Of a DNA stretch of 64,000 nt, positions 1-64,000 are shown piece by piece. This DNA is from Acidobacteriota bacterium (GTDB taxonomy: Bacteria > Acidobacteriota > Thermoanaerobaculia > Gp7-AA8 > JAHWKK01). The stretch's first letter is position 1. Each line of letters opens with the position of its first letter. A program made the translations under genes and the position numbers. A model generated the notes under the pieces. That model had not been told where the DNA came from. It ran no database searches and saw only the letters and a list, made by a program, of their open reading frames with translations. The stretch covers positions 62,001-126,000 of the forward strand of contig JAHWKK010000010.1 in the NCBI GenBank assembly GCA_019347945.1. Reading direction: 5' to 3'.

Positions 1-133
1 AGCGGTCCCGGAGCTCGGGCGGGAGCGAGCGCTTGCGGGATCCATCGGCGGCGATCGGTTCCTCGCCGGCTCCCGAGCTCATCTCGGCGGCGAGCGCCGA
101 CGCTTCGTTCGCAATCGACGTGGTTTCGGTCAT
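1..133 (-). CDS. Unidentified protein, N-terminal 44 residues only
   Basis: An open frame starts at an ATG at 133 and runs off the left edge. It begins MTETTSIANEASALAAEMSS and reaches a basic stretch, KRSLPPELRDR, before the window ends. The ATG overlaps the stop of the DUF433-like remnant upstream (130-132) in an ATGA arrangement, which suggests translational coupling. The visible part is low-complexity and polar with no signal peptide. No family can be named from it. It could be a chance open frame, so confidence is low. Confidence 0.35.
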   Translation of the reverse strand, partial: MTETTSIANEASALAAEMSSGAGEEPIAADGSRKRSLPPELRDR

Positions 134-300
134 CGGTCGAATTCTATCGAAACCCGGGGTCGGGTCTGAACTTGGAACCCCAATTTTCCAATTTTCCGGC
201 CCTCGGCAAGCATTTCCACGACGGTCGCAACAGGGATGCGAAGTCCCCGAATGCAGGCCACGCCACCCATCTTGCCGGTTTTAATCTTGGTTCGCTCAAA
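130..300 (-). pseudogene. Remnant of a DUF433-family antitoxin
   Basis: Reading the minus strand from 300 gives FERTKIKTGKMGGVACIRG followed by LRIPVATVVEMLAEGRK. This matches the core of DUF433 antitoxin-like proteins (GGxxCIRGxRIPVxTVVxMLAEG). After this core the sequence no longer resembles the family and stops at 130-132. No family-like N-terminus or start codon is visible. DUF433 genes usually sit upstream of a PIN-like DUF5615 toxin, and none is seen here. I read it as a decayed toxin-antitoxin fragment in a patch of gene debris. Confidence 0.6.
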
Positions 301-416
301 GCTCCTCGGCGAGGCCGAATGGCAGCGAGTTTGATGTGCCGACTGGACGTCGGTGATTGCGATCTGGAAGAATCCGGCGCGTGAGTCGGGGTCTTCGTGC
401 GGTCGCCGTCATGCTC

Positions 417-627
417 AGCCGAGGCGGTGCGCCGCGGTTCCGAGGAGCGTATGGCGCCGATCCTGATGACGGCGATCACGGCCGGTCTGGCGCTGATCCC
501 GCTCGTCATCGCCTCGGGTGCCCCCGGCAACGAGATCCAGAGCCCAATGGCGCAGGTCATTCTGGGCGGCCTCATCACCTCCACATTCCTGAACCTCGTC
601 GTCGTGCCAGCCCTGTACCTCCGGAAG
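417..627 (+). repeat. Left copy of a 211-bp direct repeat (RND gene 3' end)
   Basis: This segment matches 5001-5211 in the same orientation with 7 mismatches in 211 bases by eye (about 97% identity). Six of the seven differences look synonymous and one changes Arg to Gln. The pair brackets the DUF1259/chrA/MFS module. Confidence 0.9.
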
Positions 628-672
628 GACCGGCAGACTTCGAACGCTGACGTAAAGTTGAGTTTCTGGTGA
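417..672 (+). pseudogene. 3' fragment of an RND heavy-metal efflux pump gene (CzcA/CusA-like)
   Basis: The frame encodes the C-terminal end of an RND inner-membrane pump. It contains the [20 protein letters not shown] and [20 protein letters not shown] segments that form the last transmembrane helices of CzcA/CusA-type proteins. Only about 70 RND codons remain of a protein normally over 1000 residues, followed by an unrelated tail to a stop at 670-672. The family exports cations such as Co, Zn, Cd, Cu or Ag by proton antiport. This fragment cannot function. A second copy lies at 4885-5232. Confidence 0.85.
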
Positions 673-688
673 ACAACGCGACCTGCTT

Positions 689-1996
689 TCATTCTTCTTG
701 GGACGTGTCTTCTGATGAGCTCCTTTGCTGGACTGGATTTGTATCGCTCTCCTCGGGTGGCCGGACATTGCGGAACATTGTGAGAAGCAGAAGGTCATAG
801 ACAATTTTCAGGCTGCCGCCGAGTACCAGCGGCCAGCCAAAGCCGGAGGCTGAGAGCAATGCACCCGCCATCATCGGACTGGCTGCCGCCGCGAGACTGC
901 GCGGTACGGCGGTCACGCTCGCCGCCGCTGCGCGCTCGCCGGGCGTGACGACCGCCATCACATAGGAGGTGCGGGTCGGCACGTCCATTTGCGAGAGCGC
1001 GCTGCGTACCAGCAGGAGAGCGACGGCCGGACCGAGGCTCGGCATGAACGGCACCAGCACCAGGCAGATATTCGCCGGCAGATGGGTGAAGACCATCGTG
1101 TTGACCAGCCCGATCCGGCGCGCAATCGGCACAGCGACCAGATAGGAGAAGGCCGAGAGTAGCCCGGTCCAGAAGAAGATCGCCCCCGCCGCGGTAAGTG
1201 AAAGGCCGAACCGCTCGAACAGCCAGAGTGCCAGAAGCGACTGAACGACGAAGCCCCCGCCGAATGAATCCAGGCTGAACAGGGCGGCCAGCTTCAGGAC
1301 AATGCGGCGAAACTTGCGCAATGGCTCGGCCGGTTCGGCTGTTGAACCGGGCACTACGGCGGGCAGCCGCCGGTAAAGGAGCAAGGCCGCAAGCCCGAGC
1401 AGCGCATAAAGCAGGAAGGCCGCCTGCAAGGCAGTCTTGAGGCCAACTGCGAAGTGTTCTCCCATTATCTCGGGCAGCCCGGCCGCAAGGGCGCCGACGG
1501 CGGCGGCCAGCGAGCCTACGAGGCTGTATCGGGCGAACAGCGCCGTGCGGTCACGGTCTGCTACAGTGCGGGTAAGTTGCGCCTGCTCCAGCGGGAGGAA
1601 CAGGCTGACATCGCCTGAGGATGGGTTGAGGGTGCCCACGAAGGCGATGATGAGAAGGGGCCAGAAATCGTCAACCAGCGCAAAGGCGATACCCGTAAGC
1701 ATCATGAGCAGCGCTGCGCCCATCAGCAGCCTGCGTCCGGAGAACCGGTGAGCGTAAAGGCCGATCAGGAGGGTGAGTACCGATGAACCGGCCAGGGTCG
1801 CCGTGGCGGCAATCCCGACCTCAAGAGCGCCGTAGCCGAGCGTGGCGAGATACACAGGCAGCAGCAGGCTGACCAGGCCGTCGCCGAACGCGCGCAAGCC
1901 CCGCGATGTCAGCAGCAGGGCGGCGTCGCTTCCGGCACTTTCCGGCAGGATGCCGAGCCTTCGCTTCCCCGATACTCCCGCCGGCCCCGTTCTCAC
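689..1996 (-). CDS. Major facilitator superfamily transporter
   Basis: A 435-residue polytopic protein with about 12 hydrophobic segments. The first half has a typical MFS start (GLRAFGDGLVSLLLPVYLATL) and a basic loop after TM2 (AHRFSGRRLLMG). The GTG start at 1996 lies 3 bp after the chrA stop, so the two genes are almost certainly co-transcribed. The substrate cannot be read from sequence. Pairing with a chromate exporter suggests a role in metal or oxyanion resistance, or export of a related metabolite, but that is inference. The module is bracketed by RND gene fragments and so looks acquired. Confidence 0.85.
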   Translation of the reverse strand: MRTGPAGVSGKRRLGILPESAGSDAALLLTSRGLRAFGDGLVSLLLPVYLATLGYGALEVGIAATATLAGSSVLTLLIGLYAHRFSGRRLLMGAALLMMLTGIAFALVDDFWPLLIIAFVGTLNPSSGDVSLFLPLEQAQLTRTVADRDRTALFARYSLVGSLAAAVGALAAGLPEIMGEHFAVGLKTALQAAFLLYALLGLAALLLYRRLPAVVPGSTAEPAEPLRKFRRIVLKLAALFSLDSFGGGFVVQSLLALWLFERFGLSLTAAGAIFFWTGLLSAFSYLVAVPIARRIGLVNTMVFTHLPANICLVLVPFMPSLGPAVALLLVRSALSQMDVPTRTSYVMAVVTPGERAAAASVTAVPRSLAAAASPMMAGALLSASGFGWPLVLGGSLKIVYDLLLLTMFRNVRPPEESDTNPVQQRSSSEDTSQEE

Positions 1997-1999
1997 CGA

Positions 2000-3397
2000 T
2001 CAGCCGACGGAGCCGGAGGCGAGATAGAAGGCCACACCGGCGGCCGAGCACGCCGCAAGCACCTTGATCATGCCGATCTTGAACCGGAACACCGCGAGCA
2101 TGGCGGCGGCCGTGAGGATGAGCGATGGGATGTTGATGGTCGCAATCACCGGTACGTCCACGCTCATGCCGAATGTGTGTACCTCGCGCACCTCGCCGAA
2201 CAGCACATGCAGGGCGAACCAGACGGCCAGATTCATGACCACGCCGACAACGGCTGCGGTGATGACTGCGAGCGCCGCCGAGAGGGCCTTGTTGCCGCGG
2301 ATCGTTTCGATGAAGGGCGCACCTAGGAAGATCCATAAGAAACACGGCACGAAGGTGACCCAGGTAGTGAGAACGGCAGCCATGATTGCGGCCATCAGCG
2401 GATCGAGCGTACCCGGATCGCGGAAGGCGCCCATGAAACCGACGAACTGAACCACCTGGATAAGCGGTCCGGGCGTGGTTTCGGCCATGCCGAGGCCGTC
2501 AAGCATCTCGCCCGGCGCGAGCCAACCATGGCTCTGCACTGCTTCCTGAGCGACGTACGCCAAAACGGCGTAGGCCCCGCCAAAAGTGACAACAGCCATT
2601 TTGCTGAAAAACACGGCAACGTTTGTAAAAACATCATCCGGTCCAAGCGTGAGCAACAGAGCGAGGACCGGCCCGAGCCAGAGCAATAGGAGAATCGCCG
2701 AGATTCTGATCGACCAGCTGACGGACGGCTTCGCGTGGGAGGGTATGGTCTCGCCAAGGGCGGAATCGGCGTCCGACAGTCCCTTGCCGTGTCCGCCATG
2801 TCCGCCATCGACGAGGAAGGCGGGAATACCCGCACGTCCGCCGACGAAGCCAATCGCGGCTGCCGTAAGGATGATGAGCGGAAACGGGACGTCGAAGAAG
2901 AAAATCGCGATGAAGGCCGCCGCCGCGAGCCCGAACATAATGTTGTTCTTGAGGGCGCGTGAGCCGATGCGCACGACCGCCTGAAGCACAATAGCCAGCA
3001 CCGCCGCCTTGAGGCCAAAAAAGAGCCCTTCGACCAGCCCGACATTGCCAAAGAGCGCATAGATAATGCTGAGCGCCAGGATGGCGATAAAGCCCGGCAG
3101 CACGAAGAGCGTGCCGGCGACTAGGCCGCCCTTGGTCTTATGCAGCAGCCACCCGATATAAACGGCGAGCTGCTGGGCTTCCGGACCCGGCAAAAGCATG
3201 CAGTAGTTCAGTGCATGCAAGAACCTGTTCTCACCAATCCATTTCTTCTCATCGACGAGGATGCGGTGCATCACCGCAATCTGGCCGGCGGGTCCGCCAA
3301 ACGAGAGCGCGGCGACACGCGTCCAGACTCGCAGCGCGTCACGGAAGGGAATGCCATGCTCGGCGGGTTCTGTATGTTTTTCGTTTGCCGTCTCCAT
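2000..3397 (-). CDS. chrA: Chromate efflux transporter ChrA (long-chain CHR family)
   Basis: ChrA exports chromate across the inner membrane, driven by the membrane potential. The 465-residue protein has the duplicated CHR architecture. The N-terminal half carries the signature ALSFGGPAGQIAVMHR and LLPGPEAQQLAVYIGWL; the second half carries MAVVTFGGAYAVLAYVAQ and TTPGPLIQVVQFVGFMGAF. About ten to twelve membrane segments are apparent. I start at the ATG at 3397 (METANEKHTE) because the longer frame adds only an unconserved leader. It is divergent from the DUF1259 gene and followed at 3 bp by an MFS gene. No ChrB-type regulator is visible. Confidence 0.93.
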   Translation of the reverse strand: METANEKHTEPAEHGIPFRDALRVWTRVAALSFGGPAGQIAVMHRILVDEKKWIGENRFLHALNYCMLLPGPEAQQLAVYIGWLLHKTKGGLVAGTLFVLPGFIAILALSIIYALFGNVGLVEGLFFGLKAAVLAIVLQAVVRIGSRALKNNIMFGLAAAAFIAIFFFDVPFPLIILTAAAIGFVGGRAGIPAFLVDGGHGGHGKGLSDADSALGETIPSHAKPSVSWSIRISAILLLLWLGPVLALLLTLGPDDVFTNVAVFFSKMAVVTFGGAYAVLAYVAQEAVQSHGWLAPGEMLDGLGMAETTPGPLIQVVQFVGFMGAFRDPGTLDPLMAAIMAAVLTTWVTFVPCFLWIFLGAPFIETIRGNKALSAALAVITAAVVGVVMNLAVWFALHVLFGEVREVHTFGMSVDVPVIATINIPSLILTAAAMLAVFRFKIGMIKVLAACSAAGVAFYLASGSVG

Positions 3398-3511
3398 GGT
3401 TAGGGACGCAATGACCTGTTGACACACCTGTATCATTATTCCATGATGTATGCAGTGGCACGAATCGAATTTCGGGCCTCTTCCAGGGGAGATTTACCAA
3501 GGGAGACGAAT
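3398..3511. promoter_or_regulatory. Divergent promoter region between chrA and the DUF1259 gene
   Basis: The 114-bp gap contains TTGACA at 3419-3424, a plausible -35 box for the rightward gene. A short inverted repeat, ATCAT at 3432-3436 and ATGAT at 3443-3447, could be an operator. No clear -10 box at ideal spacing is seen. Assignment rests only on position and these motifs. Confidence 0.4.
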
Positions 3512-4396
3512 ATGCGGATTATGCCGCTCGCCGCGGCCCTTGTCCTGGCATTACTGGCCGGTCCTGCCCGCGCCGACATCGACTGGAACCAGCTCGAACA
3601 GATTTTCGCCCGCCCGGCCACTGAGCAGCCCGGCGGCATTCACCGCTTCGGGTTCCCACGCACGGACCTCACCGTCACGCTCGATGGTGTGAAGATCAGC
3701 CCCGGGCTCGCGCTCGGCTCCTGGATCGCCTTCCACCCGGCCGGCGGCGACCGGGTCATGGTCATGGGCGACCTCGTGTTGACCGAAGAAGAGGTCAACC
3801 CCGTGATGAAACGTCTCGCCGAGGGCGGGATCGAAGTCACCGCGCTGCACAATCACCTGCTCCGAGCAGAGCCCTTCCCGATGTACATGCACGTCGAGGG
3901 TCATGGCGATCCGGTCGAACTCGCCCGCACGCTGCGCCATGCCATCGCACTGAGCGGCACGCCGGGGGACCGCGCTGGCAATACGGCCTGCGAGCCGGCG
4001 CTTGATATCGACACGGCAACGATCGCGCGGGTGCTGGGCCATGAGGGTAAAGCCGAGGGCGGCGTCTACAAAGTTAGCATTCCGCGCGCCGAGCAGATTA
4101 CGGCCGGAGCCATGGCTGTGCCGCCATCGATGGGTACGGCGATCGCCATCAACTTCCAGCCGGTCGGCGACGGCAAGGCGGCGACCACGGGCGATTTCGT
4201 GCTTAAGGCCGAGGAGGTCAATCCGGTGCTTCGGACCTTGCGCAAGCATGGTATTGAGGTGACGGCGCTGCACAATCACATGCTGGAAGAGGAACCGCGT
4301 CTGTTCTTCATGCACTTCTGGGGTGTGGGTGAGCCTGGGGAGCTGGCGCGGGGCCTGAAGGCGGCACTCGACAAGATCAAGCTGGCAAAAGGCTGA
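3512..4396 (+). CDS. Secreted protein with two DUF1259 (LppY/LpqO-like) domains
   Basis: Starting at the ATG at 3512 (preceded by GGGAGA), the 294-residue product has a signal peptide, MRIMPLAAALVLALLAGPARA. It then has two homologous halves. Each half contains EEVNPV, GIEVTALHNH and an M-H-x-x-G-x-G-x-P-x-ELA segment, at roughly residues 85-145 and 230-285, so the gene is an internal duplication. The conserved His pairs in ALHNH and the MH suggest metal binding. Family members are of unknown function. Here it is divergent from chrA and part of the bracketed resistance-like module; a periplasmic metal or oxyanion role is inference. Confidence 0.85.
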   Translation: MRIMPLAAALVLALLAGPARADIDWNQLEQIFARPATEQPGGIHRFGFPRTDLTVTLDGVKISPGLALGSWIAFHPAGGDRVMVMGDLVLTEEEVNPVMKRLAEGGIEVTALHNHLLRAEPFPMYMHVEGHGDPVELARTLRHAIALSGTPGDRAGNTACEPALDIDTATIARVLGHEGKAEGGVYKVSIPRAEQITAGAMAVPPSMGTAIAINFQPVGDGKAATTGDFVLKAEEVNPVLRTLRKHGIEVTALHNHMLEEEPRLFFMHFWGVGEPGELARGLKAALDKIKLAKG

Positions 4397-4420
4397 GCGT
4401 GGATTCGATGAGCAGGTACG

Positions 4421-4740
4421 TCAGGGCCACCTGAGTACCAGCTCGATGACGTGGTCCAGCGTCGGTTGCACGATCTCGAGCTGGGTGCGCGCATGCGCAC
4501 GACTTTCGCGGCTGCGACGAGATCATCGTCTCAATCATGTCGCAAAACGCCTCCCTCCAGGTAAATCTGACCGACCAGCGACTCCCACGGCTCGCATGAA
4601 GCTCCTCGAGCATCAGCAACAAACCGGCGATAGCCTTCCCGTGCCTGCCCCTTGTCCCGCGGATCCAACTTCGCCAGAGTCCACTCCGTCTCGAGACAGT
4701 TCGGCGCGAGCGCCAGACCAAGCGGAAGCGTCAGTGTCCT
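4421..4740 (-). pseudogene. C-terminal remnant of a REP-associated tyrosine transposase (RAYT, Y1/IS200-like)
   Basis: On the minus strand three successive frames carry pieces of the RAYT C-terminal tail. From about 4682 one frame reads EGYRRFVADARGA and EPWESLVGQIYL. After a shift another reads EAFCDMIETMISSQPRKS. After a second shift a third reads RAHARTQLEIVQPTLDHVIE and ends at a stop at 4421-4423. This order matches the conserved end of RAYT proteins, which mobilise REP hairpins. The catalytic N-terminal HUH domain is missing and at least two frameshifts are present, so it is dead. Confidence 0.75.
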
Positions 4741-4792
4741 TGTCGCGAGGCTGGCGAAATTCTGTGAGGTGCAGTACAGTTTTTCGCAGATC

Positions 4793-4912
4793 ATGATTCG
4801 CACCCGCCGGACAGGAGCTGAAGAAGCCAGGAACCAGCTTTCGAATCTGCTCGCCGCAGCTGAACGAGTGAACGGCTCGGTGCAGGGATTCTCTCGGTGG
4901 CGACGCTCGTAG
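4793..4912 (+). pseudogene. Possible remnant of a Phd/YefM-type antitoxin
   Basis: From the ATG at 4793 the frame reads MIRTRRTGAEEARNQLSNLL and then AAAERVNGS before losing resemblance. The EARNQLSxLLxxAERG-like pattern is typical of the DNA-binding N-terminus of Phd/YefM antitoxins. The rest of the domain and any toxin partner are absent, and the frame runs into the RND fragment. The match is short, so this is tentative. Confidence 0.4.
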
Positions 4913-5232
4913 GATTCGTGACGCTCTTCGGCATCGCGATGCGCAACGGCGTGCTGCTCGTGAACAACTACCAGCGACTGCTCGCGGAAGGACTTCCCGT
5001 AGCCGAGGCGGTGCGTCAGGGTTCCGAGGAGCGTATGGCCCCGATTCTGATGACGGCGATCACGGCGGGTCTGGCGCTGATCCCGCTCGTCATCGCCTCG
5101 GGTGCCCCCGGCAACGAGATCCAGAGCCCAATGGCGCAGGTCATTCTGGGCGGCCTCATCACCTCCACATTCCTGAACCTCGTCGTGGTGCCAGCCCTGT
5201 ACCTCCGGAAGAGCCCGAGAAACCAAAAGTGA
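4885..5232 (+). pseudogene. 3' fragment of an RND heavy-metal efflux pump gene, second copy
   Basis: About 115 codons of the C-terminal membrane domain of a CzcA/CusA-like pump remain. They start near SVATLVGFVTLFGIAMRNGV, include LLVNNYQRLLAEGLPVAEAV and end at 5230-5232. This copy extends about 40 codons further toward the 5' end than the one at 417, and its C-terminal residues after LYLRK differ. There is no start codon or upstream part of the gene. Its relation to the left copy is described under the direct repeats. Confidence 0.85.
5001..5211 (+). repeat. Right copy of the 211-bp direct repeat (RND gene 3' end)
   Basis: Partner of the repeat at 417-627, same orientation, offset 4584 bp. 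The copies are not identical, so they are diverged paralogous sequences rather than a fresh target-site duplication. Confidence 0.9.
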
Positions 5233-5263
5233 TTTGGAGGGTCAGATTTAGAATCCGACCCCG

Positions 5264-6727
5264 TCACAGCGCCAGCCAGACCGACTTCGTCTGGGTGTAC
5301 TTCTCGAGCGCGTCCCGTCCCTGATCCCGCCCGAAACCGGACTCCTTGAATCCGCCAAAGGGGAGTGCAGGATCGTAAAGGTTGTACGTGTTGATCCAGA
5401 CGGTGCCGGCCTTGAGCTGATGAGCGACCCGATGGGCGAGGGAGACGTCGCGGGTCCAGACCGCCGCGGCGAGCCCGTAGACGGTGTCGTTTCCCTTCCG
5501 CACCGCATCCTCCTCACCGTCGAACCGGATGGTCGCGAGCACGGGGCCGAAGATCTCCTCGCGGGCGATCGTCATCTCCGGGCTGACATCGTCGAAGATG
5601 GTCGGCTCCAGAAAGTAGCCCTTTCCGGTCCCGATGTCGGTCCGTTCGCCACCGCTGACGAGTTTTGCACCCTCGGATTTTCCCTTCTCGATGTAGCCGA
5701 GCACCGTTTCCATCTGCTCCTTGGAGACGATGGCTCCGAGGCGTGTTTTCTCATTCATCGGATCGTCGGCGACCATCTTCTTCGCGCGTCCCTGGATCCT
5801 GTCCATCAGGTCGTCGTGAATGGCGTCATCGACGAGCAGACGGGAGCCGGCAGCGCAGACTTCCCCCTTACCGTAGAAGATTGCGTTCAGCGACCCCTTG
5901 GCCGCGGCGTCGAGATCGGCATCGGCGAGAACGATGTTGGGCGACTTTCCACCGAGCTCCAGCGACACCTTCTTCAGCGTCTTCGCCGCTCTGGCCATCA
6001 GCCCGCGCCCGACCTCGGCCGATCCGGTGAAAGCGATCGCATCGACGCCGGGGTGATCGACGATCGCATTGCCGACGACGCTCCCGCGACCCGGAATCAC
6101 ATTCAGGACCCCTTCGGGAAGTCCAGCTTCCCGGGCGAGCTCGGCGAAGGCGAGAAGCGAGAGCGACGTGTTCGATGCCGGCTTGCAGACCATCGTGTTG
6201 CCGCAGGCCAGCGCCGGCGCGATCTTCCATACGGCGAGCATCAGCGGAAAGTTCCAGGGGGTGATCGAGCCGACGACGCCGACGGGCTCGCGCAGCGTGT
6301 ATGTGAACGCCCTCGCGTTGACTGGAATCGTTTCTCCGGTGTTCTTTCCGGACCATCCGGCAAAGTAATAGAGGCATTCCGCAGCAGCGGGGATGTCGAC
6401 GTACTGGCTCTCGAAGATCGGTTTGCCGTTGTCGGCGGTCTCGATTTTCCCGATCTCCGGTGCGTACTTCATCAGCAGGTCCGCGGTACGCCAGAGGACC
6501 TTGCCGCGTTCCCTCGGCGCCATCTTCTGCCAGGCGGAGCCGGGCTCGAGCTGAGCGCGCGCAGCCTTCACCGCGCGGTCGACGTCGGCGGGGGATGCCG
6601 AGGCTACATCGCCGATCTTTTCTTCTGTGGCGGGATTGATCGTGGCGAAAGTTTCGCCGTTCTCCGCATCGGTGAACTCACCGTTGATGAACAGTTTGGT
6701 CTGCAGTCGGTCGAGCTTCATAGTCAT
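5264..6727 (-). CDS. NAD(P)-dependent aldehyde dehydrogenase (betaine/phenylacetaldehyde-type)
   Basis: A 487-residue cytoplasmic enzyme that oxidises an aldehyde to the acid. The family signatures are in order: TPWNFPLMLAVWKIAPAL and KPAS for cofactor binding, FTGSAEVGRGL, the general-base Glu in LELGGKSPNIV (near residue 260), and the catalytic Cys in GEVCAAGSRLLVD (near residue 295). EEIFGPVL and PFGGFKESGFGRD close the fold. The start at 6727 (MTMKLDRLQTK) is chosen because upstream codons look non-coding. It resembles the betaine-aldehyde dehydrogenase branch, but the substrate cannot be fixed. It stands alone, convergent with the RND fragment. Confidence 0.92.
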   Translation of the reverse strand: MTMKLDRLQTKLFINGEFTDAENGETFATINPATEEKIGDVASASPADVDRAVKAARAQLEPGSAWQKMAPRERGKVLWRTADLLMKYAPEIGKIETADNGKPIFESQYVDIPAAAECLYYFAGWSGKNTGETIPVNARAFTYTLREPVGVVGSITPWNFPLMLAVWKIAPALACGNTMVCKPASNTSLSLLAFAELAREAGLPEGVLNVIPGRGSVVGNAIVDHPGVDAIAFTGSAEVGRGLMARAAKTLKKVSLELGGKSPNIVLADADLDAAAKGSLNAIFYGKGEVCAAGSRLLVDDAIHDDLMDRIQGRAKKMVADDPMNEKTRLGAIVSKEQMETVLGYIEKGKSEGAKLVSGGERTDIGTGKGYFLEPTIFDDVSPEMTIAREEIFGPVLATIRFDGEEDAVRKGNDTVYGLAAAVWTRDVSLAHRVAHQLKAGTVWINTYNLYDPALPFGGFKESGFGRDQGRDALEKYTQTKSVWLAL

Positions 6728-6803
6728 GAGGTCGGTCCTGTAGGAAGTCCCATGCCGGGTGGCGTGGCCGGGCAAGCATACACAATGGACGCCGGCTCGG
6801 GAC

Positions 6804-7958
6804 TCAGGCGGATTTCGACGGCTCGCTGCGGAGCTCGATTACACCGCGCTCCTGGAGCTCGTGGAAGATCAGAAGCCCGTCGATCTCCCGGATCGGACTG
6901 ACCTTGAGAATCGATCCGAGATCCCAGTGTCCATCAATGCGCGAGATGACGAATCCCTCGTTCGGACTCAAATCCATCTCCAGGATCTCCTCGACTGGCC
7001 GGGTGAGCACGGGAACCATATCGGAGCGGATGCCGCGTTGCTTCAGTACGTTTCCGATGGCCAGCTCCGCATCAGCCACGACCTTCCGGACCTTCGCGGC
7101 CTTCGGGTCCAGCTCCTGCGCGGCTCGGAAAGCACGTATCGCCTGCTCGTAGTGCTCGGCACGGAGATGTTTCTGCCCCTGCTGCAGGAGGGTGTCGACG
7201 GGGTCACGGCCGTCCTCATCCGTTTCGGTTTCCCGCGACTCTTCGTCATGGAGCTCGCGGACGCGCTCTTCCAGCGTGAGCGCTTCCGCCCTGAGCAGAT
7301 TCCTGATCGTGCTGTTGACCGCGAAAGACGTCGCACGGCTCTCGAGCATGATGTCGGCGATGCTGCGCTTACCGTCGATCGCCTGGGCGACACGTCGGAT
7401 CTGCTCGTCGGCTTCGCTGATGACGATCTTTTTCTTCGGGACCGGGATCAGCGCGTCGCTCGGAATGACCTCTCTGATGAGCTTCCATTCGTCGGCGCGG
7501 CGGGATCCTTCCATCATCAGCCCTGTCATGTCTACGCTCAGCGGGACCAGTTGCGAGGAGGGAAGCAGATCGTCGTCGAACTCGAAGGTACCCTCGTTCC
7601 AGAGGAAGAGATCGTAAATGGTCTCTTCGGCCTTCAGACGCATCAGTCGCAGCAGATCCGTTTCGTCGATGACGCCGATCGTGACCAGAATCTTGCCGAG
7701 AAGCATGCCGGACTCGTTCTGAACCTGCATCGCCTTGCTCAGCTCCTCCTCGGTGATGTAGCCATGCGACATCAGGAACTGACCGAGGTATTCGCGAGGG
7801 TCATTGGAGGCAGAGGAGAGGATGCGACCGTGGCGAAAATAGATCCGCTTCTCAGTAGCTGAACGGCGTACGAGCAGAGTACCCGATTTTCTCGCGAGTG
7901 ACGCCCACTGCAGCAGATCGCCGGTGGACATCGTCTGGAGGTTTCCGCTGAGTCCCAT
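6804..7958 (-). CDS. DUF4388 domain protein with a short TPR region
   Basis: The 384-residue product opens with a DUF4388 domain ([44 protein letters not shown]), often found in gliding or regulatory proteins of Myxococcota and Acidobacteriota. The middle (residues about 60-120) is a degenerate copy of the type found in general secretion ATPases ([29 protein letters not shown]). Residues around 265-310 form a TPR-like helical pair ([20 protein letters not shown]). No signal peptide or membrane segment is seen. The start at 7958 is the ATG that begins the conserved domain. It is divergent from the mutase gene, 91 bp away. The exact role is unknown. Confidence 0.8.
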
Positions 7959-8049
7959 CCCATGCGGGCATCCGCCCCCGCGGACACCGTTCAAACAGCC
8001 GCGTAAGTATATGACGGGAACGAGACATCGGCGGATATACTTCCGGCTC

Positions 8050-9660
8050 ATGTCGAGTGACGACGCCGATATCGAGACGACGTCCGGGATCCCGCTGCCG
8101 AATGCCTACGGTCCGGACGACCTCGCCGAGCGCGGCTTCGATCCGGCCGATCTCGGCGAGCCTGGTTCGTATCCATACACGCGCGGTCCCCGCAGGACGA
8201 TGTACCGGGGAAAGCTCTGGACGATGCGCCAGTACGCCGGATTCTCCACCGCTCGGGAGTCGAACCGCCGATATCGCATGCTTCTGGAGCGTGGCACGAC
8301 GGGGTTGTCGGTGGCCTTCGACCTTCCGACCCAGATCGGTATGGATTCGGACGCGGACCTCGCCCGGGGGGAGGTGGGGAAGGTCGGAGTCGCGATCGAC
8401 AGCATCGACGACATGGAGACGCTGCTCGACGGGATTCCGCTCGCCGAGATCTCGATGTCGATGACGATCAATGCTCCCGCGTCGATCCTGCTCGCGATGG
8501 TTCTCGTCGTCGCCGAGCGGCGGGGAATCCCGTGGGAAAAGCTACGAGGAACAATTCAGAACGACATTCTGAAGGAGTACACGGCTCGCGGGACTTACAT
8601 TTTTCCGCCGCGCCCCTCGCTGCGGCTCGTCACCGACACCTTCGAATTCTGCGCGCGTGAAGTGCCGAACTGGAACACGATCTCGGTGTCCGGGTATCAC
8701 ATTCGCGAGGCAGGATCTACGGCCGTCCAGGAGCTCGCTTTCACCCTCGCGAACGGAATCGAGTACGTCACCCGAGCGGTCGAGCGCGGACTGGACGTCG
8801 ATCTGTTCGCTCCCCGTATCTCGTTCTTCTTCAACGCTCACAACGAGTTTCTGGAGGAGATCGCGAAGTTTCGCGCTGCCCGCAGGATGTGGGCGAAGAT
8901 CATGCGCGAGCGCTTCGGAGCAAAGACCGAGAAGGCGATGGCTCTGCGGTTCCATGCGCAAACTGCGGGATCGACTCTTACCGCGCAACAGCCAGAGAAC
9001 AATGTCGTCCGGGTGGCCTATCAGGCTCTGAGCGCGGTCCTCGGAGGTTGCCAGTCGCTCCATACCAACTCGAAGGACGAAGCGCTGGCTCTTCCGACGG
9101 AAGATGCTGCGACGCTCGCGCTGCGAACCCAGCAGATCCTCGCATTCGAGACCGGGGTTGCATCGACGGCAGATCCGATGGCGGGGTCTTTCGCGGTCGA
9201 ATCGCTGACCCTCGATCTGGAGGAACGCGCCTGGGCTCTGATCGAAAAGATCGACGAGATGGGCGGATCGCTCGAGGCGATCGACGCCGGATGGATCCAG
9301 AACGAGATTGCCGACTCGGCATACCGCGCGCAGTTGAGCACCGAGAAGGGCTCCTCGGTGGTGGTCGGAGTCAACCGGTTCGAGGACGACTCCGGGAAGA
9401 GCCTCCCGATTCTGACACTCGACGAGCGGAGCGAGGAAGAACAGGTGGAGCGCCTGCGCAGCTTCCGCGCATCACGAGACTCCGACTCGACGCGCTCGGA
9501 AGAGCACCGGTCCGCACTTCGCCAGCTCGCCGAGGCGGCGGCACGGGATCGGAATCTGCTTCCTCCGATCGTCGAGGCGGTTCGGCGCCTCGCCACGGTC
9601 GGCGAGATCGTAAACGCCCTGAAGGACACATTCGGTGAACATACAGAACACGGGATCTGA
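8050..9660 (+). CDS. Methylmalonyl-CoA mutase, catalytic (alpha-type) subunit without B12 domain
   Basis: The enzyme interconverts (R)-methylmalonyl-CoA and succinyl-CoA using adenosylcobalamin. The 536-residue protein covers only the substrate-binding TIM-barrel part. It has the [17 protein letters not shown] segment containing the Tyr that drives homolysis, [14 protein letters not shown], a substrate Arg in [11 protein letters not shown], and the His of [11 protein letters not shown]. The Arg favours methylmalonyl-CoA over isobutyryl-CoA mutase. The C-terminal cobalamin-binding domain (DxHxxG) is absent, so a separate small subunit must exist outside the window. The ATG at 8050 is preferred over longer readings. 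It starts a tight operon with the PGPGW protein, carA and a Lol-type permease. Confidence 0.9.
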
Positions 9661-9928
9661 CAAAAAACGCTACGGCAGGACCTTCCGCATCTTCATTGGT
9701 GCAGTGTTCGTCCTCCTCGGGATCGTCGGATCCTTTCTTCCCGTTCTCCAGGGATGGCTCTTCTTCCTGATCGCTTTCGTCCTTCTCTTTCCCGAACACC
9801 CGAAGGTCGTCAAGCTGATTGCGAAGATCGAGAAGAAACATCCGAAGTGGGTGAGATGGCTCCATGCCTTCGGTATTGGAGAGCAACCCGAAGAACAGAG
9901 GGATACCGGGGAGGCCGAATGTCAGTGA
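9635..9928 (+). CDS. Small two-helix membrane protein (PGPGW/DUF454-like)
   Basis: A 97-residue protein starting with GTG at 9635, inside the end of the mutase gene (26-bp overlap), and ending 10 bp into carA. It has a basic N-terminus and a hydrophobic hairpin, [17 protein letters not shown] followed by [17 protein letters not shown], then a charged helical tail. The GW and FPEHP pattern is like PGPGW-type inner-membrane proteins of unknown function. The overlaps at both ends imply translational coupling in the operon. No catalytic residues are evident. Confidence 0.8.
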
Positions 9929-11022
9929 AGCTCGTAATCGAGAGCGGCGCAGTGTTCGAAGGGGAAGGATTCGGCTCGCAAGAGCCGCGCGTCGGGGAGG
10001 TCGTCTTCAATACGTCCTCGACCGGGTACCAGGAGATTCTGACCGACCCGTCGTACAGCTTCCAGATCGTCGTGATGACGAGTCCGCACATCGGAAATTA
10101 CGGGCTGAGCGATGAGGGACTTCAGAGCTCGAAACCACAGGTGGCTGGCTTCGTGGTGCGGGAGATGAGCGAATCGCATCATCGGGAGTCCGGAATGAAT
10201 CTCGATCAGTACCTGCGCGAAGCCGGCATTCCGGGCATCATGGGGATCGATACACGTGCGCTGACCCGGCTGATCCGAGATGGAGGGGCCGCGCGAGGAG
10301 TCATCGTCGATGCGTCCGAATCGAACGACGAAGCGCTCGACCGCATTCGTAAGTCACCGTCGATGACCGGCCGCGATCTCGTCGGCGAGGTCACTTCGAA
10401 ATCGCCCCGAACGGTCCCCTTTGCCGGCGAAGGCGAGACACCCGCGAGAATCGCCGTCTACGATTACGGAATCAAGAAGCGCATCGTCGATCAGCTTGCG
10501 CGACGCGCGGAGGTCGTCATCTATCCCGCGGATACCGACGCATCGGAGATCCTCGAAGGGGGCTTCGACGGCGTGCTCCTCTCGAATGGTCCCGGGGATC
10601 CCGAGCCCGTCACCTATGCACAGGAGAACATCCGGAATCTCATCGGCAGAATCCCCGTCATGGGTGTCTGCCTCGGTCATCAGCTGCTCGGCCTCGCGCT
10701 CGGTGGTCGAACGTACAAGCTGAAGTTCGGCCATCACGGCGGGAACCACCCGGTGGAGGACCTCAGGACGGGGCGGGTCGAGATCACCGCGCAGAATCAC
10801 GGGTTCGCGGTCGATCCGGAGTCCCTTCCGCCCGGTGTCGAACCGACACACATCAATCTCAATGATCAGACGCTCGAAGGGTTTCGACATACCTCGGAAC
10901 CGGTGATCGCGATTCAGTTTCATCCGGAAGCCGCACCCGGTCCTTCCGACTCGGTGCATCTCTTCGGCGAGCTGTTCCGGATGATCGAGGAACACTCCGG
11001 CTCCCGCACGGCGAACCGTTGA
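9919..11022 (+). CDS. carA: Carbamoyl-phosphate synthase small (glutaminase) subunit
   Basis: CarA hydrolyses glutamine and passes ammonia to CarB, which makes carbamoyl phosphate for arginine and pyrimidine synthesis. The 367-residue length is normal. The N-terminal domain has LVIESGAVFEGEGFG and VVFNTSSTGYQEILTDPSY. The class I glutamine amidotransferase domain has LSNGPGDPEPV, the nucleophile in GVCLGHQLLGLALGG, and the His-Glu pair in IQFHPEAAPGPSD. The start at 9919 ([10 protein letters not shown]) overlaps the previous gene by 10 bp. carB is not in the window; a Lol-type permease follows instead, overlapping by 4 bp. Confidence 0.96.
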   Translation: MSVKLVIESGAVFEGEGFGSQEPRVGEVVFNTSSTGYQEILTDPSYSFQIVVMTSPHIGNYGLSDEGLQSSKPQVAGFVVREMSESHHRESGMNLDQYLREAGIPGIMGIDTRALTRLIRDGGAARGVIVDASESNDEALDRIRKSPSMTGRDLVGEVTSKSPRTVPFAGEGETPARIAVYDYGIKKRIVDQLARRAEVVIYPADTDASEILEGGFDGVLLSNGPGDPEPVTYAQENIRNLIGRIPVMGVCLGHQLLGLALGGRTYKLKFGHHGGNHPVEDLRTGRVEITAQNHGFAVDPESLPPGVEPTHINLNDQTLEGFRHTSEPVIAIQFHPEAAPGPSDSVHLFGELFRMIEEHSGSRTANR

Positions 11023-12236
11023 ATCTTCCACTTCTACTGGCGCTTCGCTATCTCCGCCGTCCGACCGACCGGCTGGTGACGCTCGGCGGTCTGCTCTCTC
11101 TCGGCGGCATCGTCATCGGCGTGACGGCACTCGTGATCTCGATGGCGCTCATGACCGGCTACCGGCAGGATCTCGAAAAGAAGATCCTCGGCGGTAACGC
11201 GGAGATCATGCTTTTCAGCCAGACGGGCCTGATCCGCGACCCCGACGCGATGATCGCCCGGGCGGAATCCGTCGAAGGAGTCGCGAGGGCGTGGCCTGCC
11301 GTCTTTCAGGGGGGGATCGTCACCTCGGAAAAGAACGTGCGGGGAGAAGAAGTCATGATCAAGGGGCTGGCTTCCCCGCTCCCTCCCGGCGAGCAGCTTG
11401 CCAGAATCGTCGGAGGGCGGGAGCTCAGAAGCGCCGGCGGAGAGTGGACCGTCGCGATCGGCACCCATCTCGCGCGCCGGCTCGGCGTGACCGTCGGCGA
11501 GGTCGTGACCATCACCGTTCCGACCGAGCGTTCGGGGTCCTTCCTGCCGCGCTCGGAGACCTGGACGGTCGGGAATGTCTACGAGACCGGGTTCTTCGAG
11601 CTCGACGATTCCTGGCTCTTCACCGACATCGAAGCGGCGCGGCAACTTCTCGCTTCGCCCGGCATCACGGCTGCGATCGAGGTTCACGTCGTCGAGGGGA
11701 GCAACCTCGACACCGTGATCGCGGGACTCGAGCGGGAGCTCGGAGACGGCGTCACCGTCACCGACTGGCGCAGAGGCAACCAGCAGCTCTTCCATCTTCT
11801 GGCGCTTCAGCAGTTCGGGCTCTTCCTCGTGATCGGGATGATCGTGCTGGTATCGACATTCAACATCGTGTCGATGCTCGTGATGACGATTCACGAGAAG
11901 GGACGGGAGATCGCGCTGCTGATCACTCTGGGCGGGGAGTCGCGCCTGATCCGGAAGACGTTCATCTACTACGGCTTGATCGTCGGGATCGTGGGAAGCG
12001 CTCTCGGTGTCGGCATCGGCGTGGTCGCATCGCTGATCATCACCCGATACGAGCTCGTATCGTTCGGGCCGGAGATCGCGCAGGTCTATTTCGTCTCTTC
12101 GATTCCATTCATCAACCGTCCGCTCGATCTTCTGACGATCGCCGCTTTCTCGATCGGCATCTGTTTCATCGCCGCGTATGCCACGAGCTCCCGAGCGACG
12201 CGAGTCCAGCCGGCGGACGCACTCCGGCATAGCTGA
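11019..12236 (+). CDS. LolC/LolE-type ABC transporter permease
   Basis: A 405-residue MacB/FtsX-like permease. One N-terminal transmembrane helix (TLGGLLSLGGIVIGVTALVI) is followed by a roughly 200-residue periplasmic domain, then three C-terminal helices (LFLVIGMIVLVSTFNIVSML, IVGIVGSALGVGIGVVASLI and the last near residue 380). This layout is typical of lipoprotein-releasing LolC/E proteins, which extract outer-membrane lipoproteins. The start is a TTG overlapping the carA stop (TTGA). No LolD-type ATPase gene is adjacent, so the partner must be elsewhere. The operon gap to the next gene is filled with repeats. Confidence 0.85.
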   Translation: MNLPLLLALRYLRRPTDRLVTLGGLLSLGGIVIGVTALVISMALMTGYRQDLEKKILGGNAEIMLFSQTGLIRDPDAMIARAESVEGVARAWPAVFQGGIVTSEKNVRGEEVMIKGLASPLPPGEQLARIVGGRELRSAGGEWTVAIGTHLARRLGVTVGEVVTITVPTERSGSFLPRSETWTVGNVYETGFFELDDSWLFTDIEAARQLLASPGITAAIEVHVVEGSNLDTVIAGLERELGDGVTVTDWRRGNQQLFHLLALQQFGLFLVIGMIVLVSTFNIVSMLVMTIHEKGREIALLITLGGESRLIRKTFIYYGLIVGIVGSALGVGIGVVASLIITRYELVSFGPEIAQVYFVSSIPFINRPLDLLTIAAFSIGICFIAAYATSSRATRVQPADALRHS

Positions 12237-12240
12237 TTTC

Positions 12241-12268
12241 AGGGATCAGGGATCAGGGATCAGGGATT
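12241..12268. repeat. Array of four 7-bp units (AGGGATC x3, AGGGATT)
   Basis: Four consecutive heptads follow the permease stop directly. Arrays of the same unit and the same copy number recur at 33848-33875 and, inverted, at 33998-34025. Confidence 0.9.
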
Positions 12269-12530
12269 AGCGCACGCGCGGGGATCGCCGAGCCTGCAGA
12301 AACAACCGAACTCGCGTACTCAAACCAACGTCATCCTGAGCGGGCGGTCGGGCGGGCAGGCGAAGGACCTCGCAGGTTGGGACATCAGACCAGGCGAAGC
12401 GCTGCAGGAGGGTCGAAGTCCAACAATTTCATGGTCGTTCATCAGGAGCCGCCGAAGGACGCGAAGGATCTGGTCGGGGGATCGTGAGTCAACGTGGCGG
12501 ATTGATGCAAGGTGAGTCACGAGCCACCCA

Positions 12531-12563
12531 GATTCTTCGCCCGCGCTCCGCCGGACTCAGAAT
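12531..12563. repeat. BIME-like hairpin unit, copy A (ATTCT/AGAAT stem)
   Basis: ATTCT at 12532-12536 pairs with AGAAT at 12559-12563 around a GC-rich interior. The downstream linker (GACGAGTGTT, then CGATCATGGA) is shared with copies at 26744-26877 and 32946-33057. Confidence 0.75.
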
Positions 12564-12804
12564 GACGAGTGTTTTGTTTGCGCGAAGCAACGATCATGGA
12601 CGAATGACCGAACGCTCCATCGACTCCCGCCCGGCGAGTTCGTTGACGATCCTGTCCTGGAACATCTAGCCGACTGCATCGAAGAACTGGAGCGAATCGA
12701 GAACGACGGCGCAGCGCGAAATTGAGCCGCAGCAGGCCGACAGATCCACGAGTGGGCTATCATCCACCGGCGATTCGGAGGGCGATTCCGAAAGCTGACC
12801 CGAT

Positions 12805-13545
12805 TTGGACCCGGCACTCACATCCAGCCTGATCATCGTCGCCGCGGGGCTTCTCGCGGGCGGAATTCCGCTGTTTTTCGAATGGTCTCACCGTCAGGCG
12901 CACCAGTGGATCGCGTTCGGCGCCGGCGTCATCCTCGGAGCTGCATTCATCCACATGATCCCGGAAGCGCTCGAGCTCGCCGGCATCCGCAACCTCGCCT
13001 GGCTTCTCGGCGGCTTTCTGCTGCTCTACGGAATCGAACAACTCACGATGTCGCATCATCACTCACACGACGAAGAATCGGGTGCATTTCACGAGCTCGG
13101 GCTGCTGACCTTCATCGGGATCGCGGTGCACGATCTCGTCGATGGCATCGCGCTCGGTTCGGGCCATCACGTACCGGAGCTCACGCCGTCGCTTTTCGCC
13201 GCGCTGGTGCTTCACAAGGTGCCGACGGCGTTCTCGCTGACCGTCCTGCTGTGGCATGGCGGCTACCGGAAGGGGAAGATCATGTTGATGCTGCTGGGGG
13301 CACTGCTGATGATCCCGCTGGGCGTCCTGATCTTCGACCCGGTCATGCACCGGCTCGGCGACGATCAACCGGTGGCGGTGGGCCGTCTAATCCTCTTTTC
13401 GGCTGGAACATTCATCTACATCAGCGTCTACGAACTGCTGCCGGAGATGCACCGGCTGTCGAGCCAGCACGCGAAGATAGGCCGATTCTTTCTGGTCGGC
13501 CTCTTCTCGATGTTCCTGCTGAACCTGCTGCACCCGGTTGTGTGA
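12805..13545 (+). CDS. ZIP-family divalent metal transporter
   Basis: A 246-residue membrane protein of the ZIP family, which imports Zn, Fe or Mn into the cytoplasm. Eight hydrophobic segments are apparent. A His-rich loop (MSHHHSHDEESGAFH) follows TM3. The metal-site helices carry HDLVDGIALGSGHH and LHKVPTAFSLTVLL, the usual positions of the HNxxEG and HxxPH-type motifs, though both are variants. The ORF begins with TTG at 12805 (MDPALTSSLI). It stands alone, with repeats upstream and a truncated ORF6N gene downstream. Confidence 0.85.
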   Translation: MDPALTSSLIIVAAGLLAGGIPLFFEWSHRQAHQWIAFGAGVILGAAFIHMIPEALELAGIRNLAWLLGGFLLLYGIEQLTMSHHHSHDEESGAFHELGLLTFIGIAVHDLVDGIALGSGHHVPELTPSLFAALVLHKVPTAFSLTVLLWHGGYRKGKIMLMLLGALLMIPLGVLIFDPVMHRLGDDQPVAVGRLILFSAGTFIYISVYELLPEMHRLSSQHAKIGRFFLVGLFSMFLLNLLHPVV

Positions 13546-13688
13546 GCGCGGACTCGCCTGCTTCTGACAGAATGGGCGCATCACGAATGCCAATGGGAAG
13601 GCGAAGACGACACAGCTCCGGCAGATGGCCGATGCGCGAAGCTCGAGGTGCCCGTAAAGAGCTCGCCGGCCGACCGCGTCGGGACAGG

Positions 13689-13991
13689 ATGATGGCAAAG
13701 AGCGTCAAATCGATCGACGTCGATTCCCGAATTTTCGAAATCCGGGGTCAGAAGGTGATGATCGACTTCGACCTTGCGGAGGTCTACGGCGTCACGACGT
13801 CGGCTCTGAACCAGGCGGTGAGACGCAACGAATCCCGATTTCCGGACAATTTTCGATTCCAGCTCACCCGGCAGGAGCTCGAGAACTTGAAATCACAATC
13901 TGTGACATCAAGTGGACATGGTGGCCGCCGAAAGCTGCCCTGGGCGTTTACCGAGCACGGCGCGATCATGGCCCGGCAACTACCTGGCTGA
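13689..13991 (+). pseudogene. Truncated ORF6N-domain protein
   Basis: The first 95 residues are a clear ORF6N domain (KVMIDFDLAEVYGVTTSALN, RRNESRFPDNFRFQLT, WAFTEHGAIMA). ORF6N proteins usually continue after this point for another 70 or more residues. Here the frame ends six codons later (RQLPG, stop at 13989-13991). The domain is common in phage antirepressor-like proteins and in chromosomal mobile genes. The ATG at 13689 follows GGGACAGG. It lies 57 bp before the hydro-lyase start. Truncation suggests a dead remnant, although a short DNA-binding protein cannot be excluded. Confidence 0.7.
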
Positions 13992-14048
13992 AATTGGGTG
14001 ACGTGCCCGAATCCTGCACGCTCAGACCGCGTTATAGAATCCAGACAG

Positions 14049-16076
14049 ATGAAGCCAGCCGAAAAAGTCACGCTCACATCCGGCAGACGGGTCCTGTTTC
14101 TCACCAAAGATCCGGATCTGATCCGGAAACAGCTCTCCGGAGAGCTCGACCTCACGCTCGACGACCTTCAGGTGCCCGACGATCTTTTAGACGACATCAA
14201 CACGGACGCCATGACCCCTGCCTGGGTCTGCTTCCGGCATCGCCCCGAGGACATTGCCAGGGATGCGTATGCCGGATTGATCGTCGATGGGGCGCGGCTT
14301 TTCGAGACCGACGCACTGATCGACGGCAACTTCGAGGTGATCGTTTCCGGCTACCGGAAGGGGACGGGAAGCTCGAGGGAGACCGCCGTCCAGGCGGAGA
14401 AGTGGAGCGGGATCCGGATCGCGATCGCCGAATCGTTCGCTCCGATTCACGCCCAGAACAACATCAATCAGGGCGTCCTCATGGGGGATTACGAGGTTCT
14501 CCGGCGACTGATGCAGGGCGATTCTATTCCCCTCTCGGAGCTCTACGAGGACTACGACCCGATCACGCAGCTGATCGTTCGCTGGGGTGGACTCTTTCCC
14601 TTTGCGAAGGCGCTCGAGAGCGGAGAGATCGAGATTCCACCGATCGACACCGGCGAGCGGCCGATGAACATGACCGAGAAGGTGCTCGCCCGGCACCTCC
14701 TTCCCGGCTGTGGAAGCGAGTACGTCAAACCGGGTGATGCCGTTCTCGTCAACGTCGATGGCGGATACACGCACGAGTTCACGACCGCCCAGGTCCATCA
14801 TTTCCTGACTCAGGAGTATGGCCCCGATTACGAGATCAGGAATCCCGCCAAATTCGCGGTCTTCGAAGATCACCTGATTTACGCGGACGACGTCGACAAG
14901 ATGCGTCCCTTCATCCCCGAGATCCAGACGCTGCGGCGGATGCAGCGGGAGTTTCAGCAGCACACGGGAGTTCGGGATTTCTCGGCGGTCGATCGAATCT
15001 CGCCCGGAATCTGTCACGAGGTGGCGCGGGAGGAGCTCGTCGATCCGGGAGACTTCATCCAGGCGACCGACAGCCATACGTGCATGGGGGGCGTGAACAA
15101 TGCGCTGTCGTGGGGTGTCGGTGCCACCGAATACGCGAACCTCGTCCATTCGGGATTCACGCAGGTCGAGATTCCCGAAGCGATCCGGTTCGATCTCGTG
15201 GGCGAGCTGCAGCCGAGCGTGACCGCGAAGGACGTGATGCTCCACATCCTGCTCGAGTACGCACGTCCGCAGAAAACGCTCAACCGGGTCATGGAGTTCA
15301 CCGGCGCCGGCCTCGCGACCCTCTCGATGGACGAACGGGCGACGCTCGCGAACATGGCGACGGAATGCTCGGCACGCGGAGCAATCGTTGCCGCGGACGA
15401 GGAGACGTACCGCTGGATCGCGTCACTTCGACCCGATGCCGACGTCGATGCGATGCGGGCCCGGTCGGTCGCACCCGATCACGGAGCCGAGTACGCCGGC
15501 GGCACGCACGTCATCGATCTCGCCGTGATCGTTCCGATGGTGGCGCACCCGGGCGATCCCGATCACGGGATTCCGTCGGATCCGACCAACGGAGAGCTGG
15601 TCGCCAACGTCGCCGACGTCGAGATCGACATCGCGTACGGCGGAAGCTGCACCGCTGGAAAGATCGATGATCTCATCTTCTATCACCGCGTCTGCGCCGA
15701 GGCGGTGCAGGAGGGGTTGAAAGTCGCTGACGGCGTGAGGTTTTACATCCAGTTCGGCTCGCGCATGGTCGAGGAGTTCTGTCGCGAACAGGGGATGATC
15801 GAGACGTTCGAGAAGGCGGGGGTCGAGCTGATCCACCCCGGATGCGGCGCCTGCATCGGCTGCGGGCCGGGCGTCTCGACCGAATCCGAGCAGGTGACGA
15901 TCAGCGCGATCAACCGGAACTACAAGGGGCGCTCCGGCCCGGGACGGCTCTGGCTCGCCTCGCCGCTGACCGTCGCGGCATCCGCGTTCACCGGGCGGAT
16001 CACGGCGTTCGAATCGGGCATGTTCGCTTCGATGCGCGAAACGGTCACGACCGGCTCGAGCGAGCGCGCCCGATGA
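14049..16076 (+). CDS. Aconitase/isopropylmalate-dehydratase superfamily hydro-lyase, swivel domain first
   Basis: A 675-residue [4Fe-4S] hydro-lyase. Residues about 40-165 form the swivel (LeuD-like) domain, with the substrate-loop motif GYRKGTGSSRE and IAESFAPIHAQNNINQGVL. The LeuC-like catalytic part follows, with DSHTCMGG. Likely cluster ligands are Cys534 in GGSCTAGKID and Cys599 and Cys602 in HPGCGACIGCGPG. Canonical AcnA has the swivel at the C-terminus and AcnB has an extra HEAT domain, so this domain order is unusual. The substrate (citrate, methylcitrate, homocitrate or another) is uncertain. Its stop overlaps the formate dehydrogenase start (ATGA), which implies translational coupling. 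Confidence 0.85.
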   Translation: MKPAEKVTLTSGRRVLFLTKDPDLIRKQLSGELDLTLDDLQVPDDLLDDINTDAMTPAWVCFRHRPEDIARDAYAGLIVDGARLFETDALIDGNFEVIVSGYRKGTGSSRETAVQAEKWSGIRIAIAESFAPIHAQNNINQGVLMGDYEVLRRLMQGDSIPLSELYEDYDPITQLIVRWGGLFPFAKALESGEIEIPPIDTGERPMNMTEKVLARHLLPGCGSEYVKPGDAVLVNVDGGYTHEFTTAQVHHFLTQEYGPDYEIRNPAKFAVFEDHLIYADDVDKMRPFIPEIQTLRRMQREFQQHTGVRDFSAVDRISPGICHEVAREELVDPGDFIQATDSHTCMGGVNNALSWGVGATEYANLVHSGFTQVEIPEAIRFDLVGELQPSVTAKDVMLHILLEYARPQKTLNRVMEFTGAGLATLSMDERATLANMATECSARGAIVAADEETYRWIASLRPDADVDAMRARSVAPDHGAEYAGGTHVIDLAVIVPMVAHPGDPDHGIPSDPTNGELVANVADVEIDIAYGGSCTAGKIDDLIFYHRVCAEAVQEGLKVADGVRFYIQFGSRMVEEFCREQGMIETFEKAGVELIHPGCGACIGCGPGVSTESEQVTISAINRNYKGRSGPGRLWLASPLTVAASAFTGRITAFESGMFASMRETVTTGSSERAR

Positions 16077-19000
16077 AGAAGCGATTTCTTCTCGACGCCT
16101 GGCCTCTCCTCCGGCAGATCAGAACCGGGAGCGACGGAACGGGCGCCGAGGCGATGTCCGATCGAACCCGAACGCTCGAAACGAAGACGAAGGGTCTGCG
16201 CGCAACGAAATCGATCTGTCCCTACTGCGCCGTCGGTTGCGGACAACTCGTCTATGCGAAGAATGACCGGCTCGTCGCGATCGAAGGGGATCCTGAATCG
16301 CCGATCTCACGGGGGCGCCTCTGCCCGAAAGGTTCGGCGAGTCATCAGTTGCTCACCCATGCCGGACGACTGACGAAGGTGAAGTATCGCGCCCCACGCG
16401 CCACCGAATGGACCGAGATCCCGCTCGATCGTGCGATGGAGATGATCGCCGAGCGCGTCTGGGAATCGCGCTCGCGGACCTTCGTGCCCGAACGCGACGG
16501 CCACCAGTGGATGCAGTGCGCCGGGATCGCGCACCTCGGTGGTGCGACGCTCGACAACGAAGAGAACTACCTCATCAAAAAGCTCTTCACCGCCGGCCTG
16601 GGGATGACGCGCGTCAGCAACCAGGCCAGGATATGACATAGCTCCACGGTGCCCGGTCTGGGCACCTCGTTCGGACGCGGCGGGGCGACGACCGCCCAGC
16701 AGGACCTCGCGAACTCCGACGCGATCCTCATCATGGGATCGTCGATGGCCGAAAACCATCCGGTCGGCTTTCAGTGGGTGATGGAGGCAAAAAAGCGTGG
16801 TGCCAAGGTCATCCACGTCGATCCGCGGTTCACCCGCACGTCGGCCGTCGCCGACTACTGGCTTCCTCTACGCGCGGGATCCGACATCACATTCCTCGGG
16901 GGACTCGTCAATCATGTGATCGAGCACGATCGGATCTTTCGCGACTATGTCGTCGCGTACACCAATGCGCCCGTCCTTCTGAGAGACGACCTCCGCCTTC
17001 CGGACGAGAACGAAGGGCTGTTTTCGGGGTGGAACGGTGAAGAGGATCCGACCCGCTACGATCCGGAGAGCTGGTTCTATCGGAACTCCCGTGAGCGTGC
17101 GAACCGTGAACCCGACTCCTCCGACCGTGGAGGGGAGGGACTCGACTTCGAAGGGATCGAGCGCGACGACACGCTCGAAGATCCTCGCACGGTCTATCAG
17201 AAGCTGAAAGCGCAGTTCAGCCGGTATACCCCCGAAATGGTCCAGCGAGTCTGCGGAGTGCCGCGGGATCGCTTCGTTGAGATCGCCAAGATCTTCAGCG
17301 CAGCGTCGGGACCGGAGAAGACGGCGGCGATCTGCTATGCGGTCGGATGGACCCAGCATTCGTCGGGCGTCCAGACGATCCGGACGGCCGCGATCCTCCA
17401 GATGCTGCTCGGTAACATCGGAAGGCCCGGTGGCGGCATTCTCGCTCTGCGAGGACATGCGTCGATCCAGGGGTCGACCGACATACCGACGCTGTTCGAC
17501 ATCCTGCCGGGTTATCTCGCGATGCCGAAACTCGGAGAGTCGGCAAACCTCGACGCACATCTATTCGCTCACAAGGTCGATAAAGGATGGTGGGCGAATT
17601 ACGACCGGTATCTCGTCAGTCTGCTCAAGGCGTATTACGGAAGCGCGGCGACCGAGTCGAACGACTGGGGCTTCGGCTGGCTCCCCCGCGTGACTGGGGA
17701 TCATTCTCATCAGGGCTACTGGCTCGAGATGGCGAGAGGCGAGCTGGAGGGGCTCTTCGTGATGGGGCAGAATCCGGCGGTCGGCGCCCCGAGCTCCGGT
17801 TTCGAGCGAAAGGCGCTCGCGCAGCTCGACTGGATGGTCGTTCGCGATCTGGTCGAGACCGAGACGGCGAGCTTCTGGCGGAACTCCCCCGAGGTGCGGC
17901 GTGGCGAGACGAAACCGGAGGAGATCGAAACCGAGGTCTTTCTCCTTCCGGCGGCGGGCCACGCCGAGAAGGATGGGACGTTCACGAACACCCAACGCCT
18001 TCTCCAGTGGCACGACCGCGCCGTCGAGCCTCCGGGCGACGCCCGCAGCGAGACGTGGTTCATGGTCCACCTCGGGCGCCTGCTCAAGGCGCGCGCAGAG
18101 GAGGAGAATCGGAAGATCGACGAGCCGCTCCGCGCTCTCACCTGGGACTACCGGACCGATTCGAAAGGGGAGCCGGACGCCGAGGAGGTTCTGCGGGAGA
18201 TCAACGGCTCCAGAACGGCGACCGGAGAGCTCGTTTCGGGCTATGGGGACCTCGAGGCCGACGGTTCGACTTCCTGCGGATGCTGGATCTATTCGGGCGT
18301 GTTTCCGGAGGAAGGGCGGAACCGGGCGCGGGAGAGAGCCCCCACCGGCCCCTACGCCCAGGGATGGGGCTGGGCGTGGCCCTCGGATCGCCGCATCCTC
18401 TACAACCGCGCGTCGGCCAGACCCGACGGCGCCCCATGGAGCGAGAGCAAGAAGCTCGTCTGGTGGGACGAGGTCGCGGAGAAATGGACGGGGCTCGACA
18501 CGCCCGATTTCGCGTCATCGAAGCGGCCTGATTACATCCCTGACGACGGTGCGACGGGGGACGATGCTCTGCGAGGTGATCGGCCTTTCATCATGCATCA
18601 GGATGGAGCCGGGTGGATCTGGGTACCGTCGGGTCTGAGGGATGGCCCGCTTCCGGCGCACTACGAGCCGCTCGAAGCACCGATCCGCAATCCGTTCTAC
18701 GATCAGCAGGTGAATCCCGCCGCGACGAGACTGGAGCCCGATCCGACGCGGTGGGCCGAGTCGCCGGACGAGCGCTATCCGTTCGTTCTGACCACCTACC
18801 GCCTGACCGAGCATCACACGGCGGGCGGAATGACACGCACGCTTCCGCGGCTTGCCGAGCTCCAGCCGGAGCTCTTCTGCGAGATCTCGCCGCAGCTCGC
18901 CTCGGAGCGCGCGGTTCGGAATGGCGACGAGGTCGAGATCGCCACCCCGCGCGGACGGATCCGGGCGAAAGCGCTGGTTACGCCACGAATGCGATCGCTC

Positions 19001-19177
19001 GAGATCGATGGGAAAGTCGTTCATCAGGTGGGGTTGCCCTATCACTGGGGCTCGAACGGAGTGGTGACCGGTGACATCGTGAACGATCTGGTCGCTCTGT
19101 CGGAAGAGCCGAATGTGAAGATCATGGAATCGAAAGGTCTGCTGTGCGATCTGCGTCCCGTCGGGAGCCGGACGTGA
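16073..19177 (+). CDS. fdhA: Selenocysteine-containing formate dehydrogenase, catalytic alpha subunit
   Basis: Oxidises formate to CO2 at a molybdopterin (Mo/W) centre. The in-frame TGA at 16634-16636 is read as selenocysteine, residue 188 of 1034: the text reads NQARI-Sec-HSSTVPGLG, matching NQARV-Sec-H of E. coli FdnG. A [4Fe-4S] site is formed by Cys49, Cys52, Cys56 and Cys84. The MGD-binding region and the C-terminal dinucleotide-binding domain (about residues 880-1030) are complete. There is no twin-arginine signal, so the protein should stay in the cytoplasm, unlike FdnG. It is coupled to the upstream hydro-lyase and the downstream FeS subunit by 4-bp overlaps. Confidence 0.95.
16634..16675 (+). 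promoter_or_regulatory. Bacterial SECIS element and Sec TGA codon of formate dehydrogenase
   Basis: Immediately after the TGA the coding sequence can fold into a hairpin with a perfect 7-bp stem, GGTGCCC (16648-16654) and GGGCACC (16660-16666). The loop is GGTCT (16655-16659). The loop sequence and its distance from the TGA (bases 22-26 counting T of TGA as 1) equal those of E. coli fdhF. SelB binds such loops to insert selenocysteine. Confidence 0.93.
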
Positions 19178-19944
19178 CGGCGACCGGATTCTTCACCGAT
19201 GCGACCGTCTGCATCGGATGCAAGGCATGTGAAGTCGCGTGCAAGGAGTGGAACGACGTCCCGGACGACGGATTCTCCTGGAGCGGCTTTTCGTACGACA
19301 ACACGGTCGAGCTCGGCCATTCGACATGGCGACACGTGAAATTCGTCGAGGGGGAGCCGGAGCCCGGTCCCGGTGGCGCCGCACCGGAAGCTGCAACCTG
19401 GCAGTTCCTCTCCGACGTCTGCAAGCACTGCGAAGTCGCCGGCTGCCTCGAGGCCTGCCCGACCGGTGCGATCGTCCGCACCGAGTTCGAAGGCGTCTAC
19501 ATCCAGCCCGACATCTGCAACGGCTGCGGGTACTGCGTCGTCACCTGTCCTTTCGGCGTCGTCGACCGCCGACCGGACGACGGCCGGGCGTTCAAGTGCA
19601 CGTTCTGCTACGACCGTCAGAAGGAAGGGCTGACACCGGCGTGCGCGAAGGCGTGTCCCACCGAGTCGATCGCGTTCGGACCGCTCGAACAGATGCAGGC
19701 CAAAGCCGAGGAGCGGCTCCTCGCGCTCAGGAATCAGGGAGTCGTCGACGCGGAGATCTACGACGCGAAGGGAACCAGCGTGGGCGAAACCCATGCGATC
19801 TTCCTGATGCGGGGGAGCGCGAGGGATTTCAACCTTCCCGCAAACCCGGTCGCTCCGACACAGTTCCTCGCGAAGGGTTGGGGCGCCGCCGCAGTCGCCG
19901 CCGGCCTGATCGTCGGGAGCATCGCCGTCGCCTTCCGCGACTGA
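19174..19944 (+). CDS. fdhB: Formate dehydrogenase iron-sulfur (beta) subunit
   Basis: Transfers electrons from the catalytic subunit to an acceptor through four [4Fe-4S] clusters. The 256-residue protein has the four Cys groups of FdnH-type subunits: CIGCKACEVACKEW, CKHCEVAGCLEACPTGAI, CNGCGYCVVTCPFGVV, and CTFCYDR with ACAKACPT. A single C-terminal membrane helix (GWGAAAVAAGLIVGSIAVAF) can anchor it. The GTG at 19174 overlaps the alpha-subunit stop by 4 bp and is preferred over the GTG at 19144. No cytochrome b gamma subunit follows, so the electron acceptor is unknown. Confidence 0.93.
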   Translation: MTATGFFTDATVCIGCKACEVACKEWNDVPDDGFSWSGFSYDNTVELGHSTWRHVKFVEGEPEPGPGGAAPEAATWQFLSDVCKHCEVAGCLEACPTGAIVRTEFEGVYIQPDICNGCGYCVVTCPFGVVDRRPDDGRAFKCTFCYDRQKEGLTPACAKACPTESIAFGPLEQMQAKAEERLLALRNQGVVDAEIYDAKGTSVGETHAIFLMRGSARDFNLPANPVAPTQFLAKGWGAAAVAAGLIVGSIAVAFRD

Positions 19945-20036
19945 ACGAACCAGACTTGTCAGGGCCTTTTGCCCGGCTTCCAACCCCCAGAGGTGAGTCA
20001 CCCCGCCCCTCGATTTGGGAAATCATCCACTCTTGA

Positions 20037-20057
20037 GTATGTTAGTATGAACGTATG
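20037..20057 (+). promoter_or_regulatory. Three direct GTATG repeats at the start of the vapBC-type operon
   Basis: GTATG occurs at 20037-20041, 20045-20049 and 20053-20057, spaced exactly 8 bp. The last copy contains the ATG start of the antitoxin. Ribbon-helix-helix antitoxins often bind short tandem sites of this spacing for autorepression, so this is a candidate operator. Confidence 0.5.
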
Positions 20058-20294
20058 AAGCGCATAACGATGAGCCTTCCGGAGGACCTGGCAAAGATGG
20101 TCGAGTACGAGGCCGAGGCGAGGCGTACCAGTGTCTCGGAGGTGATTCGGGACGCCATCATCGCCGTCCTTTCGCCCTCCGTCAGACGCGTTTCCTGGGC
20201 GGGCATCTGTGATGACGGCGAGCTCCCCCGCGCGGCCGACATCGACGAAGAGCTCGAGCGAGAGTGGCCGGATGTCATTGATCGCGATCGTTGA
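20055..20294 (+). CDS. Ribbon-helix-helix (CopG-type) antitoxin
   Basis: A 79-residue protein. The first 45 residues form a ribbon-helix-helix DNA-binding domain: a beta strand MKRITMSLPEDLAKMV, then YEAEARRTSVSEVIRDAI. The acidic C-terminus (ADIDEELEREWPDVIDRDR) is the usual toxin-neutralising tail. It overlaps the PIN toxin gene by 23 bp, the usual antitoxin-first layout of VapBC modules. It probably autorepresses through the GTATG repeats at its start. Confidence 0.88.
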   Translation: MKRITMSLPEDLAKMVEYEAEARRTSVSEVIRDAIIAVLSPSVRRVSWAGICDDGELPRAADIDEELEREWPDVIDRDR

Positions 20295-20685
20295 CAGCGG
20301 TCCGCTTCTGGCGGTCGCGAACTCCGCCGACCCCGACCATGAAGGCTGTCTGGCCCTCCTCGAGGACACCCGCCATCATCTCGTCATCCCCGCCTTCTGC
20401 GTCGCCGAGGTGAGTTTCATTCTCGGGAGGCGCCATGGTCCCGCGGTCGAGGCGATGTTTCTGCGAGGGCTGCAGGACTTCGATGTTCGTGGACCGTCGC
20501 GGGAGGAGTGGCCCAGAATCTCGGAGCTCGTGTCAACGTACGCCGATTTTCCGCTCGGCGGAACCGACGCGTCGGTGGTGAGTCTCGCCGAGACCGTCGA
20601 GACCGAACTGATCATCACACTGGACAAGCGTCATTTCTCCGCCGTGCGGCCGCGGCACTGCTCCGCCTTCACACTCGCACCCTGA
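20272..20685 (+). CDS. PIN-domain ribonuclease toxin (VapC-like)
   Basis: A 137-residue PIN domain. The Mg-binding acids are visible: Asp in IVDSGPLLA at the N-terminus, Glu in FCVAEVSFILG near residue 45, and Asp in GGTDASVVSLAE near residue 100. A further Asp lies in LIITLDKRHF. VapC proteins cleave tRNA or rRNA when not bound by antitoxin. The start at 20272 (MSLIAIVDSGP) lies within the antitoxin gene. Length and catalytic residues are complete, so it should be active. Confidence 0.9.
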   Translation: MSLIAIVDSGPLLAVANSADPDHEGCLALLEDTRHHLVIPAFCVAEVSFILGRRHGPAVEAMFLRGLQDFDVRGPSREEWPRISELVSTYADFPLGGTDASVVSLAETVETELIITLDKRHFSAVRPRHCSAFTLAP

Positions 20686-21202
20686 TCCCGGAAGTTTGCG
20701 ATCTCGCTTTCCTAACGAACTGCTGGTTTGATCGGCGCTTCGCTGGGCCTGACTGTACTCATTCTGGAGGTCCCTCGCTTGCCCGCCCGTAGGTACGCCG
20801 AATCGAACCAATTCGCAAGCTCGCCGCCCGCTCGGGACGACCGGGACGGGGAAGGCTGTGTCAGCGTCGGTTAGGGGCAGTCAGTCGCATTCAGGCCATG
20901 CGGCACAATTTGCCCTCGACTCAAATGCTTTTACCGCCCGGTCGTCCCGAGCGGGTAGTCGGGCGGGGCGCGAGGAGCCTGCCCTGAGGGGTGAGCGGTG
21001 GCGGGAACCGAAGGGACCTCTCATGAGAGTACAGTCAGACCAAGCGGAGCGCCGGCCCCACTTCGCCCTTTCTCCGACTCTCTCGCGTTCATTTCCGATT
21101 CACCGGCGCGTAGCGTCGAGCAATTGCTCCCGATGAAACGGGTGAAGAAAAGACTCGGGTATACAGGAAACCGCGCGATAATCCCCCCGTCTGGAGGAGC
21201 CA
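20686..21202. repeat. Intergenic repeat block with an inverted-end composite repeat
   Basis: No gene is seen in this 517-bp gap. It contains a composite repeat from 20732 to 21054. Its left arm (GGCGCTTCGCTGGGCCTGAC, then TGTACTC) and its right arm (GTACAGTCAGACCAAGCGGA, then GCGCC) are inverted versions of each other. The same arrangement occurs at 33136-33433. The last 60 bp before mgtE hold its promoter and ribosome-binding region. Confidence 0.75.
20732..21054. repeat. Composite repeat with inverted arms, copy 1
   Basis: The arms at 20732-20776 and about 21011-21054 are imperfect inverted repeats of about 44 bp. The interior shares CGCAAGCTCGCCGCCCG, a GACGACCGGGACGGGGAAGG-like stretch and a CCCGAGCGGGTAGTCGGGCG-like segment with copy 2 at 33136-33433. 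Confidence 0.75.
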
Positions 21203-22444
21203 ATGACTCAGATCGAGCCGAACGCCGAGCCGAATGCCGACGAGAAGGATGCCACGGGAGAGATCCGCGACCGGATCGTGAAACTCAGCAGCGAAGAGGC
21301 GGCAGAGCTGCTCGACGAGACCCATCCGCATCTTTCCGTCGAGGTGCTGCAGCAGATCAATCCAGCCATTGCATTCGACATTCTCGAAGAGATGGACGTC
21401 GATGCGCGGCAGGCCATCCTCGAAGCGGCGCCGCCGCTTCAGCAGAACCAATGGAGCCGGAACGAGAACTACGAGGAGGACACCGTCGGGCGGCTGATGG
21501 AACCACCGCTCACGGTTCTCCTTCCTCACCAGACGATCAGCGACGCGATCGACGCCGTAAAGGATCTCGCGCGGACGACGCTCGTGACGTATCTCTACGT
21601 GGTCGACGAGGGGGGACGATTACTCGGACTGGTCACGATGCGGGATCTTCTGCTCGCCGACGATGATGCGATTCTTCGCGATGTGATGGCCGCCGAGCCG
21701 TTCACCCTCAGTCCTCGTATGGAACTGCCCGAGGCGATGAAGCTCGTGGTCAGCCGCCATTTTCCGATCTATCCCGTCGTCGAGGAAGGAAACATCCTCG
21801 TTGGCCTGGTCCGGGGGCGTGTTCTTTTCGAGGAACAGGCTTTCGAGATCAGCGCCCAGCCGGGCCGGATGGTCGGCGTCGACAAAGAGGAGCGGCTATC
21901 GACCCCCTGGCCGCGAAGCCTCAAGTTTCGGCATCCCTGGCTCCAGCTCAATCTCTTCACCGCGTTCATCGCCGCGGCCGTGGTCGGCATCTTTCAGGGG
22001 ACCATCGACGAAATCGTGATTCTCGCCGCCTTCCTTCCGGTGCTCGCCGGGCAATCCGGGAACACGGGCTGCCAGGCCCTCGCGGTTGCACTCCGAGGAC
22101 TGACCCTCGGTGAGCTCGACAGCGGGAAGGAGCGTGCGCTGGTCGCGAAGGAGGGTCTGCTGGGGCTCTTCAACGGCGCGATGGTGGGGGTGACCGCAGC
22201 GATCGGAATGTACCTGGCCGCCCGCGCGCAGGGGGCCGCGGAGCCGCTGACGCTCTCGTTCATCGTCTTCGCGGCGATGATCGGAAGCTGCGTGGTCAGC
22301 GGAATCGCGGGAGCGACGATCCCTCTGATTCTTCGAAAGCTCGGTGCAGATCCGGCGACCGCTTCTTCGATCTTTCTGACCACGGCGACCGACGTCGTCA
22401 GCATGGGATTGTTTCTCGGCCTCGCGACGCTCCTTCTGATCTGA
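21203..22444 (+). CDS. mgtE: Magnesium transporter MgtE
   Basis: A Mg2+ channel of the inner membrane, gated by cytoplasmic Mg2+. The 413-residue protein has the N domain (residues about 20-100), two CBS domains (VGRLMEPPLTVLLPHQT to about residue 220), a plug helix and a five-helix pore. The pore helix carries LPVLAGQSGNTGCQALAVAL, equivalent to the PVVAGxGGNxGxQ selectivity segment. GGAGGAG lies just before the ATG at 21203. It is close to a Fur-family gene but separated from it by 69 bp with its own apparent start region. No Mg riboswitch is seen upstream. Confidence 0.95.
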   Translation: MTQIEPNAEPNADEKDATGEIRDRIVKLSSEEAAELLDETHPHLSVEVLQQINPAIAFDILEEMDVDARQAILEAAPPLQQNQWSRNENYEEDTVGRLMEPPLTVLLPHQTISDAIDAVKDLARTTLVTYLYVVDEGGRLLGLVTMRDLLLADDDAILRDVMAAEPFTLSPRMELPEAMKLVVSRHFPIYPVVEEGNILVGLVRGRVLFEEQAFEISAQPGRMVGVDKEERLSTPWPRSLKFRHPWLQLNLFTAFIAAAVVGIFQGTIDEIVILAAFLPVLAGQSGNTGCQALAVALRGLTLGELDSGKERALVAKEGLLGLFNGAMVGVTAAIGMYLAARAQGAAEPLTLSFIVFAAMIGSCVVSGIAGATIPLILRKLGADPATASSIFLTTATDVVSMGLFLGLATLLLI

Positions 22445-22513
22445 GAGGCGCCATCTGACGGCCCGGGGCATAACCGGGAATCGCTCCAAGTTGGTAAGCT
22501 ACAAAGTGCCGCA

Positions 22514-23023
22514 ATGACGTCAATCCAGTCCGAAGTCGATCGCTTTCGCGATTTTCTCGAAGAGCACGGCCAGAAGCTGACCGCGGAACGGGAAGCGCTC
22601 GTTCGCGAGATCTTCGCCACGCATTATCACTTCGAAGCCGATGAGCTCCTCTTCCGGCTGAAGCAGAAGAACGTCAAGATCTCGCGCGCCACGATCTACC
22701 GCGCGCTCGACCTCCTGGTCAAATCGGGAATGGTTCGGCGCGTTCACCTCGGTGAGGATCACTTCCATTACGAGCGCGTCACGCGTGACGAGGAGCATCA
22801 CGACCATCTCATCTGCACGACCTGTGGGGCAGTCGTCGAGTTTCACGACGCCGATCTCGAGGCCCGCAGAAAGCTCATCTGCGAGAACCATGATTTCGAG
22901 CCGACTTTTCACAATCTCCAGATTCTCGGCGTCTGCAAAAGATGCAGACGAAAAGGGGAGCAACCGGAAGCTCCCGACCGCGTGCAGATGATCGAACTGC
23001 GGAAGAACTCGCTTCGCCAGTGA
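22514..23023 (+). CDS. fur: Fur-family metal-responsive regulator
   Basis: A 169-residue DNA-binding regulator. The winged-helix part has the recognition helix in ISRATIYRALDLLVKSGMV. The dimerisation and metal domain has HHDHLICTTCGAVVEF and a second Cys pair in CKRCRR, together a structural zinc site, and the regulatory-site His/Glu residues (HFHYE, HHDH). Family members repress iron, zinc or peroxide genes. The sequence cannot separate Fur from Zur, so the name is tentative. The ATG at 22514 follows mgtE by 69 bp. Confidence 0.9.
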   Translation: MTSIQSEVDRFRDFLEEHGQKLTAEREALVREIFATHYHFEADELLFRLKQKNVKISRATIYRALDLLVKSGMVRRVHLGEDHFHYERVTRDEEHHDHLICTTCGAVVEFHDADLEARRKLICENHDFEPTFHNLQILGVCKRCRRKGEQPEAPDRVQMIELRKNSLRQ

Positions 23024-23475
23024 CGCGCGGGCGCAGCGCAACGTCACCCATCACAATCCGCGATTGAATGTGCCGCCCCGTCGGGGCTCAGCACTGTCAT
23101 GTGATTTGCTGTCCGGGCCCTTCCGGGCCCGGCTGACGCCGTGACGGCCCTTCGGGCCTCGAGCCGGTGGCAATGCGGTTTGCGATCGCCACGAGCTTGC
23201 GCGATGTCTCACACCACCGGGAGGGCGAGGCTCCTGCCGAGCCGCACCGTCACGAGCTTGTGTTCCAGTGGACAATCGGAGAGAGTGTCGCGTTCCACGC
23301 GGCCGTTGACGCGTCGCTCCCGCGCCGCGTCCTCATTCCATCCTCCCCGCAGCGCGCGGAGCGCGCCGCGAACGACCAGGCAGGAGCTGGCGGTCCAATC
23401 CGGGAATCGAGAGCTCCTGCCCCCTCTCGCTCGTACGTTGCGACATAATCGATCCGACCTGAGGATGGGAGTGAA
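23024..23475. repeat. Intergenic block with three strong short hairpins
   Basis: No gene is seen. Three perfect palindromes follow each other: GCCCC/GGGGC at 23075-23087, an 8-bp CCGGGCCC/GGGCCCGG stem at 23113-23132 and GGCCC/GGGCC at 23146-23158. A further repeat-like segment (GGGAGGGCGAGGCTCCTGCC) lies at 23219-23238. The stretch 23240-23460 has no recognisable feature. Confidence 0.6.
23113..23132. repeat. Perfect 8-bp GC hairpin (TTCC loop)
   Basis: CCGGGCCC pairs with GGGCCCGG across a 4-base TTCC loop. It lies about 90 bp downstream of fur. It lacks a T-tract, so it is more likely a dispersed repeat than a classical terminator. Confidence 0.6.
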
Positions 23476-25008
23476 TTGAGCACATTCGAACGGATCGAGC
23501 TCGCACCGTGGACGATTCGGGAGTATCGGACTGGCGCGGGACCGCCGCTGGTCCTCCTGCACGGATTGAGCGGGTCCTTCGGATGGTGGAAGAAGAACAT
23601 CGACGCGCTGGCGGAGAGGTTCACCGTCTTCGGTGTGGACCTGGTCGGATTCGGCGCCGAACGGACGCTGACGGATGCTCCGCTTCCGCTCCCTCTCGAC
23701 GACGCGGTGACTCTCGTCGAGCGCTGGATCGCGACGCGGATCGGTGAGCCGGTGCATCTGGTCGGTCACTCGATGGGAGGCGCGATCGCGATTCACTTCG
23801 CGGCGAGCTTTCCCGCCAGTACGCGGTCGCTCACGCTGGTATCCTCGGCCGGGCTCCCGGTCGCGCTTCGGCCTGGTCCCCACGTTCGGGCGATGCTTCG
23901 GCCTCCTTCGACGCTGCTCTCCTTCGTCCCCGTTCTGCTGCGCGATTTAATGAGAGCAGGGCCCACCTCGGTCGGGCTCGCGCTGTCGGAAGTGCTCCGG
24001 CGGGACGTCTCTTCGATCCTGCCGACGCTCGACATCCCGACGCTTCTGATCTGGGGAGATCGCGATCCGGTGATTCCTCTTTCCTACGCAGAGCGCTTTC
24101 GGCAGCTTCTTCCTGCCTCGAGTCTCGAGGTGCTCGATGGGGCCGGACACGTCCCGATGTGGGACCAGCCCGCTCGCTTCAACGAGATCCTGCTCGACTT
24201 CCTCGTCTCCCTGGAAGGCGCTCCCCGGTCCACGCGCGATTCGCTCGGCGCTGCGTTCACGTGGGGGATCCGCGGTTGCGAAGGACGCATCTGTCATCGA
24301 GCCAGCTCCGGCAGCCCCGATGCCGTCCTGATTCACGGGCTCGGGATTCGTTCGGGATACTTTCGACGGCTCGCGCGCGCCCTCTGGACGCGGGGGATCG
24401 GCGCGATTGCTCCCGATCTTCCAGGCTATGGGCACAGCAGGCACGCGGACGCCCGGACGATCGATGAGATCGTCCTCGCGATCATCCGGTGGGCGGACGA
24501 GGTCGGGCTTCGCAATTCCATCTGGCTCGGCCATTCGACCGGCGCACAGATCGTCGAGAAGGTTCAGCGCGCGCGGCCCGATCTCGTGCGCGCGTCGTTC
24601 CTGGTCTCTCCGATCTGGAGCCGCGAGCCCCATCGCCAGCTTTCCCTGCCACTTCAGATCGCGCTCGACGGTCTGCGAGAACCCTACGGTCTGATCGCGA
24701 TCGCAGTCAGATCCTACTGGGAGTCCGGCCTGCTGCGGCTCGTCCGCAGCTTCTTCGATTACGTTGGCGATGCTTCAACCGTTCCGGAGAGTCTGCCTCC
24801 CGACACGCGGCTCGTGATCGGAGAGACCGATCCACTTCTCGATCGCGAGTGTCTGAAAGATCTGGGAGTCGGAACTGTCGAGATCGACGGAGCGCATGGC
24901 ATCGTCTATTCGACTCCTGAACGCCTCTCCGGGATCGTGGCGGGTCAGCCGGAGACCGGTTCGGGTGGAGGCGACCCGGCCGCACCATCCTCGTCCCCGG
25001 TAATCTGA
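23476..25008 (+). CDS. Double alpha/beta-hydrolase protein
   Basis: A 510-residue protein made of two complete alpha/beta-hydrolase domains in tandem. The first (residues about 15-260) has the oxyanion segment LLHGLSGSFGWW, the nucleophile in GHSMGGAIA, an acid in WGDRDPV and His in GAGHVPMWDQP. The second (about 275-495) has LIHGLGIRSGYF, GHSTGAQIV, an acid in GETDPLLD and His in GAHGIVYSTPER. Both triads look intact. The substrate is unknown. The start is TTG at 23476 after GAGGATGGGAG. The 3' end overlaps the convergent MscS gene by 64 bp. Confidence 0.85.
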   Translation: MSTFERIELAPWTIREYRTGAGPPLVLLHGLSGSFGWWKKNIDALAERFTVFGVDLVGFGAERTLTDAPLPLPLDDAVTLVERWIATRIGEPVHLVGHSMGGAIAIHFAASFPASTRSLTLVSSAGLPVALRPGPHVRAMLRPPSTLLSFVPVLLRDLMRAGPTSVGLALSEVLRRDVSSILPTLDIPTLLIWGDRDPVIPLSYAERFRQLLPASSLEVLDGAGHVPMWDQPARFNEILLDFLVSLEGAPRSTRDSLGAAFTWGIRGCEGRICHRASSGSPDAVLIHGLGIRSGYFRRLARALWTRGIGAIAPDLPGYGHSRHADARTIDEIVLAIIRWADEVGLRNSIWLGHSTGAQIVEKVQRARPDLVRASFLVSPIWSREPHRQLSLPLQIALDGLREPYGLIAIAVRSYWESGLLRLVRSFFDYVGDASTVPESLPPDTRLVIGETDPLLDRECLKDLGVGTVEIDGAHGIVYSTPERLSGIVAGQPETGSGGGDPAAPSSSPVI

Positions 25009-25889
25009 ATCACCCGCAGCGCTCCGCTCTTCACGTGAAGATCGCGCTGAGGGAAGGGGATGCGGATGTCGTGCTCCATCAGGCTCTGGTGGATCGCGTA
25101 GTTCACCTGGCTGATGAACTCCCCTCGATTCTGAACCATCTCGTCGGTCCAGGCACGAAGCTCGAAGATGAGCGCGCTGTCGCCGAACTCGCGAAACCAG
25201 ACTTTCGGCTTGGGTTCGGCAAGGATCGCGTCCACTTTCCCCGCAGCTTCGAGAAGCGCCTTTTCGACCTCACGCGGTTTGCTGTCGTAGCTGACGCCTA
25301 CCGGAACGCCGAAGCGGATTCGTCGATCGTTGAAGGTCCAGTTCGTGACGTTTTCCGTCATGAATTTCGAGTTGGGGATGATGATCGCCACGTTGTCGTT
25401 GGTCAGCACAGTGGTCGATCGAGCCCGGATCTCGACGACGCTGCCATTGACTTCGTCTACCTCGATGCGATCACCGATCTTGATCGGCCTCTCGAAAAGG
25501 ATGATCAGGCCGCTGACGAAATTGTTGAAGACTTCCTGCAGCCCCAGGCCGATCCCGACACCGACCGCTCCGGCAATCACGGTCAGAGTCGTCAGGTCGA
25601 TGCCCGTGCTCTGCAGAATGATCATGAACCCGACGACGACGAAGACGTACTGGAAAAGCGTTCCGATGACCGTGCGCGTGTTCACGTCCATCGAGCTCCG
25701 CCCGAGAATCCGGTTCTCGAGAAGGGATTTGAGAATCTTCGAGACGAGTAATAGAAGAAGAAGGAGAAGCGCGACAAAGAGAAGTTTTCCGAGGGTGATC
25801 TGGGAATCCTTCATCAGCGGCGTGTCGAGGACCGCGCGAACCTGCTGCAACCCTTCCTCCCAGGTCGCCGTCACCCGTTCCGTAGCCAT
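24945..25889 (-). CDS. MscS-family mechanosensitive channel
   Basis: A 314-residue small-conductance channel of the inner membrane that opens on osmotic downshock. Three hydrophobic segments lie at about residues 30-50, 75-95 and 100-125. The pore-lining TM3 reads IAGAVGVGIGLGLQEVFNNF, with the Gly/Ala pattern of MscS. The beta domain has FERPIKIGDRIEVDEVNGSV and IPNSKFMTENVTNW. The alpha/beta C-terminal domain ends in a proline-rich tail. It starts 1 bp into the stop of the ankyrin gene, so the two are co-transcribed. The tail gene region overlaps the hydrolase gene on the other strand. Confidence 0.93.
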   Translation of the reverse strand: MATERVTATWEEGLQQVRAVLDTPLMKDSQITLGKLLFVALLLLLLLLVSKILKSLLENRILGRSSMDVNTRTVIGTLFQYVFVVVGFMIILQSTGIDLTTLTVIAGAVGVGIGLGLQEVFNNFVSGLIILFERPIKIGDRIEVDEVNGSVVEIRARSTTVLTNDNVAIIIPNSKFMTENVTNWTFNDRRIRFGVPVGVSYDSKPREVEKALLEAAGKVDAILAEPKPKVWFREFGDSALIFELRAWTDEMVQNRGEFISQVNYAIHQSLMEHDIRIPFPQRDLHVKSGALRVIQITGDEDGAAGSPPPEPVSG

Positions 25890-26542
25890 TACCGCGCGAT
25901 CCTCGATGAGAGCATTTGCGCGAGCTCCGGATGCCGGGGACGCGCGAAATCGATCGGTGTCCTCCCGTCCGAGGCTTCGGCGGATGGATCCGCACCGTTG
26001 TCGAGGAGGATCTGGACGATTCGTTCGTTGCCGCGGGCCGCGGCGTTGTGGAGCGCGGTGAATCCTCCCTCGGCCATGGCCCAGGAGACGTCAGCGCCGC
26101 GCGATACGAGAAGCTCGACGACCTCGGTCTGATCGTTTGCCGTCGCCGCCTGGAGCGGAGTGTTTCCCATCGCCCCTGACACCATGTCGATCCCTGCGCC
26201 GGCGTCGAGGAGAATTCTGACGACGTCGGCGTGCCCGAAGAACGCGGCGAGGTGGAGCGCGGTCCAGCCGTCGGGGGCGCTGGCGCTGACGCTTTCCGGA
26301 TCGGCTTCGATCAGCTCGGCAACGCGTTCCGTCTCTCCCGCAGCGGCGGCTTCGTAGAGATCGAGGGCCGGATCCCACGTCAGAATCACCTCCGCAATCG
26401 CGGTCTGACGGTTGTAGAGCGCAGTGAGGAATGGACCGACGCCGTTTTCGTCGCGCTGCTGAAGAATCGCGGGGTTCTCCGAGATCGCGGCCTTCACACG
26501 CTCGATCTGACCGTTGCGGATGTCCTCGAAGAGACTGCTCAT
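25889..26542 (-). CDS. Ankyrin-repeat protein
   Basis: A 217-residue protein built of about five to six ankyrin repeats, for example DGWTALHLAAFFGHADVVRI, NTPLQAATANDQTEVVELLV and GGFTALHNAAARGNERIVQI. There is no signal peptide or membrane helix, so it is cytoplasmic. Ankyrin repeats mediate protein-protein contacts. Its 1-bp overlap with the MscS gene downstream suggests a shared operon and possibly a partner role, but no direct evidence exists. Confidence 0.88.
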   Translation of the reverse strand: MSSLFEDIRNGQIERVKAAISENPAILQQRDENGVGPFLTALYNRQTAIAEVILTWDPALDLYEAAAAGETERVAELIEADPESVSASAPDGWTALHLAAFFGHADVVRILLDAGAGIDMVSGAMGNTPLQAATANDQTEVVELLVSRGADVSWAMAEGGFTALHNAAARGNERIVQILLDNGADPSAEASDGRTPIDFARPRHPELAQMLSSRIAR

Positions 26543-26913
26543 CAGAGGAAAGTGTATAGCAGCGGGGGAGTGAGGTTGGAGGTTTGAAGTTGGAGGTTGG
26601 AGGATAGCAACAGGAGGATGGTGGCCAGTTGTCAGTTGCCACCTTGTACAGGTTGATTGTTACCACGCCGACGTGGACGGAGAGGACTTAGACTCGGTTG
26701 CACTCAGTCCGCGGGTTGCTTTGCGCCACGAGCCCCCGCCCAGATCCTTCGCTGTCCTTCGGCGGCTCAGGATGACGAGGGGTGGTTTTCGCGCGAGAGT
26801 AAACATTCCTCCATGATCTCGCTTCGCGCAAACGCCGCATCCGTCATTCTGAGCCCGGCGGAGCGCGGGCGAAGAATCTGGGCGGCGGAACGTGCGTCCT
26901 CCAACCTCCAACC
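26543..26913. repeat. Intergenic repeat block with a complete BIME-like element
   Basis: No gene is seen in this 371-bp gap. A GTTGGAGGTTTGAAGTTGGA-type direct repeat (9-10 bp units, 26573-26602, recurring inverted near 26897-26918) flanks a complete inverted pair of hairpins at 26744-26877. Confidence 0.7.
26744..26877. repeat. BIME-like element: two hairpins around a shared linker (copy B)
   Basis: Hairpin 1 has ATCCT (26744-26748) pairing with AGGAT (26769-26773). Hairpin 2 has ATTCT (26846-26850) pairing with AGAAT (26873-26877). The linker contains ACATTCCTCCATGATC, which is the reverse complement of the linker at 32946-33057. The hairpins point in opposite directions, as in REP pairs of bacterial BIMEs. 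Confidence 0.8.
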
Positions 26914-28107
26914 TCAAACCTGCTTCTCCAGCAATTCCGTCAGCGCGGCCGCGAGCGCCTCGTAGTCGGAGAGATCGTTGTACATCTGGGCCGAGACGCG
27001 CAGCAGGCGGCTCGGCGGGGCCGGCCAGGCGACGACCGGCACTTCAATCCGGAACTTCTCGAGCAGCTCGTCCTGGATCGGGTCGCCGTACAAGCTCGTC
27101 GGCGGCGCGTCGCCCGATCCGTCCGGGAGTCGCACGGCGGCCATCGAACCGAACATCTCCCGCGGCACCGGCGGATCGATCCGGAGCGCGCGGCAGAGAA
27201 TGTCGTAGCCCTTCAGTACGAGCTCGTGATTCTCGCGGGCGACGCCTGCGATTCCTTCCGGATGAAGCTTCTCCATGAAGTCGATCGCTGCGCCGGTCGC
27301 GAGCCAGGCCGTCGGATCGAACGTTCCCGTCCAGTCGAACTCGAGGAGATATCGGCTTCGATCGGTTCTCGGAGAATTGGCGCCATGGCTGATGATCGCG
27401 GGCCGCGTCATCGACCTGCGATCTTCGCGGGTGTGAAGAAAAGCCGAGCCCTTCGGTGCGCAAAGCCATTTATGACAGTTGCTCGTGTACCAGGCGGCTC
27501 CGAGCTCGTCGAGCTCCAGCGGGACCATGCCGACCGCGTGGGCGCCATCGACCAGGGTCTCGACGTTCCGTCGGCTCATCTCACGGCAGATCCGGTGCAC
27601 CGGGAAAATGATCGCCGTCTGCGAGACGATGTGATCGATGAGAAGCAGCCGGGAACGATCCGTTACCCTCTCGAGAATCGCGTCGACGATGCCATCCTCG
27701 GTGACCCCCTCGAACGGGATCTCGACGACCTTCACGACGGCCCCCGATCGTTGCGCGACCCGGTCGATCACGTTCCGGCAGGCATTGTACTCCTGATCGG
27801 TCACGAGGATCTCGTCGCCCGGGCGGAAGTCGATTGATGACAGGACCGAGTTGACGGCGGTGGTGGCATTCGGCACCAGCGCGATCGACTCGAAGGATGC
27901 GCCCACAAGGCGTGCGATTCTCTCCCGGACGGCGTCGAGCGCCTCTTCGAGCTTCCGCACGAAGAAGATCACCGGCTCACGCTCCATCCGCTCCCGCAGA
28001 CGGGTCTGCTCGGCGAGAACGACCTTTGGCGCCGCCCCGAATGATCCGTGATTCAGAAAGACGATCTCCGGATCGAGAAGCCAGTGCTCGAGCATCGGCG
28101 CTCTCAT
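26914..28107 (-). CDS. Class V aminotransferase, isopenicillin N epimerase-like
   Basis: A 397-residue PLP enzyme of the class V fold. The PLP lysine is in SNCHKWLCAPKGSAF near residue 225. The cofactor Asp-His pair is in LVDGAHAVGMVPLEL. The N-terminal NHGSFGAAPKVVL and the C-terminal LLRVSAQMYNDLSDYEALAA are characteristic of the isopenicillin N epimerase/cysteine desulfurase-like branch. The real substrate in non-beta-lactam producers is generally unknown. The start may be at 28107 or the ATG four codons later. It lies 40 bp after the next gene on the same strand and may share its transcript. Confidence 0.88.
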   Translation of the reverse strand: MRAPMLEHWLLDPEIVFLNHGSFGAAPKVVLAEQTRLRERMEREPVIFFVRKLEEALDAVRERIARLVGASFESIALVPNATTAVNSVLSSIDFRPGDEILVTDQEYNACRNVIDRVAQRSGAVVKVVEIPFEGVTEDGIVDAILERVTDRSRLLLIDHIVSQTAIIFPVHRICREMSRRNVETLVDGAHAVGMVPLELDELGAAWYTSNCHKWLCAPKGSAFLHTREDRRSMTRPAIISHGANSPRTDRSRYLLEFDWTGTFDPTAWLATGAAIDFMEKLHPEGIAGVARENHELVLKGYDILCRALRIDPPVPREMFGSMAAVRLPDGSGDAPPTSLYGDPIQDELLEKFRIEVPVVAWPAPPSRLLRVSAQMYNDLSDYEALAAALTELLEKQV

Positions 28108-28147
28108 CGCGCGATCCTCGATCCGGGCCCGGCCAGCTTCGACAGGA

Positions 28148-29584
28148 TCAGCGTGCCCTCACCGGCACCGTGTGCATCCCCGTATTTCCTTCATCAGGCT
28201 GGGACGCCATCACGCGGATGTTCGACGCGGCGTCGTGACGGGGAAGCGTCGCGGAGAACGTGCTCTCCGTCCCCGCATACGTCATCGGAACTTCCGACAC
28301 GATCCGGTCGCCGTCGAGCAGCTGAGCGACGATGTCGATCTCGTCCGAGTCCCACAGACCCCCCGGCTCGGTCGGGCAGCCGCAGGTCATCCGGACCCGC
28401 GCCTGAACGGCGATCTGCTCGGTCCCCGCGGACTGTTCGAGCACTTCGACGATGAACCCGTGAAGCTCGAGCAGGAGGCCCTCTCCATCGATTCGGTCCC
28501 CGGGCGCTACGAGGAGTCGCTTCGAGCTCTCCGTGATCGCCTGCCGATGACCGAGCGGGCCGCGGGCGGTCACTTCGATCCAGGTCGGAGAGTCGAGAAG
28601 GAACACCGCCTCGAATCCGGCGGCATCTTCGGTCGCGTAGATTGTCCCGTCCCGAGGATGAGGCGTGCTGATGATCCGACCGGTGTCGCCTGTGCCGCCC
28701 TGCTGTTCCCCTCGTGCGAGCTCGCGACCCGTTCGGGCGTCGGCGACCGTGATCTCTGCCCCGCCGACCCCGCTGCCGACGATCTTGGCATCGCGGGAGA
28801 CGGCGCGGACAAGAACGGAGGTGACTTCCGGGGCGTCGAGCTCCGTAAAAACGGAGTCGGGGATTGCGCGGGGAGCGGATACGTCGCGAAATCCGATCGT
28901 GCGGGTTCCCTCGGGAGGGATCCGATCGGAGGCCAGCATGATGTTACCGACGCGATGCCATCCGACCCAGCTCCAGGGACGCGGCGGAGGCTCCTGCCCT
29001 TCGAGGACGAATGCCCATCGGTCGACCATCCCCGTCTTCCGATCGACCCAGACCCAGTAACGGTCGCCCGGGGTCAAACCGACCGACTCGAACGAAAGCG
29101 CAAGGACGTCGTAGTCCCGGCCGTTCATCGTCTCGGTGCGATCGAGCGCGAGGTTTACCCCGGGATCGCGAAGTTTGTAAGGCATGAGCAACCAGTAGGT
29201 GTCGTTGATCCACTGCGCGTAGCCCCGATCGATCCACGTCTGCAGCTCGTCGCCCGCCAGCTGGCGTCCGTCGAGAAAGGCACGCCCTCTCTTCTCGTTC
29301 AGATTCTGAATGACGACGTAGCGCACGCCCTCGCCAGTCGATCCCTCCACCCGGTGCCGGCCTTCCCATTTGTCCCAGTAGTGCGTGCGACGCGCGAGTG
29401 TCTGCTCCCCATCGGCCACGACGAACGAGAAGGTGAGAAACCGCGTGTCGTTCCAGGCCTGCTCTCCGCCGAGCGCGTTCATGACCCTCTCCGCGACGGC
29501 ATCGGCGGCGGGGGAGCGCTCACCGAGGATTGGAGATGCGACGAGGGCGAGCGAGGCGAGTATGAGGATGAATCGGGTTCGCAT
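28148..29584 (-). CDS. Secreted protein of unknown function with an LolA/DUF6503-like N-terminal part
   Basis: A 478-residue protein with a signal peptide (MRTRFILILASLALVASPILG). The start at 29584 follows a GAGGGAGG ribosome-binding site. Residues about 25-250 resemble outer-membrane lipoprotein-sorting-like beta proteins: MNALGGEQAWNDTRFLTFSF, THYWDKWEGRHRVEG, DRYWVWVDRKTGMVDRWAF. The C-terminal half holds at least one all-beta region with two close Cys residues (RMTCGCPTEPGG). I do not recognise a precise family. It is probably periplasmic or attached to the outer membrane. Confidence 0.7.
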   Translation of the reverse strand: MRTRFILILASLALVASPILGERSPAADAVAERVMNALGGEQAWNDTRFLTFSFVVADGEQTLARRTHYWDKWEGRHRVEGSTGEGVRYVVIQNLNEKRGRAFLDGRQLAGDELQTWIDRGYAQWINDTYWLLMPYKLRDPGVNLALDRTETMNGRDYDVLALSFESVGLTPGDRYWVWVDRKTGMVDRWAFVLEGQEPPPRPWSWVGWHRVGNIMLASDRIPPEGTRTIGFRDVSAPRAIPDSVFTELDAPEVTSVLVRAVSRDAKIVGSGVGGAEITVADARTGRELARGEQQGGTGDTGRIISTPHPRDGTIYATEDAAGFEAVFLLDSPTWIEVTARGPLGHRQAITESSKRLLVAPGDRIDGEGLLLELHGFIVEVLEQSAGTEQIAVQARVRMTCGCPTEPGGLWDSDEIDIVAQLLDGDRIVSEVPMTYAGTESTFSATLPRHDAASNIRVMASQPDEGNTGMHTVPVRAR

Positions 29585-29733
29585 GAATCCCTCCCTCATC
29601 GGATCATACAGGAGCCGGGAAATCGACACGCGGTCACGAGATGGCGACAGGGGCGGATGAAGCCCGCGACGCCCCAATTACGATCGAAAGGTCGCACTGA
29701 AAGGGAAACGGAGATTTGGCCCGCAGGGGGAGC

Positions 29734-30258
29734 TCAGCGCTCGACTTCGATCGACCGGCTTCCGCCGTCGAGAACACGCCATTCGCCCTTCTCGTAGGCC
29801 AACCGGTAGGTGACCCGGGTCGGGCCATCCTGAGCGGGTGTTTTCAGATCGAAGCGAACGACCGCGTGAGCAGGATCGGAGAATCCGGGGCGGGCAACCC
29901 TCAACGTCACGTAGGGAGTGGGGAACGTCGAGAGGAAGTTCTCCCAGTCGAACTCCCGCTCGCGTTCGAACTTGGAGAGGTCAGTGATGACGAAGTTGCG
30001 GGGGAGGCCGTCGGGGAGGATCGCGATCCGCTCCTCGTTTCGCTCGATGAAATCCTTACGCGCCTTCTGGTCGCGGGTATTCGGCGCGAGCGCCTCGGTT
30101 TCGTGTCCGACGACGATGGTGTTGTCGCGGATTGGCGTCTGTGCATTCTCGAAGTGATACTTGAGAGCGACGCGCACGACCTGCAGTTCCTCTTCAGGGG
30201 TATGAGCATACCCGGTCGTCGCAAACAGCGCGGCCACGATCACGAGGGTAGATCTCAT
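29734..30258 (-). CDS. Small secreted protein of unknown function
   Basis: A 174-residue product with a signal peptide (MRSTLVIVAALFATTGYAHT). The ATG at 30258 has AGGAGG at good spacing; a TTG three codons earlier touches the ribosome-binding site and is less likely. The mature part has alternating charged helices, then a beta-rich end (TPYVTLRVARPGFSDPAHAV, TRVTYRLAYEKGEWRVLDGG) like NTF2-type or SnoaL-like folds. No motif assigns a function. It stands alone between the secreted protein and a membrane hydrolase. Confidence 0.65.
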   Translation of the reverse strand: MRSTLVIVAALFATTGYAHTPEEELQVVRVALKYHFENAQTPIRDNTIVVGHETEALAPNTRDQKARKDFIERNEERIAILPDGLPRNFVITDLSKFEREREFDWENFLSTFPTPYVTLRVARPGFSDPAHAVVRFDLKTPAQDGPTRVTYRLAYEKGEWRVLDGGSRSIEVER

Positions 30259-30321
30259 ATTGTGCAACCTCCTGTATTCTAATTACGAACGCGGAGGCAT
30301 TTGGTTACGCATCTGTGACGG

Positions 30322-31149
30322 TCACCGATCGGCGCCGCAGTTCGCTTCGACGAACCGAGTCACCTCGTACATCCACTTCTCCCGTTCATCCCACGCCAGC
30401 GTCCCATGCCCGGACGCCTCGAAAACCGACAGCGAAGCCGACGTTCCGATCCGCTGCTGGAGCTGCTCGCCCAGGGCGAACGGGAGAATCGTGTCGCTTC
30501 TCGAGTGCATGACGAGAACGGGAGAACCGGAATCGCGGGACCACTCCGCGGTCCGGAGACCCTCCCAGGTAAGCAGGTCGACTCGCAGCGGAGCGTAGAT
30601 CGCGCGAGCGGCCTCACGCAGCGACGCGAAGGAGGAGTCGAGGATGACGGCACAGACGGGTCGGTTCGCGGCGATCCAGGCAGCGTAGGCGCCTCCGATC
30701 GACTCTCCGTACACCGCGATCGGGGCATCGGTCAGCTTTGCAAAGGTGTCGTACGCGGCGATCGAGTCGAGGTAGAGAGCGGATTCCGACGGGGTTCCGT
30801 CGCTCCGGCCGAAGCCTCGATAGTCGTAGACCAGCGTCGTCAGTCCCGCGCGCGCCAGCTCCGCCGCTGCATCCGCTCGAAACGTCAGGTTGCCCGCGTT
30901 TCCATGGGACCAGACGATCGCGCCCTTTTCCGGCCGGGCGCGGAAGAGCCAGCCGTGGAGCCGGACTCCGTCGTCGGTCTCGAACCAGACGTCCTCCGGC
31001 ACCGGAACGAGCTGGTCCATGTTCCAGAAACCCTGAGGGTAGGCATAGGGAAAAAAGAGGGAGGTCTTCCGAAGCAGCGTCGCACCTCCGAAGAGGACAG
31101 CTGCGACGACGACGAGCCCTGCGATGGCCGTCAGCACCCTTCTCACCAT
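30322..31149 (-). CDS. Membrane-anchored alpha/beta hydrolase (ABHD/YfhR-like)
   Basis: A 275-residue protein. An N-terminal anchor (VLTAIAGLVVVAAVLFGGAT) precedes an alpha/beta-hydrolase domain. The domain has SHGNAGNLTFRADAAAELA, YDYRGFGRSDG, the nucleophile in YGESIGGAYAAW, an Asp in HSRSDTILPF and a His in ASGHGTLAWDE. This resembles the bacterial YfhR/ABHD12-13 group of serine hydrolases, whose substrates are poorly known. I choose the ATG at 31149 because the longer reading adds a Pro/Arg-rich stretch that looks non-coding. Confidence 0.85.
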   Translation of the reverse strand: MVRRVLTAIAGLVVVAAVLFGGATLLRKTSLFFPYAYPQGFWNMDQLVPVPEDVWFETDDGVRLHGWLFRARPEKGAIVWSHGNAGNLTFRADAAAELARAGLTTLVYDYRGFGRSDGTPSESALYLDSIAAYDTFAKLTDAPIAVYGESIGGAYAAWIAANRPVCAVILDSSFASLREAARAIYAPLRVDLLTWEGLRTAEWSRDSGSPVLVMHSRSDTILPFALGEQLQQRIGTSASLSVFEASGHGTLAWDEREKWMYEVTRFVEANCGADR

Positions 31150-31295
31150 CGTTCCGGTCGTAGTTTCATCCCTGAATCGTACGCGAAGAAGGGCGATCAT
31201 CGAGGCCATTGCGGAACGGCCCGCCGGCGCGATAGGCTGGAACCGCTCGCCCGGACCCGGGCTCGAGCGGACCCACATCTCTGCTGGAGGCTTCG

Positions 31296-32918
31296 ATGAA
31301 CGGTATCGTCAACATTCCTACTCCGGTCAACGAGCCGGTGCGAGAGTATGCGCCCGGCTCGGCGGAACGCGCGTCGCTCGAGAAAAAACTCGAGGAGATG
31401 ATGTCCGAAAAGATCGAGATTCCAATCATCATCGGAGGAGAAGAGATCCGGAACGGCAATCTCGATCAGACCGTCTGTCCGTTCGACCACGCGCACGTCC
31501 TCGGCGACTTCCACCAGGCTGGAGCGCCGGAAGTCGAACAGGCGGTCGAGGCTGCAAAACGGGCGTGGGAGGAATGGTCGGAGATGCCGTGGGAAGCGCG
31601 CGCGGCCATCTTCCTGAAGGCGGCCGACCTGCTGGCAGGGCCGTGGCGCGACACGATCAACGCCGCGACGATGCTGAATCAGGCGAAGACAGTTCATCAG
31701 GCCGAGATCGATTCGGCGTGCGAGATGATCGACTTCTTCCGCTTCAACGCCGCGTACATGGAATTCATCTACCGCCAGCAGCCGCAGAGCTCGCCCGGCG
31801 TCTGGAACTACGTGGAGTATCGCGCGCTCGAGGGCTTCGTATTCGCGGTGACGCCGTTCAACTTCTCGTCGATCGCCGGCAATCTCCCGACGTCCGCCGC
31901 AATGATGGGTAACGTCGTTCTCTGGAAGCCGGCATCAACGGCGATCTACTCCGGCTACTGGTTCTACCGGATGATGGAAGAGGCAGGGCTCCCGCCCGGG
32001 GTGATCAACTTCCTTCCCGGCCACGGCCCCGACGTCGGCGATCCGGCTCTCGATCATCCCGATCTCGCGGGAGTTCATTTCACCGGCTCGACCGCGACCT
32101 TCCAGTCGATGTGGAAGCGGATCGGTGGAAACATCGCCCGATACAGGACCTACCCGCGCATCGTCGGCGAAACGGGAGGGAAGGATTTCGTCTTCGCCCA
32201 TCCCTCGGCGGATCCGGTCGAGGTCGCGACCGCGCTCGTTCGCGGGGCATTCGAGTATCAGGGGCAGAAGTGCAGCGCGGCATCGCGGGCGTACATCCCG
32301 GCTTCGCTCTGGGACGAGGCTCGTGACTCGATGACCTCGCAGCTCGATGAGATCTCGATGGGCTCGCCGCTCGACTTTTCGAACTTCGTCTCCGCGGTCA
32401 TCGATGCGAAATCCTTCGCGTCGATCAGAGACTACATCGAGCACGCGAAGAAGGAGGGGGCGGACATCATCGCCGGTGGCGGCTGCGACGACTCCACCGG
32501 ATACTTCGTCGAGCCGACGGTGGTCGTCACGAAGGACCCGAAGTTCAAGCTCATGAAGGAAGAGATCTTCGGTCCAGTCCTTACGATTTACGTTTACGAA
32601 GATGACGAGATCGATGAGGCGCTCGAGCTCTGCGACACGACCTCCCCGTACGGACTCACGGGTGCCATCTTCGCGCGCGACCGTTATGCGATCGTCGAGA
32701 TGATGCGAACGCTGCGACACACCGCCGGGAACTTCTACATCAACGACAAACCCACCGGAGCGGTCGTCGGACAGCAGCCCTTCGGCGGGTCTCGCGCTTC
32801 GGGGACCAACGACAAGGCGGGCTCCTACCTCAATCTCCTCCGCTGGACCTCGCAACGATCGATCAAAGAGACGTTTGTTCCCGCACGCCACTTTTCATAC
32901 CCGTTCCTCGGGAAATAG
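31296..32918 (+). CDS. pruA: 1-pyrroline-5-carboxylate dehydrogenase
   Basis: Oxidises glutamate semialdehyde (P5C) to glutamate in proline and arginine catabolism. The 540-residue length fits the group 1 P5CDH family. Motifs in order are FVFAVTPFNFSSIAGNLPTS, LWKPASTAIYSGYWFY, GVHFTGSTATF, the general base in VGETGGKDFVF, the catalytic Cys in YQGQKCSAASRAYIP, and QPFGGSRASGTNDKAGSYLN at the end. No proline dehydrogenase gene is adjacent, so this is the stand-alone form. It is divergent from the membrane hydrolase. Confidence 0.95.
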   Translation: MNGIVNIPTPVNEPVREYAPGSAERASLEKKLEEMMSEKIEIPIIIGGEEIRNGNLDQTVCPFDHAHVLGDFHQAGAPEVEQAVEAAKRAWEEWSEMPWEARAAIFLKAADLLAGPWRDTINAATMLNQAKTVHQAEIDSACEMIDFFRFNAAYMEFIYRQQPQSSPGVWNYVEYRALEGFVFAVTPFNFSSIAGNLPTSAAMMGNVVLWKPASTAIYSGYWFYRMMEEAGLPPGVINFLPGHGPDVGDPALDHPDLAGVHFTGSTATFQSMWKRIGGNIARYRTYPRIVGETGGKDFVFAHPSADPVEVATALVRGAFEYQGQKCSAASRAYIPASLWDEARDSMTSQLDEISMGSPLDFSNFVSAVIDAKSFASIRDYIEHAKKEGADIIAGGGCDDSTGYFVEPTVVVTKDPKFKLMKEEIFGPVLTIYVYEDDEIDEALELCDTTSPYGLTGAIFARDRYAIVEMMRTLRHTAGNFYINDKPTGAVVGQQPFGGSRASGTNDKAGSYLNLLRWTSQRSIKETFVPARHFSYPFLGK

Positions 32919-32945
32919 AACGGGGATTCGGGAGCCTCCGCCCGG

Positions 32946-33057
32946 ATTCTCCGCCCGCGCTTCGCCGGGCTCAGAATGACGAGTGTTGTGTCGTTGCAGC
33001 AAAGGGACGATCATGGAGGTATGTTTGCCCTCGCGAAATCCCAATACTCGTCATCCT
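32946..33057. repeat. BIME-like element, copy C, opposite orientation to copy B
   Basis: ATTCT (32946-32950) pairs with AGAAT (32973-32977). The linker (GACGATCATGGAGGTATGTT) is followed by the first arm of the second hairpin (CATCCTGAGC, 33052-33061), whose second arm is lost. Confidence 0.75.
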
Positions 33058-33135
33058 GAGCCGTCAACCAGGGAAAAAGACCCGTGGGATCGGAAAATGA
33101 ACACGTGCTACGCCGGAGAAAGGGCGAGGTGGGGT

Positions 33136-33433
33136 CGGCGCTTCGCTGGGCCTGACTGTACTCGTTCTGGAGGTCCCTCACGCCCCGCCCGTCGATACTC
33201 TGAATCGGAACGAATCCGCAAGCTCGCCGCCCGTTCGGGACGACCGGGGCGGGGAAGGATGTATCTCAAGCGTCAATACCGGCGTGTGGTGTCGTAACCT
33301 GCGGCATTCGAAGCCAGACGGCGGGACGATCGGTCACGTCACAAGCTTCTCCGTCCCGGTCATCCCGAGCGTGCGGTCGGGCGGGGGGCGAGGGATCTCT
33401 CATGGAAGTACAGTCAGACCAAGCAGAGCGCCG
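33136..33433. repeat. Composite repeat with inverted arms, copy 2
   Basis: The left arm at 33136-33180 matches 20732-20776 almost base for base. The right arm (about 33390-33433) matches 21011-21054. The inner edge of the right arm includes a hairpin with stem ATCCC (33362-33366) and GGGAT (33392-33396). A single right-arm copy also lies at 47580-47624. Confidence 0.8.
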
Positions 33434-33451
33434 ATCAACCAGCATTAGTTC

Positions 33452-33482
33452 ATCCTGGAGCCGCCGAAGGACGGCGAAGGAT
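33452..33482. repeat. BIME-like hairpin, copy E (ATCCT/AGGAT stem)
   Basis: ATCCT (33452-33456) pairs with AGGAT (33478-33482) around GGAGCCGCCGAAGGACGGCG-like sequence. A degraded relative lies at about 12433-12465. Confidence 0.7.
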
Positions 33483-33557
33483 CGGGGGGCCGGCTCATGA
33501 AAGAAAATCACAGTCAGCGGCACCGGTGATTCACGATCCCATACCATTGTCAGAGCG

Positions 33558-33863
33558 ATGGACGACGAAGACCGACCCGATGATGACTTCCCCGAGGTCG
33601 TCGAGATTCCGATTGAGGACTTCATCGACCTCCATCCATTTCGACCGCGGGAGATTCGCGACGTCGTCCTCGACTATCTCGAGTGCGCTCGGGAAAAAGG
33701 GTTTCGCGAAGTCCGCCTTATCCACGGCAAGGGAATCGGGGTGCAGCGACGGATCATCCGGTCGCTGCTCGAGGAGCTCGACTTCGTCGAATCGTTTCGC
33801 GACGGCGGTCCGGGCGGCGGAGAGTGGGGGGCGACGATCGTGACTTTAGGGATTAGGGATTAG
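33558..33863 (+). CDS. Small Smr-domain protein
   Basis: A 101-residue stand-alone Smr domain, the nuclease or nucleic-acid-binding module found at the end of MutS2. The signatures are the IDLHPFRPREI motif (DLHG-type) near residue 23 and RLIHGKGIGVQRRIIRSLLE near residue 53. An acidic N-terminus precedes the domain. Family members nick or bind DNA or RNA. The last codons (LGIRD, stop 33861-33863) are encoded within an AGGGATT heptad array, so the repeat forms the gene's 3' end. Confidence 0.88.
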   Translation: MDDEDRPDDDFPEVVEIPIEDFIDLHPFRPREIRDVVLDYLECAREKGFREVRLIHGKGIGVQRRIIRSLLEELDFVESFRDGGPGGGEWGATIVTLGIRD

Positions 33864-33875
33864 GGATCAGGGATT
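33848..33875. repeat. Array of four 7-bp units overlapping the smr stop codon
   Basis: AGGGATT, AGGGATT, AGGGATC, AGGGATT in tandem. It is the left half of an inverted pair with 33998-34025. Confidence 0.9.
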
Positions 33876-33951
33876 AGCATTCGCGCTTCACGGCCAGATC
33901 GGCCCATTCAGTACGTAGTGTCGGCTGCGGGGACAAAACCTTCCTAAGCCA

Positions 33952-33974
33952 GGACCCACGTGCGAAGTGGGTCC
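33952..33974. terminator. Perfect 8-bp hairpin between two heptad arrays
   Basis: GGACCCAC (33952-33959) pairs with GTGGGTCC (33967-33974) around GTGCGAA. It sits almost midway between the inverted heptad arrays. There is no T-tract, so a terminator function for smr is possible but not proven. Confidence 0.4.
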
Positions 33975-33997
33975 GCTCGCCATCCCGACATTGCGCT

Positions 33998-34025
33998 AAT
34001 CCCTAATCCCTAACCCCTAATCCCT
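33998..34025. repeat. Array of four 7-bp units, inverted orientation
   Basis: AATCCCT, AATCCCT, AACCCCT, AATCCCT. This is the reverse complement of the array at 33848-33875, with 122 bp between them, so single strands could pair into a long stem just upstream of nadA. Confidence 0.9.
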
Positions 34026-34055
34026 GAATCCGCGGCATTCCCCGGCGCTCTTTTC

Positions 34056-34076
34056 TATTATAAAGAGAGAAGGAGG
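34056..34076 (+). promoter_or_regulatory. Likely nadA -10 box and ribosome-binding site
   Basis: TATTAT at 34056-34061 in an AT-rich island and AGGAGG at 34071-34076, four bases before the ATG at 34081. The -35 region is weak. Confidence 0.45.
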
Positions 34077-34080
34077 ATTG

Positions 34081-35109
34081 ATGACGTCACTAGCAGAGGA
34101 TCTTCGTCGCGTCAAATCGTACGACTACACCGAGGACGACTTCACACGCTTCGAAGAGCTCCACGCCGAGATCCGTGAGCTGAAAGAAAAGCAGAACGCG
34201 GTCATCGTCGCGCACAACTACTACCGGCCGGAGATCCTAAAAGTCGCCGACTTCATCGGCGATTCACTCGAGCTGTCGCTGATGGCCTCCGAGGTGTCGG
34301 ATGCCGACGTCATCTGCTTCTGCGGCGTTCACTTCATGGCGGAGACCGCCAAGATCGTCAATCCTTCGAAGACGGTGCTTCTGCCGAACGTTCTCGCCGG
34401 CTGCCAGCTCGCCGACTCGGCTCCCGCCGACGCGGTCGAGGCGAGCATCGAGGAGCTCAGGGAGAAGTATCCCGATCTGGCCGTCGTCTCCTACGTGAAC
34501 ACGACCGCGGCCGTCAAAGCGCTGTCCGACGTCATCTGCACCTCGGCGAATGCGGGAAAGATCGTTCGGGCGCTTCCAAACGAGAACATTCTCTTCACTC
34601 CCGACCGGAACCTCGCCGCTCATGTCGCCGAGGAAGTCCCGGAGAAGAACATCATTCCGTGGGACGGATTCTGTTACGTGCACCAGCAGATCACCCCGGA
34701 AGAGATCGGCAGGATCCGGGATGAAGATTCGGAGATCCGGATTCTCGTCCACCCCGAATGCAGAGCCGACGTCGCCGATCTCGCCGACGCCGTCCTGTCG
34801 ACTTCCGGAATGGTCCGTTACGCTAAGGAGAACGATGGCGATCGGTTCCTCGTCGTCACCGAATGCGGGCTTTCGGATCGCCTGGCGATGGAAGTACCGG
34901 ACAAGGAGTTCGTGAAAGGCTGCAAGGTCTGCACGTTCATGAAGGTCACCACGCTCGAGGATGTTCGCGATTCGCTCGCCAATCTTCAGTATCGGATCGA
35001 GGTGCCGGAGGAGATCCGGATCCCGGCTGAGCGCGCTCTCCGGCGGATGTTCGACATCCAGGAGCGGACCGCCGACGAGCCTGACCCGGTGGCGCGCGAA
35101 CAAGGCTGA
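34081..35109 (+). CDS. nadA: Quinolinate synthase NadA
   Basis: Condenses iminoaspartate with dihydroxyacetone phosphate to quinolinate in de novo NAD synthesis, using an oxygen-sensitive [4Fe-4S] cluster. The 342-residue length is normal. Typical segments are VIVAHNYYRPEILKVADFIG, SLELSLMASEVSDADVICFC (first ligand region), YVNTTAAVKALSDVICTSAN, and the C-terminal VVTECGLSDRL and FVKGCKVCTFMKVTT with the remaining Cys. The ATG at 34081 is chosen over a TTG one codon earlier. nadB and nadC are not in the window. Confidence 0.96.
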   Translation: MTSLAEDLRRVKSYDYTEDDFTRFEELHAEIRELKEKQNAVIVAHNYYRPEILKVADFIGDSLELSLMASEVSDADVICFCGVHFMAETAKIVNPSKTVLLPNVLAGCQLADSAPADAVEASIEELREKYPDLAVVSYVNTTAAVKALSDVICTSANAGKIVRALPNENILFTPDRNLAAHVAEEVPEKNIIPWDGFCYVHQQITPEEIGRIRDEDSEIRILVHPECRADVADLADAVLSTSGMVRYAKENDGDRFLVVTECGLSDRLAMEVPDKEFVKGCKVCTFMKVTTLEDVRDSLANLQYRIEVPEEIRIPAERALRRMFDIQERTADEPDPVAREQG

Positions 35110-35159
35110 CGGGAAGCGGATGCACCGGCTTCGGTTGAAGGTTCGATATCGTTGGCTCG

Positions 35160-36527
35160 ATGGCCAGCTCTCCCGTCTGGAACTTCGGAAGAAATGTCGC
35201 GTTCATTCCGGCTTCCGTCGAGGTGCCGGTCGATGAAGCCCAGCTTGTCGACCTGCTCGCAAACAATCGCGACCGGCCGTTCCGGGTGCTCGGATCGCTG
35301 CACTCCTGGAACCGGATTGTCGAAACGAAAGGGCTCGCGCTCGATCTGAGCCGGTTCGACGACGTTCGCGTCGAGAGCAGAGGTGATCGTTCTGTTGCTC
35401 ACGCCGGCGCCGGATGTACCATCGAGAACCTCCTCCGCGCACTCGATTCGGCGGGGCTGACTCTTCCGACAATCGGAGCGGTCAAGCGGCAGACGATCGC
35501 CGGCGCCATCGCAACGGGAACCCACGGATCGGGCGCCCGAAGTCTTTCGTCGTACGTCACGGCGGTTCGGATGATCACGCTCGACCGTGAGGGTGTCCCA
35601 TCGGTGAGAGTCATCGATTCGGGGTCCGGCCTCGAAGCCGTCCGCTGCAGCCTCGGGGCCCTCGGGGTGATCACCGAGGTGACGATCGAGGTCGTACCGA
35701 AATTCTCGATCGAGGAATCTCTCGAGAACGCGGAATCCCTCGACGAGATCCTGTCGTGGGAGGAGGAGTATCCGCTTCAGCAGTTCATTCTGATGCCGTG
35801 GGCATGGACCTGGACGAGCTTCCGGAGGCGCGTCGTCGAGCGCCCTTCCGGCTGGGTCAAACGTCTGTTTCGCCGGGGGGTCAACGCTCTGTTCATGGAC
35901 TTCGGTCTCCACGCACTGCTCTGGCTTCTGATTCGGACGACCGGGGCGAAGAGTGTCCTGAAACGCGTGGTGCCGAAGGCGATCATCACCGGTGTGGTCG
36001 TTGCCGATGACAACGAACGCATCCTGACGATGAATCATCACTGGTTCCGGCACGTCGAGATGGAGCTCCTGATTCCGCCGGACCGCATTCACGAAGCGGT
36101 CGACCTCGTCCGAGCGCTTCTGGAGATCGCGGCAGGGGAGCGGCGCGCCGACCCGGCGATCCCCGGCTCGAAACGGATCGAAGGGATCTGGACTCATCAT
36201 TACCCCATCTTCTTCCGGCGCGTTCTGAACGACGACACGATGATCTCGATGTCCGCTCCGCTCGCCGCGGAACAATGGTGGTATTCGCTGAGTCTTTTCT
36301 CGTACAGTCCGGAGCTCGAGAACTTTGCGGCGATGGTCAATCTGATCGCACGGACGCTAGCGAGGGAGCTCGGCGCACGACCGCACTGGGGAAAGTTTCA
36401 TCGGCTCGAAGCGGTTGACCTCCGCGGGCTCTATCCGAGATATGACGAATTCGTCGAGACCGCGCGGCGGTTCGATCCGTCGGGGAGATTCGCCAACGAT
36501 TACCTCTCCGGCACTCTCGGTTTATGA
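35160..36527 (+). CDS. FAD-dependent sugar-lactone/alditol oxidoreductase (ALO/GULO-like)
   Basis: A 455-residue vanillyl-alcohol-oxidase-fold flavoprotein. The N-terminal PCMH FAD-binding domain has RVLGSLHSWNRIVETKG, with a His at the position used for covalent flavin in aldonolactone oxidases, then HAGAGCTIENLLRALDSAGL and TIAGAIATGTHGSGARSLSS. The C-terminal ALO-type domain ends with ARPHWGKFHRLEAVDLRGLY and RFDPSGRFANDYL. Such enzymes oxidise aldonolactones or alditols, with oxygen or cytochrome c as acceptor; the substrate here is not determinable. It lies 50 bp after nadA and may be transcribed with it. Confidence 0.88.
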   Translation: MASSPVWNFGRNVAFIPASVEVPVDEAQLVDLLANNRDRPFRVLGSLHSWNRIVETKGLALDLSRFDDVRVESRGDRSVAHAGAGCTIENLLRALDSAGLTLPTIGAVKRQTIAGAIATGTHGSGARSLSSYVTAVRMITLDREGVPSVRVIDSGSGLEAVRCSLGALGVITEVTIEVVPKFSIEESLENAESLDEILSWEEEYPLQQFILMPWAWTWTSFRRRVVERPSGWVKRLFRRGVNALFMDFGLHALLWLLIRTTGAKSVLKRVVPKAIITGVVVADDNERILTMNHHWFRHVEMELLIPPDRIHEAVDLVRALLEIAAGERRADPAIPGSKRIEGIWTHHYPIFFRRVLNDDTMISMSAPLAAEQWWYSLSLFSYSPELENFAAMVNLIARTLARELGARPHWGKFHRLEAVDLRGLYPRYDEFVETARRFDPSGRFANDYLSGTLGL

Positions 36528-36579
36528 CAGCATGTGTAAGAGTTTCCAATAGGGAGCACAACCAGAAGGAGGATGAAAA

Positions 36580-36816
36580 ATGAATGTCGTCATCCATTAC
36601 TGCGTCGTTTGAAACTACCTGCCGAGAGCCTCCAGTCTGGCGGCCGCAATCAAGCAGGAGCTCGGCGTCGAAGCGAAGCTCGTCCGGGGGAAGGATGGGA
36701 TCTTCGACGTCTCAGTAAACGATGAACTGATCTTTTCAAAGCATGAAACGGGTCGTTTTCCGGATGAATCGGAAGTGATCGCGTCGATGCGGAAACTCGG
36801 AGAGGCCAGCGGTTGA
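36580..36816 (+). CDS. SelW-like selenoprotein (Rdx family) with CxxU motif
   Basis: A 78-residue thioredoxin-like Rdx/SelW-family protein if the TGA at 36610-36612 is read as selenocysteine (residue 11). The N-terminus is MNVVIHYCVV-Sec-NYLPRAS, giving Cys8-Val-Val-Sec11 at the end of the first strand, as in SelW. The rest reads without interruption to a TGA at 36814-36816: LAAAIKQELGVEAKLVRGKD and GIFDVSVNDELIFSKHETGR, where the strand pattern and the phenylalanine/glycine turn fit Rdx proteins. The ATG at 36580 has AGGAGG 7 bp upstream. The stop overlaps the TTG start of gatC. The role is probably thiol redox. Confidence 0.9.
36610..36645 (+). promoter_or_regulatory. Candidate SECIS for the SelW-like gene
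   Basis: Downstream of the TGA a small hairpin can form: GCC (36628-36630) with GGC (36642-36644), one mismatch, then CC (36632-36633) with GG (36639-36640). The loop is AGTCT (36634-36638). A G in the first two loop bases and a 22-base distance from the TGA fit bacterial SECIS rules, but the stem is weaker than in the formate dehydrogenase gene. Confidence 0.6.
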
Positions 36817-37091
36817 TCGACGTCGAGGAAGTCAAGCGAATCGCCTCGCTCGCGAAGCTCGAGCTGAATGCAGAGGGGCTGGAGAAGATATCGGGCGAGC
36901 TCAGCCGGATCCTCGACTACATCGACAAGCTTCGGGAGCTCGAGGCGGCGGAGCCCGAGGGCCATGAGATCGCGGCTATGGAGCCTCGCGACGATCGTGT
37001 CGTCGAATCTGTGCTCGATGCCGATGCCATTGCCGCGAATGCCCCCGATTTTCGGAATGGCTTCTTCGTCGTTCCTCCGGTGATCGGATGA
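36813..37091 (+). CDS. gatC: Asp/Glu-tRNA amidotransferase subunit C
   Basis: GatC stabilises GatAB, which amidates Glu-tRNA(Gln) or Asp-tRNA(Asn). The 92-residue protein has the standard pattern: VKRIASLAKLELNAEGLEKI, then LSRILDYIDKLRELE and the C-terminal region with FFVVPPVIG. The start is TTG at 36813, overlapping the stop of the SelW-like gene (TTGA). It overlaps gatA by 4 bp. gatB is not in the window. Confidence 0.94.
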   Translation: MIDVEEVKRIASLAKLELNAEGLEKISGELSRILDYIDKLRELEAAEPEGHEIAAMEPRDDRVVESVLDADAIAANAPDFRNGFFVVPPVIG

Positions 37092-38536
37092 GCTCTGAGA
37101 AGCTGACCGAGCTGCCGGTGCGCTACGCGGTTCGCGCGATGGCGAATGGGGAGCTGTCGCGAGCGGACTACGCGGATGCGTTCCTGCAGAATGCGGCGCG
37201 GCACGATTCGTCGCTCGGATCTTTTCTCGAGCGCGACCCGGAAAGGACGGTCTCCGCGCTGGAGAAGGTTCCTGCGGGGCCGCTCTCCGGTCTGACGGTC
37301 GCCGTAAAGGACAACATCGAGACGCTCGGCTTCCGTACGACGTGCGGATCGCGGATGCTCGAAAACTACCGCCCGATGCGCAATGCGACGGTGATCGATC
37401 GCCTGCTCGCGGCCGGAGCGGTCGTTGCGGGAAAGACCAACCTCGACGAATTCGCGATGGGGTCGTCGAACGAGAATTCCGCTTTCGGTCCATGCCGCAA
37501 CCCGTGGGACCTCGAGCGTGTCCCTGGGGGTTCTTCGGGTGGCTCGGCGGCCGCGGTTGCGGCGAGGATGGCTCCGGTCGCGCTCGGCTCGGACACCGGC
37601 GGTTCGGTTCGGCAGCCCGCGGCGCTGTGCGGAATCGTCGGAATCAAGCCGACGTGGGGGAGGGTGAGCCGCTCGGGTCTGGTGGCCTTCGCATCGTCCC
37701 TCGACCAGGTCGGGGTCTTCGGCAAGCGGGTGGACGACGCCGCGCTGGTACTCGAGGTCATCGCGGGACACGATCCTCTCGATGCGACGAGCGCGCACGT
37801 CGCTGTCGGTCCGTATGGTGGATCCTCGAAGGTCGAAAATCTCGAAGGCGTCACGATCGGCGTCATCGCGGAAGCCGTTCAGATGCTCGAGGGCGAAGTG
37901 AAGGAGAACTTCGAGCGCTCCCTGGCGACTCTCAGGAACGGCGGCGCCGAGGTCCGAGAGGTGAGCATTCCGATGCTGCCGTACTCGATCGCAACCTACT
38001 ACATCATCGCGAACGCCGAAGCGAGCGCCAACCTCGCGCGCTACGACGGAGTCCGGTACGGCCACCGCTCGGACCGGCCCGGCACGCTCGAGGAGTTGTA
38101 TACGCGGTCGCGAACCGAAGGGTTCGGCCCTGAGGTCAAGCGACGGATCATGCTGGGAACCTTCGCGCTTTCGTCGGGCTATTACGATGCGTACTACGGC
38201 CGGGCCCAGCGTGTAAGGGAGCGGATCCGGAGAGACGTCGACGCAGCGCTCGCGAAAGTCGATGCGCTCATCTCGCCGACGACACCGGAACCGGCCTTCC
38301 GGATCGGGGAGAAGATCGACGATCCGCTCTCGATGTATCTCAACGACGTGATGACGGCGTCTGCGAATCTGTCCGGTCACCCCGCGATCGCGATTCCGTC
38401 GGGTTTCACCGAAGGCGGGCTTCCGCTCTCGCTGCAGATCACCGGCCCGGCGTTCGGCGAAGCGAAGCTGTTCGAGATCGGCGGCTGGTTCGAGCGCGCC
38501 ACCGACGCCATCCGGCGCCCGCCGCTTCTTTCATAG
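37088..38536 (+). CDS. gatA: Asp/Glu-tRNA amidotransferase subunit A
   Basis: The amidase subunit, which releases ammonia from glutamine for tRNA-dependent amidation. The 482-residue length is standard. The Ser-cisSer-Lys triad is present: Lys in LTVAVKDNIETLG, the cis-Ser in VPGGSSGGSAAAVAAR, and the nucleophile Ser in LGSDTGGSVRQPAALCG. It overlaps gatC (ATGA). Its TAG stop at 38534-38536 is followed in the same frame by a DUF1801 fragment without a start codon. Confidence 0.96.
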   Translation: MSSEKLTELPVRYAVRAMANGELSRADYADAFLQNAARHDSSLGSFLERDPERTVSALEKVPAGPLSGLTVAVKDNIETLGFRTTCGSRMLENYRPMRNATVIDRLLAAGAVVAGKTNLDEFAMGSSNENSAFGPCRNPWDLERVPGGSSGGSAAAVAARMAPVALGSDTGGSVRQPAALCGIVGIKPTWGRVSRSGLVAFASSLDQVGVFGKRVDDAALVLEVIAGHDPLDATSAHVAVGPYGGSSKVENLEGVTIGVIAEAVQMLEGEVKENFERSLATLRNGGAEVREVSIPMLPYSIATYYIIANAEASANLARYDGVRYGHRSDRPGTLEELYTRSRTEGFGPEVKRRIMLGTFALSSGYYDAYYGRAQRVRERIRRDVDAALAKVDALISPTTPEPAFRIGEKIDDPLSMYLNDVMTASANLSGHPAIAIPSGFTEGGLPLSLQITGPAFGEAKLFEIGGWFERATDAIRRPPLLS

Positions 38537-38824
38537 CCCCCGGAAGAGGGCGAGAGCATCGTCGGGTTCAGCAGCTATCACTACGTCTACGACAGCGGAC
38601 GCGAAGGCGACTGGATGGTGACCGGCTTTTCCTCGAGAAAATCCAGTCTCACCCTCTACATCATGGCCGGCTTCGGCCGATACGACGAGCTGATGAAGAA
38701 GCTGGGCAAGTTCAAGACCGGACAGTCCTGCCTTTACATCAAGCGTCTCGACGACGTCGATCAGGATGTCCTCTGCCAGCTCATCATCGCATCCGATGGA
38801 CAGCACCCCGGCCTGGTGAAATGA
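38537..38824 (+). pseudogene. 5'-truncated DUF1801 (YdhG-like) gene fused directly behind gatA
   Basis: The frame continues from the gatA stop without a shift. It encodes the C-terminal two thirds of a DUF1801 protein: ESIVGFSSYHYVYDSGREGD, RKSSLTLYIMAGFGRYDELM, KKLGKFKTGQSCLYIKRLDD, then DVLCQLIIASDG, stop 38822-38824. The N-terminal 40-50 residues of the domain are missing. The first ATG in frame is at 38615, inside the domain. DUF1801 proteins are small iron-chaperone-like folds of unclear role. It is either a remnant created by deletion or an expressed fragment. Confidence 0.75.
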
Positions 38825-38831
38825 TCTGCGC

Positions 38832-39368
38832 GTGAAGACAAACGGAAATCGTCTGCCGGGCCGGCTCGACCGGGTCGACCGCGCGATCACGCACTGGATG
38901 GCGGAAAACGGGGTTCCGATCCTGAGGGTGAGTCTGGGAGTGATCTTCCTCTGGTTCGGCGTTCTGAAATTCTTCCCCGGACTGAGTCCGGCCGAGAGCC
39001 TTGCGGCGAAGACCATCTCGGTCATGACCGCGGGATTGGTCTACCCCGCCGTCTCGCTCCCCGTGCTGGCCGCCTGGGAATGTGCCATCGGTCTCGGGTT
39101 GATCTTCGGTGTGGCGCTCCGGCTGACGATCTTTCTCCTGCTGGCGCAGATGCTGGGGACCGTGACGCCGCTCTTCTTTTTCCCCTCCGAGACGTTCCGG
39201 CTGATCCCGTTCGTGCCGACGTTGGAAGGACAGTACATCATCAAGAACGTCGTGCTCATCAGCGCGGCGCTGGTGATCGGGGCAACGGTACGAGGCGGAC
39301 GGATGCACGAGGAACCGGACGACGAGCCTCCGATCCTGAAAACGAAGTCCGGTCAGTCGACGAGCTGA
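38832..39368 (+). CDS. DoxX/DUF417-like membrane protein
   Basis: A 178-residue four-helix inner-membrane protein. Helix 1 follows the charged LDRVDRAITHWMAENG and reads ILRVSLGVIFLWFGVLKFFP, a DoxX-type signature. The GLSPAESLAAKTISVM loop and the FPSETFRLIPFVPTLEGQYI loop before the last helix are typical of the YkgB/DUF417 branch. The function is unknown; DoxX proteins are linked to thiol or redox balance. It starts with GTG at 38832, 7 bp after the DUF1801 fragment. Confidence 0.8.
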   Translation: MKTNGNRLPGRLDRVDRAITHWMAENGVPILRVSLGVIFLWFGVLKFFPGLSPAESLAAKTISVMTAGLVYPAVSLPVLAAWECAIGLGLIFGVALRLTIFLLLAQMLGTVTPLFFFPSETFRLIPFVPTLEGQYIIKNVVLISAALVIGATVRGGRMHEEPDDEPPILKTKSGQSTS

Positions 39369-39390
39369 AGCACTGCGCGTCTTACGACGG

Positions 39391-39585
39391 TCAGGCGACG
39401 CAGACCATGTCCTGAGCGCAGCACATCGGGCTCTTGATCTTTCCATGTCCCTCGGGGCACTTCGAGATCGCAACTTTGCTCCCGTCGTCCTTCTGAATCG
39501 AGTCGTGCTCGAGCTTCTTTCCACACTTCCCGCATGTCATGTCGACACTCATTCCGCACTGCTTGCATTCGTAAGTATTAGCCAT
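39391..39585 (-). CDS. Small zinc-ribbon protein
   Basis: A 64-residue protein with four Cys pairs or single Cys suited to bind one or two zinc ions: CKQCGMSVDMTCGKCGKK, CPEGHGKIKSPMCCAQDMVC. It has no signal peptide. Similar tiny proteins are widespread without known function. It is convergent with the DoxX-like gene. The ATG at 39585 begins MANTYECKQCG. Confidence 0.75.
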   Translation of the reverse strand: MANTYECKQCGMSVDMTCGKCGKKLEHDSIQKDDGSKVAISKCPEGHGKIKSPMCCAQDMVCVA

Positions 39586-39949
39586 GAAACGATCCTACCA
39601 TTCCGTCGGGGGAGAGGGAATGGGACCGGCTCAATGCCGGGGTTCGACATAAGCGGGGTCGGAGTCTGGACGTTCTTCGTCCGGTCTCCCCACCTTTCAC
39701 CCTATTCGGGCGCAAAACTTCACACGGGGTCGATCGGACCGAAAAACCGAAGACTGGCCCCACTTTCGCGCCCCCCTTCTCCCACTTTTCGACCCCCGCT
39801 GCCCCGGTAGAACAGGCGAAAGCATAGCTTTTAAGCGTACGACTTTGTAAGATGACGCTGAACCGGACACTCTTCACATGAAGCAGTTTCCCGCTCCAGG
39901 CGAAGGTAAACAAGGGTTTATTTACGGACACTAATAGGTCTAACCCGCA
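39586..39949. other. 364-bp gap upstream of the kinase gene
   Basis: No gene or known RNA is recognised. A short hairpin-like segment, GGACG/CGTCC, lies near 39671-39685. The last 150 bp are AT-richer (TTTTAAGCG, GGTTTATTTACGG) and probably hold the kinase promoter, but no good consensus boxes or ribosome-binding site are visible. Confidence 0.5.
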
Positions 39950-42900
39950 ATGGCGATCGGCGGACACCAGCAACCGATGTATCCGGCAAGTCCGGGAACG
40001 AATTCATGCTCGAGCTGTGGCTCGATCAACCTAGGCGGACAGCAATCGTGCAGCATGTGCGGCTCCGAGCTTCCGAAGTGGGTCGCGGGCCTCGCGCCCG
40101 GCAGCCTCATCGGAGAGAAGTACGAGGTCATCAGCCTCCTCGGAGTCGGTGGTATGGGCGAGGTCTACAAGGTTCGCCATAAGACCCTCGAGATCATCCG
40201 CTGCGTCAAGCTGATGAAGAAGTCGCTGATGGAGGATGAGTCGTTCCGCAGCCGGTTCATCCGAGAAGCACGGATCGCGACACGGCTCCAGCATCCCAAC
40301 TTCGCGATCGTTCACGAGTTCGACGTCGCACATGACGGATCGTACTATCTCGTCTCCGAATTCATCGACGGCATCACGATCAGGCAGTGGAGCAAGCGCC
40401 ACGGGCGCTTTCCTCTCGATCTGACACTCCACCTCGCGATTCAGGTGCTGTTCGGGTTGCGCCATGTCCATGGCAAGGGCCTCCTTCACAGAGACATCTC
40501 CGCTGACAACATCATGCTGACTCTGGATCATGACGAGCGACCCGTTGCAAAGATCATCGATCTCGGTATCGCGAAAGTACTGGAAGGGCCGGCCGACCTC
40601 ACACAGGCGACGCAGGTCGGTGTGTTCGTGGGAAATCCGAAGTACGCATCTCCCGAGCAACTCGGAATGCTCAATGAAGACGAGACGATCGACGAGAGGG
40701 CCGACCTCTACTGTCTCGCGGTCGTGCTCTACGAGATGCTGGCCGGTGTTCCGCCGTTCACGAGTCACAATCCGCAGGGATATGCCGTGAAACACCTCAC
40801 TGAGCCGGCACCTCGGATCACGGATCTCGACCGTTCGCTGCAAGTTCCTGAAAAGCTGGAAGACGTCCTGCTCAAAGGGCTCGCGAAGCGCCGGGATCAG
40901 CGGTATCAATCGGCAAAAGAGTTTTCGCAGGCTCTGCGCCCCTTTTTGAAAAATCTCGAAATCGATCTGGACGTTTACGGAGAGCAGATCGCCGCCGATC
41001 TTCCCTCGCATCAGGAAGAAGTGCTCCTGAGAGAAGTGACGCCGCTACCCTCGACCCATCGAGGTGAGGGCGGCGTCCCTCAGGCCCGAACGGCTCGTCA
41101 GAGGCCGGAGGAGGAAGCCTGGGAAGAAGCAGACGAGCTCGGCACGGCCGAAGCTTATGCAGACTATCTAAGATCCTATCCCGCAGGACGTCATGTCGCG
41201 CAAGCGAGGAGCCGGGTCGAAGAGCTTCGCATTCTGACGCGGCTCGCATCACTCGAGGAATCGTATGACGTCGAGGAGCTGAAAAGAATTGCCGCCACCC
41301 ACTCGCGGCACTCGCACATCGGAAGGATGGCGCGTGAAACGCTGGAGCGGGTCGAACAGGCGGTCACAGAGCAACGTCGAGCAGAAGAAGAAGCATGGAA
41401 GCAGGCAGCAGCCGAGGGAACCGAAACGTCGTGGAATCGGTACATCGAGTCGTATCCCGGCTCGGCCAGACTCGACGCTGCGCGGCAAAACCGCGACGAA
41501 TCCCGCTCGTTCATGCTGGCGCGGCAAATCGACACCGAAGACATGTGGCGGTCATACCTCGGTTCATGGCCGGGAGGTGCACACGCACCCGAGGCCCAGA
41601 AGCGACTCGATGCACTCGTTCGCGCGAGAGAAGAGGAGGAGAGGGCGTGGTCGCTGGCGGAAGAAGAGGGTACGGCAGACGTCTGGACCGCATTCATCAA
41701 TTCGTATCCTCATTCCGACCGGCTTCAGGAAGCGCAGGAGCGGATCGCCGAAGCCGAAGCGTTCGAAGAGGCGAACCGGCACGACAGTGAGAAGGCGTGG
41801 CGGGCATATCTGTCCCGGTGGCCGGAAGGCCCGCACGCATCACGGGCCACCGAGCGAGTTGAAGCTCTGTACGCCGAACGGGTCGACCGGCGCTTCGCCG
41901 AGGCGATCGAGACCGACACGGTGGAAGGATTCCGAAAATTCGCTGAAGAGTTTCCCGAGTCGGAACGGGCCGCCGAAGCTGCCGAGCTCGCCGGAGAGCT
42001 CGAAGCGTGGAAGCAGGCAGCATCGTCCGGCTCCGAGCCGGCACTGAAGGAGTATCTGAACCATTGGCCGCGTGGACGGCACGCTGGAACCGCGGAGGCA
42101 CGTCTCGGTGAGATCCGCGATCACATGTCGTGGGATGCGGCATGCAGCAGCCGATCTCCCCAAAGTTTCGAGTTGTATCTCCAGGAGTTTCCGGATGGCA
42201 TCCACAGTGCGACTGCCCGAACGAATCTGGAGGAGGCTCGTGCGTGGGAAGCGGTCGTCGATGGCATCGAAGGTTTACGCTCCTTCCTCGAGTCGTACCC
42301 GAGCGGCATGTTCGCCGACGCGGCGACGCAGCGCCTGCGAGAGCTCGAGCATGCGGAAGCGGAAGAGCTGAAGCGGATTCATGAGCTCGAGTCGGCGGGC
42401 AGGATCGACGATCTGAAAGAGCGGGTCGCCGCCGAGGGGAGCGCTGCGGTGCTTGCCGCTGCTCGCGATGCGCTCGCGCGCCTCGAGGCCGATTTCGAGC
42501 GCAGGGAACGGGAAGCATGGGAGGCGGCGCAGCGGAACACCACCGCAGCAGCGTGGGATCATTACCTGCGAGAGTTTTCCGGCTCCGGCCGCGAGGCAGA
42601 GGCCAGGGAGTTTTACCGGGAAGCAGCCGCATTCGAAGAAGCACAGAGCGCAGATCGACTGCAGCAATGGCGTGCTTTCCTCGCACAGTGGCCGAAGGGC
42701 CCGCACGCGACAGAGGCGCGAAACGCGCGAGCGGCTCTCGAAGAGAAGGCGCGCGAATCGTCTCCATCCGATCAGACGCAGACCGTCGTGCAGACATTGC
42801 CGGTTGCCGAACCGGCGCCGGAAGACGTACAGACGGTGGTAGAGCCTCATCCCGCAACGGACGGGTCGGATCAGGTTCAGACGGTGGTACAGGCATCGCT

Positions 42901-43492
42901 CGATCGAAAAGCGGAGGCGCGACCTACAGTTCCGGCGGTCACGGGCGAGAGACAGTTCTCGCTCACGCAGCCGGCTTCAGCTCGCACGTCGCAACCGACC
43001 CAGGCAGTTCCAGGCCTTGAAAGCAGCAGGACCGAGCAGGTGCCTCTCCCGAGATCGCCTGCGGACATCACCCTGGGAGATCGCTCCGCATTTCCTCTGA
43101 AACCCGCCGCGATCGGAGTCGTCGCCCTTCTCTTCGTGATTGCGATCGGGATCGCATTGTGGCAGCTCACCTCTCAGGACGAGATCGCGACTCCGCCGCA
43201 GGATCCGGTGGTCGCGACTACGGGCCCGAACCTCGTGATCGACGCGCTACCGTGGGCGAACGTGCTGGCAGTGACCGACGCTGCCGGGAACAACTACCTC
43301 GAATCCGCGGACACGACGCCGCTTTCACTGAGCGTTCCCCCCGGGACCTATCGGATTCGAATGAGCAGCCCGGGTGGTGATGGAGAGATCACTCGCGAGA
43401 TCGAGGTCGGTGAACAGGGAGCGAGGACCGTCGTGGAAGAATTTGAGCCGCCCACTGCCGAGGAGTATTTCGAAAGTTTCGGCCGGCAGTAA
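39950..43492 (+). CDS. Transmembrane Ser/Thr kinase with zinc ribbon and about 13 helical repeats
   Basis: An 1180-residue Hanks-type kinase. A zinc ribbon (CSSCGSINLGGQQSCSMCG, residues 20-38) precedes the kinase domain (about 57-345), which has a Gly loop GVGGMGEV, HRDISADNIML (His180-Arg181-Asp182) and a DLG in place of DFG. Residues about 380-930 are roughly 13 degenerate 40-residue repeats with the pattern W-x-x-YL-x-x-(W/Y/F)P-x-G-x-HA. A disordered linker repeats QTVV three times. One membrane helix (about 1045-1065) leads to an extracytoplasmic PEGA-like domain. It converges on the TPR/FadL operon. It probably senses envelope state and phosphorylates unknown targets. Confidence 0.92.
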   Translation: MAIGGHQQPMYPASPGTNSCSSCGSINLGGQQSCSMCGSELPKWVAGLAPGSLIGEKYEVISLLGVGGMGEVYKVRHKTLEIIRCVKLMKKSLMEDESFRSRFIREARIATRLQHPNFAIVHEFDVAHDGSYYLVSEFIDGITIRQWSKRHGRFPLDLTLHLAIQVLFGLRHVHGKGLLHRDISADNIMLTLDHDERPVAKIIDLGIAKVLEGPADLTQATQVGVFVGNPKYASPEQLGMLNEDETIDERADLYCLAVVLYEMLAGVPPFTSHNPQGYAVKHLTEPAPRITDLDRSLQVPEKLEDVLLKGLAKRRDQRYQSAKEFSQALRPFLKNLEIDLDVYGEQIAADLPSHQEEVLLREVTPLPSTHRGEGGVPQARTARQRPEEEAWEEADELGTAEAYADYLRSYPAGRHVAQARSRVEELRILTRLASLEESYDVEELKRIAATHSRHSHIGRMARETLERVEQAVTEQRRAEEEAWKQAAAEGTETSWNRYIESYPGSARLDAARQNRDESRSFMLARQIDTEDMWRSYLGSWPGGAHAPEAQKRLDALVRAREEEERAWSLAEEEGTADVWTAFINSYPHSDRLQEAQERIAEAEAFEEANRHDSEKAWRAYLSRWPEGPHASRATERVEALYAERVDRRFAEAIETDTVEGFRKFAEEFPESERAAEAAELAGELEAWKQAASSGSEPALKEYLNHWPRGRHAGTAEARLGEIRDHMSWDAACSSRSPQSFELYLQEFPDGIHSATARTNLEEARAWEAVVDGIEGLRSFLESYPSGMFADAATQRLRELEHAEAEELKRIHELESAGRIDDLKERVAAEGSAAVLAAARDALARLEADFERREREAWEAAQRNTTAAAWDHYLREFSGSGREAEAREFYREAAAFEEAQSADRLQQWRAFLAQWPKGPHATEARNARAALEEKARESSPSDQTQTVVQTLPVAEPAPEDVQTVVEPHPATDGSDQVQTVVQASLDRKAEARPTVPAVTGERQFSLTQPASARTSQPTQAVPGLESSRTEQVPLPRSPADITLGDRSAFPLKPAAIGVVALLFVIAIGIALWQLTSQDEIATPPQDPVVATTGPNLVIDALPWANVLAVTDAAGNNYLESADTTPLSLSVPPGTYRIRMSSPGGDGEITREIEVGEQGARTVVEEFEPPTAEEYFESFGRQ

Positions 43493-43662
43493 TTGAGGGG
43501 CGGTGTGGGCAGGGACATGCCGTTCGATGCGACGATCACCGTTCCTGTTTGCAGCCGGGGGTGCTATCCAGATCAGAACACGTCATCAGGCGGGTTCAAA
43601 GACGTATTCTCGACATCACCGGCATAAGCGAAACAGGAGTTCCCTCGACTCGGACCACGAAA

Positions 43663-43687
43663 ACGGCCCGCCGTGACGGCGGGCCGT
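43663..43687. terminator. Bidirectional terminator-like hairpin between the kinase and OMP genes
   Basis: An 11-bp perfect stem, ACGGCCCGCCG (43663-43673) with CGGCGGGCCGT (43677-43687), and a TGA loop. It lies between two convergent genes and has A-rich sequence on its left, giving a T-tract for the leftward transcript. Confidence 0.75.
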
Positions 43688-43713
43688 GAGGCGAGCCAGG
43701 GCAGGCTCCCGGT

Positions 43714-45150
43714 TCAGAAGCGATAGATCGCCGAAAGCACCAGGCGCTCGCTCGAGAAGTCGCGGTTCTGGTTCACGATCTCGATCCGATCGAGGGTGTT
43801 TGGATCATCGTCCGGTTCATCGAAGACGACTCCCAGCACTCCTCTTTCATCTCCGCTCGTGTCGACCCACGCCACGTCGAACTGGATGCTGCCGATCGCG
43901 ATCCCCGCGCCGAGGGAGTAGCCGTCGAAGCTCGGCTGGCTTTCACCTCCCCAGAAATTCGAAATCTGCTCTTCCTCGAACCAGCCGGCACGGACCGGAA
44001 AAAAGACGTTATTTCCGAGAAAAAACACGTACTCGCCGCCGGCACGGATCGCGGTGGAGTCGAACTGCTGTTCGCCGAACGACGGAAATGGCGTCTCGAA
44101 TCCGTCATCGTCCACAAAGACGCCCTCCGACCAGTTGGACTGGGTGTAATCGGCGGAGAGAGTCAACCGATCGATCGGCCGGAACGCGACGCCGACTCCC
44201 CAGGTTTCTGGAATGTCGACCTCACCCGAGGTCGAGAACGAGTCGCTGAATTCCTCTCCGTCGAAAAGGGTGCTGAAGCTGAACGTTTCGTCGGCATCTG
44301 CCGTGAACCCGGTATGGTAGACGGCTCCCACGAAGAAGCGGTCGTTCATGTTGTACTGGACGCCGAGATCGTACATGAGTCCGTCGAAATCGAAATCCTG
44401 CTCGGAGTTTTCGACGAAAAACGCCGGCGGATTGTCGACATCCGGCTCGAAGATCGTCAATGTCGCCCGAGAGCCGAGAGAGCCGTCCACGTAGTTCACA
44501 GTCGCGCCAACATTCAGTCCCCTGACGATCGGCAGCGCGAAGCTGACCGAATATGCATCGACGCTTCCACCTCCGTCGGTCTCGAATCGGGCGGGCGAGC
44601 GACTCGTAAACAACACCTCTCCGGTCGCTACATCCGTGAACGTGATGACCTCGGTCCACTCGTTGACCAGATCCGGGAGCGAAAAGATCCGACGATAACT
44701 CAACTGCGTGACGACGTTCCGATTGAAGAGCTGTGCCGGCCACGTGGCGGAGGCAAAGTCGATACCGGAGTCGGTGCTGTCGGCGATGTCATCCAACTCA
44801 GTGAGATTGGCGGCCAGATCCTCACCAGGCGCGAAGGCGTCGGTGAACAGAAAAGCATAGTCGTAGTCGTAGATCTCCTGGCTATCGATATCAGAGTAGA
44901 CCAGGGAGACCTCCGGCCTCGTGAGGATCGCGAGACCAGCGGGATTCCAGGAAGCCGCTGTGGCGTCATCGGCGATCGCGATGAATGCTCCGCCCATTCC
45001 AAGTGCGCGTGCCCCGGAGCCGAGAATGTTGCTGATCTGCTGCTTTGCAGCTCCACTCTGCCCTGCCTGGCCATAAACCGGGGTGAAGAGTGGAAGGAAC
45101 AGCAGGATTGCTGCAGATGTGAGGAAAACCTGAACCCTCATCGTTTTCAT
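43714..45150 (-). CDS. FadL/OmpP1-like outer-membrane beta-barrel protein
   Basis: A 478-residue protein with a signal peptide (AAILLFLPLFTPVYGQ). Residues 45-75, GARALGMGGAFIAIADDATA and SWNPAGL, are the conserved N-terminal plug region of FadL/TodX/PorV-type porins. Alternating amphipathic strands follow, and the protein ends with an aromatic residue (SAIYRF), the usual BAM signal. FadL channels import hydrophobic compounds. The start at 45150 has GGAGG 6 bp upstream. It is the third gene of the operon with two TPR proteins (30-bp gap). Confidence 0.87.
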   Translation of the reverse strand: MKTMRVQVFLTSAAILLFLPLFTPVYGQAGQSGAAKQQISNILGSGARALGMGGAFIAIADDATAASWNPAGLAILTRPEVSLVYSDIDSQEIYDYDYAFLFTDAFAPGEDLAANLTELDDIADSTDSGIDFASATWPAQLFNRNVVTQLSYRRIFSLPDLVNEWTEVITFTDVATGEVLFTSRSPARFETDGGGSVDAYSVSFALPIVRGLNVGATVNYVDGSLGSRATLTIFEPDVDNPPAFFVENSEQDFDFDGLMYDLGVQYNMNDRFFVGAVYHTGFTADADETFSFSTLFDGEEFSDSFSTSGEVDIPETWGVGVAFRPIDRLTLSADYTQSNWSEGVFVDDDGFETPFPSFGEQQFDSTAIRAGGEYVFFLGNNVFFPVRAGWFEEEQISNFWGGESQPSFDGYSLGAGIAIGSIQFDVAWVDTSGDERGVLGVVFDEPDDDPNTLDRIEIVNQNRDFSSERLVLSAIYRF

Positions 45151-45180
45151 ACTTCGCCTCCGTAAAACGTTGAAACTGCG

Positions 45181-46650
45181 TTAACCGTTATCTTCGTAGA
45201 ATCGGATGAATTTGGGGGAGAACTGAGTCCTGCTCGGCGTGACATCCGGCGAGAGCGATCTTGCTTCCTTCACGTTCTGTCGCGCGAGACTCCTGAGATC
45301 CGCGTCTCTGCCACCATTGATGAGATACAGCGCGTAACGGGCGGCAGCAAGGAACATCGCCTGATGAAAACGAGCTTCCTCCGATTCGAAGGAAACATTT
45401 GCGAGGATCCCGATCACTTTTGCGTAATCACCGTTGAAATAAGCGGCTGCGCCCGATAGAAGCGGTGTGGGCACGGCCGGCACCGGAAGATCCTCGGACG
45501 GAAGCTGCTGAATGCCGGACTCGATCGAGCGAGTCAGTTGCTCGATTTGCTGCCGGATCGCGTCGATCTCCGACGCTGATGCCGAATCGCTCAACCGCCC
45601 TGCTCTGGAAATCAGTGTCTCCAATTCACCGACGGAGGCGGATAGTGCCTGGGAAAGACCGGTTTCTGGAACGAGTCGTATGGCGGATCGGCCGTTCCGG
45701 GCCGCTGCTTCGAGGCGATCCATCGCCGCCTGCCGTGCGGAGGCTGTCGCCGTCCTGGCGCGCCGTTGCTCTTCCTTTCGCGCGTCGATGATTCCCTCGA
45801 GCGCGCGAAACTCTTCGATCGCTCGGTTGGCGAGAGTCGCTGCCTCTTCCGCGTTTTCGATCGAACCGGCCCCCGTGCCTTTCTTCGCGACCTGAAGTGC
45901 TTCCTGAGAGCTGGTCAGAAGACGCTGTCCCTGCTGCTGGCGTTGCCGCAGATTGCCGTCGAAGAACCCGCTGGTATCGCTCGCGCGGCCCAGCCGGTCG
46001 GTCGCCGCTGCCAGCTCCTTTGCCTGCTCGATCACGCTGCTGGCCGTGCTGATCGCCCTGTCGACCCGGACAGGATCGACGACCGGCGGCTTTGGCTCAG
46101 GCGCGGGCGGCTTCGGCTCGGGCGCGGGCGGCTTCAGCTCGGGCGCGGGCGGCTTCAGCTCGGGCGCGGGCGGCTTCAGCTCGGGCGCGGGCGGCTCGAG
46201 GTCCGGTGGGGGAGTCGCCTGCTCGAGTTTCGAACTGCATTCGTCGGCAAAAGTCTGCATCTGGTTGTAGAGCGATCCCTGTGACTTCACGGCTCCGTTC
46301 GCGTCGGCGCGTCTCCACGCGTCGACGGCGCCCTGGCAATCACCGAGGTGATAGTTGGCGAGGCCGAGGTAATAGAAGGGGAGATATACCTCGAAGCGCA
46401 TCCCGTAGAGCTTGACCCGCTCCCCTTCACCGGGATGTTGAGACGCGGCGTCGCTCATGTGCTTCCTGACTCCCGCCCAGTCTTTGCGATCGAGAGCCTG
46501 CATTCCTCTCGAAAAGCTGTCGCGGTAATCGGCGAACAGCGGAAGAGCGAAAGACAGCAGGAACGCGAGAATGACGATCGCGCGTGCGGACGACGAGCTG
46601 ATTCCGCGCGGGAGAGCCATCTCACTCGAGATCGTGCAGTTCTCTCTCAT
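45181..46650 (-). CDS. TPR / proline-rich / coiled-coil envelope protein
   Basis: A 489-residue protein. A membrane anchor or signal lies at residues about 22-42 (AIVILAFLLSFALPLFA). A TPR-like pair follows, with YGMRFEVYLPFYYLGLANYH and GDCQGAVDAWRRAD. Residues about 150-190 are a PAPELKP/PAPEPKP repeat (five 21-bp units). A long coiled-coil region comes next, and a final helical domain (about 435-489). The ATG at 46650 overlaps the upstream gene's stop (ATGA). A proline-rich spacer and coiled coil suit a protein spanning the periplasm. Function unknown. Confidence 0.8.
   Translation of the reverse strand: MRENCTISSEMALPRGISSSSARAIVILAFLLSFALPLFADYRDSFSRGMQALDRKDWAGVRKHMSDAASQHPGEGERVKLYGMRFEVYLPFYYLGLANYHLGDCQGAVDAWRRADANGAVKSQGSLYNQMQTFADECSSKLEQATPPPDLEPPAPELKPPAPELKPPAPELKPPAPEPKPPAPEPKPPVVDPVRVDRAISTASSVIEQAKELAAATDRLGRASDTSGFFDGNLRQRQQQGQRLLTSSQEALQVAKKGTGAGSIENAEEAATLANRAIEEFRALEGIIDARKEEQRRARTATASARQAAMDRLEAAARNGRSAIRLVPETGLSQALSASVGELETLISRAGRLSDSASASEIDAIRQQIEQLTRSIESGIQQLPSEDLPVPAVPTPLLSGAAAYFNGDYAKVIGILANVSFESEEARFHQAMFLAAARYALYLINGGRDADLRSLARQNVKEARSLSPDVTPSRTQFSPKFIRFYEDNG
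46080..46195. repeat. 21-bp tandem repeats encoding PAPELKP units
   Basis: About five units of a 21-bp sequence, CGGCTTCAGCTCGGGCGCGG plus G, in tandem within a coding region. The two units nearest 46080 carry Pro for Leu. Such arrays vary in copy number by slippage. This is not a CRISPR array: there are no spacers. Confidence 0.85.
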
Positions 46651-47468
46651 TGCTCGACAGTTCTCGAGGCGAGGTCCCGCTCGAGAGCCTCCATTTCCAC
46701 CTGCAGTGGAGACGACTGAGGAAGTTCGCGCAATTTTTTCGAAAGCTCGAGTGCGTCGATCGCGCACGACCAGTTCTGAAGCGAGGCATGGAGTCGAGCG
46801 ATGTAGAAGTACGGCGTGTAGTCGGTGAACCACATGCCGTACATTCTGCTCTGCAGACGCGGATCCGGCTTCCGATCGGTCGCGTCGATCATGGCGTCGA
46901 GCGCCCGCTGCGAATCGCCGCGACGCTCCAGCTCCAGGGCCAGCTCGTAGTGGAAGTACCACGGTGTCGATTGCGACGGGGCGTCGGTCGGGACCGCACA
47001 TCGTCGAGCGATGGAGGCTCGAACGTTTGCGTACTCCTCCGCGGAAAGCACTGGACTTTTCTTCTCATAGCGGCGGTAGAGCGGCTCGACCGGAGCGGGG
47101 CCGCCGAACGAGGAGCGCAGCGCTGACATCAGTGATTCTCCCACCTCACTTCGCTCTGCCACACCCGAGCGTTCCGCGATCAGAAAATGATGGCGCCCTG
47201 CTTCAGGATCTCCGCACTGGAGATAGGCTGCTGCGAGATATGCGTGAGGCAGGTAGTCTACGTACAGCCCGGGTTTGACTCTGAGGCGGAGGCTGTCCGC
47301 AGGCTGGAGCTCGAGCGCGCGCTCCAGCTTCTCGATGGCTGCACGACCGTTTCCTTGTTCGAACAATCGCACCGCCTCGTCGTAGAGGTCGTACCATTCG
47401 GCCCCCGCGAGTGGAAGCGTGAGGAATACGAATATCGAAACCCCAAACAGCGAGTGACTCTTGAGCAA
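46647..47468 (-). CDS. Secreted TPR-like protein, first gene of the OMP operon
   Basis: A 273-residue product with a signal peptide (HSLFGVSIFVFLTLPLAGAE). It contains TPR-like pairs. Two segments, LYVDYLPHAYLAAAYLQCGD and MWFTDYTPYFYIARLHASLQ, share a YxPxxY core with YLPFYYLGLANYHLGDCQ of the next gene, so the module is duplicated within the operon. The start is TTG at 47468 after AGGAG. No enzymatic motif is seen. With the OMP and the proline-rich protein it may form an envelope complex. Confidence 0.8.
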   Translation of the reverse strand: MLKSHSLFGVSIFVFLTLPLAGAEWYDLYDEAVRLFEQGNGRAAIEKLERALELQPADSLRLRVKPGLYVDYLPHAYLAAAYLQCGDPEAGRHHFLIAERSGVAERSEVGESLMSALRSSFGGPAPVEPLYRRYEKKSPVLSAEEYANVRASIARRCAVPTDAPSQSTPWYFHYELALELERRGDSQRALDAMIDATDRKPDPRLQSRMYGMWFTDYTPYFYIARLHASLQNWSCAIDALELSKKLRELPQSSPLQVEMEALERDLASRTVEQ

Positions 47469-47579
47469 CTTACAATCTCCTAAACTGCAGGGTTGATAAC
47501 CGTCGGAGAATGGCAGGGACAGTTCAGAAAGTCAACGTTCGGATCTGGAGCTTAACTGGTGGTCCGGCTCGGCAGGGGG

Positions 47580-47624
47580 TTAGGGATCTCGATTGAAAGT
47601 ACAGTCAGGCAAAGCGAAGCGCCG
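47580..47624. repeat. Isolated right arm of the composite repeat
   Basis: TAGGGATCTCGATTGAAAGT then ACAGTCAGGCAAAGCGAAGC matches the right arms at 21011-21054 and 33390-33433. No partner arm is nearby. Confidence 0.65.
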
Positions 47625-47660
47625 AGTCTCCGAGAACGGCACGCCCTTCGTCCGCCCCGA

Positions 47661-48560
47661 TCAGATCGCCCGTCTCGTGATCGCTGCATAGAGCGCGAGT
47701 CCCATGACGATCGGAACCGCGAAGATCAGGAGCTTCGCCAGCGTCTCGATCCCGGGATTGAACGGGGTGTGAATGTGGAGGTTGAGCGCGATCACCTCGA
47801 GGTCGTTCATCATGGCGCCCCCTTTTCCGCGCCGGTAGATCTCGAGGAAATCGCGGTCGTTCGCGAGACCCCAGCCGAAGCGCAGCGTCTGATATGCCGC
47901 ATAGAAGGCGCAAAAGGCGGCGAGGGGACGCTCGAGCTCGGGATGACGAAGCCCGGCGCCCGTGACACCCATGAAGAGGAAGATCGCGGCGAACGTGATC
48001 TCGCCACCGACGCCCGCGGCACCGATCACGGTTTCCCTTCGCCACTCGGAGGTCACGGCGATCAGCCAGAATGCGAGAACGATCGAAAGGCCGATCGCGA
48101 CGTTCCGGTGAGCCCGCACCCACAGCGTCCGGATCCCCCACGCTGCGAGGCCGAATACGATGAGGGCGAGCACCGGCTGAAAGCCCACCATGTGCGTGAT
48201 GCCGCCGCCGTAGGCGAAATCGAACGCCGGGATTGCGGGAATCCCCAGAATCCAGGCGACGACCCCATGGCCGAACTCGTGAAAGAGGGTGACCAGCGCC
48301 GACATCGCCCAGCTCACGACGGGGAGGTAATTGAAGATGATCGCGACGAGAGCCGCGACGGCGAGCATCCGGTAAGGCGGCGGCTCGGCGGGATGCCTCG
48401 CGACAGCAGGGTTGACAACCCGAGCCGCGACGGGGAGTGGCGGAAGCACCGGGGGATGGCCGTCGTCGGGGCGATCGTAGAGCTTGCCGAAGACCACTCC
48501 GCAGCGATGGCATTCGGACGCGTCATCGAGCTGCTGAAATCCGCACTTCGGGCACTCCAT
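47661..48560 (-). CDS. Zinc-ribbon membrane protein with HEFGH motif (M50-like peptidase)
   Basis: A 299-residue protein. The N-terminus is a zinc ribbon (CPKCGFQQLDDASECHRCG). After a Pro-rich linker come about six membrane helices. The second helix region carries SALVTLFHEFGHGVVAWILG, an HExxH metalloprotease motif embedded in the membrane as in site-2 proteases. The usual second motif (NxxPxxPLDG) is not obvious, so it may belong to a divergent M50B-like group or be inactive. It lies 4 bp after ettA on the same strand and is likely co-transcribed with it. Confidence 0.8.
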   Translation of the reverse strand: MECPKCGFQQLDDASECHRCGVVFGKLYDRPDDGHPPVLPPLPVAARVVNPAVARHPAEPPPYRMLAVAALVAIIFNYLPVVSWAMSALVTLFHEFGHGVVAWILGIPAIPAFDFAYGGGITHMVGFQPVLALIVFGLAAWGIRTLWVRAHRNVAIGLSIVLAFWLIAVTSEWRRETVIGAAGVGGEITFAAIFLFMGVTGAGLRHPELERPLAAFCAFYAAYQTLRFGWGLANDRDFLEIYRRGKGGAMMNDLEVIALNLHIHTPFNPGIETLAKLLIFAVPIVMGLALYAAITRRAI

Positions 48561-48564
48561 CCGA

Positions 48565-50253
48565 TCAGTCCCGCGTCAGTTGGCGATACCTGATCCTGTG
48601 CGGAACGGCTGCGTCGGTTCCGAGCCTCTCCTTTCGGTCCGCCTCGTATTCGGAGTAGGAACCGTCGAACCAGACGACGCGGCTGTCGCCTTCGAAAGCG
48701 AGAATGTGGGTTGCGATCCGGTCGAGGAACCACCGATCGTGACTGATGACGACCGCGCATCCCGCGAACTTCTCGAGAGCTTCCTCGAGCGCGCGCAGTG
48801 TATGGACGTCGAGATCGTTGGTCGGCTCGTCGAGCAGGAGGACGTTGGCCTCCTGTTTCAGCATCTTCGCGAGGTGAACGCGGTTGCGCTCTCCGCCCGA
48901 AAGTGCCCCGACCTTCTTCTGCTGATCGGAGCCGGAAAAGTTGAACCGTGCGACGTAGGTTCGTGAGTTGACGTCGCGATTGCCGATCTTCATCGTGTCG
49001 TGGCCTCCGCTGATCTCTTCCCAGATCGAGCGGCCGGCATCGAGTGTGTCGCGTGACTGGTCGACGTAGCCGAGACGAACCGTCTCGCCAACCGAGAACG
49101 TCCCGGAGTCGACCGTCTCCTGCCCGGTGATGAGGCGGAAGAGCGTGGTCTTCCCCGCGCCGTTCGGACCGATCACCCCGACGATTCCCCCCGGAGGCAA
49201 AGAGAAGTCGAGGTCGGCGAAGAGAACCCGGTCCCCGAAAGCCTTGCTCACTCCATGCGCTTCGATGACGAGGTCGCCGAGACGGGGGCCGGGAGGGATG
49301 TAGATCTCCAGCTCCTTCGCCACTTTCTCGATCTCCTGATTGAGCAGCTCCTCGTAGGAGTTGATGCGCGCCTTCGATTTGGCGTGGCGACCCTTCGGCG
49401 ACATACGGATCCATTCGAGCTCGCGCTCGAGCGCCTTCTGCCGCTGCGATTCCGATTTCTCCTCGTTTGCGAGCCGCTCCCGTTTCTGTTCGAGCCAGGA
49501 GGAGTAGTTGCCTTCCCATGGGATTCCTCGGCCGCGATCGAGCTCGAGGATCCAGCCGGCGACGTTGTCGAGGAAGTATCGATCGTGGGTCACGGCGATG
49601 ACGGTCCCCTCGTAATCGTGGAGGTGATGCTCCAGCCATGCGACCGACTCGGCGTCCAGATGGTTGGTCGGTTCGTCGAGAAGGAGGATGTCCGGCTTTT
49701 TGAGCAGAAGCCTCGAGAGCGCGACGCGGCGGCGTTCGCCCCCGGACAGGACGGAGACTTTCGTATCGCCGGGGGGGCAGCGGAGCGCGTCCATAGCCAG
49801 CTCCAGGCGGGAATCGAGATCCCAGCCATCCATCGCTTCGATCCGCTCCTGCACCTCTCCCTGCCGGGCGAGAAGCGCGCTCATTTCATCATCCGACATC
49901 GGCTCGGCGAACCTGGCCGAGATCGAGTCGTACTCCTTTAGAAGCGCCGACAGCTCGGCGACACCCTCCTCGACGATCTCTCGGACTGTTTTGTCGTCGT
50001 CGAGTGCCGGTTCCTGCTCGAGATGACCGATCGAGTAGCCGGGCGAGAGAACGGTCTCCCCCTCGAACTCGGTCTCGGTTCCGGCGATGATCCGGAGGAG
50101 CGTCGATTTTCCGGAGCCGTTGGTTCCCAGCACGCCGATCTTCGCCCCGTAGAAATAGGAGAGGTAGATCGAGTCGAGAACCTTCTTCTGGTCGTAGCGC
50201 TTGGAAACGCCGACCATCGAGTAGATCACTTTTCTGTCTTCAGCATTGCTCAT
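48565..50253 (-). CDS. ettA: ABC-F translation factor EttA
   Basis: A cytoplasmic ABC-F ATPase that binds the ribosomal E site and gates elongation according to ATP level. The 562-residue protein has two ABC domains: Walker [10 protein letters not shown] with [16 protein letters not shown] and [19 protein letters not shown], then [14 protein letters not shown] with [15 protein letters not shown] and [19 protein letters not shown]. The arm and linker regions (about 90-140 and 245-315, [20 protein letters not shown]) are typical of EttA. Both catalytic Glu residues are present. Confidence 0.96.
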
Positions 50254-50288
50254 GGCGCTACGGTAATCGGGAACACGACAAGGGTATT

Positions 50289-51428
50289 TCAGCTGCGCCT
50301 GGACTCTTCGTCATCGCCGGACGGGCGTGCCTCCGAGATCGCCGGCGTCTCGCTGACCATCACGCGATTGCGCCCGCGCCGCTTCCCTTCGTAAAGTGCC
50401 TCGTCGGCCCGGTTGACGCACGATTCGACGGGCTCGGCTCGCGAGCAGACCGCCACGCCAAAGGTGAGCGTCACACGGAGCTCCTTTCCGTCGTAGTAGA
50501 AGGGCTCGCTCTCGAAAGATTTCCGGATCCGTTCGGCGGTGAGACGGGCCTGCTCGATGTCGGTGTGCGGCAGGAGAATGAGAAACTCTTCGCCGCCCCA
50601 CCGGCTCGCCATGTCCTGCTCGCGAAGGTTGGCCGACAGGCGAGCGGCTACATTTCGGAGAACCTCGTCCCCGCAGGCGTGGCCGTGACGATCGTTGAGT
50701 CTTTTGAACCTGTCGATGTCGCCCATCAGAACGCCGAACGTGACGCCCGACCGGTCACACCGCTTCCACTCCAGGTCGAGAAGCTCTCTCATGCGCCGGC
50801 GGTTGTGCAGCATCGTGAGCATGTCGGTCGATGCAGCCAGCTCCATCGCGGTCTCTGCCTTCACGGATGCCTTCCGGAAAAAGTACGTGATGATGCCGAG
50901 CGCCGAGAAGACGATGACCACGTTCAGATAGAAGGCGATCTCGACGACGATGTCCGGCAGCGGAGTGGGGACGTTCCGCATGAGCAGGTAGAGCCCGATG
51001 TAAAGTCCGACGATACCGATCGATTGGAGCAGCATCGGCCACCGCGCGATTCGGGTGTTCATCATGGTGAAGGCGAGCATCGGCATCAGATACGTCTGGA
51101 ATCCGGCATCCCATCCGAAGCACCACGTTGCAAGAGAGGAGTGAGCGATGACCTCCACCGTGATCAGACCGATCGCGGCACCCTGGCCTCCTCGCGCGGT
51201 GAGGAGAATCCCGATGAACCAGGCGATCGCGCTGAAGATATTGAAATATCCCAGCGTCGGGATCCCCATCCAGAAAAAGAGCGGAATGAATCCGGTGTGC
51301 GCGAGAAACCCCAGCCAGCAGATCGACCTCAGAACCTCGTTGACCCTGTAGTCATCGGACTCAATCGACGGTTCATCGATTTCGGAGACTGTTTCGGTAG
51401 GCGCCTGCAAGCGCATCTGAACCCACAT
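50289..51428 (-). CDS. Membrane diguanylate cyclase (GGDEF) with intact I-site
   Basis: Makes c-di-GMP from two GTP. About six N-terminal helices (residues about 30-200) form a MASE-like sensor. The GGDEF domain (about 215-370) has the active loop [12 protein letters not shown] and the inhibitory RxxD site (REQD) five residues before it, so product inhibition is expected. [20 protein letters not shown] holds the metal and guanine contacts. The start is uncertain: ATG at 51428 or 51416; longer readings look non-coding. A c-di-GMP riboswitch lies 2.5 kb away at 53826. Confidence 0.92.
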
Positions 51429-51508
51429 GCAGAGTGCCACAGCATGGCCACGCTGGCAAGTCGCCCCTCGGGAAGCAGGCTTCGCCCCGCTCGAAGTATG
51501 ATCGGCGG

Positions 51509-53311
51509 ATGAGAGCCGTTGCACCCCTGCTGATCTGCCTGGCTGGTTCAGCTGGTCTCGCTCAGGAGCCCCCCCTACCACCTCTGGTCCCGTGGGATGG
51601 TCAGACCCGCGAGCTCATCGTTCCGGCCGACGACCCCTGGATTACCCCGTCCGAACGAACCGGGCTGACCGAAACGCCCTCCTACGAGGAGACCGTCGCC
51701 TGGCTGGAAAGACTCGTCGCCGCCTCTCCGAAACTCCGGATGGTGACGATCGGGGAGAGCGGGGAGGGGCGCGACATCGTGATGGTGATTGCTTCGAACG
51801 AAGGCGCAGGCGATGCCCGGGCGCTCGCGGCCAACCGCCGCCCCACGGTGCTGGTTCACGGCGGGATCCATTCCGGCGAGATCGATGGCAAGGACGCGGG
51901 CCTGATGATCCTCCGCGGTCTGACCGTCGCGGGAAACAGCGCACACGGCATCGCTTCGCTTCTCGATCGGGTGAATCTTCTCTTCATCCCGATTCTCAAT
52001 GTCGACGGTCACGAGCGGTCGTCGAGATTCGGCCGGATCAATCAACGCGGTCCGGTCGAAATGGGGTGGCGGACCAACGCCCGCAACCTCAATCTCAATC
52101 GGGATTTCACCAAGCTCGATACCCCCGAAGTGCAGGCTCTGATTCGAACGATCGTCGAGTACGACCCGCACCTCTACATCGATGTTCACGTCACCGACGG
52201 CATCGACTACGAGTACGACATCACTTACGGATTCAACGGAACGCACTCGCACTCGCCTCACGGAAACGGCTGGCTCGCCAACGTCCTCCGGCCCGCGGTC
52301 GACGCCGCGCTCGCTCGCAGCGGTCACGTTCCGGGCCCTCTCGTCTTTCCAGCCGACGACGACGATCTTTCGGCCGGGATCTTCGAGTGGAATGCTCCAC
52401 CACGCTTTTCGAACGGATACGGGGATGCACGCCATCTCCCGTCGATCCTCGTCGAGAATCATTCGCTCGACCCGTACGATCAGCGCGTGCTCGGAACCTA
52501 CGTGTTTCTGCGAGAGGCGCTTCGAATCGCGGGTGAAGAGGGGAGTGCCCTGAGGCGGGCAATCGCCCGCGATCGTGCACTCGACCCGGAATCATTTCCA
52601 CTCGACTGGGGCTACTCCGAGACTCCCGGGACGATTGACTTCCGCGGCGTTCGGGGCGTGAGGCGCCTGTCAGGCCTTACCGGAGGCCTCTACACCGAGT
52701 GGACCGGCGAGCCCGTCATCGTGTCGATCCCGCTCCACCGGGAGATGGTGATCGCGGAGCAGGCCGCCCGGCCGGCCGCGTGGTGGATTCCGGCGGAGTG
52801 GTCGGACGTCATCGAGAACCTGCGAGCTCACGGAATCCTCATGGAGCCGGCTTCCGAGGCCGTGGAGCTCGATCTCGAAATGTACAGGCTGGTCGATCCC
52901 CGGCTGGCCGAATCAGCTTTCGAGGGCCGCGTCAGGCTGACGACCGGCATTTCACCTCTGATTCGGAAGGAGCGGATGCCCGCCGGTTCGGTCCGCGTCC
53001 CCGCGGATCAACCGCTCGCTGACCTCGCAGCGCTGCTGCTGGAACCTCTGTCGGAGGATTCGCTCCTTCAGTGGGGATTTTTCCATTCCATCCTCTCCCG
53101 CACGGAGTACATCGAAGCGTACGTGGTCGAGCCGCTGGCCCGGCGGATGATCGAGGAGAGTCCCGAGTTGTACGAGGAGTACCTCGCGGCCCTGGCAGGC
53201 GATCCGGAGCTCGCGGGCTCCGTTGCTGCGCGGCGTCGGTGGTTCTACGAGCGCTCGCCATGGATCGATGACCAGCATCTGCTCTATCCGGTCGGACGGG
53301 AGCTCCCCTGA
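51509..53311 (+). CDS. Secreted M14-family metallocarboxypeptidase
   Basis: A 600-residue zinc peptidase with a signal peptide (MRAVAPLLICLAGSAGLAQ). The peptidase domain (about residues 55-330) has zinc ligands in VHGGIHSGEIDGKD (HxxE), NVDGHER, NLNRDFTKLD and DVHVTDG (third ligand His). A catalytic Glu is probably in ILVENHSLDPYDQRVLGTYV. The C-terminal 250 residues are a conserved extension typical of Acidobacteriota-like M14 proteins. It should remove C-terminal residues from peptides in the periplasm. It is divergent from the diguanylate cyclase gene. Confidence 0.9.
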   Translation: MRAVAPLLICLAGSAGLAQEPPLPPLVPWDGQTRELIVPADDPWITPSERTGLTETPSYEETVAWLERLVAASPKLRMVTIGESGEGRDIVMVIASNEGAGDARALAANRRPTVLVHGGIHSGEIDGKDAGLMILRGLTVAGNSAHGIASLLDRVNLLFIPILNVDGHERSSRFGRINQRGPVEMGWRTNARNLNLNRDFTKLDTPEVQALIRTIVEYDPHLYIDVHVTDGIDYEYDITYGFNGTHSHSPHGNGWLANVLRPAVDAALARSGHVPGPLVFPADDDDLSAGIFEWNAPPRFSNGYGDARHLPSILVENHSLDPYDQRVLGTYVFLREALRIAGEEGSALRRAIARDRALDPESFPLDWGYSETPGTIDFRGVRGVRRLSGLTGGLYTEWTGEPVIVSIPLHREMVIAEQAARPAAWWIPAEWSDVIENLRAHGILMEPASEAVELDLEMYRLVDPRLAESAFEGRVRLTTGISPLIRKERMPAGSVRVPADQPLADLAALLLEPLSEDSLLQWGFFHSILSRTEYIEAYVVEPLARRMIEESPELYEEYLAALAGDPELAGSVAARRRWFYERSPWIDDQHLLYPVGRELP

Positions 53312-53340
53312 GCGGCGCGGCCGGCTATTCCGGAACGCCG

Positions 53341-53724
53341 TTGCCTCGAAAGCTCGGATTTCGTGAAGGCCAGAGGGTATCGATCATCAACGAGCCCGAA
53401 GACTTCATCACCGAAACGCTGGGCGAGCTCCCTGAGGGCATCGGATTTGTGGGAGCCCGAGCCGGTAATATCGACCTCTGCCTCCTCTTTTCAACTTCTG
53501 AGGCCCATCTGAGAAAGGCGCTTCCGTCGGTTCGAAAGCGGATCGCCAGCGATGGCGCGGTCTGGGTGTGCTGGCCGAAGAAAGCCTCGGGGCGCGATAC
53601 GAATCTCAGTTTCGACGTCGTCCAGCGAGTCGGCCTGGCGTGCGGGCTCGTAGACGTCAAGATCTGTGCCGTGGATGCCGTCTGGTCCGGCCTCCGCTTC
53701 GTCATCCGGCTCAGGGACCGGTAA
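53341..53724 (+). CDS. DUF3052 family protein
   Basis: A 127-residue protein with the complete DUF3052 pattern: LGFREGQRVSIINEPEDFIT, DLCLLFSTSEAHLRKALPSV, AVWVCWPKKASGRDTNLSFD, then LVDVKICAVDAVWSGLRFVI. It resembles a small methyltransferase-like fold without known activity. The start is TTG at 53341 (MPRKLGFREG). It lies 29 bp after the M14 gene on the same strand. Confidence 0.88.
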   Translation: MPRKLGFREGQRVSIINEPEDFITETLGELPEGIGFVGARAGNIDLCLLFSTSEAHLRKALPSVRKRIASDGAVWVCWPKKASGRDTNLSFDVVQRVGLACGLVDVKICAVDAVWSGLRFVIRLRDR

Positions 53725-53825
53725 GCCTGGAGCCCGACGTGGACCAGCTCGCCGGGTTTTCTTCGAGTTTGCTGCGATTTCGGGAAGAATCAGACGAACG
53801 GGCTGGTTACAATAACTGTCTAACA

Positions 53826-53909
53826 ACCCCGAAAAGGCAAGGCTCCGGCGACGGAGCTACGCAAAGTCACAGGGCTGGAATTCTCCAGTCAGCTGGGCTA
53901 CCGAAGGGT
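53826..53909 (+). ncRNA. Cyclic-di-GMP-I (GEMM-I) riboswitch
   Basis: The segment has the GEMM-I layout. P1 closes with ACCC (53826-53829) and GGGT (53906-53909). A GCAAGGC stretch leads into a perfect 6-bp P2, GCTCCG/CGGAGC, capped by a GCGA (GNRA) tetraloop at 53848-53851. Then ACGCAAAGTCACAGGGC, a P3 hairpin and CAGCTGGGCTACCGAAGGG complete the conserved core. It lies 55 bp before the GH18 gene, so this gene is probably controlled by c-di-GMP. The expression platform is not obvious. Confidence 0.85.
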
Positions 53910-53963
53910 GCGATGTCCTTGGGACCTCCACTCTGACTCGGGAACAAACGAGGAGTAGGGCCC

Positions 53964-55580
53964 ATGAGACATCGAGCTCTCGTCGCACTGTTCGCGCTGT
54001 TCACTACGCTTCCCGCGTTCGCATTCGAGCTTTCCGGCTGGATTCCCGCCTGGGACAAAGCCGCGCTCGAGTCCCTGCAGCTTCACGGAGCCATTCTGGA
54101 CGAGTCGAATCCAGTCTGGTACACGCTGGAAGCCGACGGTTCGATTGATAAGGTCTGGAACGCCGAGAATCCCTCCTGGCGAGCCGCGATGAGCGGCAGC
54201 AGACTCCTCCCCACGATCCAGAACTACGGGAACGGGGGCTTTGACGACGAGCGTGTGACGCGGATCATCTCCGATCCGGTCCTGCGGGCACGTCACATCG
54301 AGGATCTCGTGGTTCTGGTCGTCCAGAATGCATACGACGGCATCGACATCGATTACGAACGCATACCGGCGAGCTCGCGCGATGACTTTTCGGCTTTCGT
54401 CACGGAGTTGGCCCGGGAGCTTCACGCCACGGGAAAGCTTCTCTCCGTGACCGTCCATCCCAAGACGTCAGCCTCGCAGGACTGGCGCGGACCGGGTGGC
54501 CAGGACTGGCCGGTGATCGGAGCTGCGGCCGACAGCGTGAAGATCATGGCCTACGACTATCACTGGTCGACCAGTACGGCCGGGGCTCTGTCGCCTCTTT
54601 CCTGGGTCACGGATGTCGCACGCTATGCCACCAATTCGATCCCTGCCTCGAAGGTCGTCATGGGGCTGCCGTGGTACGGATACGACTGGCTCGGCAATCG
54701 TGGAACCGCTGTGACGTGGAAACAGGCTACCGCGCTGGCGAAGTCGAACAACGTCACCCCCGTGCGCGACGCCGATGGTGAGCTGACGTTCTCCTACGAT
54801 GGACGCACCGTCTTCTTTCAGGATGCCGAGAGCTATCGTCTGAAGATCAATGCGATCCTGAAAGTGGCGCCCGGTATCGGCGGGATCACGCAGTGGAGGC
54901 TCGGTGATGAAGATGCCGCGTCCTGGAACGTGATCCGCGATCTCCGCGGGGAGACGGTCATCGTGGCTGCGCCCGCTCCGGAGTTCGAGCTCCGCGGACT
55001 GCGTACGGCCAGGCTCAGCAGCGGGTCGTCGCTGTCGCTCGAGTACGAGGTCGAACGCCTCAACAGCTTCGACGATCCGGTGAACGTGAAGATCACCTCT
55101 ACTTCGCCGGTCGTCGATGCGCGCCTCGCCCGGACTTTGCTCCATCCGGGAGAGCGTACGGTTCTGACACTCACCGCGGTGGAAGCGGGCTCCGGCTCGA
55201 TCCGTCTGCAGTTCGAGTCGGAAGGCGTCCGTCGCTATCTCGATCTGGCCGTAACGGTCGAGGCAGATCCTCTGCAGCTTTCGATCGAAGGGCCGTCTAG
55301 CGTGAGGCTGAAGAATGGTGAAGCGACGACGCTTCCGTATCGTGTGATCACGAACCGCAAGCCTTCGTCCAGACAGCTTTCCGTCACGATCGCGTCTCCT
55401 GAGGCCTTCGATATCGCAACTTCCGAGGATGGGTCCCTCGTGAACACGCAGGTGCACGCGCGGCAGGCGAAGCCGGGTCGCTACGCTCTGACCGTTCGGG
55501 TGGAAGCGGAGGGTGTGATCCGCGAGATGGTGACGTTCGTCGAGATCGAGAACACGCGGCGTCGCGGCACACGGCGCTAA
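53964..55580 (+). CDS. Secreted GH18-family glycoside hydrolase (chitinase/YaaH-like)
   Basis: A 538-residue protein with a signal peptide (MRHRALVALFALFTTLPAFA). The GH18 barrel (about residues 22-335) has the catalytic motif YDGIDIDYERIP with Glu as acid, IMAYDYHWSTSTAGALSPLS, MGLPWYGYDW and GGITQWRLGDED near the end. This variant is closest to the spore-germination YaaH/SleL type, which cleaves peptidoglycan or chitin oligomers. The C-terminal 200 residues are two beta-sandwich-like regions. AGGAGTAGGG precedes the ATG. A c-di-GMP riboswitch lies upstream. Confidence 0.9.
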   Translation: MRHRALVALFALFTTLPAFAFELSGWIPAWDKAALESLQLHGAILDESNPVWYTLEADGSIDKVWNAENPSWRAAMSGSRLLPTIQNYGNGGFDDERVTRIISDPVLRARHIEDLVVLVVQNAYDGIDIDYERIPASSRDDFSAFVTELARELHATGKLLSVTVHPKTSASQDWRGPGGQDWPVIGAAADSVKIMAYDYHWSTSTAGALSPLSWVTDVARYATNSIPASKVVMGLPWYGYDWLGNRGTAVTWKQATALAKSNNVTPVRDADGELTFSYDGRTVFFQDAESYRLKINAILKVAPGIGGITQWRLGDEDAASWNVIRDLRGETVIVAAPAPEFELRGLRTARLSSGSSLSLEYEVERLNSFDDPVNVKITSTSPVVDARLARTLLHPGERTVLTLTAVEAGSGSIRLQFESEGVRRYLDLAVTVEADPLQLSIEGPSSVRLKNGEATTLPYRVITNRKPSSRQLSVTIASPEAFDIATSEDGSLVNTQVHARQAKPGRYALTVRVEAEGVIREMVTFVEIENTRRRGTRR

Positions 55581-55641
55581 TCGCAGCAGCTCAGACAGAA
55601 GTAGACGTTTCATGAATCATTCGGGTTAAGCTGGGGTAAAC

Positions 55642-58600
55642 GTGGACCAGCTCTCGTTCGAATTCACGAATGCCCCGGAAGATGCAGACTCGCTGAGCCG
55701 GCGCCGTATCCGTGAGGATCTCGACAAGACCTTCATCGTGGAGGCTTCCGCCGGCACGGGAAAGACCACCATGCTCATCGCCCGGATGGTCGCTCTGGTG
55801 GAAACTGGAAACGCGAGAGCGGGTGAGCTTTGTGCGATCACGTTCACAAAGAAGGCCGCGCAGGAGCTGATCTCGAAGTTCCAGGAGGCGCTCGAAGGAC
55901 GCGCGTCCGAATGTCAGGGCCCGCCGCTCGAACGGATCGAACAGGCCCTCGACGAAAGAAGCTCCGCGTTCATCGGAACGATTCACGCATTTTGCGCGCG
56001 GATGCTGCGAGAGCGTCCGGTGGAGGGGGGCGTCCCACCGGATTTCGAGGAGCTCGACGCCGACCAGGGAGCGGCCTTCGACCAGCTCGTCTGGGAGGAG
56101 TGGGTCGAAAAGGCGCTGGCTCTTGGCAACGATGACCTCCTCGAGCTCAGACGAGCCGGTATCCGTACGAGCGATCTCACGGGGGCGTTCAACTGGGCCT
56201 GTGGCAACCTCGACGTCGTTCTCGAGGAGGTGGACCGACCGAAGCCCGATCTCCTGAAGACCGTTTCGGATCTGCTCACCTGGATCGAGACCATCCCGGC
56301 GGTCCTGCCCGCAAGAAGCGATGCGTCACTGGCCAGGGCGATCGAGCAGACCCGAGGGATCGTGAGCGGCGCCGAAAGCATCAGCGATCACGTAGCGGTG
56401 CGAGTTCTCTCCCTCTTCGAATCGAGCTCGGTCAACGACGGACCGAAAACGTGGGATGGGGAGTCGGATCTTCGGAAGCGTCTGAACCGGGAGATGGACA
56501 AACAGTTGCGCCCCGCCATCCGCCGGGCACTCACCGAATGGAGAGCCTGGCTCTACCCCATGGTCGTCCGCGTGGTTCGACCGGCTGCAGAGCTGGCGGC
56601 GACCCGTCGCCGCGAGAGCGGAAAGCTCAGCTTTCACGATCTGCTCATGCTCGCACGCAGGCTGCTCGCCGATCATCCGGAGGTGCGGGAGTTCTTCCGG
56701 AAGAAGTATCGCTATTTTCTCGTCGACGAGTTTCAGGATACGGATCCGATCCAGACCGACATTGTCTTTCTGCTCGCGGGCGACCTCTCCGCGTCGCCGG
56801 GAAATCTCTTCATCGTCGGCGATCCCAAGCAATCGATTTATCGCTTCCGACGGGCCGACATCGCGCTGTACATGCGGGTTCGCGAACGGATCATCGCTGC
56901 CGGAGGCGAAATCCTGCAGCTCACGAAAAGCTTTCGTTCCCTCCCTTCCATCTGCGAGCACGTCAACGAGGTCGGGCGTGACTTTTTCCCCGACGAGCCG
57001 ACCGACCGGCAGGCTGGTTTCGCCGGGCTCGAATCGAGCCGCGAGGACACGGGTACCCCGGGTGTTTATGGACGGGTGACGAGCGACGAAGAAGCCCCAC
57101 GTCAGATCGCGAGGCTGATCTTCGACACTCGTTTCGGCAGCGCACCGAAGCTTCGCGTCGGTCCGGCTCCAGCCTGGCGGGATTTTCTCGTTCTCACGTG
57201 GGACACACTTCGCATCCAGAAGATCGCCGATGAGCTCGAGGCGCTCGCAATACCGCATCGGGTGACCGGTGGCGACACGTTCCGCGACTCTTCTGAACTT
57301 CGGCTCCTCCATCGAATGCTCCAGGCGATGATCGATCCGAACGACGAGGTCGCGCTGCTCGCCTACCTCCGTCTCGTCTGCGGGATCAGCGATGACGATC
57401 TGTACAGGCATCGGAAGGCTGGAGGCCGATGGAGCTTCTCGGCGGCGGTTCCGGACGATTCACCCGAAACGATCAGGAGCGCGTTCGAGCTGCTGCTCGG
57501 CTTTCACGAAGAGGGTCTCGAGCTCCCTCCGGCCGCCCTGATCGGGAGGGTACTCGACAGGACCGGTCTGCTGAGCGAGACGCTGATCCAGGATCGTTCT
57601 TCCACCAGAGCGGGCGTCATTCTGCAGTTCCAGTCATGGGCGCGCGAACTGTCTGCCAACGGAGGAGCGACGCTTCCCGAAATCGTCGACGAGCTCGGAC
57701 GCCTCCTCGAATCCGATACCGAGATCGCCAGACACGCCCTCGGAGCCGGGAACGAGGATGCCGTCCGGCTGATGAATCTGCATCAGGCAAAGGGGCTCGA
57801 GTCGCGGGTGGTCATGCTTGCTCATGTCGACAAGAAGATTCAGACCAAACCCGTCACCGAGGTCGTGACTCGAGATCACGATTCATCGGAGGAGCCACGG
57901 GCACGGATCGCCGTCGTTCGGAAGATGGGATACACCAAACGGGCGATCGCCGCACCAGACGGCTGGGATGAATCCGAGCAGAGCGAGCGGGCGTTTCTCG
58001 AAGCCGAGCGTCAACGGCTCCTCTACGTCGCTGCGACGCGCGCCCGGGATGTTCTCGTCGTTGAATCGGGCCTCTCTTCCAGGAAAGACATCGTCGGACG
58101 ATGGAAGGATCTCGTCCCGCCGGACCTCCCCCTCATCGATCCTCCTGAAAAGCTGCCCGACCCGGCGCGAACACCCGATCCGATCGAGCCGGGAGACTGG
58201 GGCGCCGTTTCCGGGGAGATCGAACGCTCACGCCGTGCCATGCGGGAGGTCACCCATCCCGACACGTCCGTCACGGCCGGCAGGCACGCAGCGGTTCCAG
58301 TTGGTGCGGCCGGGCGCGGCCATCGGTGGGGGAGTGTAGTGCACATGGTGCTCGAGGGGCTTTCGAAGGATCCCGGATCGGATCTCGCGATCCTCGCCAG
58401 AAATGCACTGACCGAGGAGGGCCTCGCGAGCTCGCTCGAAGACGAAGTCCTCGAATGGGTCGAGCGCTTTAGAGCTTCCCCCCTCTGGAAGCGGGCGGAG
58501 AGGAGCCGACGAAGGTTCGTCGAGGTGCCGATGGCATGGCCGGAGACGCTTCCGGATGGAACGTCCCGGGTGGTGCACGGCGTCATCGATCTCGTGTTTT

Positions 58601-58788
58601 TCGACGAGGGGCGCTGGACCGTGGTGGACTACAAGACCGACGCGACGGCGGGGCGGCTCGGTGGGCTGATCGAGGCCTATTCTCCGCAAATCCGGGCATA
58701 CGTCGAAGCCTGGAGCGCGGTCACGGGGGAGAAGGCATCCGGGATGCTCTACTTTCTCGACGGGGCTCTCGAAATCGCGGTCTCCTGA
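55642..58788 (+). CDS. UvrD-type helicase fused to a RecB-like nuclease (AddA-like)
   Basis: A 1048-residue double-strand-break repair helicase-nuclease. Walker A is ASAGTGKTT with Lys41. Motif II is FLVDEFQDTDPIQ near residue 370, and IVGDPKQSIYRFRRADI follows. The 2A/2B region contains HQAKGLESRVVMLA and LLYVAATRARDVLVV. The C-terminal nuclease has VVHGVIDLVFFDEGRW and VVDYKTDATAG, the GxxDxx and (D/E)xK motifs of RecB nucleases, so both activities should be present. No addB-like partner is adjacent. The start is GTG at 55642. Confidence 0.92.
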   Translation: MDQLSFEFTNAPEDADSLSRRRIREDLDKTFIVEASAGTGKTTMLIARMVALVETGNARAGELCAITFTKKAAQELISKFQEALEGRASECQGPPLERIEQALDERSSAFIGTIHAFCARMLRERPVEGGVPPDFEELDADQGAAFDQLVWEEWVEKALALGNDDLLELRRAGIRTSDLTGAFNWACGNLDVVLEEVDRPKPDLLKTVSDLLTWIETIPAVLPARSDASLARAIEQTRGIVSGAESISDHVAVRVLSLFESSSVNDGPKTWDGESDLRKRLNREMDKQLRPAIRRALTEWRAWLYPMVVRVVRPAAELAATRRRESGKLSFHDLLMLARRLLADHPEVREFFRKKYRYFLVDEFQDTDPIQTDIVFLLAGDLSASPGNLFIVGDPKQSIYRFRRADIALYMRVRERIIAAGGEILQLTKSFRSLPSICEHVNEVGRDFFPDEPTDRQAGFAGLESSREDTGTPGVYGRVTSDEEAPRQIARLIFDTRFGSAPKLRVGPAPAWRDFLVLTWDTLRIQKIADELEALAIPHRVTGGDTFRDSSELRLLHRMLQAMIDPNDEVALLAYLRLVCGISDDDLYRHRKAGGRWSFSAAVPDDSPETIRSAFELLLGFHEEGLELPPAALIGRVLDRTGLLSETLIQDRSSTRAGVILQFQSWARELSANGGATLPEIVDELGRLLESDTEIARHALGAGNEDAVRLMNLHQAKGLESRVVMLAHVDKKIQTKPVTEVVTRDHDSSEEPRARIAVVRKMGYTKRAIAAPDGWDESEQSERAFLEAERQRLLYVAATRARDVLVVESGLSSRKDIVGRWKDLVPPDLPLIDPPEKLPDPARTPDPIEPGDWGAVSGEIERSRRAMREVTHPDTSVTAGRHAAVPVGAAGRGHRWGSVVHMVLEGLSKDPGSDLAILARNALTEEGLASSLEDEVLEWVERFRASPLWKRAERSRRRFVEVPMAWPETLPDGTSRVVHGVIDLVFFDEGRWTVVDYKTDATAGRLGGLIEAYSPQIRAYVEAWSAVTGEKASGMLYFLDGALEIAVS

Positions 58789-58850
58789 AAAGCTTCCCCG
58801 GCTGGCGCCGTCTTTGCGTTCAGAGACACGGGAGCAAAGGAGACCTACCG

Positions 58851-60695
58851 ATGAAACGACTTCCCGTATTGTTGATGGCTGCAGCGCTGGTCATCCCGGC
58901 GTTCGCTCAGGAGACCACTGTCAGTGGCGCGGAGCAGGCGCTTGCACGAGCCGAAGCGCGTCTCCAGCTTGCGGCGATGGCTGGTGCCAGGTCCTACGCA
59001 AGTGCGCTCTATGACGAGGCAAGGATGCGAGTAGACTACGCCCGCACCAACCTCTCGAGCTCGAACAACGAAACCCGAAACGCTGCGATCCGAGCGGCGG
59101 TCGAGGGGTGGAGAGCAGCCGAGGCCGCAGAGGCGAAGGCGAAATGGCTTTCGTCGACCGATCAGATCAGGACTCTCCGCGCGGAGATCGAGCGCCTCGG
59201 AGGAAGTGTGCCGGCGATGATGCTGGTCGATGAGCCCTCCGTGACGATTCAGAGGTCCGAGGAATCGAGCGCCAGAATCGCGGATGCCGAAGCGGCATTG
59301 AGTCGGGCCAAGGCGCTCGATGCCGAACGCTTCATCGGCGAAGACCTTTTCTATGCAGAAGACATTCTCGACTCGGCCCGAGGCATTGCCAGGAGGCAAA
59401 AACAGAGCACGACGGCGAACCACCTCGCCTACATCGCCGAGATGATCGGACGCCGGGGGGAGTATCTCGCGAGGCTGGACACGGTGAGCGATGTGGTGCC
59501 CGAGCTTCGCACCGAGCGCGCCGAGCTTCTTCAGGCTGACCTCGACCGGCGGGCTGAACAGATGCAGCGAGAAAGGTATGAATCCGAACGACGTGCCGCT
59601 GAGCTCCGCGAGCAACTCGCGCGCGAGCGAAGCCAGCGTGCGGCCGAGGGCGAGGAGCTCGCCCGGCTGCGGCGGCAGCTCCGTGAACAGCAGGAAATCT
59701 TCGCGGCGACCCTCAGTGCAGACCGAACGGCACGACTGACTGCCGCGAGGCGTCTCGACGATCTCAGACTTCAATACGAAGCCGCTCTTTCCGACTCAGC
59801 GAACCGGGACGCGGGCGAAATCGAAAGGCTTCGGCAGCAGGTCGAGGAACAGCAGCTCCGTCTCGCTCAGCTCCGTTCCCGGGAGATCCAGTCGGAGCGG
59901 GCACTGATGAACGAGCTGGATCTACTTCGATCCGAGCTGCAGAGGGAGCGTGCTTCAGGCAACGTCTCCGAGGAAGTCGTTCGCGAACGGGAGCGCTTCA
60001 TCACGGCTCAGAGCGAGGAGATCGAGAGACTGCGACAGGAGCGCGTCCAGGAAGAGCAGAACCGGCAGCGGGTTCGCGAAGAATACGAGCGTCGCGTGGC
60101 GGCCAGCGAATCGCGGCTGCGTGAGGTTCAGCTCGAGGCAGAGCGGCTCGAGAGTGCGGTTGCCCTCGAGAGGGAGCGCGCGGAGGAAGCGGAACGCCAA
60201 CTTGCCGCGATGCGGGCAGAGATGGAACGACGCGAGACCGAAACCGCTCGATTGGCAGAAGAACGCGCCGCCCGACTGCGTGCGATGGAAGCCCGGCTGT
60301 CCGAGCTCGCGGAAACGCGACGCGAGGAGCGCGGCTTCATCGTCACCCTGCCCGGTCTCTACTTCGATACCGGAAGGGCAACGCTCAAGCAGGGAGTAAG
60401 GGCAAATCTACAGAAGATCGCCGAGCTCGTAGAGGAGGTGCCCGAAGCAGTCATCGTCGTCGAGGGCCACACGGATTCGGTTGGAAGCGAAGCATCGAAT
60501 CAGAATCTGTCCGAGCGTCGCGCGGTCGCCGTGAAGGATTTTCTCGTCAGGGAAGGCGTCTCGCCGCTGGCGATCACCACGGTCGGGCGAGGCGAAAACC
60601 AGCCGATTGCTTCGAACGATACGGCCTCCGGACGTGCGCAGAACCGTCGCGTCGAGCTCGTCATCTCGATGCGCGACGCCGGTCAGACCCAGTAG
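58851..60695 (+). CDS. OmpA-family protein with a long coiled coil
   Basis: A 614-residue envelope protein. A signal peptide (MKRLPVLLMAAALVIPAFAQ) precedes a DUF4398-like helical part (residues about 25-200) and a long charged coiled coil (about 225-500). The C-terminal OmpA domain has LPGLYFDTGRATLKQG, VEGHTDSVGSEASNQNLSER and ITTVGRGENQPIASNDTASG with NRRVELVI; it binds peptidoglycan noncovalently. There is no N-terminal barrel. The coiled coil could span the periplasm. The ATG at 58851 follows an AAAGGAGA ribosome-binding site. Confidence 0.92.
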   Translation: MKRLPVLLMAAALVIPAFAQETTVSGAEQALARAEARLQLAAMAGARSYASALYDEARMRVDYARTNLSSSNNETRNAAIRAAVEGWRAAEAAEAKAKWLSSTDQIRTLRAEIERLGGSVPAMMLVDEPSVTIQRSEESSARIADAEAALSRAKALDAERFIGEDLFYAEDILDSARGIARRQKQSTTANHLAYIAEMIGRRGEYLARLDTVSDVVPELRTERAELLQADLDRRAEQMQRERYESERRAAELREQLARERSQRAAEGEELARLRRQLREQQEIFAATLSADRTARLTAARRLDDLRLQYEAALSDSANRDAGEIERLRQQVEEQQLRLAQLRSREIQSERALMNELDLLRSELQRERASGNVSEEVVRERERFITAQSEEIERLRQERVQEEQNRQRVREEYERRVAASESRLREVQLEAERLESAVALERERAEEAERQLAAMRAEMERRETETARLAEERAARLRAMEARLSELAETRREERGFIVTLPGLYFDTGRATLKQGVRANLQKIAELVEEVPEAVIVVEGHTDSVGSEASNQNLSERRAVAVKDFLVREGVSPLAITTVGRGENQPIASNDTASGRAQNRRVELVISMRDAGQTQ

Positions 60696-60725
60696 GAAGC
60701 GGCCGAAACGCGAGCAGCTCGCGGC

Positions 60726-60830
60726 TCAGGGAGCGCTGGAAGGCGGCGGTAGCACATCGTCGTCACCAGCGCCGTACCCTGAATCCGAGCGATCGGTCCG
60801 CAGGAACGCTTCGCCACCGATCCCCGCCAT
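60726..60830 (-). CDS. Possible 34-residue peptide (tentative)
   Basis: A short frame from ATG at 60830, 41 bp after the end of the upstream small gene, reads MAGIGGEAFLRTDRSDSGYG and ends in DDDVLPPPSSAP. The Gly/Asp/Pro-rich composition is low-complexity. It may be a small peptide or the frameshifted tail of the neighbouring gene. Nothing identifies a family. Confidence 0.25.
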   Translation of the reverse strand: MAGIGGEAFLRTDRSDSGYGAGDDDVLPPPSSAP

Positions 60831-60870
60831 TGGCTTCGTTTCCGGATTGCCTGACGAATCGAGGAACCCC

Positions 60871-61134
60871 TCAGTTCGCAACTTCGCGCAATCCCTCCTT
60901 CTCGGCGGGGATCGGATCATTCGAGCGGTCGAGCCGGACCACGACCCAGCCCGCTTCCCGTCGCTCGACCTCGATGTAAACCGAGCGCCACATACCCTCG
61001 ACATTCTCTCCCCAGCCGAATCGCCGGTCCGACCAGGCCCGGGGAGGTACGCCCTCCGACTGGAGTTTCGCCTCCACCATGGCAATCACCTCTTCAGGTC
61101 CTGTGTGGTCGCATCCCATGCCGCTGGTTCGCAT
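60871..61134 (-). CDS. Small hypothetical protein
   Basis: An 87-residue frame with start at 61134 (MRTSGMGCDHTGPEEVIAMV). It appears to contain an alpha-beta unit: EEVIAMVEAKLQSEGV, then WRSVYIEVERREAGWVVVRL. A divergent AT-rich stretch (TATATTAAT) lies between it and the TPR gene on the other strand and could hold both promoters. No family is recognised. Low codon-level evidence against it being real; moderate confidence. Confidence 0.5.
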   Translation of the reverse strand: MRTSGMGCDHTGPEEVIAMVEAKLQSEGVPPRAWSDRRFGWGENVEGMWRSVYIEVERREAGWVVVRLDRSNDPIPAEKEGLREVAN

Positions 61135-61176
61135 TAAGTCGGAGTCGCGCTATATTAATCCGTCAGGAGGTCAGGA

Positions 61177-61704
61177 TTGGACCCAGCTTCGAACGATCAA
61201 ACAGCCGCTGACTCGGTTGCCCAGCAGCAGCTCAAGATCGTCACCGACAGACTCAGAGAAGGCGTCGCGGTCCTGAGACAGGGTGACCATGCCCGCGCTC
61301 TCCACATCTTCGAGACAGTCTACAAGTCGGAAGATCTTCCCAAACCGGTCACCGGCCTCTCCTATTACGGTCTCTGTCTGTCATCGGTCAATCAACAGCA
61401 CCGTGCGGGGATTGCGCTCTGCGAGAAGGCCATCCAGGAAAAGCCGAACGACGTTGCTCATTACGCAAATCTCGTCGAGACCTACGAATCGGCCGGGAGG
61501 CGCAAGAAGGCGGTCGACTTTCTCGATAGCTCGATCCAGCAGTTCCCGCGCGCCAGGATCCTTCAGGATCTGAAACAGAAACTCGGCAGGCGGAAACGGC
61601 CCGTCATTCCCTTTCTTGCCAGGGGTAACGTCGTCAACGTCGTCCTGGGGCACATGCGCCATACCCTCTTCGAAAAGAAAGAAAAGAAGCGCGCCGGCAA
61701 ATAG
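61177..61704 (+). CDS. Small TPR protein
   Basis: A 175-residue cytoplasmic protein with three to four TPR-like helix pairs: EGVAVLRQGDHARALHIFET, VTGLSYYGLCLSSVNQQHRA and AHYANLVETYESAGRRKKAV. A basic tail (FEKKEKKRAGK) ends it. No catalytic motif. The TTG start at 61177 follows AGGAGG. Its 3' end faces the aminopeptidase gene; the gap is 56 bp once the frameshift there is corrected. Confidence 0.75.
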   Translation: MDPASNDQTAADSVAQQQLKIVTDRLREGVAVLRQGDHARALHIFETVYKSEDLPKPVTGLSYYGLCLSSVNQQHRAGIALCEKAIQEKPNDVAHYANLVETYESAGRRKKAVDFLDSSIQQFPRARILQDLKQKLGRRKRPVIPFLARGNVVNVVLGHMRHTLFEKKEKKRAGK

Positions 61705-61760
61705 CCAGATCTCCAGCTCGCCGCCGGGACCTGGCCTGGACCGACCCGGTGTCGCGCGCC

Positions 61761-63327
61761 CTAGTCGGCTGTACGCGCCTGCGCCATCGCATCTTCGATC
61801 GCGGAAATCGAGCGGGGGATCGAGCTGGTCAACCAGATCGGCGTGGACCGAATCGGACACCAGAATGTCGTCTTCGATCCTCACCCCGATCCCGGCATAC
61901 TTCCTATGCGCGGGGCGAACTGCTTCGATGAATGCACGATTTTCGGCGGTGTCGGGCAGATGATCGAGTGCATCCGGGCGAATGTAGATGCCGGGCTCGA
62001 TCGTGAAGACCATCCCTGGCCGGATCTCGGCGTCTCGCCGTCCCGGATCGTGGACGTTGAGACCGAGGTAGTGGGACGTTCCGTGCTTGACCCAGGTCTG
62101 GTATTGATCGGATTTCGCGTCGGTGATCAGCCCGAGCTCGAGCAGCCCGCGCTTCATCACTTCGACGGCTGCCGCATGAATCGTTTGAAGCGTCGCTCCC
62201 GGCTCGACCGCATCCGCGGCCGCCTTCTGAGCGTCATGAACGATCCGGTAGATCTCCGCCTGAGTCGCGGAGAAAGAACCGTCCGCGGGAACCGTGCGCG
62301 TGACGTCGGCAGCATACTGGCCGTACTCCGCCCCGACGTCCACCAGAAGAAGCTCGTCACGCCGGATCTTTCCAGCTGAGGACTCGTAATGAAGGGTCGT
62401 CGCGTTCACACCCGATGCGACGATCGACGGAAATGCCCATGATGTGGCATTGAGCTTCCGGAACGTACCTTCGATCTCACCCTCGATCTCGTATTCGTGC
62501 TGCGCGTGGGGGAGGGCGGCGAACGCGTTCCGAAGCGCTTCCCCGGTGATGTCGACCGCGTGTCTTATGTATGCCAGCTCGAGAGGCGACTTGATCGACC
62601 GCATTTCGATGAGCAGGTCGAACGCGCTTCGGAGATTGAATCCCGACCTCGTTCGCGCCCAGTCCGCTGCGAGATCCTGCTCCCGCCTGTACTCGGGATC
62701 GTCCCGGCGGGGGATGAGCAGGAACAGGCTGGCGTTCCCTTCGGCCGCGGCTTCGAAAAGATGCTCGTAGCCGCCGGGCGCATCTTCCGGTGGCGTTGGG
62801 CCGAGCGGCGACGCGAGGACGTTTTCGGCAGTGGGGCGATAGGGAACCCGCGACTTCAGCGCCTCGAGAAACGGCTCGAGCTCGGCCGCCTCCCAGATCT
62901 CGTCGATGCCGGACAACCTCGACGCGTCGTCTGCGGAGTACATCGCACCGGTCCAGATCTCCCGCTTCGGATCCCGTCGCGGCAGAAACAGAATTTCGGG
63001 AGTCCGCGGATGTCCGGGCATAAGTACGAGCGCCGCCCCCGTCTGCTGAAGGCGGGTGAGATAGAAGAAATAGTTTTCCTGCCGGAATTCGTAGTTTACT
63101 CTCCCGGAAAACCGGCGTGGCTCGCCGGCGAGGAGCACCAGCACTCCGGACGGACCGATCGCCTCGGCCATTCGAGCCCGTCTCTGCGTGACCTCACGGG
63201 CGTAGGATTCGTCGGAGATCTCCGGGGCAGCGAGCGCTACCGGGACCTCAGTCTGCGCGAGACCGCTCGAAGCGTTCAGTAGCATGAAAGCCAGCGGGAT
63301 GGTGATTGAACGAGCGAGTTTCGCCAT
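61761..63327 (-). pseudogene. Xaa-Pro aminopeptidase (M24B), frameshifted near its C-terminus
   Basis: An exported peptidase that removes N-terminal residues before proline. It has a signal peptide (SITIPLAFMLLNASSGLAQ) from the start at 63327, a creatinase-like N-domain (RARMAEAIGPSGVLVLLAGE) and the M24 metal site: VDVGAEYGQYAADVTRTVPA (two Asp), GTSHYLGLNVHD (His), FTIEPGIY (Glu) and GIGVRIEDDILV (Glu). After IEDDILVSDS the frame drifts into antisense of the TPR gene. A +1 frame gives LTSSIPRSISAIEDAMAQAR and a stop at 61761-61763, the expected family end. So one base appears extra in about 61810-61840: error or real mutation. Confidence 0.85.
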
Positions 63328-63406
63328 TATGGAGCTCCGTGCGTTGCATTCTAGTGGAGAGCGAAAGGGGTCGTGCACCGAACCTGCACGATAGAATGAC
63401 GGCGGA

Positions 63407-64000
63407 ATGACGAAAAAGAGAGTCGGCATCTACGGATGGGGGTTGGTGGCGCCGAAATCACCCGACATCGAGACATTCGAGAGAAACCTGGAAGAGTCGG
63501 GCACCTGGCTCGACCGGTTCGAGGGGTTTGGCCCGTCCAATTTCCTGGTCGGAACGCCGGAGTTCGACTTTACCAGGTATCGAGGCTGGCTGGACGAGAG
63601 GTTTCCCCCGTCGAAGTTCTCGCAGCTCGACGAAAAGATGGGGCCGATGACCAAGTACGCGATGGGCTCGTTCATTCAGTCGCTGTCGCAGAATCCGGGG
63701 ATCGAGGAGTCGCTGCAGGAGATGGGTATCCGATGTCACGTGTACGTCGGAACCGGTCTCGGCGAGGTGAGCGTGCAGCACGAGGCATCGCTTCGCTACG
63801 ATCGAGTGAGCCGGCGGTGGAATGCGTTCTGGGCCGCGCCGGAGCGATGCCGTGCACTTCGCGAGCACCTGGAAGGAAGCAACGTCGATCCTTCCGCGCC
63901 ACTCCCTCCGGAAAAATTCCAGCCCGGCTCCGAGGAGTGGATCGACGCAAAGCACGCCTGGGAGCGGCTCTGGGCCGAGCGGAGTGATTCGCTCGCCAGC
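63407..64000 (+). CDS. Beta-ketoacyl synthase-like protein, N-terminal part (runs off the window)
   Basis: An open frame from ATG at 63407 continues to the last base (198 codons). It begins MTKKRVGIYGWGLVAPKSPD, like the VxIxGxGxxxPxG opening of FabF-type ketoacyl synthases. Further along it has KMGPMTKYAMGSFIQSLSQN and VYVGTGLGEV, the family's GTGxG-type turn. The catalytic Cys-His-His residues lie beyond the window. It is probably a condensing enzyme for a fatty-acid or secondary lipid pathway. It is divergent from the aminopeptidase gene. Confidence 0.82.
   Translation, partial: MTKKRVGIYGWGLVAPKSPDIETFERNLEESGTWLDRFEGFGPSNFLVGTPEFDFTRYRGWLDERFPPSKFSQLDEKMGPMTKYAMGSFIQSLSQNPGIEESLQEMGIRCHVYVGTGLGEVSVQHEASLRYDRVSRRWNAFWAAPERCRALREHLEGSNVDPSAPLPPEKFQPGSEEWIDAKHAWERLWAERSDSLAS

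Follow-up and report, generated by a model that had tools for sequence, protein, structure and literature searches.

A Conserved SelW-Like Selenoprotein Gene Adjoining gatC in an Acidobacteriota Genome

Introduction

Can a reading frame that meets a UGA at its eleventh codon be a genuine gene, and what is to be made of its overlap with the start of gatC? The question is raised by positions 36580 to 36816 (forward strand) of the window, by which we mean the whole 64,000-nucleotide stretch of Acidobacteriota DNA analyzed here. From the letters alone, the initial annotation had proposed at this place a small SelW-like selenoprotein with a CVVU motif, a proposal now supported by the Rdx family profile, the conservation of the TGA and the presence of the selenocysteine (Sec) machinery. 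The gene, hereafter selW, is real, well conserved and ordinary for its kind, and its early TGA is almost certainly decoded as selenocysteine. Gene callers that treat TGA only as a stop would miss it, and the annotation of the locus is thereby corrected.

The selW Frame and Its Product

Re-reading of the sequence confirms the frame as initially described. It opens with an ATG at 36580, preceded 7 nt upstream by a Shine-Dalgarno-like AAGGAGG (36566–36572, forward strand), meets the in-frame TGA at 36610–36612 (residue 11), and then stays open until the stop codon TGA at 36814–36816. With the internal TGA read as U, the 78-residue product is MNVVIHYCVVUNYLPRASSLAAAIKQELGVEAKLVRGKDGIFDVSVNDELIFSKHETGRFPDESEVIASMRKLGEASG. 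Comparison with the Rdx family HMM, suggested as a check at the outset, returned a match to Pfam Rdx (PF10262) over residues 2–71 (E=4.6e-19; 68.8 bits vs. a cut-off of 22.6), and the product also matches the NCBIfam model TIGR02174 (CXXU_selWTH) with 57.9 bits against a cut-off of 34.2, while it falls just below the cut-off of the narrower equivalog NF041051 (SelTWH_Campy; 82.8 vs. 88). The matched residues flank the TGA, so that the stretches before and after it form a single protein. The nearest homologue compared is 67% identical to the selW product and likewise carries a TGA at this position. Judging from the two profile matches and this TGA-bearing homologue, the frame is not a product of chance.

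The AlphaFold2 model of the product, built with Cys substituted for Sec, has a pLDDT of 94.4 and the element order beta-alpha-beta-beta-beta-helices. The C8-V-V-U11 motif sits at the end of the strand formed by residues 3–8, and both C8 and residue 11 are invariant in the alignment of homologues. The best PDB matches of the model are SelW-related proteins, followed by MIEN1 and mouse SelW and then by thioredoxins, which points to a thioredoxin-like SelW fold (TM 0.88 and rmsd 1.1 for 2fa8; TM 0.68 for mouse SelW).

Conservation of the In-Frame UGA

Among 396 Acidobacteriota genomes searched, 119 yielded a match, and these were sorted by hand into 111 whose best match bears the TGA and 8 whose best match does not. 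TGA-bearing SelW is thus common in the phylum as sampled, with almost no replacement by Cys seen in the subfamily. The same codon is TGA in all 88 TGA-bearing phylum homologues that were read, within the motif [Y]C-x-x-U-(N)-Y-x-P-(R)-(A), and the conserved protein continues downstream of it; this reading sought a TGA in the motif, so that it counts TGA-bearing homologues and by itself says nothing about Cys forms. An independent test came from scanning named genomes for a pattern that starts 3′ of the TGA; the codon was TGA in 80/80 loci (the best 80 of 563 confirmed stretches), under record titles that include Acidobacteria, Planctomycetota, Myxococcota, Deltaproteobacteria, Betaproteobacteria and Zixiibacteriota, among others. 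Position 11 of the homologues, which the initial annotation had singled out for inspection, is therefore TGA throughout both sets, and the frame disruption downstream of it that would have spoken against a gene was seen in none. Two loci from the group without TGA (L106 and L111) carry CTQC and belong to a different Rdx subfamily, and a Cys form occurs in a genome (G061) in which neither SelA nor SelB was found. Downstream of the TGA, the protein evolves with a median dN/dS of 0.38 over 155 homologue pairs, a rough estimate given that it is based on 33 codons.

A SECIS Hairpin in the Coding Region

A short way downstream of the UGA, the forward strand carries a bacterial SECIS hairpin, GCCUCC-AGUCU-GGCGGC, at 36628–36644, with a six-pair stem (36628–36633/36639–36644) closed by a 5-nt loop (36634–36638). 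Folding of the region alone, which had been proposed as the way to find it, gave no significant result in any of three windows (z of −0.80, −0.25, and 0.28), and it was for this reason that covariation was used. In a gapless alignment of 88 sequences spanning 48 nt from the UGA, the helix occupies positions 19–24/30–35 counted from the UGA and is paired in 92.6% of cases, compared with 83.7% in shuffled alignments. Changes on both sides were observed in five of the six stem pairs, and the covariation score of 0.276 was reached by none of 500 shuffles (score 0.107), versions of the stem slid along the alignment scoring at most 0.072; shuffling leaves relatedness in as a contributor, and the slid control, which keeps relatedness, still scores far below the real stem. 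The fourth pair (U36631-C36641) is a mismatch in the window hairpin and G-C in most homologues.

The clearest compensatory changes fall on third codon positions. The third bases of codons 7 and 9 are C-G in 75 sequences and G-C in the remaining 13 of the 88, and those of codons 6 and 10 are CG in 70, UA in 8, UG in 5, GC in 2, and GU in 2, with a single mismatch. The second loop nucleotide is an invariant G (G26 from the UGA), and codon 8, when it encodes Ser, is AGT in 38/38 homologues and, when it encodes Gly, GGT in 35/36; in eight open reading frames of the window, AGT makes up 4.8% of Ser codons and GGT 16% of Gly codons. Where two homologues encode the same residue, they also use the same codon in 68% of pairs on average at codons 6–10, against 49% at codons 12–45. 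Covariation and synonymous constraint together are strong evidence for selection acting on the RNA, as would be expected of a bacterial SECIS. The loop of the selW hairpin presumably resembles that of E. coli fdhF.

RNAalifold recovered only part of the stem from the alignment, with weak energy. A search of the window with Rfam at gathering thresholds did not find the SECIS, its sole match being a c-di-GMP-I riboswitch (RF01051) at 53826–53905 on the forward strand, with 58.6 bits. The alignment-based SECIS of the SelW family is clean and usable as a search model; since its pattern, run over the whole genome, matched selW alone, it is too narrow to pick up further selenoproteins.

Sec Machinery and Other Sec Genes

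The source genome (3.72 Mb, 99.65% complete) encodes SelB (355 bits), SelA (453 bits), SelD (353 bits), and a tRNA-Sec with anticodon TCA, so that the machinery whose absence would have undermined the selenoprotein reading is all present. Across the 396 phylum genomes, SelA occurs in 104 of the 111 with TGA-bearing selW vs. 148 of the 285 others (Fisher p=7.6e-17, with kinship ignored). The seven genomes with TGA-bearing selW in which SelA was not found were considered as possible exceptions to this rule and rejected as such, because six of them carry SelB and the remaining one is 64% complete. Three genomes (G046, G193, and G140; 91–100% complete) combine TGA-bearing selW and SelB with no SelA detected at 1e-60, which could reflect broken assemblies or a different route of Sec synthesis.

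The second Sec gene that had been noticed within the 64 kb is fdhA, which encodes a formate dehydrogenase alpha subunit of the formate dehydrogenase-N type (15842–19177, forward strand; NF041513, 1531 bits). Its TGA at 16634 lies in the context NQARIU-HSST and is associated with a SECIS-like hairpin, GGTGCCC-GGTCT-GGGCACC (GGTGCCCGGTCTGGGCACC); the start codon is putative, and a gene for a 4Fe-4S beta-like subunit follows. Elsewhere in the genome, SelD (L048, 388–1335) contains one in-frame TGA near its N terminus (GGUACKLG), and the maker of the selenium donor is thus probably itself a selenoprotein. Two AhpC/TSA peroxiredoxin genes on reverse strands (L194, G000:C14:71685-72056; L195, G000:C1:94788-95141) have a TGA in a TPGU motif followed by strong hairpins, GGTTCCGGGTTCCGGGACC and CCGGCGAGTTTCGCCGG, respectively; the thioredoxin-family matches in the genome have no internal stop. 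With selW, this makes at least five genes with a Sec-type TGA, and the "Sec-rich" proteome initially suggested is a fair label for a moderate, not an extreme, endowment.

The gatC Neighborhood

The selW stop codon overlaps the TTG start codon of gatC in the tetranucleotide TTGA (36813–36816, forward strand). On the same strand, gatC (36813–37091; TIGR00135 above cut-off), which has no second copy in the genome, as a single match was obtained, is followed by gatA (37088–38536; TIGR00132 above cut-off). A GGAGAGG about 9 nt 5′ of the TTG allows gatC to be initiated independently. Upstream of selW, the window contains an ALO/FAD oxidoreductase gene and nadA.

At two loci of relatives, L112 (identical to locus L019) and L120, gatC directly follows selW after a short gap, and in five others (L115, L122, L154, L161, and L174) it lies about 1.6–2.1 kb downstream with other genes in between; at the other loci it was not found within the DNA examined (about 1.5 kb on each side in the phylum set). 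In six relatives (L112, L115, L120, L122, L154, and L161), a protein-phosphatase-like ORF stands before selW and gatCA after it, and in most of these a DnaJ-like ORF precedes the phosphatase-like one, both names having been given by reading the sequence by eye; the genes upstream of selW thus differ from those in the window. The selW-gatC-gatA order thus recurs in order-level relatives and, as gene order indicates, the coupling is partly inherited and the arrangement old within the order. The TTGA overlap is seen only in the window genome and is absent from the nearest relatives sharing the gene order. An adjacency unique to this genome, and hence functional, was therefore rejected in part. 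Likewise, the coupling once described as odd for a redox protein is real as far as the overlap goes, the neighborhood itself being order-level synteny without special oddity.

Alternative Readings and Proposed Mechanism

A single base change would suffice to turn a Cys codon, TGC or TGT, into TGA, and standard callers would miss a decayed cysteine Rdx gene or a sequencing error just as they would a selenoprotein. A TGA retained in every one of the 88 phylum homologues and 80 scan loci, ahead of a protein that is itself conserved, refutes such a reading, to which we attach next to no probability. The UGA might instead be read as another residue, through a reassigned code or near-cognate read-through, and its position inside a conserved frame would, taken alone, fit read-through too. 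Yet UGA is a normal stop in this genome, including as the terminator of selW itself, a hairpin with synonymous covariation follows the codon, selW tracks the Sec machinery across genomes, and the family has Cys or Sec at the aligned site of its CxxC/U motif; this makes a residue other than Sec highly improbable.

The overlap with the only gatC invites further thoughts. The 10-residue leader up to the UGA could sense selenium ahead of gatCA, the full selenoprotein being incidental: were Sec scarce, termination at so early a codon would leave about 200 nt of the message untranslated and exposed. The strong conservation of the SelW protein beside differing neighbors elsewhere, the GGAGAGG that gatC has of its own, and the lack of the overlap in the nearest relatives of the same gene order leave very little room for this idea. 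Selenium supply might also gate the single gatC, failed Sec insertion at codon 11 leaving that stretch untranslated and stripping away the ribosomes that would arrive at its start through the TTGA; if true, selenium supply would tune GatCAB and tRNA-dependent Gln/Asn decoding, a scenario that we consider very unlikely.

With very high confidence, we favor a true bacterial selW with SelB-dependent Sec insertion at the UGA at 36610, a redox protein built on C8 and U11, and gatC as an ordinary neighbor. Ribosomes would start at 36580; at the UGA, SelB with GTP and Sec-tRNA would bind the hairpin at 36628–36644 and deliver selenocysteine in place of termination. Insertion of Sec is strongly supported by comparison and most likely takes place. 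The outcome would be a 78-residue thioredoxin-like protein with C8-x-x-U11 as its redox center. Motif and predicted fold suggest that it is most likely a small cytosolic selenol/thiol oxidoreductase cycling between a selenenyl-sulfide and a reduced form, its reductant most likely being a low-molecular-weight thiol or a thioredoxin-type partner. gatC would be an operon neighbor inherited in the order.

Relation to Known SelW Systems

The selW gene described here is a further member of the SelW-like selenoproteins, known in bacteria since 2005–2006. CxxU SelW-like proteins formed the largest selenoprotein family in the Sargasso Sea set of 2005, with 48 genes (PMC1088965), and bacterial members are listed in PMC9312934 and in PMC1794560. 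The latter paper credits Acidobacteria with four selenoproteins from three families, and notes very few or no Cys homologues of SelW-like proteins in Sec-using organisms. The window gene shares with bacterial SelW-like selenoproteins (PF10262) the family, the N-terminal CxxU, and the UGA (PMC1088965; PMC9312934; PMC1794560), as well as the near absence of Cys forms in Sec users reported in the last of these. Also shared is a hairpin just 3′ of the UGA, whose small apical loop contains a guanosine, as described for bacterial SECIS elements (PMC1088965). No essential difference from these systems was found, the window gene being distinguished by its place in Acidobacteriota and next to gatC.

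The Agrobacterium Atu0228 and Streptomyces SAV_2001 proteins (PDB 2fa8 and 3dex) have the same fold (TM 0.80–0.88), whereas they are slightly longer and carry Cys at the site of Sec in the window protein. Mammalian SelW (2npb) and MIEN1/C17orf37 (2ljk; sequence match to the selW product at 6.7e-11) belong to the Rdx family and have the CxxU/CxxC motif in common with the window protein. In contrast to eukaryotic SelW, whose SECIS lies in the 3′ UTR (PMC1088965), selW of the window carries its SECIS within the coding region.
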